Assembly (NCBI GenBank): GCA_009778875.1
Contig: WRFI01000003.1
Coordinates: 1 to 37,266, forward strand
Direction of reading: 5' to 3'
Source of the DNA: Propionibacteriaceae bacterium
GTDB lineage: Bacteria > Actinomycetota > Actinomycetes > Propionibacteriales > Propionibacteriaceae
DNA: 37,266 nt
The notes under the pieces are model-generated. The model was given only the letters and a program-made list of their open reading frames with translations, was not told the DNA's origin and made no database searches. Shown in pieces: positions 1 through 37,266 of this stretch (positions are counted from its first letter, which is position 1; every line of letters starts with the position of its first letter). The position numbers and the translations under genes were made by a program.

Positions 1-712
1 CCAGCACGCCGACCAGCAGGACGGACGCGGCCGGCCTGGCCTGCTCGACGGCGTCAGGCAGCCAGGGATGCAGCGGCACCAGCGGCGACTTCAGGGCGAA
101 GGCCACGAAGAAGACGAGGAACAGCACCTTTTCGACGCCGGGCGTCAGGGCCAAACCGGACAGGTCGGCGAACGACAGCCCGGCCGGGGCCTTGGCGATG
201 ACGTAGATGACGCCGCCCAAGAGGATCAGCCCGCCGGCCAAGGCGAACAACAGGAACTTCAGCGCCGCCGCCGACCGCTTGGGCTTGCCGCCGGAGGCGA
301 TCAGGAAGTACATCGGTATCAACGTCACCTCAAAGGCGATGAAGAAAATGAGAACGTCGTCGGCCAGGTACGTGAACAGCGCCGCGCTCTCCAGCGCCAA
401 CGCCAACGGCGGCAGATTGAACCAACGCTGCGTCTTCCACCTTGTCAGAATGACGATGGCCGTCACGAAGGTCGTGACCACCACCAGCAGAGCGCTCAAC
501 CCGTCCATTCGCAGCGCGTAGTGGGCACCGATCTGGGGTATCCACGAGTACGACTCGTCCAGCCGGGCCCGGGCGGTGACCGCCCAGATGCTCAGGCCGA
601 AGGTGAGCGCCGCGAAGACGAAGCCGACAGGCACGCGCGGGTGGCCCTTGATCAGGGTCGTCACTAGTGCGCCGAGCAGCGGCAGCAGTCCGATTACTGT
701 TAACCACGGCAT
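1..712 (-). CDS. nuoM: NADH-quinone oxidoreductase subunit M (partial, C-terminus off the left edge)
   Basis: Antiporter-like proton-pumping subunit of the complex I membrane arm. The first 237 codons are present, reading from the ATG at 712 and starting MPWLTVIGLLPLLGAL; the rest lies outside the window. Hydrophobic helices alternate with short loops. The segment FEVTLIPMYFLI contains E128, matching the conserved glutamate needed for pumping in NuoM, followed by the K-rich turn GGKPKRSAAALK. Near the left edge the stretch PLHPWLPDA is typical of the Proton_antipo_M family. The start lies 1 bp after the nuoL stop codon, so translation is probably coupled. nuoN is expected just beyond the left edge. 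Family assignment is very secure; only the truncation limits it. Confidence 0.95.
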   Translation of the reverse strand, partial: MPWLTVIGLLPLLGALVTTLIKGHPRVPVGFVFAALTFGLSIWAVTARARLDESYSWIPQIGAHYALRMDGLSALLVVVTTFVTAIVILTRWKTQRWFNLPPLALALESAALFTYLADDVLIFFIAFEVTLIPMYFLIASGGKPKRSAAALKFLLFALAGGLILLGGVIYVIAKAPAGLSFADLSGLALTPGVEKVLFLVFFVAFALKSPLVPLHPWLPDAVEQARPAASVLLVGVL

Positions 713-713
713 G

Positions 714-2585
714 TCAGATCACCTGCCCCGCCACGACGACGGCCACCATGATGACGACCACACCGACGGCCATCATCAGCCCGTAACTTCGAACCTTGCC
801 GTTTTGCAGACCTCTGATCCACGTCGACAGGCCCATGCCGGCGCGGTAGATGCCGCGCGCCCCGCCGTCGACCAGATAGCGGTCGACCACGCCGACGCTG
901 TCGGTGACACCGTCGCTGGCCAGCACGACCACGTCGTTGACGGCGTTCGCGCCCAGTTCGGCGTCAGCGGCCCGCAGAAGGAAGTTCGACTCGTTGACGG
1001 GCCCGCGGCGATAGACCAGCCAGCCCGCCAGCACGCCGATCACCAGCGCCCCAAACGCCGCGCCGGTCACCCAGGTGAACTCGAACAGGCTCGACGGCAC
1101 CTCGGGCGGCTCGCCGGTCACCGGCGCCAGCCAGCCGACAATGTGGTTGTTCAGGAAGGCACCGGCCCCCAGCGAGGCGACGGCCAGGATAACCATCGGC
1201 ACCAGCATCAAACCGGGCGCCTCATGGGGGTGGACGTCGTCGCCCCAGCGCTTCTCGCCGAAGAACGTCAAGATCACCAGGCGCGTCATGTAGTAGGCCG
1301 TGACGACGGCGCCCAGCAGCGCCAGCGCGCCCAACACCGGCGACTTGTCGAACGCGGCGGTGATGATGTGGTCCTTGCTGTAGTAGCCGGAAATGAAGGG
1401 GAACCCGATCAGCGCCAAAGTGCCGCAGGCAAACGTCAGGAACGTCCACGGCATGACCTTGCGCAGCGCCCCGAAGTGCATCATGTTGACGTCGTCGTTC
1501 GTGGCATGCATGACGGACCCGGCACCGAGGAAGAGGTTCGCCTTGAAGGCGCCGTGGGTCAGCAGGTGGAAGATGGCGAAGGCCGCGCCGGCCGGGCCGA
1601 GGCCGGCGGCCAGCATCATGTAGCCGATCTGGCTCATCGTCGACCCGGCCAACACCTTCTTGATGTCGGCCTTGGCGGTGCCGATCCAGGCACCCATCAG
1701 CAGCGTCACCACGCCGACGATGGCCACCGCCCACATGGCCACCTCGCTGACGGTGAAGACGAACTGGCTGCGCACCACCAGGTAGACGCCAGCCGTCACC
1801 ATGGTCGCCGCGTGGATCAGAGCCGAGACGGGCGTTGGGCCCTCCATCGCGTCGAGCAGCCAGCTTTGCAGCGGGAACTGCGCCGACTTGCCGCAGGCCG
1901 CCAGCAGCAGCAGGCACCCGACCAGCCCGACCCAGGCACCGCCACCGGCCACGGACGGGCCGACCGCGACGAAGTTGACGCTGCCCACATGCGAGAACAG
2001 CAAGGCCATGGCGCTCAGCAAGCCCAGATCGCCGATGCGGTTCATGATGAAGGCCTTCTTGGCGGCCAGCGCGGCCGACTGCTTCTGCTGCCAGAACCCG
2101 ATCAGCAGATAGGACGCGAGGCCCACGCCTTCCCAGCCGACGAACAGCAGCGCGTAGTTGTCGGCCAGAACCAGCAGCAGCATCGAGCCGGCGAAGATGT
2201 TGAGGAAGCCGAAGAAGCGCCGCCGTCCCGGGTCGTGGGCCATGTAGGCCACGGCGTAGATGAAGATCAGCGAACCGACGCCGGTCACCAGCAGCACGAA
2301 CGCCAGGCTCAGATGGTCGACCTGCAGGCCGGCGTCGACTCGCAGCGAGCCCGCCTGAAGCCAGACGAACCACTTGACGAAATAGCTTTCCACGCCGCTG
2401 TTGGCAAGCATTTGCACCAGCATCGCCACAGCCAGGCCGAAGGGCACCACCAGGCCGGCCACGCCGAGCCAATGGCCCCACCTGTCCCCCACCCGGCCGA
2501 TCAGCAGCAGCACCGCGGCGACGGCGAAGGGTATCAGCACCAGCAACCAGGCCAGGCCGACCGCACCAGTAACTCCACCAGTCAT
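714..2585 (-). CDS. nuoL: NADH-quinone oxidoreductase subunit L
   Basis: Distal antiporter-like subunit of the complex I membrane arm, 623 residues, close to the usual length (about 610-630). It starts MTGGVTGAVGLAWLL and is hydrophobic throughout. GWEGVGLASYLLIGFW near residue 150 and TPVSALIHAATMVTAGVYL near residues 250-270 are hallmark NuoL segments. The long C-terminal part (roughly residue 500 on) should form the lateral helix and last membrane anchor, ending in a hydrophobic run after KVRSYGLMMAVG. The ATG at 2585 is 1 bp from the nuoK stop and the gene ends 1 bp before nuoM, so it sits inside the nuo operon. The large open frame on the opposite strand is a GC-driven shadow. Confidence 0.97.
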   Translation of the reverse strand: MTGGVTGAVGLAWLLVLIPFAVAAVLLLIGRVGDRWGHWLGVAGLVVPFGLAVAMLVQMLANSGVESYFVKWFVWLQAGSLRVDAGLQVDHLSLAFVLLVTGVGSLIFIYAVAYMAHDPGRRRFFGFLNIFAGSMLLLVLADNYALLFVGWEGVGLASYLLIGFWQQKQSAALAAKKAFIMNRIGDLGLLSAMALLFSHVGSVNFVAVGPSVAGGGAWVGLVGCLLLLAACGKSAQFPLQSWLLDAMEGPTPVSALIHAATMVTAGVYLVVRSQFVFTVSEVAMWAVAIVGVVTLLMGAWIGTAKADIKKVLAGSTMSQIGYMMLAAGLGPAGAAFAIFHLLTHGAFKANLFLGAGSVMHATNDDVNMMHFGALRKVMPWTFLTFACGTLALIGFPFISGYYSKDHIITAAFDKSPVLGALALLGAVVTAYYMTRLVILTFFGEKRWGDDVHPHEAPGLMLVPMVILAVASLGAGAFLNNHIVGWLAPVTGEPPEVPSSLFEFTWVTGAAFGALVIGVLAGWLVYRRGPVNESNFLLRAADAELGANAVNDVVVLASDGVTDSVGVVDRYLVDGGARGIYRAGMGLSTWIRGLQNGKVRSYGLMMAVGVVVIMVAVVVAGQVI

Positions 2586-2586
2586 A

Positions 2587-2886
2587 TCAGCGCCTCAACC
2601 AACTCGAAGCGTCGATGCTGGCGGTGTGCAACGACCTCGCAATAGTGATGATGATGGCCAGGCCGACAACCACCTCGGCCGCCGCCACCACCATGACGAA
2701 GAAGGCCATGATCTGGCCCGTCAGGTCACCCACGGCGTCCGCGAAGGTCACCAGGGTCAGGTTGGCGGCATTGAGCATCAACTCGATGGACATGAAGATC
2801 AACAAGGCGTTGCGCCGCGTCAAGAACCCGGCCACGCCGATGGCGAAAAGAATGGCGGCCAGAACCAGGTAGTAGTTCTCGTTCAC
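2587..2886 (-). CDS. nuoK: NADH-quinone oxidoreductase subunit K
   Basis: Small membrane subunit of complex I, 99 residues, the normal NuoK length. Three predicted helices cover about residues 5-22, 27-48 and 58-83. Two buried glutamates are visible, E35 in SIELMLNA and E71 in AAAEVVVG, in the positions of the conserved pair (E36 and E72 in E. coli) on the proton path. The start is a GTG at 2886 that overlaps the nuoJ stop as GTGA, which explains the choice of start and suggests translational coupling. Confidence 0.97.
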
Positions 2887-3782
2887 TTCTCCACCTCCTG
2901 GTCTGCTTCAGCTGACGCGTCGGTCTTCGCCGTCAACGCCGGCGCCGCGTCCGGCAGGTCGGCCATCAGCCGCGGCCGCCCGTCCAACTCGGCGGCCTGA
3001 GCGGCCAGCCGGTTGTGCAGCGACTGCGCCGGCAGCTTCAACGCCGGTTCGGCGACCACCGCCTGCCCGCGCGCCTCCAGCGCCGGGGCGACGGAGCCAG
3101 GTGCGGCCGTGCCGTCGGGCAGCAGTGCCGGATAGGTGGCCGCGTTGTGACGGGCATAGACGCCGGGCGCCGGATTGGGTGCCACCGGCAACGCATCGCT
3201 GGCGAACTGGCGCACCCGGCGCTCAGCGCGCTCACGCTGGCGCTCCTTAGGCGTCAGACGCTCGGCATGCGACAGCACCATGGCGGCCAGCGCGGCGGTG
3301 ATGACCAAGGCCGACGCGGCCTCGAAGGCCACCGCGTAGCGCCCGAAGATCAACTGGGCAACCGCCTGGGCATTACCACCGGCCGCGTTGTTGACCCCTG
3401 CCAGGCCCGCGCTTGGGCCGACGATGCCGTGCAGCACCGTGAACCCCAGCAGCCCGGCCAAGGCCACGACGACGACGATGGCGGCGGCCCGCTGGCCTTT
3501 GATGGTCTCCTTCAACTCGTCGGCGGTGTCGACGCCGATCAGCATCATGGTGAACAGGAACAGCATCATCACCGAACCGGTGTAGACGATCAGTTGGGCG
3601 ACGAACAGGAATGGCGCGTTCAGGCTGGCGTACAGCACACCGAGCGCCACCATCAAACCGGCCAGGCACAAGGCCGAATGCACCACCTTGCGGGCCAGCA
3701 CCATGCCGAAGCCCAGCACCACCATGATCGGGGCGCAGATCCAGAACGTGACGGCGGTGAGGTTGACGGCCATGCCAATCAT
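2883..3782 (-). CDS. nuoJ: NADH-quinone oxidoreductase subunit J with long C-terminal tail
   Basis: Membrane subunit of complex I, 299 residues. Five hydrophobic helices occupy roughly residues 10-180, including the conserved [22 protein letters not shown] segment around 62-84, where NuoJ has its pi-bulge helix. After [22 protein letters not shown] the remaining 110 or so residues are hydrophilic and rich in Ala and Pro, with [21 protein letters not shown]. This tail is longer than in enterobacterial NuoJ (about 184 aa) but resembles the extended NuoJ proteins of actinobacteria. The ATG at 3782 overlaps the nuoI stop, and the stop overlaps the nuoK start. Confidence 0.95.
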
Positions 3783-4330
3783 GCCGCACCCCCCACGCCC
3801 GCCGAAGAGGCCGGCACCCGGGTGTCGACGTCGCCCACATCGGGCAGCCCCGCGTAATAGTCTTTCTCGCTGCCCAGCAGGCGCGGATGCGGCGGTGCCG
3901 TCATCCCGGCCGACAACGGCGCGAGCAGTTCGTCCTTGGTGTAGATCAAGGACTCCCGCGTCCGGTCCGCCAGCTTGAACTCGTTCGTCATGGTCAACGC
4001 CCTGGTGGGGCAGGCCTCAATGCACAAGCCGCAGAACACGCAGCGCAGGTAGTTGATCTGGTAGACGCGCCCGTACCGCTCGCCTGGCGAAAAGCGGGCT
4101 TCGTCGGTGTTCGCGCCGCCCTCGACGTAGATCGCATCGGCCGGGCAGGCCCAGGCGCACAGTTCGCAGCCGACGCACTTCTCCAGCCCGTCCGGCCACC
4201 GGTTCAGCTGGTGACGCCCGTGGAAACGCGGCGCCGTCACCTTTTCTTTGCCCTTTTGCGGGTAGCCCTGTGTGAAGGTGGGGCGGAACATCGTCTTGAA
4301 CGTGATCCAAAAACCTGACCAAGCGGCCAT
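3779..4330 (-). CDS. nuoI: NADH-quinone oxidoreductase subunit I (8Fe ferredoxin-like)
   Basis: Peripheral-arm subunit carrying the two [4Fe-4S] clusters N6a and N6b, which pass electrons from NuoG towards NuoB. Two CxxCxxCxxxCP motifs are complete: C52-C55-C58-C62 and C97-C100-C103-C107. The protein is 183 residues, starting [17 protein letters not shown]. An upstream in-frame extension is open, but the ATG at 4330 sits 1 bp after the nuoH stop and gives the usual N-terminus, so it was chosen. The C-terminal tail of about 45 residues after KDELLAPLS is hydrophilic. The stop overlaps the nuoJ start (ATGA). Confidence 0.97.
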
Positions 4331-4331
4331 G

Positions 4332-5678
4332 TCAATCGCCCCCGTCCGTCTCGTCAGCCGTGCGCCGCGCCGAGGCCGTCTGGCCTTCGTACTCCAGCGC
4401 GGCTGGCACCAGCCCGGCCAGCTCGGGTAACTGCACACCGGGCATCGGCGGCACCGGGTAGCCGCCCGCGTAGGCGTCGAACTCTTCGCCTGCCGAGCCC
4501 GTCTGGGTATGGGATCGCTTCTCCTCCGCCGCCCCCCGCCGATCGCTGGCCCAAACCGCTGCCAGAACGATCGCCACGATTACCACCGCCGTGATGATCA
4601 GCACATACATCGGCAGCGCGCCGTTCAAGGCCTTGTGATACACGCCGATCAGGGTGATCCAGCCCAGGTTGGCCGGTATCAGCACCTTCCAGCCCAGCGA
4701 CATGAAGTGGTCGTAGCGGAACCTGGGCAGCGCGGCCCTGGCCCACACGACGATGAAGATCAACACCTGCACCTTCAGCAGGAACCAGATGATGGTGAAC
4801 CAGCCCTGGTCGAGCATCCCACCCCACAACACATTGAACGGCCAGGGCGCCCGGTAGCCACCCAGGAACAGCGTGGTGGCGACGGCGCAGACCGTGGCGA
4901 CGTTGATGTATTCAGCCAGGAAGTAGATGGCGTAGCGGAAGCCCGAATAGTCGGTGATGTGGCCGCTCAGCAGTTCCGACTCGCACTCGGCCAGGTCGAA
5001 GGGAAGACGATTCGTCTCGCCAAACATCGAAATCACGTAGGTGACGAAGCTGGGCAGCAAGATCAGCCCGTACCAGCCGGGCAGCGGCACATTGAGGCTG
5101 CCGAAGTGCATCGTCGCCGACTGCGCGCCCACGACGTCACCCATTGACATCGAACCCGCATACATGGCCACCGCGACGATCGACAGGCCCATGGCGATCT
5201 CGTACGAGATGAGTTGCGCCGTCGCCCGCATCGAACCGAACAGCGAATAGGTGCTCGAACTGGCCCAACCGGCCAGCACCAGCCCGTAGATGCCCAAACC
5301 GGAGATCGCCATGACGAAGATCATGGAGACCGGGAAATCGGCGATCTGCAGCTTCGTCACATGCCCGAAGATGCTGACCTGGCCGCCGAGCGGTATGACC
5401 GTCCACATGGTGAAGGCCGCCACCGCCGTCAGGTAGGGCGCCAGGTTGAAGACAATCCCGTCCGTCTTGGCTGGCCGGAAGTCTTCCTTGAACAGCAGCT
5501 TGACGCCGTCGCCAACCGCCTGGCCGAGCCCCAGAGGGCCGTTCATGACGGGACCGAGACGGTTCTGCATCTTGCCGAGTTCACGACGCTCGAACCAGAC
5601 GTTGAAGATCGTCCAGGTCAGCAAGCCGACAAAAACAACGACAATTTTGATGACCACAAGCCACCACGGGTCGTTCAT
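4332..5678 (-). CDS. nuoH: NADH-quinone oxidoreductase subunit H
   Basis: Membrane subunit that forms much of the quinone chamber, 448 residues, starting [16 protein letters not shown]. Diagnostic segments are [16 protein letters not shown] (about residues 28-43), [28 protein letters not shown] (about 138-165) and the acidic loop [27 protein letters not shown] (about 222-248). The canonical protein ends near residue 365; the last 80 or so residues are hydrophilic with [16 protein letters not shown], a tail also common in actinobacterial NuoH. The ATG at 5678 overlaps the nuoG stop. Confidence 0.97.
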
Positions 5679-7936
5679 CGTTCACCTCCTTGGCCGTTAG
5701 GTGTTGGTGTAGTTGGTGCCGCGGGCCCCAGCGTCACGACGGTACCCGGTGCCCAAGGCGCATCGGGCACCCAGACGACGCCGGGCGCAGCACCGAGGTC
5801 GACAACCAGCGGCCCGGTCACGCTCGCCCCGTCGGGCCCGGCCACCGCAACCGCTAGGCCGACGGACAGCTTGGCTTGCGAGGCCACGTTCGGTCCGACG
5901 ACGACCGTCGCGGGACGTGGCGTCAAATCGGTGCCGTCGAGGCACCGCGAAGACGGCGTCAGCAGTGTGCGCCAGGTCGCCAGGACGAGCGCACCCTCGT
6001 GGGTGACGAGCGACGCCGACTGGCGGGGTGATGCCGGCACCCGGGCGGAGGCGGCTCGTGCCGCGATGAGCTGCCCAGCCGCCTCGTGCGCGGCGGCATA
6101 GGTTGGCAGGCCAAGATCGGCACCCAGGCGGCGCGCCAATTCGGCCAACACGCGGCGGTCGGCCATCGGCTGGGGTGACAGGACGGGCTCGACGGCCCGC
6201 GCGGTGAGCGTCCAGTCCATGAACGTGCCGGCCTGCTGGGCCAGGGTCGCCACGGGCAGGACCACGTCGGCCAGGTCGGTGGCCGCGCTTGGGCGGGCCT
6301 CCAAACTGACGACGAAAGGCGACTTTGACAAGGCCTGACGGGCCGCCATTGGGTCGGCCAGGTCATCCAGATCCACGCCACCCAGCACCAGCCCAAGGCT
6401 GCCTTGACCGGCCTGGGCCAGCATGTCATCCACGGCCAATCCCTTGCCCGTCGGCAGGCAGCCCATCGCCAGCGCGCCCAGTTCGCCGGCGCGGCGCGGC
6501 ACCCAGGCGAGCCGGGCACCGGCTGATTGGACGGCCGCCTCAACGCTTGAAAGGACGCCCGGCAGACCACCGGCCCGCTCCCCCACCAGGACGATGGTGT
6601 TGGCGTCCAACTTCAGTTTGGCAAGCGCCGACACCTCGTCGCCCGGTGCCGTGGGCACCACTTTGGCCTTCAGCTTCACCGATCCGGGCGAAGCCACGGG
6701 GGCGAGCGTCACCACGCTCAAGCCGGCCTTGCGGACGGCCTTGCGCAGCCGCAGGAAGATCATCGGGCATTCATCTTCGGGCTCCAGGGCCACCAACACC
6801 ACCTGACGGGCCGTCTCGAGGTCGGCGTAGGTGACACCGACCCCCCGGGCCTGGCGCGCCACGAAGCCCGCCTCCTCGGCGCTGGCTCCCCGTCGGGCGC
6901 GGGCGTCGATGTTTGCCGTCTTCATGACCTCGCCGGCAAAGCGCGCGTAGGCCAGCGCGTTTTCCACGGTCAACCGGCCACCCGGTATGACGCCGACCTG
7001 GCCGCGCAGCTTCTTCAACCCGGCGGCGGCCGCGCTCAAAGCCTGCGGCCAAGAGGCCGGCTGGAGTTCGCCGTCCACCTTCACCAGCGGGGCGGTCAAC
7101 GCATCGGACTGCGAGCGGAAACCGAACCGTCCCCGATCGCAGTTCCATTCCTCGTTGACGGCCATGTTGGTGGCGGCCAGGCGGCGGCGCACATCGCCGT
7201 GCCGCTGGTCGACGCGCAATGAACAACCGGCGGCGCAGTTGTCGCAGGCGGTGGTGGTCGAGACGAGGTCGAAAGGCCGCGACTGGAAGCGATAGTCGGC
7301 GGACGTTATCGCGCCGACCGGGCAGATCTGGGACAGATTGCCGCTGAAGTAGCTGACCTCATGTGACGGGCCTGTGCCGATCTGGCTGGCGGCGCCCCGC
7401 TCGACGAGCGACAGCAAAAGATCGCCGCTGATCTGCTCGCCAAAGCGGGTGCAGCGCTGGCACAGCACGCAACGCTCGCGGTCGAGCAGCAAAATGTCGG
7501 TCAGTTCGGTGGGCTTGGGATAGCTGCGCTTGATGCCGCCGTAGCGGGATTCGCCCCGTCCGTTCGACACCGCCTGGTTTTGCAGCGGGCACTCCCCGCC
7601 CTTGTCGCACATCGGGCAATCGAGCGGGTGGTTGATCAACAGGAACTCCAGCATGCCCTCTTGGGCATTGCGGGCCACGTCGGAGGTCACCGCCGTCTTG
7701 ATGACCATGTTGTCCATGGCATCCAGCGCGCAGGCCGGTTGCGGCTTCATGCCGCGGCCGTTGCCGGCGTCCGGCACGTCGACCATGCACTGACGGCAAG
7801 CCGCCACCGGGTCGAGCAGCGGATGGTCGCAGAAGCGGGGAATTTCGATGCCAACCGATTCGGCCGCCCGTATCACCTTCGTGCCCTTGGGCACGGTCAC
7901 GGCGACGTCATCGATGCGCAGCGTCACGTCTGTCAT
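5675..7936 (-). CDS. nuoG: NADH-quinone oxidoreductase subunit G (iron-sulfur)
   Basis: Largest peripheral-arm subunit, 753 residues. All cluster ligands are visible: C36, C47, C50, C69 for [2Fe-2S] N1b; H103, C107, C110, C116 for N5; C156, C159, C162, C205 for N4; and C231, C234, C238, C266 for the off-pathway N7 cluster, which many bacteria keep and mitochondria have lost. The rest is a degenerate molybdopterin-oxidoreductase-like domain without a catalytic site. An open frame extends 25 codons further upstream, but the ATG at 7936 overlaps the nuoF stop (ATGA) and begins at the natural ferredoxin fold (MTDVTLRIDDVAVTVP), so it was chosen. Confidence 0.96.
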   Translation of the reverse strand: MTDVTLRIDDVAVTVPKGTKVIRAAESVGIEIPRFCDHPLLDPVAACRQCMVDVPDAGNGRGMKPQPACALDAMDNMVIKTAVTSDVARNAQEGMLEFLLINHPLDCPMCDKGGECPLQNQAVSNGRGESRYGGIKRSYPKPTELTDILLLDRERCVLCQRCTRFGEQISGDLLLSLVERGAASQIGTGPSHEVSYFSGNLSQICPVGAITSADYRFQSRPFDLVSTTTACDNCAAGCSLRVDQRHGDVRRRLAATNMAVNEEWNCDRGRFGFRSQSDALTAPLVKVDGELQPASWPQALSAAAAGLKKLRGQVGVIPGGRLTVENALAYARFAGEVMKTANIDARARRGASAEEAGFVARQARGVGVTYADLETARQVVLVALEPEDECPMIFLRLRKAVRKAGLSVVTLAPVASPGSVKLKAKVVPTAPGDEVSALAKLKLDANTIVLVGERAGGLPGVLSSVEAAVQSAGARLAWVPRRAGELGALAMGCLPTGKGLAVDDMLAQAGQGSLGLVLGGVDLDDLADPMAARQALSKSPFVVSLEARPSAATDLADVVLPVATLAQQAGTFMDWTLTARAVEPVLSPQPMADRRVLAELARRLGADLGLPTYAAAHEAAGQLIAARAASARVPASPRQSASLVTHEGALVLATWRTLLTPSSRCLDGTDLTPRPATVVVGPNVASQAKLSVGLAVAVAGPDGASVTGPLVVDLGAAPGVVWVPDAPWAPGTVVTLGPAAPTTPTPNGQGGER

Positions 7937-9264
7937 GCCGCACCTCGTTTCGGTGAGGAGGCCGAATCGCTCGCCCACAGCGTCGACTTCTCGTAGGGGA
8001 ACAGTTCCCAAGCCGGTGTGTGATAGCCGGCCTCAAACTCGTCCCGGAAATGCTTGACGGCGCTGCTGACGCAGGCCACCGTCCCGTCGGCCAGCACGCA
8101 GAAGCTCAGGCCCGACATCTGGCCGGTGATGCTGAGCAGCTTGTCCACATCGCCCGGTTGTCCCTGGCCTGCCTCCAACCGGCCCAGCACCTGCACGAGC
8201 CACCAACTGCCTTCCCGGCAGGGTGTGCATTTGCCGCACGACTCGTGCTGATAGAACTGTGTCCACCGCAGCGTCGTGCGCACCACCGAGGTTGTCTCGT
8301 CAAACACCTGCAGCGCCTTTGTGCCGAGAATCGAACCGGCCGCCCCGACCGACTCGTAGTCGAGGGGGACGTCCAGGTCCTCTGCCGTAAATATCGGCGT
8401 GGACGAGCCGCCCGGGGTGAAGAACTTGAGCTGGTGACCGGCCCGGATGCCGCCGGCCAGGTCAAGCAAGGTGCGCATCGTCGTGCCCAGCGGCGCCTCG
8501 TACTGCCCGGGGTGGGCGACGTGGCCAGACAGCGAGTAGAGCATGGCGCCCTTCGACTTCTCGGTGCCCATCGAGGCGTACCATTCGGCGCCGTTCACCA
8601 GGATGGCCGGCACCGAGCAGATCGACTCGGCGTTGTTGACGACCGTCGGGCTGGCGTACAGGCCCGCCACCGCCGGGAAGGGGGGACGAAGCCTGGGCTG
8701 CCCGCGGAAACCTTCGAGCGAGCTGAGCAGGGCGGTTTCCTCGCCGCAGATGTAGGCGCCGGCCCCGGCGTGCACGATGATGTCGCAGTCGAAGCCCGAA
8801 CCCAGGATGTTCTTGCCCAACAGGCCGGCCGCGTAGGCCTCACGAACCGCCGCGCGGACGCGCCGGATGACGTGGGCCACCTCGCCGCGCACGTAGATGT
8901 AGGCCTCGTGCGCGCCGACAGCGTAGCAGGCGATGATTGAGCCCTCCACGACCAGCTGCGGCGAGGCCATCAGCATCGGCATGTCTTTGCAGGTGCCGGG
9001 CTCCGACTCGTCGCAGTTGACGACGAGATACTTCGGGTTGGGGTTGTCCTGGGGTATGAAACTCCACTTGGTGCCGGTCGGGAATCCGGCGCCGCCGCGG
9101 CCGCGCAGGCCGGAATCGATGACGGTTTTCATGACGTCGGCCGGCGCCATGCCAAATGCCTTCCTCAGCCCGTCATAGCCGCCGTTGGCGCGGTATGTGC
9201 TGAGCTTCCAGGACATCGGCTTGTCCCAGGTTTGGGTCAGTATCGGGGTCAGGGTGTCGGTCAT
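7933..9264 (-). CDS. nuoF: NADH-quinone oxidoreductase subunit F (NADH- and FMN-binding)
   Basis: Entry point for electrons: oxidises NADH with FMN and holds cluster N3. The protein has 443 residues. The glycine-rich NADH/FMN site GLRGRGGAGFPTGTKW covers about 52-67, ESEPGTCKD is at 86-94, and the FMN-binding GAGAYICGEETALL is at about 167-180. The [4Fe-4S] ligands are C343, C346 and C349 in ESCGKCTPCREGS, with C389 in SGLSFCVLADGT as the fourth. The ATG at 9264 overlaps the nuoE stop. With nuoE and nuoG present, the enzyme should accept NADH rather than F420H2 or ferredoxin. Confidence 0.97.
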   Translation of the reverse strand: MTDTLTPILTQTWDKPMSWKLSTYRANGGYDGLRKAFGMAPADVMKTVIDSGLRGRGGAGFPTGTKWSFIPQDNPNPKYLVVNCDESEPGTCKDMPMLMASPQLVVEGSIIACYAVGAHEAYIYVRGEVAHVIRRVRAAVREAYAAGLLGKNILGSGFDCDIIVHAGAGAYICGEETALLSSLEGFRGQPRLRPPFPAVAGLYASPTVVNNAESICSVPAILVNGAEWYASMGTEKSKGAMLYSLSGHVAHPGQYEAPLGTTMRTLLDLAGGIRAGHQLKFFTPGGSSTPIFTAEDLDVPLDYESVGAAGSILGTKALQVFDETTSVVRTTLRWTQFYQHESCGKCTPCREGSWWLVQVLGRLEAGQGQPGDVDKLLSITGQMSGLSFCVLADGTVACVSSAVKHFRDEFEAGYHTPAWELFPYEKSTLWASDSASSPKRGAA

Positions 9265-10025
9265 GCGGGCGCCCCCTTGGGTACGGGCGGCGCGGTTGGC
9301 CTGGTTCTCGGCGCACCCGGCGCTTTCCAGCCCTTGGCGCGGGCGATCTTCAGCCCCACGAGCGATGGCTCGCCGGCGGCCGGACCCTCATCGGCCAGCC
9401 CGTCGTCGAAACCGGCCAGCATGCGTTCGTTGGCCGCCCAGCCCGGCAGCACCGGGCCGCGGGTCGACTTGACGGGCTTGCCGGCCGCCAGGTCGTCGAG
9501 CACGGCGATCGTCTTGCCCGGGGTCATGTTGTCCATGAACTCCCAATCGATCATTACCACCGGCGCATAGTCGCAGGCGGCGTTGCATTCGACGGCTTCG
9601 AGCGAGAACTTGCCGTCCGGGGTCACCTCGTCGTCGCCAATCCCCAGGTGCTGCTCGACCGCTTCCATGATCTCGTCGCCGCCCATGACGGCGCACAGGG
9701 CGGTGCGGCAAACCCCGACGTGATGCTGGCCGCCGCGATGGCGGCGGAACTGCGTGTAGAAGGTGGCGATCCCCACCACCTCGGCGATGGACATGCCAAG
9801 TATTTCGGCGCAGGCCCGCACACCGGCGGGGCTGATCCGCTCGTCCACCGATTGCACCAGGTGCAGCATCGGCATGATCGCCGACCGGGGCCTTGGGTAG
9901 CGGCCGGCCAGGTCCCGCAATTCCTCCAAGGTTTTCTGGTCGATCGCCGTCGACTCGTCCGTCCAGTCGATGCTGCCGCTGTCGTCGAAATCGTGCGGCA
10001 GCACCTCAGTGGCCCGCTCACTCAT
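9261..10025 (-). CDS. nuoE: NADH-quinone oxidoreductase subunit E ([2Fe-2S])
   Basis: Peripheral-arm subunit that binds cluster N1a beside NuoF, 254 residues. The ligand pattern is complete: C106 and C111 in VCRTALC, then C147 and C151 in ECNAAC. The thioredoxin-like fold covers about residues 30-195; the last 55 or so residues are Pro/Ala-rich (KAPGAPRTRPTAPPVPKG) and look disordered. The ATG at 10025 overlaps the nuoD stop, and the stop overlaps the nuoF start. The tail is longer than in E. coli NuoE (166 aa) but of a kind seen in actinobacterial homologues. Confidence 0.97.
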   Translation of the reverse strand: MSERATEVLPHDFDDSGSIDWTDESTAIDQKTLEELRDLAGRYPRPRSAIMPMLHLVQSVDERISPAGVRACAEILGMSIAEVVGIATFYTQFRRHRGGQHHVGVCRTALCAVMGGDEIMEAVEQHLGIGDDEVTPDGKFSLEAVECNAACDYAPVVMIDWEFMDNMTPGKTIAVLDDLAAGKPVKSTRGPVLPGWAANERMLAGFDDGLADEGPAAGEPSLVGLKIARAKGWKAPGAPRTRPTAPPVPKGAPA

Positions 10026-11347
10026 CGGTCGACACCTCCCATCACGGTATCCAGGCTGCCCAGAGCCACCACGGCGTCCGACAACATGCCACCCTCGCAG
10101 ACCATCGGAACGGCCTGCAAGGCGTTGAACCCTGGGTCACGCATGTGTACGCGGTAGGGGCGCGCCCCGCCGTCGGAGACGACGTGACAGCCCAACTCGC
10201 CGGACGGCGATTCGATCGTCTGGTACACCTGGCCCGGCGGCACCGTGAAACCCTGGGTGTTGCGCTTGAAGTGGTGGATCAGGCCTTCCATCGAGTCGCC
10301 CATGATGTGCTTGACGTGGGCCAGCGAGTTGCCCTGGCCGTCCGCCGCTACCGAAAGATCCGAGGTGGCCGCCAGCCGGGCGTCCTCGATCCGGTACGGC
10401 TGGCCGGCCGTGGCTTCCAGCTTGACGGCGCACTGCTCGATGATCTTGACGGACTCTTCCATCTCGTTGAGACGGATGACCCAGCGCCCGTACGAATCGC
10501 AGGTGTCGGCGGTGCACACGTCGAAATCGTAAGTCTCGTAGTCGCAGTAAGGTTGAGTCTTGCGCAGGTCCCACGGATAGCCGGTGGCGCGCAGCACCGG
10601 GCCGGACATGCCGAGGCTCATGCACTGGGTCAGGTCCATGTAGCCGACCCCTTGCAGGCGGGCCTTGAAGATGGGGTTTTCCAGGGTGAACTGGCCGACC
10701 TCCGGCAGGTTCTTGCGCAGTTGCTTCACCAGTTCGCGGATCAGGTCGACGCCGTTGACGGGCAGGTCGACGGCCACACCGCCGGGGCGGATGTAGGCGT
10801 TGTTCATGCGCAACCCGGTGACCGCCTCGGTGAATTCCAGCACCCGCTCGCGCTCGCGAAGGCAGACCTCTTGGACGGATGTCGCGCCCAGTTCCAAGCC
10901 GCAGGCGCCGACGGCCGTCAGGTGCGAGGCGATACGGTTGACCTCCATCATCAACACGCGCAGGGCGTTGGCCCGCGCCGGCATTTCCGCCGTGATGCCC
11001 AGCAGCTTGTCGACGGCCAGGGAATAGACGGCCTCGTTGTGCATGCCCGCCACGTAGCTGGTACGTGTCAGCAGGACGCACGCCTGGGTCCAACTGCGGA
11101 ACTCGGTGGTCTTTTCGATGCCGCTGTGCAAGAAGCCGATCGCGGGGCGGGCGCCGATGACGGTCTCGCCGTCCAGTTCGAGCACCAAACGCAGCACGCC
11201 ATGGGTGGACGGGTGCTGCGGGCCCATGTTGACGACAATGGTGTCGTCGGCCCGCTGCCGGGCGGCGGTGACGATGTCTTCCCAGTCGGCACCCCCGGCG
11301 ACGAACTCGTCCGGGTTGCCCAAGTTCTCCATGTGCATGTCGGTCAT
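10022..11347 (-). CDS. nuoD: NADH-quinone oxidoreductase subunit D (49 kDa)
   Basis: Quinone-site subunit related to the large subunit of [NiFe] hydrogenases, 441 residues. NMGPQHPSTHGVLRLVLELDGE near residues 40-60 carries the conserved histidines of the quinone pocket, and IGFLHSGIEKTTEFR and GEMCLR-like blocks follow; the C-terminus SLDTVMGGVDR is the classic NuoD ending. The open frame runs further upstream, but the ATG at 11347 overlaps the nuoC stop (CGATGA) and has an AGGAG box 8-9 bp before it, so it was chosen. The stop overlaps the nuoE start. Confidence 0.97.
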   Translation of the reverse strand: MTDMHMENLGNPDEFVAGGADWEDIVTAARQRADDTIVVNMGPQHPSTHGVLRLVLELDGETVIGARPAIGFLHSGIEKTTEFRSWTQACVLLTRTSYVAGMHNEAVYSLAVDKLLGITAEMPARANALRVLMMEVNRIASHLTAVGACGLELGATSVQEVCLRERERVLEFTEAVTGLRMNNAYIRPGGVAVDLPVNGVDLIRELVKQLRKNLPEVGQFTLENPIFKARLQGVGYMDLTQCMSLGMSGPVLRATGYPWDLRKTQPYCDYETYDFDVCTADTCDSYGRWVIRLNEMEESVKIIEQCAVKLEATAGQPYRIEDARLAATSDLSVAADGQGNSLAHVKHIMGDSMEGLIHHFKRNTQGFTVPPGQVYQTIESPSGELGCHVVSDGGARPYRVHMRDPGFNALQAVPMVCEGGMLSDAVVALGSLDTVMGGVDR

Positions 11348-12039
11348 CGGGCGTAGCTCCTGCGATTGTCGGCCGACGGGGTGCTGGCACCCTTGAACTG
11401 CACATTGATGCCACCCAGTGGGTAGTCCTTTCGCTGCGGCCAGCCCACCCAATCGTCTGGCATGAGAATCCGGCTGAGGCCGGGGTGACCGTCAAAGATG
11501 ATGCCGAACATGTCGTAGGTTTCGCGCTCGTGCCAGTTGGCCATCGGCCAGGTGGGGGTGACGGACGGCACGTGCGGATTCGTCTCGGGCACTGCCACCT
11601 CCAGGCGCAGGCGCCGGTTGTGGGTGATGCTCAGCAGGTGGTACACGACGTGCAGTTCGCTGCCGGCCTGGGCCGGGTAGTGGACGCCCGACACCGACCC
11701 GCACACCTCGAACCGCAGGTAGGGGTCGTCCCGCAACACCCGCGCCAGGTCGGGCAGCAGGTCGGGGCGCACCCGCAGCGTCAACTCGCCGCGATCGACG
11801 AAGCGGGCCAAGATGACATCGGGCACTTTCGCACTGATGGCCTGGTCGACGACGGCGAACCAGCCCTCCAGCGGTGGCGTCACCAGTCCGGGCATGTCAT
11901 AGCGGCGGGCCAGGCCACCGAAGCCCGAGACATCGGGGCTGGTGTTGCCCCAGGTGCCCTCTTGGCTATCGATGAGGGTGGGAACGTCGGGTAGGGGGAC
12001 GACCGGCAGGGCGCCGGCGGCATCTGGCGTCTCAGACAT
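11344..12039 (-). CDS. nuoC: NADH-quinone oxidoreductase subunit C (30 kDa)
   Basis: Peripheral-arm subunit, 231 residues, that packs against NuoD. The Complex1_30kDa signature is clear in [20 protein letters not shown], followed by [20 protein letters not shown] near the C-terminus. About 70 N-terminal residues precede the conserved domain and are Pro/Asp-rich. The ATG at 12039 lies within the 3' end of nuoB (8 bp overlap) and the stop overlaps the nuoD start. nuoC and nuoD are separate genes here, unlike the fused nuoCD of E. coli. Confidence 0.96.
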
Positions 12040-12616
12040 GCGTCACCGCCCTGGCGTCGTCGCCCGTCACCGGGTTCAGTTCGATCAACGGGGTGGCGGC
12101 GAGCTTGGCCGCTTCGACGGCCACACGGTTGGCCACGTCGTCCGCCCCGATGGGGGCGTGGAAAACCTCGTTTTCCTTCAGCTTGAAGACGGCGTCCATC
12201 AACTGATCCGGGCGGGGTGGGCAGCCGGGCAGGTACATGTCGACGGGTACGACGTGATCAACCCCCTGCACGACGGCGTAGTTGTTGAAGATGCCGCCCG
12301 AGGACGAGCAGGCGCCCATCGCGATGACCCACTTGGGGCTTGGCATCTGGTCGTAGAGGCGGCGAACCAGCGGCGCCATTTTCTGGCTGACCCGGCCGGC
12401 CACGATCATCAGGTCGGCCTGGCGGGGTGAGGCGCGGAACACCTCCTGGCCCCAGCGGCCGGCGTCGGCGCGTGGCCCGCCGTAGCTGATCATTTCGATG
12501 GCGCAGCAGGCCAAACCCATTGTCAGCGGCCAGAACGAGGTACGGCGCGTCCACCCAGCCACCTGCTCCAACGTCGTCAAAATGATGCCGGACGGCAAGC
12601 GTTCTTCCAAGCCCAT
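12032..12616 (-). CDS. nuoB: NADH-quinone oxidoreductase subunit B (cluster N2)
   Basis: Holds the terminal [4Fe-4S] cluster N2, which reduces the quinone. The protein has 194 residues. Ligands are the adjacent pair C37-C38 in [10 protein letters not shown]103 in GACSSSGG and C132 in PGCPPRP. The open frame extends well upstream of the true start; the ATG at 12616 was chosen because it overlaps the nuoA stop by one base (TGATG) and gives the family N-terminus [11 protein letters not shown]. The 3' end overlaps nuoC by 8 bp. Confidence 0.97.
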
Positions 12617-12975
12617 CAGTCCCACTCCAACCCGCCGCGGCGCAGCACATAGAAATAGGCGACGAAGACCGTCGCTATGAAAGTCACCATGGCGCCGACG
12701 GCGAAGAGTCCCAGACGGTCGAAGCTGACGGCCCAGGGGTAAAGGAAGACGATCTCGATGTCGAAGATGATGAACAGCATGGCTGTGATGTAGTACTTGA
12801 CCGAGAACCGGCCACCGCCGACGGGCGCCGGCGTCGGATCGACGCCGCATTCGTAAGAGTCTTCCTTGGTCAGGTTGCGGCGACGCGGCCCAAGTTTGAC
12901 GCTAAGCCCGACGGCCGCGACAACAAACACAGTCGCCAAGACGACCATACCCACGATTGGGATATAAGGACTCAC
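12616..12975 (-). CDS. nuoA: NADH-quinone oxidoreductase subunit A
   Basis: First gene of the nuo operon, 119 residues, the standard NuoA length. Three helices flank the conserved loop with DSYECGVDP (about residues 39-47) and [19 protein letters not shown], where the acidic residues of the quinone-channel region lie. The start is a GTG at 12975 preceded by AAGGAG with 8 bp spacing. The promoter candidate lies about 50 bp upstream and a dispersed repeat further up. Confidence 0.96.
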
Positions 12976-13026
12976 GAACGAATCTCCTTAATCGACTGGG
13001 GGGCGCGGCCTGGTGTGACGCAAGTG

Positions 13027-13032
13027 ATTCTA
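13027..13032 (-). promoter_or_regulatory. Candidate -10 box for the nuo operon
   Basis: On the minus strand the hexamer TAGAAT matches the vegetative -10 consensus in five of six positions. It lies 51 bp before the nuoA GTG. No convincing -35 is seen 16-18 bp upstream, where the sequence is C/G-rich (GGGGGCTCTTGGGG). A promoter between menJ and nuoA would let nuo be expressed independently of the upstream gene. Assigned by pattern only. Confidence 0.4.
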
Positions 13033-13099
13033 CCCCAAGAGCCCCCGGGGGTTATCGGCCCACGGCCAGAGAGCGAAAAAGACGCCCCCGGTCTCAAGC

Positions 13100-13169
13100 G
13101 TGTGCAGGAACGCAACAAACCACCCCGTCAGTCGCTTCGCGACTGCCACCCCTCCAAAGGAGGGGAATT
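13100..13169 (+). repeat. Dispersed two-hairpin repeat, copy R1
   Basis: The core begins ACCACCCCGTC at 13119. It has hairpin 1, AGTCGC-TTC-GCGACT (13130-13144), and hairpin 2, CCCCTCC-AAA-GGAGGGG (13149-13165), and ends GAATTG. An extra upstream segment, TGTGCAGGAACGCAAC (13101-13116), is shared with copy R4b at 28.4 kb, giving a full unit of about 70 bp. It occupies the gap between menJ (stop 13181) and the nuo promoter. The element is intergenic and non-coding. Confidence 0.85.
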
Positions 13170-13180
13170 GAGCGGAGTCA

Positions 13181-14437
13181 CTACGGGAAGACCACCTTCA
13201 GCAGGAAACGCAGGATTCGGTCGTCCACCGGGCCCCCCTTCGGGGCCACCAGGCCGGCCATCATCTTGTTGACCACCCGCATCACCGACTTGTTGGGCAA
13301 GCCATACTTCAGGCAGGCGGCCAGGATGGTTGGGTTGCCCATCAGCTTGGTGAACGCCGCGCCGCCGCGATAGTAGCGTCCCACCTGCGCCTTGACGCGC
13401 CAGTGGTAACCCTGCAAGGCCTGCTCACCGGCCGGGGTGCCGAACCCGGCGGCCTTGGCGGCAGCCGCCGCCTGGCCCGCCCAAGTGCCCGACTCCAAAC
13501 CCCACGACACGCCTTCGCCGTCATACGGGCTGACGAGGCCCGCCGCATCGCCCGCCAGAAGCGTGCCGTTGCGGTAGACGACCTGGCGATTCAGCCCCAT
13601 CGGCAACGCGGCGCTCTGAACCTCCGGTTTGTTGGTCGGTGTGCCATCGGCGTCCACCCAGGTCATGCCCCACTGCGCGGGCAGCGTCTTGACCCAATCC
13701 TGCAGCATCGCCTTGTGGTCCGTCCGTCCGAAACTGGCGCCCGTGGAAAGCTGCCCGATGCCGACGTTGTACAACCCCTCACCCATCGGGAACACCCAGC
13801 CGTAGCCGACCAGACGGGTGGCGCTTCGCGAATCCGGCTCGGGCATCGCCATCCACGAGTGCAGGTACTTTTCGTCCGGCAGGATGCCACACGCCCGCAT
13901 GTAGCCGCGCGCCGCCACGCCCATCGGGGTGTGCGTCAGGCGGGGCATGCCGGCCGGGACGCCGAGACGCGCCGCCGCCCCCGTCGCGTCGATGACAACC
14001 GGCGCCAGCCAGATCTCGCCACCGCCGCTGACGCCAATCACCCGATCACCGTCAGTGATCGGACCATGGATGGCCACACCGAGGCGAACCTTCGCACCGG
14101 CCGCCTCGGCCGCCTGCAGCATGAAGTAGTCGAACTCGCTGCGGCGCACCGTGCACGACAGTGTCGGCAATCCGGACGAGGCCGGCCACTCGAACACAAA
14201 CGGGCCGTTGTGGTCACCGTAAACGGCGATGCCCTGCGACCTGTGCCAGTGATCTGGTATCTCCAGGCCCAAGGCCGCCAGCGCCCCCACAGCCCGGGGC
14301 GTCAACGCATCGCCGCAGGTTTTTTCGCGGGGCATCTGCGCCGCCTTGTCGATGAGAAGTACATCAAGGCCGGCGCGGGCCGCCGTCATTGCCGCCGCGC
14401 AGCCAGACGGACCCGCGCCCACCACTATCACATCCAT
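13181..14437 (-). CDS. Geranylgeranyl reductase family FAD protein, likely menaquinone reductase (MenJ-like)
   Basis: FAD-dependent enzyme of 418 residues. The N-terminal dinucleotide fold has VVGAGPSGCAAA (G7-x-G9-xx-G12). REKTCGDAL at 37-45 is the family's second signature, and LLAGDAAGLVSPYDGEGV at about 294-310 is the FAD-binding GD motif with the family-specific continuation. Members reduce isoprenoid chains; in mycobacteria MenJ (Rv0561c) saturates one isoprene unit of menaquinone. The position upstream of nuo fits a role in making the quinone that complex I reduces. The ATG at 14437 is 18 bp after the sigma-factor stop; no clear ribosome-binding site is visible, so it may be translated by coupling. 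The family is secure; the exact substrate is inferred. Confidence 0.88.
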   Translation of the reverse strand: MDVIVVGAGPSGCAAAMTAARAGLDVLLIDKAAQMPREKTCGDALTPRAVGALAALGLEIPDHWHRSQGIAVYGDHNGPFVFEWPASSGLPTLSCTVRRSEFDYFMLQAAEAAGAKVRLGVAIHGPITDGDRVIGVSGGGEIWLAPVVIDATGAAARLGVPAGMPRLTHTPMGVAARGYMRACGILPDEKYLHSWMAMPEPDSRSATRLVGYGWVFPMGEGLYNVGIGQLSTGASFGRTDHKAMLQDWVKTLPAQWGMTWVDADGTPTNKPEVQSAALPMGLNRQVVYRNGTLLAGDAAGLVSPYDGEGVSWGLESGTWAGQAAAAAKAAGFGTPAGEQALQGYHWRVKAQVGRYYRGGAAFTKLMGNPTILAACLKYGLPNKSVMRVVNKMMAGLVAPKGGPVDDRILRFLLKVVFP

Positions 14438-14455
14438 AGCCAGGAGTTTAGTGGG

Positions 14456-15787
14456 TCACGGGCAATGAGTGAACGGTCCGCTGGGCCACGGGCCGTACCA
14501 CTGGTCTGAGCCAGTGCACTGCGACCCGTCAGTGATCCACGGCACGCTCGGGGCGACGGTGGCCGTCGTGGGGGGCGGCGTCGCGGTGGACGGCGCAGGT
14601 GGTTGCGTGACGGGCTGGTCGACCGGCGGTTGCGTGGTCGTGGTTGGCGGACGCGTCGTGGTCGATGTCGTCGGCGGCGTCGTGGACGGTGTCTCCGTCG
14701 TCGGAGTTTCGGTGATGGACGGCTCGGGCGTCGTGGTGGTTGTGGATGGCGCAGGCATCGTCTGCGAAGCGACGGGCGGTGGCACCGGGGCGTTTGGCTT
14801 GACCAGGCTGCTTATGCCCAAAGCCGCCGCGCCGACAACGGCCACAATAGCAACACCGATCCCCACCATGGCAGCACCGGAGAGGCCACCCCCGCTGGCC
14901 GCCCCAGCGGACGCCCCGCCCGCTGACCCGCCGGATGCGCCGCCTGCCGAACCCGCTGTGCCTGACCCTGAACCGGTGCCAGCGCCGGAAGCCGCCGCAG
15001 CACCCCCGGCTGCGGCGGCACCGGCCGCCAACATAATGCTGGCAGGCATCGATGGCGGATTGACTATCACAGAGGCTGAGGCCCAATTCGCTCCCGCCAC
15101 TGCGGCTTGAGCCACCGTCAGCCCGGCCACCCCGCCGAGCAGGTGGCGGCCCAAGGCGGTTGTCACCTTGGGCTTGGACGCTGCCTGGGACACCCCAGAC
15201 GGCGGCCTTGCCTGTCCCTCGTCTTCACTCACGTCGTCTCCCGAATTGTTGATTTCCCCCATGTAAAGCTTGCGGAACGATTCCTTCGACCGCATGATGA
15301 GCACCGAAGCGTGTCGGGCGTCGATGCCCAGCGCCTCGCCGATTTCCGCTGGCTTGTACCCCTCGACGGCGCTGAGCCACAGCACCGTCCTGTAGCGCTG
15401 GTTGAGCGCATAAAAGCACCGTGCCACCAAGTCATCCTCGGTGTTAGGTTCGTCCAACTGCGGCGCTGCCACTTCATCGGCGGCATCCAGCGGCTGGTCG
15501 GAATGCAAAACCCTGTCCCAAGCCACCGTGCGGATGGTGGCATAAAGATAGGCCCGGAAATTGGTGGACGGGCCCCGCCCGTCATTGAGCGATCGCCAGA
15601 TTCTGGCGTACGCATCGGTGACAACTTCGTCAGCGTCGAAACCGCGTCCTCCGACCCGCGTTTTGGCATAGTTGAACGCCGACGCGTAATACCGCGTCCA
15701 TAGCGTTTCGAATGCTCCATCGACACCATCCCTGACCCTCTCAACCAGGGTAGCGTCGTCTAGCAATGCCAATTCGTCCATGGCCAC
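14456..15787 (-). CDS. ECF-type sigma factor fused to a transmembrane helix and Thr/Pro-rich tail
   Basis: 443 residues. A sigma-70 region 2 spans about 10-95, with YAKTRVGGRGFDADEVVTDAYARIW typifying 2.2. Region 4 spans about 118-177, with the helix-turn-helix YKPAEIGEALGIDARHASVLIMRSKESFRK. The protein then continues: a weakly hydrophobic stretch (about 210-235), a Gly/Ala/Ser-only linker (about 255-303), a transmembrane helix (about 304-325, GAAMVGIGVAIVAVVGAAAL), a Thr/Pro-rich segment (about 330-415) and a terminal module with two cysteines (C424 and C442) and three tryptophans. The expected topology is sigma domains inside and tail outside. The GTG at 15787 or the in-frame ATG at 15781 could start it; neither has an ideal Shine-Dalgarno sequence. 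No separate anti-sigma gene adjoins. Actinobacterial ECF groups with C-terminal membrane extensions are known; I cannot assign this one. Confidence 0.85.
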   Translation of the reverse strand: MAMDELALLDDATLVERVRDGVDGAFETLWTRYYASAFNYAKTRVGGRGFDADEVVTDAYARIWRSLNDGRGPSTNFRAYLYATIRTVAWDRVLHSDQPLDAADEVAAPQLDEPNTEDDLVARCFYALNQRYRTVLWLSAVEGYKPAEIGEALGIDARHASVLIMRSKESFRKLYMGEINNSGDDVSEDEGQARPPSGVSQAASKPKVTTALGRHLLGGVAGLTVAQAAVAGANWASASVIVNPPSMPASIMLAAGAAAAGGAAAASGAGTGSGSGTAGSAGGASGGSAGGASAGAASGGGLSGAAMVGIGVAIVAVVGAAALGISSLVKPNAPVPPPVASQTMPAPSTTTTTPEPSITETPTTETPSTTPPTTSTTTRPPTTTTQPPVDQPVTQPPAPSTATPPPTTATVAPSVPWITDGSQCTGSDQWYGPWPSGPFTHCP

Positions 15788-15825
15788 CTGTCTGTTACCA
15801 CGAAGGCATTTCCATTACGCAGACG

Positions 15826-15854
15826 AGCTTACCCCGTATCGTCCAGATTGTCCT
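15826..15854 (-). promoter_or_regulatory. Candidate vegetative promoter of the sigma-factor gene
   Basis: On the minus strand AGGACA (-35, 15849-15854, four of six matches) is followed by a 17 bp spacer and TAAGCT (-10, 15826-15831). The -10 lies 38 bp before the GTG start, giving a short leader. No GGAAC-type ECF promoter is evident here, so autoregulation is not supported. Confidence 0.4.
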
Positions 15855-15942
15855 GCATTTCCTAAATTGCTCGTGTTCGCCTGAGTAGGTGACGCATTCC
15901 TGCCTCACCCGGCTCTCTCCCCGGGCGACTATGCACTATCCC

Positions 15943-15987
15943 CTACCACAACGCCTGCCTAGCCCTTAGCGGCCCACGGTGTGGTAG
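15943..15987. repeat. Inverted repeat in the alaA-sigma intergenic region
   Basis: CTACCACA (15943-15950) and TGTGGTAG (15980-15987) are perfect 8-bp inverted arms 29 bp apart. They lie in the 274 bp gap between alaA and the sigma gene, upstream of its candidate promoter. The same gap holds the GC-rich arms CCCGG/CCGGG and, close to the alaA stop, the weak hairpin arms GGGTG/CACCC (about 16015-16030) that might help end alaA transcription; no T-tract follows. It could be an operator or chance. Confidence 0.35.
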
Positions 15988-16061
15988 CACACACTTACAA
16001 AGACGGTCGGGGGGTGCGTTTCATAACACCCGGGGCAAAACTACCAAAGTGAAACTTCGCT

Positions 16062-17267
16062 CTATCGCTGCGTGGCCAGGAACCTGGCCAGCCGGGCGAT
16101 GGCGTCCCGCAGCACCTCTTCCTCTGGCAGCGCCACGAGACGGAAGTGGTCCGGGTTAGGCCAGTTGAAGCCCCGTCCGTGACTGACGAGTATCTTCTCG
16201 GCACGCAGCAGGTCGAGCGCCCACGCCTCGTCGTCGTCAACCGAGTAGACGTCAGGGTCAAGGCGCGGGAACAGGTACAGGGCGCCGCTGGCCGGCACGC
16301 AGGTGACGCCCGGTATCTGGACGAGCAGTTCATGGGCCACTTTTAGTTGGTCGTAGAAACGTCCGCCCGGCACGCAGAACGCGTCGACGGATTGATGCCC
16401 GCCGAGGGCCGTCTGAATGGCGTGCTGGGCCGGCACGTTGGCGCACATGCGCATGTTGGCAAGCAAGTTCAGCCCGTCAAACAACCCGGACGCGGCGGCC
16501 AGGGGCCCCGTCGCAACCACCCAGCCGGCCCGGTAGCCGCACGCCCGGTAAGCCTTCGACAGGCCCGAAAATGTCAGGCACAGCACATCAGAACCAGTCA
16601 GGGTGGCGGTGAAGGTGTGCTCGCCGGCGAAGATGATCTTCTCGTAGATTTCGTCCGACAAGACGATCAGATTGTGGGCCCTGGCCAAGTCGACGACGGC
16701 CTGCACCGTCTGGCGGGCATAGACCGCGCCCGTCGGGTTGTTCGGGTTGATCAGCACGATGGCGCGTGTCTTTGGCGTGATCTTGGCGGCGATGTCGGCG
16801 ACGTCGGGGTTCCAGTCGTTCGCCTCGTCGCACAGGTAATGGACCACGTCCGCCCCGCACAGCGTCGCCTGGGCCGTCCACAACGGGTAGTCGGGCGCGG
16901 GGATGAGGATTTCGTCCCCCGGGTTGATCATGGCGCTCAACACCATGGCGATCAACTCTGACACTCCGTTGCCCAGCCACACCTGGTCGACGTCGATGTT
17001 CAGGCCGTGCTCTTGGTAGTAGTTGGCCACGGCGGTGCGGGCACTGTAAACGCCTCGAGCGTCCGAATAGCCCTCTGACTCGGGCAGATGCGCGACGACG
17101 GCGCGCACGATGGTTTCCGGCGCCGTGAAGCCGAAGGGGGCCAGGTTGCCGATGTTGAGCTTCAGGATGCGTTCGCCCAAGGCCTCCATGCGCTGGGCCT
17201 CGACCATATTGGCGCCCCGCACGTCATAACGCACGCCCCGTAACCGCTCCGCCTGGTCGAATTTCAT
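16062..17267 (-). CDS. alaA: Alanine-forming aminotransferase (AlaA-like, class I/II PLP enzyme)
   Basis: Cytoplasmic PLP enzyme of 401 residues, expected to interconvert pyruvate/glutamate and alanine/2-oxoglutarate. The family pattern is complete: NPNNPTG (174-180), SDEIYEK (204-210) with D205 and Y208 contacting the cofactor, the Schiff-base lysine K238 in FSGLSKAYRACGYRAGW, and R246. The N-terminal GVRYDVRGANMVEAQRMEALGERILKLNIGN matches the AlaA/YfbQ group (about 405 aa). In E. coli alaA also lies near the nuo operon. The ATG at 17267 has only a weak GGGA box 6 bp upstream. It is divergent from the phosphatase gene, with 61 bp between starts. AlaA is the best fit; aspartate aminotransferase activity is the alternative. 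Confidence 0.87.
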   Translation of the reverse strand: MKFDQAERLRGVRYDVRGANMVEAQRMEALGERILKLNIGNLAPFGFTAPETIVRAVVAHLPESEGYSDARGVYSARTAVANYYQEHGLNIDVDQVWLGNGVSELIAMVLSAMINPGDEILIPAPDYPLWTAQATLCGADVVHYLCDEANDWNPDVADIAAKITPKTRAIVLINPNNPTGAVYARQTVQAVVDLARAHNLIVLSDEIYEKIIFAGEHTFTATLTGSDVLCLTFSGLSKAYRACGYRAGWVVATGPLAAASGLFDGLNLLANMRMCANVPAQHAIQTALGGHQSVDAFCVPGGRFYDQLKVAHELLVQIPGVTCVPASGALYLFPRLDPDVYSVDDDEAWALDLLRAEKILVSHGRGFNWPNPDHFRLVALPEEEVLRDAIARLARFLATQR

Positions 17268-17315
17268 GGCTGATCCCGTCTGTTGGTCGAACTTCTAGGT
17301 TAACACTGCCACCAA

Positions 17316-17321
17316 TAGACT
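17316..17321 (+). promoter_or_regulatory. Candidate -10 box, leaderless start of the HAD phosphatase
   Basis: TAGACT ends 7 bp before the ATG at 17329, and there is no Shine-Dalgarno sequence in between (TGGCTTC). That spacing would place the transcript start at the ATG itself, as in the leaderless mRNAs common in actinobacteria. The -35 region (TTCTAG, 17 bp upstream) is poor. Confidence 0.45.
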
Positions 17322-17328
17322 TGGCTTC

Positions 17329-17970
17329 ATGCCCAACCTGCGCTGGCCCGTCGTCCTGTTCGACCTGGACGGGACGTTGGCCAATTCCATCGACCTGGTG
17401 ATCGCGTCCTATCAGGCAGCCTTCGCCTCAATCGGGCGCACCGTCTCGCGCGACGTGGCACTGCACTGGATCGGCGAGACGCTGCGCCAAACCTATGCCC
17501 GCGAAGCGCCTGACCATGGCCCCGGCATGGAGGTCGTCTACCGGGCGTACTACGCCGACCATGTCGACCAGATCTCTGGCTACCCCGGCATGCCGGAGCT
17601 GTTGGCATCACTGACGGACGCTGGCGCGGTCATCGGGGTGGTGACGGCGAAACGCCGCGAGGTGGCGCTGATCACGATGCGGCAGGCCGGTGTCGAAGGG
17701 CTGGTCGAGTTGCTCGGCGCCATGGAGGACACCACCGCCCACAAGCCCGACCCGGAGCCGCTGCTGGCGGCGGCGGCCAAGCTCGGCGTCACTCCAGAAG
17801 CTTGCGTTTACGTGGGCGACGCCGTCCATGACGTGATGGCCGCCAAGGCCGCCGGAATGGCCGTCATCGCCGTCACCTGGGGCGCCGGCCTACCCGACGA
17901 ACTGGCCGCCCTGGCGCCCGACGTCATGGTGGGCGACGCTGCCGAACTGGCGCGTGCCTTGATGAACTGA
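17329..17970 (+). CDS. HAD-superfamily phosphatase, phosphoglycolate phosphatase-like
   Basis: 213-residue hydrolase with all four HAD motifs: DLDGT with D12 (nucleophile) and D14, T106 in VVTAKRR, K139 in HKPDPEPLL, and D164/D168 in YVGDAVHDVMAAKAAG. A helical C1 cap lies between motifs I and II (about 18-85). The length and the HKPDPEP and VGDAxxD wording place it with the Gph/PpaX group, which dephosphorylates phosphoglycolate or pyrophosphate; the substrate cannot be read from sequence. The ATG at 17329 has a -10-like box 7 bp upstream and no ribosome-binding site, suggesting a leaderless message. A hairpin and a dispersed repeat follow the stop. Confidence 0.85.
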   Translation: MPNLRWPVVLFDLDGTLANSIDLVIASYQAAFASIGRTVSRDVALHWIGETLRQTYAREAPDHGPGMEVVYRAYYADHVDQISGYPGMPELLASLTDAGAVIGVVTAKRREVALITMRQAGVEGLVELLGAMEDTTAHKPDPEPLLAAAAKLGVTPEACVYVGDAVHDVMAAKAAGMAVIAVTWGAGLPDELAALAPDVMVGDAAELARALMN

Positions 17971-17973
17971 GCT

Positions 17974-17996
17974 CCATTCCCTCAGAAGAGGAATGG
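17974..17996 (+). terminator. Hairpin after the HAD gene, also resembling half of the dispersed repeat
   Basis: CCATTCCCTC-AGAA-GAGGAATGG forms a 9-bp stem with one bulge, 3 bp after the phosphatase stop. There is no T-tract, so intrinsic termination is uncertain. Its right arm (GAGGAATGG) and loop size resemble hairpin 2 of the dispersed element, and a full copy (R2) follows 10 bp later. Confidence 0.4.
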
Positions 17997-18005
17997 ACCA
18001 CGGAA

Positions 18006-18055
18006 AATTCCCCTCTGCGGAGGGGTGGCAGTCGCGAAGCGACTGACGGGGTGGT
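18006..18055 (-). repeat. Dispersed two-hairpin repeat, copy R2
   Basis: Reads in the minus direction as ACCACCCCGTC, AGTCGC-TTC-GCGACT, a CCCCTC-CGCA-GAGGGG-type hairpin, then AATT. The first stem is identical to copies R1 and R4b. It lies between the convergent ends of the HAD gene and the six-helix membrane protein gene. Confidence 0.85.
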
Positions 18056-18306
18056 TGACGCGGCGAGCTCCAGCCGGCCCGAGCGCACAGGCACCGTACT
18101 CGACGCACGATCAAGTGGCCACCAGGCCTGGGCACGCGTCTGCGCCGTCGCCAGCTCGAACCGGCGTTCCGCCCGCCATGTCAACCGGCGGAGTGAAATG
18201 TGAGCGCCCTACTGGAACATGTGGATGCAGTCCTCGCAGACTGCCGACCCTTGGGAGTGATCGCTCGCCTGCATCTGGGCGATCATGGCGTCCCCCATCG
18301 CTGGGG
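18056..18306. other. Remainder of convergent intergenic region with a possible small ORF on the minus strand
   Basis: The 336 bp between the HAD stop (17970) and the membrane-protein stop (18307) hold the hairpin and repeat R2 on the left. To the right, minus-strand positions 18298 to 18209 form a 29-codon frame (MGDAMIAQMQ start, ending CEDCIHMFQ) whose third codon positions are mostly G or C, as in real genes here. It could be a small protein, or a C-terminal piece of the neighbouring gene separated by a frameshift. Nothing was recognised between 18056 and 18208. Confidence 0.35.
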
Positions 18307-19101
18307 TCACCGGGCCGGCGACCACGGCTGGACTGGATACGGCCCGGGCGCGTACCCGGGGTATGGCAAGACGGGTTTCGGTGCACGAAGCTTGCCGAAG
18401 GCCAGCGCGAACAGCGTGGCCGCCAGCCAGGCCAGTACCGTGAAGGAAGAGCTGAACTCCGACCCGAAAACCGCGGCAGACAGCCTGTGGGACAGCTCCG
18501 CGATGACGTCCACCAGCAAGACAACCCAGATGACCGCGATGAGGACCATGTCGATGATGGCGAACACCCGGCCCGCTATGTTCAGCACCTTGAACAGGCG
18601 GATCAGGGTGACAAACAGCACCACGAAGCCGATCAGCAAGATGATGGTCGGCAGGGAATACACGAAGAATCTGAGCATGCTCAGTCTTCCGCCGGCCGCC
18701 GTGACATAAAGCGGCCTGAAGAAGATGGCGCTGCACAACAGATAAACGGCGTAGACGGCCAGCCACAGGTTGGCGTAAGCGCTGAAAGAATCGCGCAGCT
18801 TTTTCATTGTGACAAGGAAGGCCACGGACAGCACGGCAACCGTTATGGCCGTGCACGCGAACAGCGTCTGTGCCATGGCTGTTGACGACATGTGATTGGG
18901 GCCTCCCATGTGAGGCATCAGCAGGCGTTTGATCCAGTTCATCCCGCTTTGCATATACATGCCCAGGGCGTAACTGAAGACCGCCGCCAATAAGGCGCCG
19001 ATGGCCGCCACCAGCGCGGGCACGGTCGGCCTGCTGGGTGCCGCGGGATAGCTAGTTTGAGGCGCAATCGGGGTTTGTTGGGTTGGTGCCGTGCTCATCA
19101 T
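18307..19101 (-). CDS. Six-helix integral membrane protein of unknown function
   Basis: 264 residues; I do not recognise the family. A Pro/Thr/Gln-rich N-terminus (MMSTAPTQQTPIAPQTSYPA) precedes six predicted helices at about 28-51, 76-100, 111-130, 144-172, 177-205 and 221-240, and a short C-terminal tail has PYPGYAPGPYPVQPW. Both termini should be cytoplasmic. Two ATGs overlap at 19101 and 19098; AGGAAGG upstream suits either. A -10-like TAGACT lies 28 bp upstream, at the edge of repeat R3. An overlapping frame continues about 100 bp past the stop with gene-like codons, so the true C-terminus may be longer if a base is missing. Downstream neighbour is the convergent HAD gene; upstream is the CoA-transferase. 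Confidence 0.75.
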   Translation of the reverse strand: MMSTAPTQQTPIAPQTSYPAAPSRPTVPALVAAIGALLAAVFSYALGMYMQSGMNWIKRLLMPHMGGPNHMSSTAMAQTLFACTAITVAVLSVAFLVTMKKLRDSFSAYANLWLAVYAVYLLCSAIFFRPLYVTAAGGRLSMLRFFVYSLPTIILLIGFVVLFVTLIRLFKVLNIAGRVFAIIDMVLIAVIWVVLLVDVIAELSHRLSAAVFGSEFSSSFTVLAWLAATLFALAFGKLRAPKPVLPYPGYAPGPYPVQPWSPAR

Positions 19102-19129
19102 TGAGCCTTCCTGTCGAGAGTTGGCTGTG

Positions 19130-19135
19130 AGTCTA
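19130..19135 (-). promoter_or_regulatory. Candidate -10 box of the six-helix membrane protein gene
   Basis: Minus-strand TAGACT, 28 bp before the ATG at 19101. The place for a -35 falls inside repeat R3 (19140-19184), so insertion of the repeat would have rebuilt the upstream half of this promoter. Assigned by pattern only. Confidence 0.35.
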
Positions 19136-19139
19136 CAGG

Positions 19140-19184
19140 ACCACCCCGTCGGCTCCGCCGCCACCCCTCCGCAGAGGGGAATTC
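19140..19184 (+). repeat. Dispersed two-hairpin repeat, copy R3 (variant stem)
   Basis: ACCACCCCGTC, then the shorter first hairpin CGGC-TCC-GCCG, then a CCCCTCCGCAGAGGGG-type hairpin and AATTC. Both arms of hairpin 1 differ from R1/R2/R4b yet still pair. The right end overlaps the stop codon of the CoA-transferase (19183-19185). Confidence 0.85.
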
Positions 19185-20697
19185 AGGGGTGCATGGAACC
19201 GGTTTCCAGGAAGCGGGTGTGGAAACTTAGCGCCGTGGCCAGATCGTGCGGGGTCTGCAGGCCTTTGGTGACGCGCAGAGCCCGCTCGAAATACTCGTGC
19301 AGCAAGGGGCGATAGCTGGGGTGGGCGCAGTTGTCGATGATTTTTGCCACCCGCTGGCGGGGCGCCAGGCCGCGCAGGTCGGCCAGGCCCTGCTCTGTGA
19401 TGATGACGTGCACGTCGTGCTCCGTGTGGTCGTGGTGGCTGACCATCGGGACGATCGCCGAGATGGCCCCGTCTTTGGCGGTCGAGGGCGAGACGAAGCA
19501 CGAGATATGGGCGTTGCGCGTGAAGTCCCCCGACCCGCCGATGCCGTTTTGCATCCGGGTGCCGGCGACGTGGGTGGAATTGACGTTGCCGTAAATGTCG
19601 GCCTCGATCATGCCGTTGCAGCTGATGCAGCCCAGCCGGCGGATGACCTCCGCGCTGTTGGAAACGTCCTGCGGCCGCAACACCACGCGCCCGCGATACT
19701 CGTGCGCCCGCTGGTTCAGCCGCGCCGCGTACTCGGGGCTAAAAGAGAACGCCGTGGCGGAGGCGACGTCGACGATCCCGGCGTCCAGCAGATCGATCAG
19801 CCCGTCCTGGATCACCTCGGTGAAGCTGTTCAGCCCGGCGAGCCCCGAACCAAGCAGCCCGACGAGCACCGCGTTGGCGATGTTGCCGACCCCCGATTGC
19901 AGGGGAAGCAGGTTGGCGGGCAGACGTCCCGCCTTCACCTCGGCACCCAAGAAGTCGAGCAGATGCCCGGCAATCGCGGCCGAGTCGGCGTCCGGCGGCT
20001 TGAACGGCGCGTTGCGGTCGTGATGGTCGGTAAGCACGACGGCCGCCACCTTGGACGGATCGACCCGCAGCGTTGGCTGCCCGATGATATCGCCGGGGTG
20101 TACCAGCGGTATCGGCTCTCGATTGGGTGGTGCGGCCTCGGTGCCGTAGTATACGTCGTGCAGGCCGAAAAGCTCCGGCGACTGCCACTGGTTCACCTCG
20201 ATGATGACGCGGCTGGCGTGCTCCAAATAGGTGCGGTTCAGCCCCAGGGACGTGGACGGGACGAGCTCGCCGTCGGCGGTGATGGCCGTCGCCTCGACAA
20301 TCGCCCAATCGAGAGGCCCGAAGAACCTCTGCACCACCTGGTGGTGGAAATGCGACAGGTGGACATCGGCGTAGCCGCTGGTGCCGTCGTTGATCTTGGC
20401 CCGCATCGCCGGATCGGACTGGTAGGGGGCGCGCAGCGACACTCCGTCGGCCGCCGCCAGCACTCCGTCGCAATCCGGGGCGGTTGACGCGCCGGTGAAC
20501 ATCTTGACGCTGAACTGTTCGCCCCGCTCATGGGCCGCGCCGATTCGAGCGGCCAGTGCCGCGGGCAGGGCCTTCGGGTAGCCCGAACCGGTGAAACCAG
20601 ACATGCCGATGGCGTCCCCGTCCCTGATGAGCGAGGCCGCCTGGTCGGCGCTCGTCACCAGCGACGACAGGTGCGGGTTCGCGATGCGTCCGGTCAT
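19183..20697 (-). CDS. Succinyl-CoA:acetate/propionate CoA-transferase family (acetyl-CoA hydrolase/transferase class I)
   Basis: 504-residue cytoplasmic enzyme that moves CoA between succinyl-CoA and short carboxylates. The likely catalytic glutamate is E294 in NSFTEVIQDG, the position described for the acetic-acid-bacterial succinyl-CoA:acetate transferase AarC. SGVGNIANAV (about 268-277) supplies the oxyanion-type glycine loop, and GMIEADIYGNVNSTHV with GIGGSGDFTRNA (385-396) is the family's C-terminal signature. Length agrees with the 500-residue Cat1/AarC/ScpC group rather than two-subunit transferases. In propionibacteria such an enzyme closes the methylmalonyl-CoA cycle; that role is inferred. 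The ATG at 20697 overlaps the antiporter stop (ATGA). Its stop codon lies inside the end of repeat R3. Confidence 0.9.
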   Translation of the reverse strand: MTGRIANPHLSSLVTSADQAASLIRDGDAIGMSGFTGSGYPKALPAALAARIGAAHERGEQFSVKMFTGASTAPDCDGVLAAADGVSLRAPYQSDPAMRAKINDGTSGYADVHLSHFHHQVVQRFFGPLDWAIVEATAITADGELVPSTSLGLNRTYLEHASRVIIEVNQWQSPELFGLHDVYYGTEAAPPNREPIPLVHPGDIIGQPTLRVDPSKVAAVVLTDHHDRNAPFKPPDADSAAIAGHLLDFLGAEVKAGRLPANLLPLQSGVGNIANAVLVGLLGSGLAGLNSFTEVIQDGLIDLLDAGIVDVASATAFSFSPEYAARLNQRAHEYRGRVVLRPQDVSNSAEVIRRLGCISCNGMIEADIYGNVNSTHVAGTRMQNGIGGSGDFTRNAHISCFVSPSTAKDGAISAIVPMVSHHDHTEHDVHVIITEQGLADLRGLAPRQRVAKIIDNCAHPSYRPLLHEYFERALRVTKGLQTPHDLATALSFHTRFLETGSMHP

Positions 20698-22217
20698 TTG
20701 GCTTCTCCTGACGTCGGGGTGTCGGACGGTTTGAGGTTGCCCAGCCAGCGGGCCAGCCGGCCGCCGCGCCCCAGTTCGGCCAGGCGAGCCTCGACCCCCT
20801 CGCGGAGCTCCGCCGGCGTCACCACCAGCAGATCATCGCCGGCCCGCAGCTTGCTGTGACCGTGCGGCGCGAACGACTCGTCCCCCCGCATGACAAGGGC
20901 GATGACGACGTGCGGCGGCAACCGCAGCTCGCGCACGGCCAGGCCGGCCAGCTTGGAGCCCTGCGGCACCGAGACCTTCAACAGATCGGCCCGGCGCTCC
21001 TCCAAGGGGGCCACCTCGATGTCCAGGTCGAAGGGCGCCCAGGGGTCGATCAGGCCGAGCCGCTTCGCCACCCACGGCAGGGTTGGCGCCTGAATGGCCG
21101 TGAAGACGATGACGAACACGAAGACGATGCCGAACAGCAGGTGCGAGTCGGTGATACCCATGGCCAGCGGCACGGTCGCCAAGATGATCGGGACAGCGCC
21201 GCGCAGCCCCGCCCACGACAGAAACACCTGCTCACGCCACGGCACTTTGAACCAGACAGACGACACCCAAACGGTGATCGGGCGGGCCACCAGCGTCAAG
21301 AACAACCCGGCGACAACCGCCAAAAACAGGCTCTGCCAGGTGATGTGCTCGTGAACCGCCAGCAGGCCGAGCATGACGAACAAGCCGATCTGGGCGATCC
21401 AGCCCACTCCCTCGGCGAACGACCGGGTGGCGTGCCGGTGGGGCAGGTCGGCGTTGCCGAGCACCACCGCGCAGATGTAGACGGCCGCGAAGCCAGACAG
21501 GTGGATGACCGAGCCCAGACCGTAGGCCACCACAGCCCAGGCCAAAGTGGCGATCGGGTAGAGGCCGCTGGACGGCAGGGCGACGCGGCGCAGCAGACCG
21601 CGCCCGACCAGGCCGACGACCAATCCGAGCACCAGGCCACCGACCAACTCCAAGACGATCATGCCCGCCAATCCCCACGGCCCGCCCTCGGGCGGCGTGC
21701 CCATGACGTATTGGGTGGCCGCCACCACCAACAGGACGGTCGGCGCGTCGTTCAGGCCCGACTCGCCCTCCAGGGCGGCCATCACCCTGTGCGGCAGTGA
21801 CAGCCCGCGCAGCACCGAGAAGACGGCCGCCGCGTCGGTCGGTGCCGTGATGGCCCCCAGCAGAACCGCCACCCCGACGGGCAGACGCAGCACGTAGTAG
21901 CCGAACACGGCAACCAAGGCGATGGACACCAGAACCCCGAGCGTCGCCAGCACGGCGGCCAGGCCGATGTGGCTGCGAATGTCGCTCCACTTCGTTGTCA
22001 GGCCGCCTTCGGCCAGGATCAGCGCCAGCGCGATGAACCCCAGATCGTGCGCCATCTTGACGTTCTCAAAGTCGATGTTGACACCCAGCAACATTCCCAG
22101 CCCAAGGAAAAGCAGCAGGGCTGGCATGCCAATGCGGGCACCGAAGCGGGCCGTCACCACGGCGATCAGCACGATGACGGCACCGGCCAAAAAGAGGGTG
22201 TCGAGGCTCAATGACAT
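20694..22217 (-). CDS. CPA1-type potassium(or sodium)/proton antiporter with RCK_C domain (NhaP2-like)
   Basis: 507-residue inner-membrane antiporter. About 12 helices cover residues 7-390, with the CPA1 signatures LGAITAPTDAAAVFSVLRG (120-138) and EGESGLNDAPTVLL (150-163), whose N-D pair takes part in ion exchange. A soluble C-terminal part (about 410-490) contains GSKLAGLAVRELRLPPHVVIALVMRGDE and LRAGDDLLVVTP, the pattern of a TrkA-C/RCK_C regulatory domain. This architecture matches NhaP2/CvrA, K+/H+ antiporters; the cation cannot be fixed from sequence. The next gene downstream starts within its stop codon, so the antiporter and CoA-transferase are probably co-translated, perhaps tying acid production to pH or ion balance. 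Confidence 0.88.
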   Translation of the reverse strand: MSLSLDTLFLAGAVIVLIAVVTARFGARIGMPALLLFLGLGMLLGVNIDFENVKMAHDLGFIALALILAEGGLTTKWSDIRSHIGLAAVLATLGVLVSIALVAVFGYYVLRLPVGVAVLLGAITAPTDAAAVFSVLRGLSLPHRVMAALEGESGLNDAPTVLLVVAATQYVMGTPPEGGPWGLAGMIVLELVGGLVLGLVVGLVGRGLLRRVALPSSGLYPIATLAWAVVAYGLGSVIHLSGFAAVYICAVVLGNADLPHRHATRSFAEGVGWIAQIGLFVMLGLLAVHEHITWQSLFLAVVAGLFLTLVARPITVWVSSVWFKVPWREQVFLSWAGLRGAVPIILATVPLAMGITDSHLLFGIVFVFVIVFTAIQAPTLPWVAKRLGLIDPWAPFDLDIEVAPLEERRADLLKVSVPQGSKLAGLAVRELRLPPHVVIALVMRGDESFAPHGHSKLRAGDDLLVVTPAELREGVEARLAELGRGGRLARWLGNLKPSDTPTSGEAK

Positions 22218-22263
22218 CCGTCAATTATCCCATAGGCGGGTTGTGCGTCGGCGGAACCGGGAA

Positions 22264-22286
22264 TTCTCCTCCTAGAAGGGGAATGA
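22264..22286 (+). repeat. Half copy of the dispersed repeat between oppF and the antiporter gene
   Basis: CTCCTCC-TAGA-AGGGGAAT resembles hairpin 2 and the end of the dispersed element (CCCCTCC-AAA-GGAGGGGAAT), without hairpin 1. It lies in the 77 bp between the oppF stop (22295) and the antiporter start (22217). It may also slow transcription leaving oppF. Imperfect, so moderate confidence. Confidence 0.4.
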
Positions 22287-22294
22287 TACGGCGG

Positions 22295-23320
22295 TCAGCC
22301 TGCGAAATGGCAGGCGCTGCAATGGAACGACACGCCGTCGGGGCGATCGATCAGCTCGGGTTCCTCGTCAACGCAGACGGCCGGGACACCGTCCTTGACA
22401 TCCGTCGCGCCAAGGGCCGGCGCTTTCCAGCACCGCGTGTGGAAGCGGCAACCGCTGGGCGGGTTGGCCGGGCTGGGGACGTCGCCGGCCAGCATGATCT
22501 GCTGACGGGTGCCGCGCAGCGTCGGATCGGGCACCGGCACAGCCGACAACAGGGCCTGCGTGTACGGGTGGGTCGGGTGATCGTAGATCTGGGTCTCATC
22601 ACCCATTTCCACGATCTTGCCGAGGTACATGACGGCCACCCGGTCAGAGATGTGGCGCACCACCGCCAGGTCGTGGGCGATGAAGATGTAGGCCAGGCCA
22701 AGTTCTTTCTGAAGATGCTCCAGAAGGTTGACGACCTGGGCCTGAACGGACACGTCCAGCGCCGAGACGGGCTCGTCGCACACCAGCACTTTGGGGTTCA
22801 AGGCGATGCCGCGCGCCACGCCGATGCGCTGGCGCTGGCCGCCGGAAAACTGATGCGGATAGCGGTTGATGTGCTCTGGGCTGAGCCCCACGAGCTCGAG
22901 AAGCTCCTGCACCCTCGCCCGCCTCGACCCCTTGGGGACGGCCTCCGGGTGAATGTCGAAGGGCTCGCCGACGATGTCGCCGACCGTCTTGCGAGGGTTC
23001 AACGACGTGTAGGGATCCTGGAAGACGATCTGGATGTCGCGACGCAGGCGCCGCATGGCGGCACCGGTTTGCTGGTAGACGTCGACGCCGTCGAACAGGA
23101 CGGATCCGGCGGTCGGGTTTTCCAGGCTGACGAGCAGGCGGCCAAGCGTCGATTTGCCGCAGCCCGACTCGCCGACCACGCCGAGGGTTTCGCCGGCGTG
23201 AAGCTGGAACGACACGCCGTCGACGGCCCGCACATGGCCCGTGGTGTGCTGGATGACACCCGTCTTGATCGGGTAGTACTTGAAAAGGTCGATGGCCTCA
23301 AGGATGACTTCGCCGCTCAC
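22295..23320 (-). CDS. oppF: Oligopeptide ABC transporter ATP-binding protein (OppF/DppF type)
   Basis: 341-residue ATPase driving peptide import at the inner face of the membrane. Walker A is GESGCGKST (50-58), the ABC signature [10 protein letters not shown] is centred on 159-162, Walker B is [12 protein letters not shown] (178-189) and the H-loop is FIAHDL. The C-terminal Oligo_HPY region has [16 protein letters not shown] plus cysteines in [10 protein letters not shown]. The GTG at 23320 overlaps the oppD stop as GTGA, so it was chosen over a TTG two codons upstream. It is the last gene of the operon, reading oppA-B-C-D-F. Confidence 0.93.
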
Positions 23321-24396
23321 AGCCAACCCCCGATCTCATCGTCGACGCCCATGTCGTCCACCCGCTCGTCGGGTACGGGCTCGTCCACCCGCCAGTCGAC
23401 CACCGCCGTGTCGGCCACCCGCCAGCAGGCCGCGAACCGCGTCCCCTTGGCGTCCAGCGACTCCAACGGCGGCGGTGTGCCTTGACGGCACTGATCGACG
23501 GCAAACCGGCAGCGCGGGTTGAAGGGGCAGCCGCTGGGCATCGCCAGCAGGTTTGGCGGCAGCCCGCCGATGGCCGGCAACACGCCGCCCAGTTTGGTGT
23601 CGAGCCGCGGCACCGATTCCAGCAGGCCGATCGTGTAGGGGTGGCGCGGCTGGCCGTAGACATCGACGACCGGGGCCGTCTCAACCAAGCGTCCGGCATA
23701 CATGACCGCAATCCGGTCCGCCACGTTTGCCACCACGCCAAGATCGTGGGTGATGAGGATCAGGCCCATGTCGTGCTCGTCCTGAAGCTCCTTCAGCAGC
23801 GCCATGATCTGGGCTTGCACGGTGACGTCGAGGGCCGTCGTCGGCTCGTCGGCGATCAGGATCCACGGGTCCAAGGCGATGGCCATGGCGATCATGATGC
23901 GCTGTCTCATGCCGCCGGAGAACTGGTGCGGGTAGGCCTTGAAGCGCTGCCTGGCGGCCGGAATGCGCACCTGTTCCATCAGCGAGATGGCGGCCTTCAT
24001 GGCGTCCGAACTGTTGGTCTTGTGGTGGATGCGGAACATTTCGGCGATCTGCCAGCCGACCGGGAAAACCGGGTTGAGGGCGCTCAAGGCGTCCTGGAAA
24101 ATCATCGAAATCTTCGGCCCGCGCATGGCCGCCCGCTGCTTGCGCGACATTTTCAGCATGTCGACGCCCTGGAAAAGCACCTCGCCGCCGGTCACAAACC
24201 CGGGCGGGCTGTCAAGGATGCCCATGATGGCCTGCGCCGTCACTGACTTCCCCGAGCCCGACTCACCCAGGATGGCCAGGGTTTCCTTCTCGTCCAGATA
24301 GAACGAGACGCCGTTGATGGCCTTGGCGATGCCGGTGCGCATGCGGAACTCGACGTGCAAGTCGCGCACATCCAGCAGGTGGTCGTAGTCAGCCAT
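23317..24396 (-). CDS. oppD: Oligopeptide ABC transporter ATP-binding protein (OppD/DppD type)
   Basis: 359-residue ATPase partner of OppF. Walker A is GESGSGKS (44-51), the signature is FSGGMRQR (159-166), Walker B is [13 protein letters not shown] (178-190) and the H-loop H217 is in LITHDLG. The Oligo_HPY region follows [15 protein letters not shown]. Cysteines C290, C296, C303 and C324 form a cluster like that reported to hold [4Fe-4S] in a mycobacterial OppD; this is suggestive only. About 30 further residues are strongly acidic ([20 protein letters not shown]), an unusual extra tail. The ATG at 24396 follows the oppC stop by 3 bp and has a GAGGTGAGG box. Confidence 0.93.
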
Positions 24397-24399
24397 GCC

Positions 24400-25428
24400 T
24401 CACCTCGCCTTCGGATCGAGCGCGTCACGAACGATATCGCCCAGCAGGATGAAGGCCAGCACGGCCAAGCACAGCGCCGCCGCCGGGAACAGCAGCATGA
24501 ACGGCGCATTGCGTATCAGGCCCAAGCCCGAGGCGTTCGAAATGTCGCGGCCCCAGGAAACCACGGTGCTCGGCAGGCCAATGCCGAGGAAGCTCAGCGC
24601 GGCCTCGGTGGTGATGTAGCCGCCCAGGTCGATGGTCGACACGACGATCAGCGGCGTCATGGCGTTGGGCACGATGTGCGACATGGCCAGCCGTCCCGGG
24701 CCGGCGCCGAGCGCCCGCGCCGCCAGCACGTACTCCTGCGGCTTAACCTGCATGACGGAGGCCCGCATGAGACGGAAAATATTCGGCCAGTTGAATAGCG
24801 CCAGAACGATGACGATCCGAGCCACCGCCTGCGGCATCCCGGCGGATGGCGGCAGCGGCATGAAGGCCATGAAGACGATGGCGCCCAGGAGCATCGGAAT
24901 GGAGAAGAAAATGTCGGCCAGGCGGGCCAGCACAGCGTCCACCCAGCCGCCCAGGTAACCGGCGAGCGTCCCCAATGAGCCGCCCAGCAGAGCCGCCAGC
25001 AGGGCGGTGAAAATGCCCACCAGGATCGACGCCCGGGCGCCGTAGATGGTCCGGGCGTAGATGTCACAGCCCTGGAAGTCGTTGCCGAAGATCGCCCCCG
25101 GCCGGGGTGGCAGCCGCGACATGTCCAGGGAGCAGGCGGTCGGATCCTTGGCGGTGAATAGTTGTGGGAAAACCGCGATCAGCAAAAACAAAAGCACCAG
25201 CGCGCCGGCCACCCAAAACATTGGGCGGTGGCGCATCTCGTCCCAGGCGTCCCGTCCCAAAGAGCGCGGTTTCTCGCCCGCGCTGCCAGCTGACGTAACG
25301 CCGCCATCCGGCGGCGGCGCCTTGGGCAGCAGAAGCGAGCGGCGCGTGATCGAAGGCATCGCCAATGGCTTCAGCCCGTCTTGGGCGCCGTCGGGAACAG
25401 AGCTCACGGGGTCGATTGGCTCACTCAT
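24400..25428 (-). CDS. oppC: Oligopeptide ABC transporter permease (OppC/DppC type)
   Basis: 342-residue inner-membrane permease. An N-terminal cytoplasmic stretch of about 75 residues precedes the first helix (MFWVAGALVLLFLLIAVF), and five more helices follow. The coupling-helix EAA region is EYVLAARALGAGPGRLAMSHIVPNAMTPLIV (about 233-263), and FLGIGLPSTVVSWGRDIS is a typical OppC motif. The ATG at 25428 overlaps the 3' end of oppB by 8 bp; GAGGATC precedes it. Confidence 0.93.
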   Translation of the reverse strand: MSEPIDPVSSVPDGAQDGLKPLAMPSITRRSLLLPKAPPPDGGVTSAGSAGEKPRSLGRDAWDEMRHRPMFWVAGALVLLFLLIAVFPQLFTAKDPTACSLDMSRLPPRPGAIFGNDFQGCDIYARTIYGARASILVGIFTALLAALLGGSLGTLAGYLGGWVDAVLARLADIFFSIPMLLGAIVFMAFMPLPPSAGMPQAVARIVIVLALFNWPNIFRLMRASVMQVKPQEYVLAARALGAGPGRLAMSHIVPNAMTPLIVVSTIDLGGYITTEAALSFLGIGLPSTVVSWGRDISNASGLGLIRNAPFMLLFPAAALCLAVLAFILLGDIVRDALDPKAR

Positions 25429-26350
25429 GGCCGATCCTCGGGTCCAGGTAGCCGTACAAGATGTCGACCACCAGAGTCATCACCATGTAGATGACCACGA
25501 TGACCAAAACCGCACCCACCAGCGTCGTCCCGTCGCGCTGGTTGATCGATCGGTAGATCAGCGAGCCGACGCCATTGATGTTGAAGATGCGCTCAGTGAT
25601 GATGGCGCCACCCATCAGAGCCCCCAACGAGGCGCCCACATAGGTGATGGAGGGTATCAGCGAATTGCGCATGGCGTGCAGGCCGATGGCCCGCGCGGGC
25701 ATCATGCCCTTGGCGTAGGCCGTGCGCACGTAGTCGGCCCGCAGGTTCTCGACCAGGTTGGTCCTGGTCAGGCGGGCGACGTAGGCGACGTAGAGGGAGC
25801 CGAGCACCACGCCCGGTAATATGAGCGACCGCCAACTTCCATTCGAGGTGACGGGAATGATGGAGTTGAGGTTGAACTTCAGGATGGCAAACTGGGACAA
25901 CCCGCCCAACACGAAAACCGGAATCGCGATGACGACGAGCGTCGACACGGTGACCAGGGCGTCGATGAACCCGCCACGCCTGATGCCGGCCACGATGCCC
26001 GCAGTGACGCCGATGATGATCTCGCAGAGCACCGCTATCAGGGCCAGCTTAAGCGTCGTTGGGTAGCGGATGGCCAGTTCGTGCACAACGGTGTTGCGGG
26101 TGTAGTTGCTGATGCCCAGATTGCCGGTGAACAGATGCCCCAGGTACACCAGATATTGGACGATGAACGGCTTGTCGAGGCCATAGAACGAGCGGAACCA
26201 ATCCACATAGTTCTGCGGGCAGGGCTTCTGCCCGCAACGCCCCGCCAGGGGATCGCCCGGCATCGTGAAGGCCAGCGTGAAAATGATGAAAGTGGCACCG
26301 AGGAAGGTGGGGATCATCATCAGCAGGCGCCGAACGATATATTTGCCCAT
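25421..26350 (-). CDS. oppB: Oligopeptide ABC transporter permease (OppB/DppB type)
   Basis: 309-residue permease with six helices. The N-terminus MGKYIVRRLLMMIPTFLGATFIIFTLAF is characteristic of OppB, and the EAA loop is DYVRTAYAKGMMPARAIGLHAMRNSLIPSITYVG. ERIFNINGVGSLIYRSINQRD is the typical late motif. The ATG at 26350 has AGGAAAGG 6 bp upstream; a TTG two codons earlier is less likely. It is separated from oppA by 141 bp that contain a strong hairpin, so expression below oppA may be reduced. Confidence 0.92.
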   Translation of the reverse strand: MGKYIVRRLLMMIPTFLGATFIIFTLAFTMPGDPLAGRCGQKPCPQNYVDWFRSFYGLDKPFIVQYLVYLGHLFTGNLGISNYTRNTVVHELAIRYPTTLKLALIAVLCEIIIGVTAGIVAGIRRGGFIDALVTVSTLVVIAIPVFVLGGLSQFAILKFNLNSIIPVTSNGSWRSLILPGVVLGSLYVAYVARLTRTNLVENLRADYVRTAYAKGMMPARAIGLHAMRNSLIPSITYVGASLGALMGGAIITERIFNINGVGSLIYRSINQRDGTTLVGAVLVIVVIYMVMTLVVDILYGYLDPRIGHE

Positions 26351-26440
26351 TCCCAACCTTTCCTCTTACCGGCTGTTCGATCGGTGAACGGTCAAAGTCT
26401 AACCTGAATCTTCAAAAGCCGTGCATTCGGCCAAAGACTT

Positions 26441-26469
26441 GGGGCGGTGATCACATGGATCACCGCCCC
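26441..26469 (-). terminator. Strong stem-loop between oppA and oppB
   Basis: GGGGCGGTGATC-ACATG-GATCACCGCCCC is a perfect 12-bp stem with a 5-nt loop, 22 bp after the oppA stop. No T-tract follows on the minus strand (AAGTCTTTGG), so partial termination or protection of the oppA mRNA 3' end is more likely than full stop. Such structures commonly raise binding-protein levels over permease levels in ABC operons. Confidence 0.75.
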
Positions 26470-26491
26470 ATAGCGTCAGATCAAATCAGTC

Positions 26492-28156
26492 TCAGTTGAG
26501 AACGACCGAACTGAAATCGAAGGTCGAGAACGGCGTCATCTTGACCGACTTGACCTTGGTCGAGAAGCCGAACTGGCTGTTCTGGTACCACAGCGGCATC
26601 GTCGGCAGGTCTTGGCCAAGGATGGCCTCCGCCTGCTGGTACAGGCTATTGGCCTGCGAGGCGTCGGTGGCGGCGGCTGCCTGCTTCAGCAGGGAGTCGA
26701 ACTGCGGGTTGGAGTAATCCGTGTCGTTGCTCGAGGCGCCCGTGGCGTAGATCGGCGTCAGGAAGTTCTCGATCGACGGGTAATCCATCTGCCAGCCACC
26801 GCGGAACATGCCGGTCAGGCTCTTGTCGCGCGAGGTGATCAACTGGCGCAGGGTCGCGAAGTCCGGGGTGTCCTTGACGGCGCAGTCCATGCCGAGGTTG
26901 GTCTTCAACTGGTTGCAGACAGCCGTCGCCCACGGATCGTGGCCGCCGTCGCCGTTCACCCAGATGTAGAACGTGCCCTTGTAGCCGCCGGCCGCGTCGT
27001 ACAGCGTCTTGGCCTGCTGCGGGTTGAAGGTGCAGTTGTCGCCGCAAGCACCGGCCTTGTAGCCATCAACCACCGGGCTGACCCAGCCGGTGGCCGGGGT
27101 GCGGGCATTGTTGAAGATGGTGCTGGTCACCGCGGAGCGGTCGAAGCCCATCGAGATGGCCTGGCGCATGCGGATGTCGGCCAATTGCGGGTCAATGCTG
27201 GCCGGCGAGAAGCTCAACACCTGAATGACGCCGGTGTTGGCAGTGCCCCAACGGGGCGAGCCGTCGGAGTTGACCAAATCGGTCTTCCAGATGTCACCGA
27301 CAAGCTGATCGGACGGGATGACGTCAGTCAGGTCGAGGTTGTTGGCCACGACGTCGTTGTAGGCGGCGCTGGTGTCGTTGTAGATCTTGAAGGTCACCTG
27401 GTCGACAGAGCCGGGGTACTTGCCGGAATAGTCGGCGAACTTCTTCAGCACGATCTGGGTGTCATCATTCGTGACGATCTGGTAGGGGCCAGCCGCGATC
27501 GGGGTCTTGGCGAAATCGGTCTTGCCCTGTGACGTGTCGGCGAAGAAGGCGTCCGGCTGCGGCGCGAAGGCCGTGTAGCCGAGGCGGACGACGAGGTTCG
27601 ACGTCGGGGCGTTCGTCTTGATCGTGAAGGTGTAGTCATCGACGACCGTCAAGCCGCTCATGGTTGCGGCGGTGTTGCAGCCGTCGCCAGTGGGATCGTT
27701 GAAGCCGTCGATCATCGCGAAGAAGTACGAGTTGATCTGGGCGTTGTCGCAAGCGGCGCCCCAGTTCCACGCATCGACGAAGTTCTTGGCCTTGACCTCG
27801 GTGCCGTCCTGGAACTTGTAACCCTGGTTGAGCTTGACCGTCCAGTTAGTCGCATCGGTAGAGTCGATGGACTGCGCGATATCCATTTCGGGTGCCGCGT
27901 TGTCGGTGTTGTAATGGACGAGCTTGGCCTCGCTGGCGTCCAGCGGGTTGCCACCGCACACCTCTGAAGTATCGGTGCCCAGAAGCGGATTCTGCGGGGT
28001 GCAGCCACGCACCGTGATGCTGGTGGCAGCCGCCGTGGCGGTGGTCGAGCCAGTGTCGGTCGATGGTGTTGTTGTGTTGTTTCCTGAGCAAGCGCTTAGC
28101 GTCAAAGCGAACGCTGCGCACAGGGCGCCAGCGACGGCGACCTTGGTGGTTTTCAT
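26492..28156 (-). CDS. oppA: Oligopeptide-binding lipoprotein (SBP family 5)
   Basis: 554-residue extracytoplasmic substrate-binding protein. The signal sequence MKTTKVAVAGALCAAFALTL ends in the lipobox LSAC with C23 as the lipidated residue, followed by a Ser/Thr-rich linker (SGNNTTTPSTDTGSTT). The SBP_bac_5 pattern is clear in WTVKLNQGYKFQDGTEVKAKNFVDAWNW and later RMRQAISMGFDRSAV. Cysteines in the mature protein suggest disulfides. The ATG at 28156 has AGGAGG 4 bp upstream. It heads the opp operon; candidate control sites lie at 28196-28280. Peptide is the expected ligand, but the family also binds nickel or sugars. Confidence 0.93.
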   Translation of the reverse strand: MKTTKVAVAGALCAAFALTLSACSGNNTTTPSTDTGSTTATAAATSITVRGCTPQNPLLGTDTSEVCGGNPLDASEAKLVHYNTDNAAPEMDIAQSIDSTDATNWTVKLNQGYKFQDGTEVKAKNFVDAWNWGAACDNAQINSYFFAMIDGFNDPTGDGCNTAATMSGLTVVDDYTFTIKTNAPTSNLVVRLGYTAFAPQPDAFFADTSQGKTDFAKTPIAAGPYQIVTNDDTQIVLKKFADYSGKYPGSVDQVTFKIYNDTSAAYNDVVANNLDLTDVIPSDQLVGDIWKTDLVNSDGSPRWGTANTGVIQVLSFSPASIDPQLADIRMRQAISMGFDRSAVTSTIFNNARTPATGWVSPVVDGYKAGACGDNCTFNPQQAKTLYDAAGGYKGTFYIWVNGDGGHDPWATAVCNQLKTNLGMDCAVKDTPDFATLRQLITSRDKSLTGMFRGGWQMDYPSIENFLTPIYATGASSNDTDYSNPQFDSLLKQAAAATDASQANSLYQQAEAILGQDLPTMPLWYQNSQFGFSTKVKSVKMTPFSTFDFSSVVLN

Positions 28157-28195
28157 ACAACCTCCTGTTGGGGCGCCAAAAGCGACGCCAGCTAA

Positions 28196-28214
28196 ATCAC
28201 TGGGAAATAGTGAT
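28196..28214. repeat. Small inverted repeat in the oppA leader
   Basis: ATCACT-GGGAAAT-AGTGAT, perfect 6-bp arms, about 40 bp before the oppA ATG. It could be an operator or a leader hairpin. Confidence 0.4.
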
Positions 28215-28240
28215 GATTTTCTGCCATTCTGCTGTGATTT

Positions 28241-28280
28241 GGTAACAGATTGGCGACAGTTTTGTTACCGGCCTGTTACG
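28241..28280. promoter_or_regulatory. Three-half-site operator candidate upstream of oppA
   Basis: GGTAACA (28241-28247), TGTTACC (28263-28269) and TGTTACG (28274-28280). The first two form an inverted pair 22 bp apart centre to centre and the second and third a direct pair 11 bp apart, so all three face the same side of the helix. This is the arrangement expected for a dimeric regulator with an extra half-site. The regulator is not identified. Confidence 0.45.
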
Positions 28281-28364
28281 TGCTGTCTCGACGTATCGCC
28301 CAATTGTCGGCTCACAAGGTCTTACGCTGATGTGGTCGCCTCGGTCAAGACTTGATAACGATGC

Positions 28365-28409
28365 ATTCCCCTCCGTCAGGAGGGGTGGCGGCGGAGCCGA
28401 CGGGGTGGT
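28365..28409 (-). repeat. Dispersed two-hairpin repeat, copy R4a (variant stem)
   Basis: On the minus strand: ACCACCCCGTC, short first hairpin CGGC-TCC-GCCG as in R3, then CCCCTCC-TGAC-GGAGGGG and AAT. It faces copy R4b in inverted orientation, 28 bp away core to core. Confidence 0.85.
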
Positions 28410-28414
28410 CCTCT

Positions 28415-28487
28415 GAACGTGTGCAGAAACGTAACCGACCACCCCGTCAGTCGCTCCGCGACTGCCACCCCTCCGCAGAGGGGAATT
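28415..28487 (+). repeat. Dispersed two-hairpin repeat, copy R4b with extended flank
   Basis: The core runs from 28438: ACCACCCCGTC, AGTCGC-TCC-GCGACT, then a CCCCTCCGCAGAGGGG-type hairpin and AATTG. The preceding segment GTGTGCAGAAACGTAAC (28420-28436) matches the flank of R1 at 13.1 kb except for two changes, so the mobile or copied unit is larger than the core. Confidence 0.85.
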
Positions 28488-28492
28488 GCCCC

Positions 28493-28514
28493 GGCGCTTC
28501 GCGCCACCCCGTCA
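28493..28514 (+). repeat. Fragment of the dispersed repeat overlapping the pgsA-like stop codon
   Basis: GGCGC-TTC-GCGCC hairpin followed by ACCCCGTCA, the last bases supplying the stop codon of the CDP-alcohol transferase (28512-28514). Third unit in the 28.4-28.5 kb cluster, incomplete. Confidence 0.55.
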
Positions 28515-29153
28515 GGCCTTTGGGCTTACATTCTTGTCGCGCAGGTAGGCAACCGCGTCCACGATCACCGGCAGCGCCCGGATCACCGTCAGCGCCACCG
28601 CCGCCCAGACGATCACCCAGCCCGCCCAGTAGACGACCGGCCAGCCGTAGGCCTGCCCCAGCACGGTGCTTGGGCCACCCGGCTTCACATAGGCGGCCTC
28701 AATGCCCAGGAACACGAAGGCCAACAGCTTGGCGGCGCCGAAGATCGCCCGCATGGGGCGTCCGGCCGTCAGCCAGGCCGTGAACTTCGAGCGCATCATG
28801 TTCTTCTCGCCGAAGGGCGTCATTCCGTCCGAATAGGACGACGAGCGCAACCCGTCCACCACGAAGGCCCGCGCCACCACCAGCAGCGGCACCCACACCG
28901 GGATCAGGCCGAGGTCCGAAAAGACGATCCAGCAGGCCACCTCGACCACGCGATCGCCGACGATATCGAAGATGGCACCGAATTGGCTGGTTTCGTGGCG
29001 CCGACGGGCCACCCAGCCGTCCAACCCGTCCAGCAGGATGACGACCGCCAGCGCCGGCCCGCACCATTGCACGACGGACGGGTTATGGCCGTACATCACC
29101 CACAAGACGATGAAAAGCGCGATCATGCGCCCGATCGTGATGGCGTTGGCCAT
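28512..29153 (-). CDS. CDP-alcohol phosphatidyltransferase family protein
   Basis: 213-residue integral membrane enzyme of phospholipid synthesis; it swaps CMP of a CDP-alcohol for another alcohol. The full metal-binding motif is present: D42-x2-D45-G46-x2-A49-R50-x8-G59-x3-D63-x3-D67. About six hydrophobic segments are visible. The length and N-terminus MANAITIGRMIALFIVLW suit the PgsA/PIS group, but the alcohol cannot be assigned. AAGGAG lies 5 bp before the ATG at 29153. A hairpin (29169-29187) lies in its leader. It is divergent from fhaA. Its stop codon falls inside a repeat fragment. Confidence 0.88.
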   Translation of the reverse strand: MANAITIGRMIALFIVLWVMYGHNPSVVQWCGPALAVVILLDGLDGWVARRRHETSQFGAIFDIVGDRVVEVACWIVFSDLGLIPVWVPLLVVARAFVVDGLRSSSYSDGMTPFGEKNMMRSKFTAWLTAGRPMRAIFGAAKLLAFVFLGIEAAYVKPGGPSTVLGQAYGWPVVYWAGWVIVWAAVALTVIRALPVIVDAVAYLRDKNVSPKA

Positions 29154-29168
29154 GGCATCTCCTTATGC

Positions 29169-29187
29169 CCGAACTGAGGGAGTTCGG
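29169..29187 (-). repeat. Perfect inverted repeat in the leader of the CDP-alcohol transferase gene
   Basis: CCGAACT-GAGGG-AGTTCGG, 7-bp arms with a 5-nt loop, about 15 bp before the minus-strand ATG and just upstream of its ribosome-binding site. A TAAAGT -10-like box (29202-29207, minus strand) upstream would place the hairpin in the mRNA leader. It could be an operator or a translation-control hairpin. Confidence 0.45.
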
Positions 29188-29241
29188 CGCTGGCGGCTCA
29201 ACTTTACCCGCGATTTCTCCCTGTTCCTCAGGTCGCAAGAC

Positions 29242-29267
29242 TAGACTGGCAAAGAGGTCGCGACCTC
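29242..29267 (+). promoter_or_regulatory. Candidate fhaA promoter with operator-like palindrome
   Basis: TAGACT (29242-29247) is a -10 candidate; the -35 is poor. The perfect 14-bp palindrome GAGGTCG-CGACCTC (29254-29267) starts 7 bp after it, over the expected transcript start, a typical repressor position. The -10 lies 52 bp before the fhaA ATG. Confidence 0.5.
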
Positions 29268-29299
29268 CAATACCAGACCAGACGTCAAGGAGGCACCCC

Positions 29300-30010
29300 A
29301 TGGGGCTGTTCGACAAAATGGAGCGCGGTATTGAATCCGCCGTCCATGGCGCATTCGCCAGTGTCTTCAAGGGTGACGTCGAGCCTGTCGAAATCGCCAC
29401 CGCCCTGCAGAAAGAACTTGATGCTGCCGCCAAGGTCCTGAGCCAAGGCCGAATGCTGGTGCCAAACAACTTCCGGGTCTCCCTCGCGCGGGCCGATTAT
29501 GACCGTCTGGCCCCCTATTCCCGCACGCTCAACGCCGAGATCATCCCCGGGCTGCGCGACCACGCGGCCAGCCGGCGCTATGTCTTCAACGGCCCGATAA
29601 CGATCGCCTATCTGCTGGACGACAAGCTGACCAGCGGACGCTTCGCCATCGTCAGCTCCACCAGGGCCGGTGTCAGCGATGCCGCCGAACCCCGGGCTGA
29701 GGCCTACCACCGCCAGTTGGTGCTGGAGGTCAACGGCGTCCGTCACCCCTTGACACCGCCAGGCTTCACCATCGGGCGGGGCACCGAGGCCGACCTGCGC
29801 ATCAACGACCCCGGCGTTTCCCGGCTGCACGCCCAAATCAGCGTCGAGGACGGCGGCGATGACAACGTGCACGTGACGATCACCGACCTTGGTTCGACCA
29901 ACGGGTTGATCGTCAATGGGCAAAAGGTGCGGTCCGTGCCCTTGGTGGAAGGATCTCGTATCGAGATCGGCACGACCCGCATGCTTGTCCACTCGCCTGT
30001 GGGTGAATAG
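29300..30010 (+). CDS. fhaA: FhaA: DUF3662 domain plus FHA phosphothreonine-binding domain
   Basis: 236-residue cytoplasmic adaptor of cell-wall synthesis control. The DUF3662 domain covers about 3-116 (MGLFDKMERGIESAVHGAFA start) and the FHA domain about 139-232, with GR 159-160, SRLH 174-177 and GSTNG 198-202, the residues that recognise phosphothreonine. In mycobacteria FhaA is about 527 residues because of a long linker; here the two domains are nearly joined. In mycobacteria it binds phosphorylated MviN. The ATG at 29300 was chosen because AAGGAGG precedes it by 6 bp and the protein then begins with the family N-terminus; the frame is open further upstream. First gene of the operon. Confidence 0.93.
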   Translation: MGLFDKMERGIESAVHGAFASVFKGDVEPVEIATALQKELDAAAKVLSQGRMLVPNNFRVSLARADYDRLAPYSRTLNAEIIPGLRDHAASRRYVFNGPITIAYLLDDKLTSGRFAIVSSTRAGVSDAAEPRAEAYHRQLVLEVNGVRHPLTPPGFTIGRGTEADLRINDPGVSRLHAQISVEDGGDDNVHVTITDLGSTNGLIVNGQKVRSVPLVEGSRIEIGTTRMLVHSPVGE

Positions 30011-30011
30011 C

Positions 30012-30479
30012 GTGTCGGCTTTGTTGATCGGCGGGTTGAAGATCGCCTTCGTCGCGCTACTGTGGCTGTTCATAGCACTGGTGGCGGTGGTCGTGCGACA
30101 CGATCTTTTCTTCGTCAACGCGGCGGGCGAGGCCAAGGCGCTGGCCCATTCTGCCGCCCCCAACCCGAAGCGACGCGGCTGGGCGGCCCAGCGACCCCGG
30201 CTCGTTGTTGTCGACGGCGCCGGCAAAGGCGACACCGTCCCCCTGCAAGGCGAGATCGTCGTCGGGCGAGCCGCCGACGCCACCCTCGACGTCAATGACG
30301 ACTACGCCTCCGGCCACCACGCGCGGTTCTACCGCGACGGCCAATCGTGGATCGTCGCCGACATGGGCAGCACCAACGGCACCATCGTCAACGGGCTGCG
30401 GATCGCCCGGCCCACCCGGGTGGGCGACGGCGACATCGTTCGCGTCGGGCGCACCAACCTCAAGGTGGTGGAGCCGTGA
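30012..30479 (+). CDS. fhaB: FhaB (FipA): membrane-anchored FHA domain protein
   Basis: 155 residues, the same length as mycobacterial FhaB. One N-terminal helix (about 5-28) anchors it; the FHA domain covers about 62-153 with VGR at 83-86, SGHH 100-103 and GSTNGT 119-124. It binds phosphothreonine on division or wall proteins. The GTG at 30012 lies 1 bp after the fhaA stop and gives the usual N-terminus VSALLIGGLKIAF; the longer open frame upstream overlaps fhaA and was rejected. The stop overlaps the pstP start (GTGA). Confidence 0.92.
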   Translation: MSALLIGGLKIAFVALLWLFIALVAVVVRHDLFFVNAAGEAKALAHSAAPNPKRRGWAAQRPRLVVVDGAGKGDTVPLQGEIVVGRAADATLDVNDDYASGHHARFYRDGQSWIVADMGSTNGTIVNGLRIARPTRVGDGDIVRVGRTNLKVVEP

Positions 30480-31774
30480 GCGACGAAGAACGCACCGCCC
30501 GCCTGCCAGACGCGCCCGAACCAGCGGATCACTTCTCCTGGCGGGTGTCGGCGGCGTCGTGGGTGGGGTTGCTGCGCCGCAACAACCAAGATTCGGCCTT
30601 CTCGTCGCCCCGGGTGGCCGGTGTGGCCGACGGCATGGGCGGCGAAGCGGCCGGCGACCTGGCGTCGATGGTGGCGGCGCGACGGCTGTGGATGGCGGCG
30701 GCCAACCCGCTGGTCAGTTCGCTGGTCGGCGCGGTGGCGGCAGCCAGCAGCGACATCGCCGCCCTCGTCCAGGCCGACAAGAAGCTTGAGGGCATGGGCA
30801 CGACGATCTGTGCGGCGTTGTTCGACGGTCACGATCTCGACATCGTCCATATCGGCGATTCGCGGGCCTACCGCTGGCGCGCCGGGAAGCTGAAGCAACT
30901 GACCCACGACCACTCTTTCGTCCAACAGTTGATCGACCAGGGCAGCCTGACGGAAGAGCAGGCCCGCGTGCACCCGCGCCGCTCGCTGGTCCTGCGGGTC
31001 GTCAACGGCACCCCGATCGGGTCACCTGACCACTTCACCGAATCTCCCCAGCTGGGTGACCGCTACCTGTTTTGCAGTGACGGGCTGAGCGGCTATGTGG
31101 ACTCCGCCGCGATCAGACAAGCCATCGCCAAGCCCACCCTGGACGAGGCCGTCGACGCCATGCTGGCCGATGTTTCGGCCACCGGCGCGCCCGACAATGT
31201 GAGCGTGGTCTGCACCGAGATCGTCGCCCAGGACGACGACCTTGATGCCGCCCCGGCCAAGCTTTGGGGGGCTGCGTCAAGCCTGACGCCCCCCGATGAC
31301 GCGGACGAGACCGCCGACATAGTTGCCGATCTTGAACGGTGGGGCGCGAAGATCCCGACGGAGGTCGCGCCTCGCACACCGGGCGCCCGACGGGTTGCGC
31401 CCCCGCCGGCGCATCACCGGTGGCGGGCCCTGATCGGGGGCCTGGTTGCGCTGGTGGTCCTGATCGGCGCGGCCATCGGTGGCCTCGCCTGGACCCGCAC
31501 GCAATACTTCATCGGCGTCGCTGACGGAAACGCCGCCATCTTCCAGGGCGTCCCCTACAAGATCGGCCCCTGGTATCTCAGCAGCATCGAGCAGATCAGC
31601 TCCGTCGCCGTATCGGACCTGCCCGACTATTACGCCACCCAGGTGCAAGCCTGGAACATCAGGCCGTCAACCATGCTGGCAGCCCAGGAATCGTTGCAGA
31701 CGCTCAAACAACAAGCCGACGCCTGCATAGCCGCGCGGGAAGGCCTGACACCGACCGTCGAAGGCTGCCCGTGA
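30476..31774 (+). CDS. pstP: Membrane-bound PP2C-type Ser/Thr protein phosphatase (PstP)
   Basis: 432 residues. The catalytic PP2C domain (about 20-250) has RRNNQDS (34-40), ADGMGG (51-56), GDSRAY (127-132), SDGL (201-204) and GAPDNVS (237-243), including the metal-binding aspartates. A linker leads to a transmembrane helix (about 318-338) and an extracytoplasmic tail of about 90 residues with a pair of late cysteines (C417 and C431). It should reverse phosphorylation by PknA/PknB-type kinases. The GTG at 30476 overlaps the fhaB stop (GTGA); the upstream open frame is a shadow. Confidence 0.94.
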   Translation: MSDEERTARLPDAPEPADHFSWRVSAASWVGLLRRNNQDSAFSSPRVAGVADGMGGEAAGDLASMVAARRLWMAAANPLVSSLVGAVAAASSDIAALVQADKKLEGMGTTICAALFDGHDLDIVHIGDSRAYRWRAGKLKQLTHDHSFVQQLIDQGSLTEEQARVHPRRSLVLRVVNGTPIGSPDHFTESPQLGDRYLFCSDGLSGYVDSAAIRQAIAKPTLDEAVDAMLADVSATGAPDNVSVVCTEIVAQDDDLDAAPAKLWGAASSLTPPDDADETADIVADLERWGAKIPTEVAPRTPGARRVAPPPAHHRWRALIGGLVALVVLIGAAIGGLAWTRTQYFIGVADGNAAIFQGVPYKIGPWYLSSIEQISSVAVSDLPDYYATQVQAWNIRPSTMLAAQESLQTLKQQADACIAAREGLTPTVEGCP

Positions 31775-33240
31775 CGGCCGTCGCTGGCACAGCCCCCAGG
31801 ACGCCGAGGCGGGACACACCCCCCAGCGGGCGGTGGGCCGAACTGGGTTTGCTGGTGCCAGCTCTGGCCGTCGGGATCGGCGGCTTCGTGCTGACCAACC
31901 TGAACCGCACCGGCACCTTGCCGCCCCGGTGGTGGCTGGTTCCGGCGCTGGGCACCCTGCTGGCTTTGGCGGCCCATCTGGTGGTGCGGGTGCGGGCCCG
32001 CTACGCCGACCCGGTGATCCTGCCCGTCGTCGTCGCCCTGTGCGGGCTGGGGCTGGCCATGTTGAACCGCCTGGACATGGCGATCGGCGGCACCGACGTG
32101 GCCCGGACGCAGCTCATCTGGATGGTCGTCGGGGTGGCGGTCTTCGCCGCCGTCATCATCTGGTTGCGCGACTACCGGGTGCTGCAGCGCTACCCCTACA
32201 TTCTGTTCATCGCCGGCATGGTGTTGCTGCTCATGCCGCTGATGCCGATCATCGGGACGAACATCAACGGATCGCGCATCTGGATCCGCATCGCCGGCTA
32301 TTCTTTCCAGCCGGCCGAGGTCGCCAAGATCGTCCTGACCCTGGCTTTCGCCAGTTACCTGGCCGACCGCAGCGATGTCCTGGCGTCCGCCGGCAAGAAA
32401 ATCGGCGCGCTGACGCTGCCCCGGTTGCGTGACGTCGTGCCGGTTTTCATCATGTGGGCGGCGGGCGTGGTTGTCCTGGTGTTCCAGAACGACCTTGGCA
32501 CGGCGCTGCTGTTTTTCGGCCTGTTCATCGTCATGATGTATGTGGCGACCGACCGGATCAGCTGGGTCGTCGTCGGCGGTTTGGCGTTCGCCGGGGCGGC
32601 CGCCGTCATCTACCGCTTCGCCGGTCATGTGCAGGTGCGCGTCGACTCGTGGCTGCATCCTTTCACGGACCTGAACCAGAACTACCAGATAATCGAAGGC
32701 CAATTCGGCATGGCCTGGGGCGGGTTGTTCGGGCGCGGCTGGGGCCTCGGGTCGCCGTCCCGCATACCGCTGGCGGGCACCGACTTCATTTCGGCGGCGA
32801 TGGGCGAGGAAATCGGCCTGGTCGGCCTGACGGGCATCATCGTCTTGTACGCCCTGATAGTGGCCCGCGGCCTGAAGACCGCCCTGTTGGCGCGTGACTC
32901 TTTCGGCAAGCTGCTGACGGCCGGCTTCAGTTTCGTCTTCGTCCTTCAGGTGACGGCCATCATCGGCGGCGTCACCAGGCTCTTACCCCTGACCGGCCTG
33001 ACGACACCTTTCCTGTCGCGCGGCGGCTCGTCGCTGGTGGCCAACTGGGCGATCGCGGCGATATTGATCGTGGTCAGCCACCAGGCCCGCCGTCCGGTCG
33101 TCGACTTCGAGCCCTTCGTCGATCTGGACGTCGAACAGACCACCGTCATCGACCTGAGCAGCCTTGAGGACGGCGCCGTCGGGCCACGGGTGTCGGCCGA
33201 CGACACGACCCAACAGCGGGCGTTGGTGAGGGAACAATGA
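31771..33240 (+). CDS. rodA: SEDS peptidoglycan glycosyltransferase (RodA/FtsW family)
   Basis: 489-residue polytopic protein that polymerises lipid II. About ten or more helices are visible between residues 22 and 440. QNDLGTALLFFGLF (239-252) and LAGTDFISAAMGEEIGLVG (334-352) are SEDS signatures; D338 corresponds to the catalytic aspartate of RodA. A hydrophilic C-terminal tail follows VSHQARRP. The GTG at 31771 overlaps the pstP stop, and its stop overlaps the pbpA start. Together with PbpA it forms a SEDS-bPBP pair. In this operon the mycobacterial name is rodA. Confidence 0.93.
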   Translation: MTAVAGTAPRTPRRDTPPSGRWAELGLLVPALAVGIGGFVLTNLNRTGTLPPRWWLVPALGTLLALAAHLVVRVRARYADPVILPVVVALCGLGLAMLNRLDMAIGGTDVARTQLIWMVVGVAVFAAVIIWLRDYRVLQRYPYILFIAGMVLLLMPLMPIIGTNINGSRIWIRIAGYSFQPAEVAKIVLTLAFASYLADRSDVLASAGKKIGALTLPRLRDVVPVFIMWAAGVVVLVFQNDLGTALLFFGLFIVMMYVATDRISWVVVGGLAFAGAAAVIYRFAGHVQVRVDSWLHPFTDLNQNYQIIEGQFGMAWGGLFGRGWGLGSPSRIPLAGTDFISAAMGEEIGLVGLTGIIVLYALIVARGLKTALLARDSFGKLLTAGFSFVFVLQVTAIIGGVTRLLPLTGLTTPFLSRGGSSLVANWAIAAILIVVSHQARRPVVDFEPFVDLDVEQTTVIDLSSLEDGAVGPRVSADDTTQQRALVREQ

Positions 33241-34664
33241 ACCGCACCATCCGCCACGTTGGCGTCGTCGCCGGAATCCTGGTGTTCGCACTGCTGGTGA
33301 ACGTCACGCTGTCGTATCTGCTGCGCAACAATTCGCTGGACAACAACCCGGCGAACCAGCGAGTCCTGCAGGCCCAGTTCGCGCAGCCGCGCGGCGCGAT
33401 ACTGGCCGGCAACACCCCGATCGCCCAGTCGGTGCCGGGCAGCGGTGACTTCCCCTACCTGCGCACCTACGCGAACGGCCCGATGTATGCCCCGGTGACG
33501 GGTTTCTATTCGTACATGTACGGGCGCAACAAGCTGGAGCAGGCCTACAACTCGGCCCTGACGGGCTCGTCCGACCCGCGAGTGATCCAGCAACTGATCA
33601 ACTCGCTGACGGGCCAGCCGGGCGCGGTTGCTTCGTTGCAAACCACCATCAACCCGGCGGCGCAGCAGGCGGCCTGGAACGCGCTGCAGGGCAAGCAGGG
33701 GGCGGTGGTGGCGATCGACTACACGACCGGCGCGATTCTGGCGTATGTGTCGACCCCCAGCTATGATCCGGCCCAGTTGTCGTCGCCCGACCTGGACGCC
33801 ACCCAAGCCGCCTGGAAGGCTTTGAACGCCGACCCGGCGGCGCCCATGGCGGATAGGGCGGGACGGGAGATCTACCCACCCGGGTCGACCTTCAAGCTGG
33901 TGACCGCGGCGGCCGCCCTTGAGGCCGGCTGGACGCCCGACACCATGGTCGACTCCCCCGCCCGGTTGACGCTGCCCGGCACCAACACCCAGTTGACCAA
34001 CGACAGCAACTGCGGCGGCGACCAGATCTCGCTGCAGCAGGCGCTTCAGGTCAGTTGCAACACGGCCTTCGCCAACGTCGGATTGACCATTGGGCAGGAC
34101 GCCATCGCCGCCCAGGCGGCCAGGTTTGGCTTCGGCAAGGCCTTCGGCGGCGACGTCAACTCGGCGGTGTCGGCCTTCCCCACCGGCCTCGACCCGTCCC
34201 AGACGGCACTCAGCGCCATCGGGCAGTACAACGTCACGGCCAGCCCCCTGCAAATGGCGGTGGTGGCGGCGGCCATCGCCAACAACGGCATTGTCATGCA
34301 GCCATATCTCGTTTCGCAGGTGGTCGGGGCCGACCTCAACGTCATCTCGACACACAGCCCATCCTCCAGCGGCCGGGCCGTCAGCGCCACCACCGCCGCC
34401 GAACTGCAGCAGATGATGCAAAGCGTCGTCGCCAATGGCACCGGCAAGAGAGCCCAAGTGCCGGGGCTCACCATCGGCGGCAAGACGGGCACCGCCCAGT
34501 CCGACAACGTTCGCGCCCCCTATGCGTGGTTCGCGGGCTATGCCGCCGAACCGCACGTGGCAGTGTGCGTCTTCGTGGCCAACGCCGGCACCAACGAGGA
34601 CCAAACCGGCGGCGCCACCGCGGCGCCCATCTTCAGGCAGGTCGTCCAAGCGCTGAACGGATAA
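33237..34664 (+). CDS. pbpA: Class B penicillin-binding protein, D,D-transpeptidase (PbpA)
   Basis: 475 residues. An N-terminal helix (about 8-28) anchors it, a small dimerisation region follows, and the transpeptidase domain covers about 145-470. Active-site motifs are S217-T-F-K220 (nucleophile S217), S273-C-N275 and K416-T-G418. It cross-links peptidoglycan with its SEDS partner RodA. The ATG at 33237 overlaps the rodA stop (ATGA). It ends the operon: the convergent epimerase gene stops 5 bp away, so pknA and pknB do not follow as they do in many actinobacteria. Confidence 0.94.
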   Translation: MNRTIRHVGVVAGILVFALLVNVTLSYLLRNNSLDNNPANQRVLQAQFAQPRGAILAGNTPIAQSVPGSGDFPYLRTYANGPMYAPVTGFYSYMYGRNKLEQAYNSALTGSSDPRVIQQLINSLTGQPGAVASLQTTINPAAQQAAWNALQGKQGAVVAIDYTTGAILAYVSTPSYDPAQLSSPDLDATQAAWKALNADPAAPMADRAGREIYPPGSTFKLVTAAAALEAGWTPDTMVDSPARLTLPGTNTQLTNDSNCGGDQISLQQALQVSCNTAFANVGLTIGQDAIAAQAARFGFGKAFGGDVNSAVSAFPTGLDPSQTALSAIGQYNVTASPLQMAVVAAAIANNGIVMQPYLVSQVVGADLNVISTHSPSSSGRAVSATTAAELQQMMQSVVANGTGKRAQVPGLTIGGKTGTAQSDNVRAPYAWFAGYAAEPHVAVCVFVANAGTNEDQTGGATAAPIFRQVVQALNG

Positions 34665-34669
34665 GGCGT

Positions 34670-35614
34670 TCAGCTCACCAGGAAGGTGATCACCCGGCTC
34701 CAGGTTTCACCCGGGCGCAACACCGTGTTGGAAAAGCCGGGCTGGTTGGGGGCGTCGGGCGGGCTTTGGGGCTCAATCGCCAAACCGGCGTGCTGCTCGT
34801 AGGGCTGACCGTCCGGCCCATGCGCCAGGCCCGCGAAACCGGCGGCGTCGTAGACCTGCACGGCCGGAGCGTCGCTCAGCACCGTCAGCGTCAAACCGTC
34901 GCCGCTCAATCGCACCATTTCCCGCAGGCCCGCCCCTGGCACCATGAAGTTGTGATCCATCGCGCCGCCGCGGTCCTGGCCAGCCGCCAACATGGCGGCT
35001 CGGGCGGTACCGACCTGGCGCGGTGCCAAAAAGTCCAGGCCGCCCGATACCGGCAGCACCTCCCCCGTCGGTATGCCGTCAGCCCTGGTGGGCGTGTACT
35101 GGGGCGCGTTGACCCAGAGCTGCAGTTCGTCGATGCCGCCGGCACCCAGATCGAAGTAGGGGTGCAACGTCAGGTTGACGATGGTTGGCGCGTCGCAGGT
35201 GGCGGCGTAGGTCAGCGTCAACGCGTGCTCGCCCAGATCGAAGGCCGCGGCCGCCTCAAGGGCGCCCGGGAACCCTTGGTCCCCGTCGGGCGAGACCAGT
35301 CGCAACGCCAGGCTGTGGTCGTCGGCGGCGACGACCTCCCACTGGCGGTCGGAAAACCCGTCCGCCCCGCCATGCAGGGTGTTGGGCGGCTCGTTGACGG
35401 AAACCTGGTAGCCCACCCCGTCGATGCTGAACCGGCCGCCCGCCAAACGGTTGGCAAACCGCCCGACCGTGCGCCCCATGTAGGCGTCCTCGGCGCTGCT
35501 CAGGGCAAGATCCCGCCACCCGTCACCGCGGCGAACCCTCAGCCGCGAAAGTGCGGCTCCCAACGTGTCGATGGTGGCCCAAAGATGGTCGTTTCGCAGC
35601 TCATACTGGCTCAT
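34670..35614 (-). CDS. Aldose 1-epimerase family protein (GalM-like)
   Basis: 314-residue cytoplasmic enzyme that interconverts alpha and beta anomers of aldoses. R56 in GRFANRLAGGRF, NTLHGGADGF with H81, the acid H151 in VNLTLHPYFDLG, and the base E281 in LAIEPQSPPDAPNQPGF match GalM active-site positions. Length is typical. The ATG at 35614 has AGAGGTC just upstream. CACAAT about 7 bp before the ATG, with TTGGTG 16 bp above it, could be a promoter overlapping the end of the patatin gene. The gene is convergent with pbpA, with no room for a separate terminator. Confidence 0.88.
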   Translation of the reverse strand: MSQYELRNDHLWATIDTLGAALSRLRVRRGDGWRDLALSSAEDAYMGRTVGRFANRLAGGRFSIDGVGYQVSVNEPPNTLHGGADGFSDRQWEVVAADDHSLALRLVSPDGDQGFPGALEAAAAFDLGEHALTLTYAATCDAPTIVNLTLHPYFDLGAGGIDELQLWVNAPQYTPTRADGIPTGEVLPVSGGLDFLAPRQVGTARAAMLAAGQDRGGAMDHNFMVPGAGLREMVRLSGDGLTLTVLSDAPAVQVYDAAGFAGLAHGPDGQPYEQHAGLAIEPQSPPDAPNQPGFSNTVLRPGETWSRVITFLVS

Positions 35615-35640
35615 GACCTCTATTGTGTCAGGCCTGGGCG

Positions 35641-37032
35641 TTACACCAACTCGTCGGCCCAGGTTTCGTGGCCTGGCGGCAGCAGCGTGTCGTCAGCTTG
35701 GGCCAAAAGGGCGCGCAACTGCGCCTTGAGGGCTGAGACTTGCTTCGGCTTGGGCTTGACGGCCTCGGGCTTGCTGACCCCGCCGAGCGGCACCTTGGGG
35801 TGTATCAGTTCTGCCCAATCGCAACGGGTCTGGCAGATCGCTTCGTTCACGTCACGCAGCGACGACGGAGCCCCAGTGACCTCTTCGGCCGCCCGCGTCC
35901 AGCCGTAATCGCGGTTGATCCGCAACAATGCGGGCTCCACCGTTCCGGCGTCATGGACGTCGATGTGCGGCTCGATGACGCAAGCGCCCGCCGCGCGGGC
36001 CCACTCAACCTCGTCTTGGAACGTCTCGTCCAATGTGATCGAGGCCACCCGCAGCAGCACCGAGACCATGTCCTTGGCCGCGAAATCATCGGGCGCCAGC
36101 CCCGGCGGCTGGGCGACCACCACGTACGGTTTCGTGACCCCCAGGTGCTTGACTGCCATCTCGATTGGCAGATTCTCGCGCACCCCGCCGTCCACGTAGA
36201 CCCCACTGCCCAGCTTGACGGGACGGAAGACGCCCGGTATCGAGCACGACGCCCAAACCCCCAGCGCGATGTCATAGGGCATGTCATCGATCGGATGGTC
36301 GTCGCGGTCGACCATGACGCCGTCCTGGCGCATGAACCGCAACTCGCCGGAATCGAGATCAACCGTGGCCAGTCGCAATTCGACGCCAGAGTTGTTGACC
36401 CGGCTTGACCGGAAAGTCGACTCGAAAAGCAAGCGGTGGACGATGGGGCCCGGCCGGTAGGCGGACGCCGCCCGCTCAGCCCCCCGCACTGATGTGGCCA
36501 GGCCGGCGCCAACCCTGCCCACCCGCAACAGCGAGCCGGCCAGTTGCCACATGTCGGTCGGCGACAGTGCCATGTCGCGCGACGGGTCTGTGTCCAAAAC
36601 CCGCTTGACGACCTCCCTCGGGTCGTCGGCATCGCCGGCCACGACCGGCTCGGTGTCGTCCGGGGGGGCTCCCAGCAAGCCGCCCAGGCCTTCCAACTGC
36701 CCCCGCAGGTTGGTGAACCAGGCCTGTTCGGCAAACATGTCGGACGTGGCGGTCATGCCCAGCCAAAGACGCTCCAACTCGTGCAGTTCGCCCGACTGGA
36801 CGGCCGGGTCAAGCGACTGCGCCAACATGGCGGCGACGATACTGCCCGCCGACGTGCCCAAAATCTTGGTGGGCGCTATGCCCACCACGTCATACAAATA
36901 CCGGGCTGCCCCAATATGGAAGCTGGCTCGCGCCCCGCCCCCAGAAAGGATCAACCCCGTAACCTCAGGTGCCACATCAGCACGGGGCGTTGCATTTCTC
37001 GCCAACAAATCAAACCAAGAGAGACGGGCCAT
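35641..37032 (-). CDS. Patatin-like phospholipase family protein
   Basis: 463-residue lipid acyl hydrolase. The oxyanion motif SGGGARA is at 30-36, the nucleophile elbow GTSAGS at 59-64 gives S61, and VYVDGGVRENLP gives the dyad aspartate D281 in the DGG motif. No signal peptide is seen, so it is probably cytoplasmic or membrane-associated. The C-terminal 60 residues are Lys/Ala/Leu-rich. The ATG at 37032 follows a -10-like TAGACT by 6 bp with no ribosome-binding site, suggesting a leaderless message. It is 26 bp upstream of the epimerase gene, in the same direction. Substrate unknown. Confidence 0.9.
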   Translation of the reverse strand: MARLSWFDLLARNATPRADVAPEVTGLILSGGGARASFHIGAARYLYDVVGIAPTKILGTSAGSIVAAMLAQSLDPAVQSGELHELERLWLGMTATSDMFAEQAWFTNLRGQLEGLGGLLGAPPDDTEPVVAGDADDPREVVKRVLDTDPSRDMALSPTDMWQLAGSLLRVGRVGAGLATSVRGAERAASAYRPGPIVHRLLFESTFRSSRVNNSGVELRLATVDLDSGELRFMRQDGVMVDRDDHPIDDMPYDIALGVWASCSIPGVFRPVKLGSGVYVDGGVRENLPIEMAVKHLGVTKPYVVVAQPPGLAPDDFAAKDMVSVLLRVASITLDETFQDEVEWARAAGACVIEPHIDVHDAGTVEPALLRINRDYGWTRAAEEVTGAPSSLRDVNEAICQTRCDWAELIHPKVPLGGVSKPEAVKPKPKQVSALKAQLRALLAQADDTLLPPGHETWADELV

Positions 37033-37038
37033 AGGTTA

Positions 37039-37068
37039 AGTCTACGAGACGGACCGTTTGGCAGTCAG
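37039..37068 (-). promoter_or_regulatory. Candidate promoter of the patatin-like gene (leaderless)
   Basis: Minus strand: CTGACT (-35, 37063-37068, four of six matches), 18 bp spacer, TAGACT (-10, 37039-37044), then 6 bp to the ATG at 37032. The geometry predicts transcription starting at or next to the start codon. Confidence 0.55.
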
Positions 37069-37109
37069 CTTTTGTCACCCGGCCGTCACGGCGAGCGGCC
37101 TTGCCTTGG

Positions 37110-37171
37110 AGGTTTCCCATGCCCAACCTCGCCTTTTGAGGGATCAAATCGAGGTTGGGTATGGGAAACCT
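37110..37171. repeat. Long hairpin, unit 1 of a tandem pair
   Basis: Arms 37110-37131 and 37150-37171 are 22 nt long and complementary at 21 positions, the exception a G-T that would still pair as G-U in RNA. Inside, TTTGA (37135-37139) and TCAAA (37144-37148) extend the stem with loop GGGA. The arm reads AGGTTTCCCATGCCC onward. It lies upstream of the patatin gene and outside any long frame. Confidence 0.85.
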
Positions 37172-37194
37172 ACCGTTTTGGGGCCCGTTTTGGT

Positions 37195-37256
37195 AGGTTT
37201 GCCATGCCCAACTTCTCCGGCGGCTTCCACGGGGCGAGGTTGGGTATGGGAAACCT
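37195..37256. repeat. Long hairpin, unit 2 of a tandem pair
   Basis: The left arm 37195-37215 resembles the left arm of unit 1 with three changes. The right arm 37235-37256 is identical to the right arm of unit 1 over 22 nt. The stem has one mismatch and two G-U pairs; the loop differs fully from unit 1. The 23 bp between units hold CCGTTTTGG twice (37173-37181 and 37185-37193). More units may follow beyond the right edge. Confidence 0.8.
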
Positions 37257-37266
37257 CTTGGGTGAG

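What the first reader, a model, noticed from the sequence alone, without database searches (positions are those of the whole stretch)
14456..15787. Sigma factor fused to its own transmembrane and exported mucin-like tail
Sigma regions 2 and 4 are intact, yet the polypeptide continues with a Gly/Ala/Ser linker, one membrane helix, about 85 residues of Thr/Pro-rich sequence and a Cys/Trp-containing end. No anti-sigma gene is adjacent. This predicts a one-component sensor: a sigma factor held at the membrane by its own tail and released by proteolysis when the outside domain senses something, or acting while tethered. Membrane-extended ECF groups are known in actinobacteria; the terminal Trp/Cys module here is not one I recognise.
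Basis: partly seen in the sequence, partly recalled or inferred. Interest (0 to 1): 0.65.

Follow-up and report, generated by a model that had tools for sequence, protein, structure and literature searches.

The report
Membrane-fused sigma factor missing its zinc-finger brake
This gene encodes a bacterial gene-switch protein (a sigma factor) fused to its own membrane anchor and outside tail; the architecture is known in actinobacteria, but this branch has lost the built-in zinc-finger brake while keeping a short element beside it and a tiny, almost unchanging tip, so it must be held and released in some other way.

Summary
An 81%-identical ortholog in another Propionibacteriaceae genome has the whole tail in the same gene order, and substitutions between the two show purifying selection across it, so there is no frameshift or misassembly. 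The general kind is known: actinobacterial ECF sigmas fused to an anti-sigma zinc finger (ZAS), membrane span, proline-rich stalk and exported domain (ECF48/52/53; SCO4117). That segment and the last 29 residues are the most constrained parts of the gene. The site-2 protease family that normally releases such factors was not found in the window's genome or five of six congeners, and the sixth's hit is atypical, which weakens the standard release model. Best reading: a ZAS-less variant held by its retained juxtamembrane segment, with a Cys-bounded cap as sensor. Mechanism is inferred.

The parts
14456..15787 (-). whole gene, 443 aa (GTG start; ATG two codons in)
   Evidence: ortholog L002:2953-4275, 81% identical over its full length
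15509..15703 (-). sigma-70 region 2 (residues 29-93)
   Evidence: Pfam PF04542, 33.2 bits
15284..15424 (-). sigma-70 region 4 (residues 122-168)
   Evidence: Pfam PF08281, 28.3 bits
15155..15262 (-). polar linker (residues 176-211) at the position where relatives carry the anti-sigma zinc finger; no Cys or His
   Evidence: zf-HC2 absent here and in L002, L005, L086; present in L092, L035 and L065
15035..15154 (-). retained juxtamembrane segment, residues 212-251 (LGxxLxxGVxGx...PxxMP), homologous to the segment after the zinc finger in sister proteins
   Evidence: alignment; shuffle z 5.4 vs L092, 6.0 vs L035, 6.9 vs L107; dN/dS 0.07 for 179-268
14873..15034 (-). Ala-rich then Gly/Ala/Ser-rich linker (residues 252-305)
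   Evidence: sequence
14798..14872 (-). single membrane span (residues 306-330)
   Evidence: KD19 2.51, Hessa sum -0.49
14546..14797 (-). exported-type Thr/Pro-rich stalk (residues 331-414)
   Evidence: 71% T+P+S; variable in length, dN/dS 0.20
14459..14545 (-). Cys-bounded, Trp-rich C-terminal cap (residues 415-443; C424 and C442)
   Evidence: 1 amino-acid change against 8 silent codon changes in 29 codons versus the ortholog
15788..16061 (-). leader between the aminotransferase and the sigma gene, 74% identical to the ortholog's over aligned bases, with a conserved inverted repeat at about 15889-15908
   Evidence: no Rfam match
13181..14437 (-). downstream neighbour, geranylgeranyl-reductase-family enzyme 18 bp after the sigma stop, followed by the nuo operon
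   Evidence: NCBIfam TIGR02032 above its cut-off; same order in L002
16062..17267 (-). upstream neighbour, class I/II aminotransferase; in three congeneric genomes it abuts the reductase gene with no sigma gene between

Best explanation
It is a one-component membrane-anchored ECF sigma factor of the actinobacterial fused sigma/anti-sigma kind, in a branch that has lost the zinc-binding anti-sigma bundle. Shown: intact sigma2 and sigma4, one membrane span, exported-type stalk, conserved cap, no ZAS, and a retained post-ZAS segment under strong purifying selection. Inferred: the N-terminal sigma domain is cytoplasmic and the C-terminal tail is outside. The retained juxtamembrane segment sits where helix 4 of class I anti-sigma domains lies, the helix that grips sigma2. 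It acts, together with tethering, as the remaining cis brake, while the bundle that grips sigma4 is gone. The stalk and the Cys-bounded cap report an envelope state. Activation is by loosening of the juxtamembrane segment in the tethered protein, or by cleavage with a protease that is not a Rip1/RseP-type site-2 protease.
For: Sigma regions. The tail is real and conserved. Family with the ZAS layout in many actinobacteria. ZAS absent in window, L002, L005, L086 but above the Pfam cut-off in sister L092, which aligns to the window protein over 391 aa at E 2e-48. Window + L002 group with L092 (support 98/92) inside an otherwise ZAS-bearing tree. Post-ZAS segment homology. Strongest constraint on that segment and the cap. 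Helix 1-3 bundle binds sigma4 and helix 4 binds sigma2 in class I anti-sigmas: PMC7406223. M50 protease not found in six of seven genus genomes and atypical in the seventh, controls 14 of 14.
Against: No structure shows the juxtamembrane segment on the sigma domain; the AlphaFold model with two sequences was unusable (mean pLDDT 37.7). The dN/dS figures come from one pair of sequences, and the cap is only 29 codons. The genomes are 76-95% complete, so the missing protease is strong for the genus but not proof for this organism. The charges flanking the span do not themselves favour C-out (a lysine follows the span); topology rests on the cytoplasmic sigma domain and on L086, which has KKK before its span. 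No targets or activity are known.
Confidence: 0.5

Rival explanations
1. Ordinary ECF52-type receptor: the tail is cut outside and then inside the membrane (regulated intramembrane proteolysis) and the sigma domain is released, as proposed for SCO4117 and shown for IutY; loss of the zinc finger is a detail.
For: Published expectation for ECF48/52/53 and experimental precedent in IutY (PMC8999054); same overall layout.
Against: M50 profile negative in six of seven genus genomes with 14 of 14 controls positive, and the seventh hit is not Rip1-like. The zinc-finger domain thought to hold the sigma is absent.
Confidence: 0.25
2. With its brake gone the sigma is always on when made; the tail only anchors it, and control is at expression (own leader and promoter).
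For: ZAS lost; own 274-nt leader that is partly conserved; the membrane span and stalk are less constrained.
Against: The juxtamembrane segment and cap are the most constrained parts of the gene, unexpected for a passive anchor.
Confidence: 0.17
3. The inhibitor is supplied in trans: a separate anti-sigma protein elsewhere in the genome, or a partner protein, binds the sigma domain or the juxtamembrane segment.
For: The segment's conservation would also fit a partner-binding site.
Against: No anti-sigma gene among the window ORFs scanned; the rest of the genome was not searched for orphan anti-sigmas.
Confidence: 0.07
4. Artefact: frameshift, misassembly or pseudogene joining a sigma gene to a surface-protein tail.
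For: None found.
Against: Full-length ortholog in a second genome with the same gene order and purifying selection along the whole tail.
Confidence: 0.01

Closest known systems
ECF52 sigma factors (SCO4117 of Streptomyces coelicolor)
   Same: ECF sigma domain, then membrane span, Pro-rich exported stalk and a terminal exported module in one polypeptide; actinobacterial (PMC5826349).
   Different: SCO4117 has a zinc finger after sigma4 and a carbohydrate-binding domain at the end; the window protein has neither. Direct BLASTP against the ECF52-type protein L065 (zf-HC2 + NPCBM) finds no meaningful similarity; the link is by profile and architecture.
ECF48 and ECF53 groups
   Same: Actinobacterial sigma factors fused to membrane anti-sigma portions, one to two membrane helices (PMC8999054).
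L092 (Propionibacteriaceae genome G150), sister protein found here
   Same: 34% identical over 391 aa, E 2e-48; shares the post-ZAS segment, span and stalk.
   Different: Keeps the zinc finger (25.9 bits, cut-off 22.2) and ends in about 150 residues resembling the Ig-like ends of L005/L086, with no Pfam match of its own there, instead of a 29-residue cap.
IutY of Pseudomonas putida (ECF243)
   Same: Sigma factor fused to a membrane-bound anti-sigma portion; the only experimentally worked-out case of proteolytic release (PMC8999054).
   Different: Iron-starvation surface signalling with Prc and RseP cleavage; no homology of the tail was tested.

Membership tests
ECF sigma factor (sigma2 + sigma4, no sigma3) | Sigma70_r2 and Sigma70_r4_2 domains | tested here: met
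   33.2 and 28.3 bits, both above cut-off; profile matches solved ECF sigmas such as RpoE 1or7
ECF52-type fused sigma/anti-sigma | zinc finger (ZAS, zf-HC2) after sigma4 | tested here: not met
   no zf-HC2 and no HxxxCxxC in window, L002, L005 or L086; controls L092, L035 and L065 positive
ECF52-type fused sigma/anti-sigma | transmembrane region in the C-terminal extension | tested here: met
   one span at 306-330
ECF52-type fused sigma/anti-sigma | long Pro-rich exported extension | tested here: met
   84-residue Thr/Pro/Ser stalk; export inferred
ECF52-type fused sigma/anti-sigma | carbohydrate-binding module at the C-terminus | tested here: not met
   no Pfam match in the last 117 or 36 residues
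ECF48/52/53 groups | match to the published ECF group models | not testable with these tools
   ECF group HMMs are not in the libraries; the classification paper was not held
RIP-activated sigma system | site-2 protease (Peptidase_M50, Rip1/RseP type) in the genome | tested here: not met
   no match in the own genome (77% complete); 6 of 7 genus genomes negative; the G005 hit is atypical
RIP-activated sigma system | cleavage of the protein in vivo | not testable with these tools
   needs experiment

The most novel reading that the evidence does not exclude
A sigma factor that is switched while still attached to the membrane: with the sigma4-gripping zinc bundle deleted and no site-2 protease present, a single retained juxtamembrane segment on sigma2 is pulled on or off by a 29-residue, probably disulfide-bounded cap outside, so that transcription is started by a tethered holoenzyme.
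Probability: 0.2. Interest if true: 0.72.

Novelty: new variant of a known kind. Interest (0 to 1): 0.45.

Why it matters
In fused sigma/anti-sigma receptors the zinc-finger domain is assumed to be the brake and site-2 proteolysis the release. A natural branch that has dropped the zinc finger, in a genus where the usual protease is not found, separates these parts: it can show which element of a class I anti-sigma domain is enough to hold a sigma factor in cis, and whether release from the membrane is needed at all. At 443 aa with a 29-residue putative sensor it is also a compact one-protein envelope sensor to study.

Tried and rejected
Cap homologues: PDB hits at E 0.36 or worse, chance-level plasmid hits, no Pfam match. 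Riboswitch or known RNA in the leader: no Rfam match at E 5 or better; the leader fold is strong in L002 (z -4.9) but not in the window (z -1.3), so no claim is made. ECF-type promoter in the leader: a conserved TGAAACG...CGTC pair exists but is spaced about 4 nt too short, not claimed. A two-span topology was considered and rejected because the second hydrophobic stretch is not a span in L005 or L086. Single origin of ZAS loss: the best tree needs two changes, but one clade is not rejected (AU p 0.325), so the number of losses is left open.

Full report
What is there. The ORF window:14456-15787(-) encodes 443 aa. It holds sigma region 2 (29-93) and region 4 (122-168), both above the Pfam cut-offs, one clear membrane span (306-330) and a 71% Thr/Pro/Ser stalk (331-414), followed by a 29-residue end with two cysteines and three tryptophans.

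Is it real. A second Propionibacteriaceae genome (L002, the same protein as in G002) has an 81%-identical protein over the full length in the same gene order: HAD hydrolase, aminotransferase, sigma, geranylgeranyl-reductase-family enzyme, nuoA, nuoB. Codon by codon, dN/dS is 0.13 for the sigma domain, 0.07 for residues 179-268, 0.20-0.31 for the linker, span and stalk, and 0.05 for the last 29 residues. The frame is therefore translated and selected to its end. The two most constrained stretches are the juxtamembrane segment and the terminal cap. These figures rest on one pair of sequences.

What kind it is. Searches of relatives found many sigma proteins with long tails. Nearly all carry an HxxxCxxC zinc finger directly after sigma4, then a span and a Pro/Thr-rich stalk; three that look like Streptomyces proteins have such a tail, and L065 of them ends in an NPCBM domain, matching the published description of ECF52/SCO4117. 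Reviews predict that ECF48/52/53 proteins are released by proteolysis.

What is different. The window protein, L002, L005 (same genus) and L086 (another genus of the family) have no zinc finger: no zf-HC2 match and no HxxxCxxC motif, while L092 and L035 score above the zf-HC2 cut-off in the same scan. The closest ZAS-bearing protein, L092, aligns to the window protein over 391 aa at E 2e-48, with the zinc finger falling in a poorly matching, gapped stretch. In a tree of sigma domains, window and L002 group with L092 (98/92) inside a set that is otherwise ZAS-bearing. The ZAS was thus lost, once or twice; a single loss is not rejected (AU p 0.325). What replaces it is a polar linker of roughly 28-37 residues. 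What follows it is kept: residues 212-251 match the post-ZAS segment of L092, L035 and L107 with shuffle z-scores of 5.4, 6.0 and 6.9, and all four ZAS-less proteins share LGxxLxxGVxGx and PxxMP.

How it may work. In class I anti-sigma domains helices 1-3 form the bundle that binds sigma4, and helix 4, after a flexible linker, binds sigma2 (PMC7406223). By position the retained segment corresponds to helix 4. The best-supported inference is that this branch has dropped the sigma4 clamp and kept a sigma2-side element, with the membrane tether and cap providing input. This is not shown structurally; the model obtained was unusable.

Release. Peptidase_M50 was not found in the own genome or in five of six congeners, with all 14 control genomes positive. 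The single hit (G005) is a 302-aa frame that runs off the contig start, with no sign of a Rip1-type layout. If each genome lacked the gene only by incompleteness (completeness 76-95%), absence in all would be very unlikely (my estimate, on the order of one in a million, treating gaps as independent). Classical site-2 release is therefore doubtful here, though other proteases were not searched.

Genomic setting. In three congeners (G004, G005, G006) the aminotransferase gene runs directly into the reductase gene with no sigma gene; in the window and G002 about 1.6 kb (leader plus sigma gene) lies between them. The sigma gene was gained there or lost elsewhere; without an outgroup this is open. 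It lies 18 bp before the reductase and upstream of nuo, so co-transcription, and perhaps control, of that operon is possible but untested.

The cap. No homologue was found, but short ends with cysteines after the stalk recur in L026, L093, L027, L098 and L032. A minimal Cys-containing end is therefore a theme of the family rather than unique; by eye the sequences do not align with the window's.

Verdict. A real, intact, selected gene; a new variant of a known kind; mechanism inferred.

Noticed in passing
window:15788-16061: Leader between aminotransferase and sigma gene is 74% identical to the ortholog's and holds an inverted repeat (GTGAGGCA....TGCxTCAC, perfect in L002) and a conserved TGAAACG...CGTC block; no Rfam match.
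   Followed up: partly
window:14437-16062; L016, L017, L018: In three congeneric genomes the aminotransferase gene directly abuts or overlaps the reductase gene; the sigma gene with its leader sits in that junction only in the window and G002 among those seen.
   Followed up: partly
L055 (G005:C161): Only M50-family hit of the genus: an atypical 302-aa frame on a short stretch that looks AT-rich, possibly contamination or a different function.
   Followed up: partly
L005/L087 (G001:C189): The ZAS-less fused sigma of G001 lies downstream of a gene for a surface protein with TVTNTGN-type repeats and next to an M13-type metallopeptidase gene (by eye); different neighbourhood from the window.
   Followed up: no
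L013 (G013): A 305-aa frame with sigma domain plus zinc finger but no membrane span: a soluble sigma/anti-sigma fusion.
   Followed up: no
window:18307-19164 and 22211-23485: Long ORFs without any Pfam match at E 1e-4; the first looks like a multi-span membrane protein.
   Followed up: no
window:29165-34664: FhaA, second FHA protein, PP2C phosphatase, FtsW/RodA and penicillin-binding protein in a row, a typical actinobacterial cell-wall cluster.
   Followed up: no
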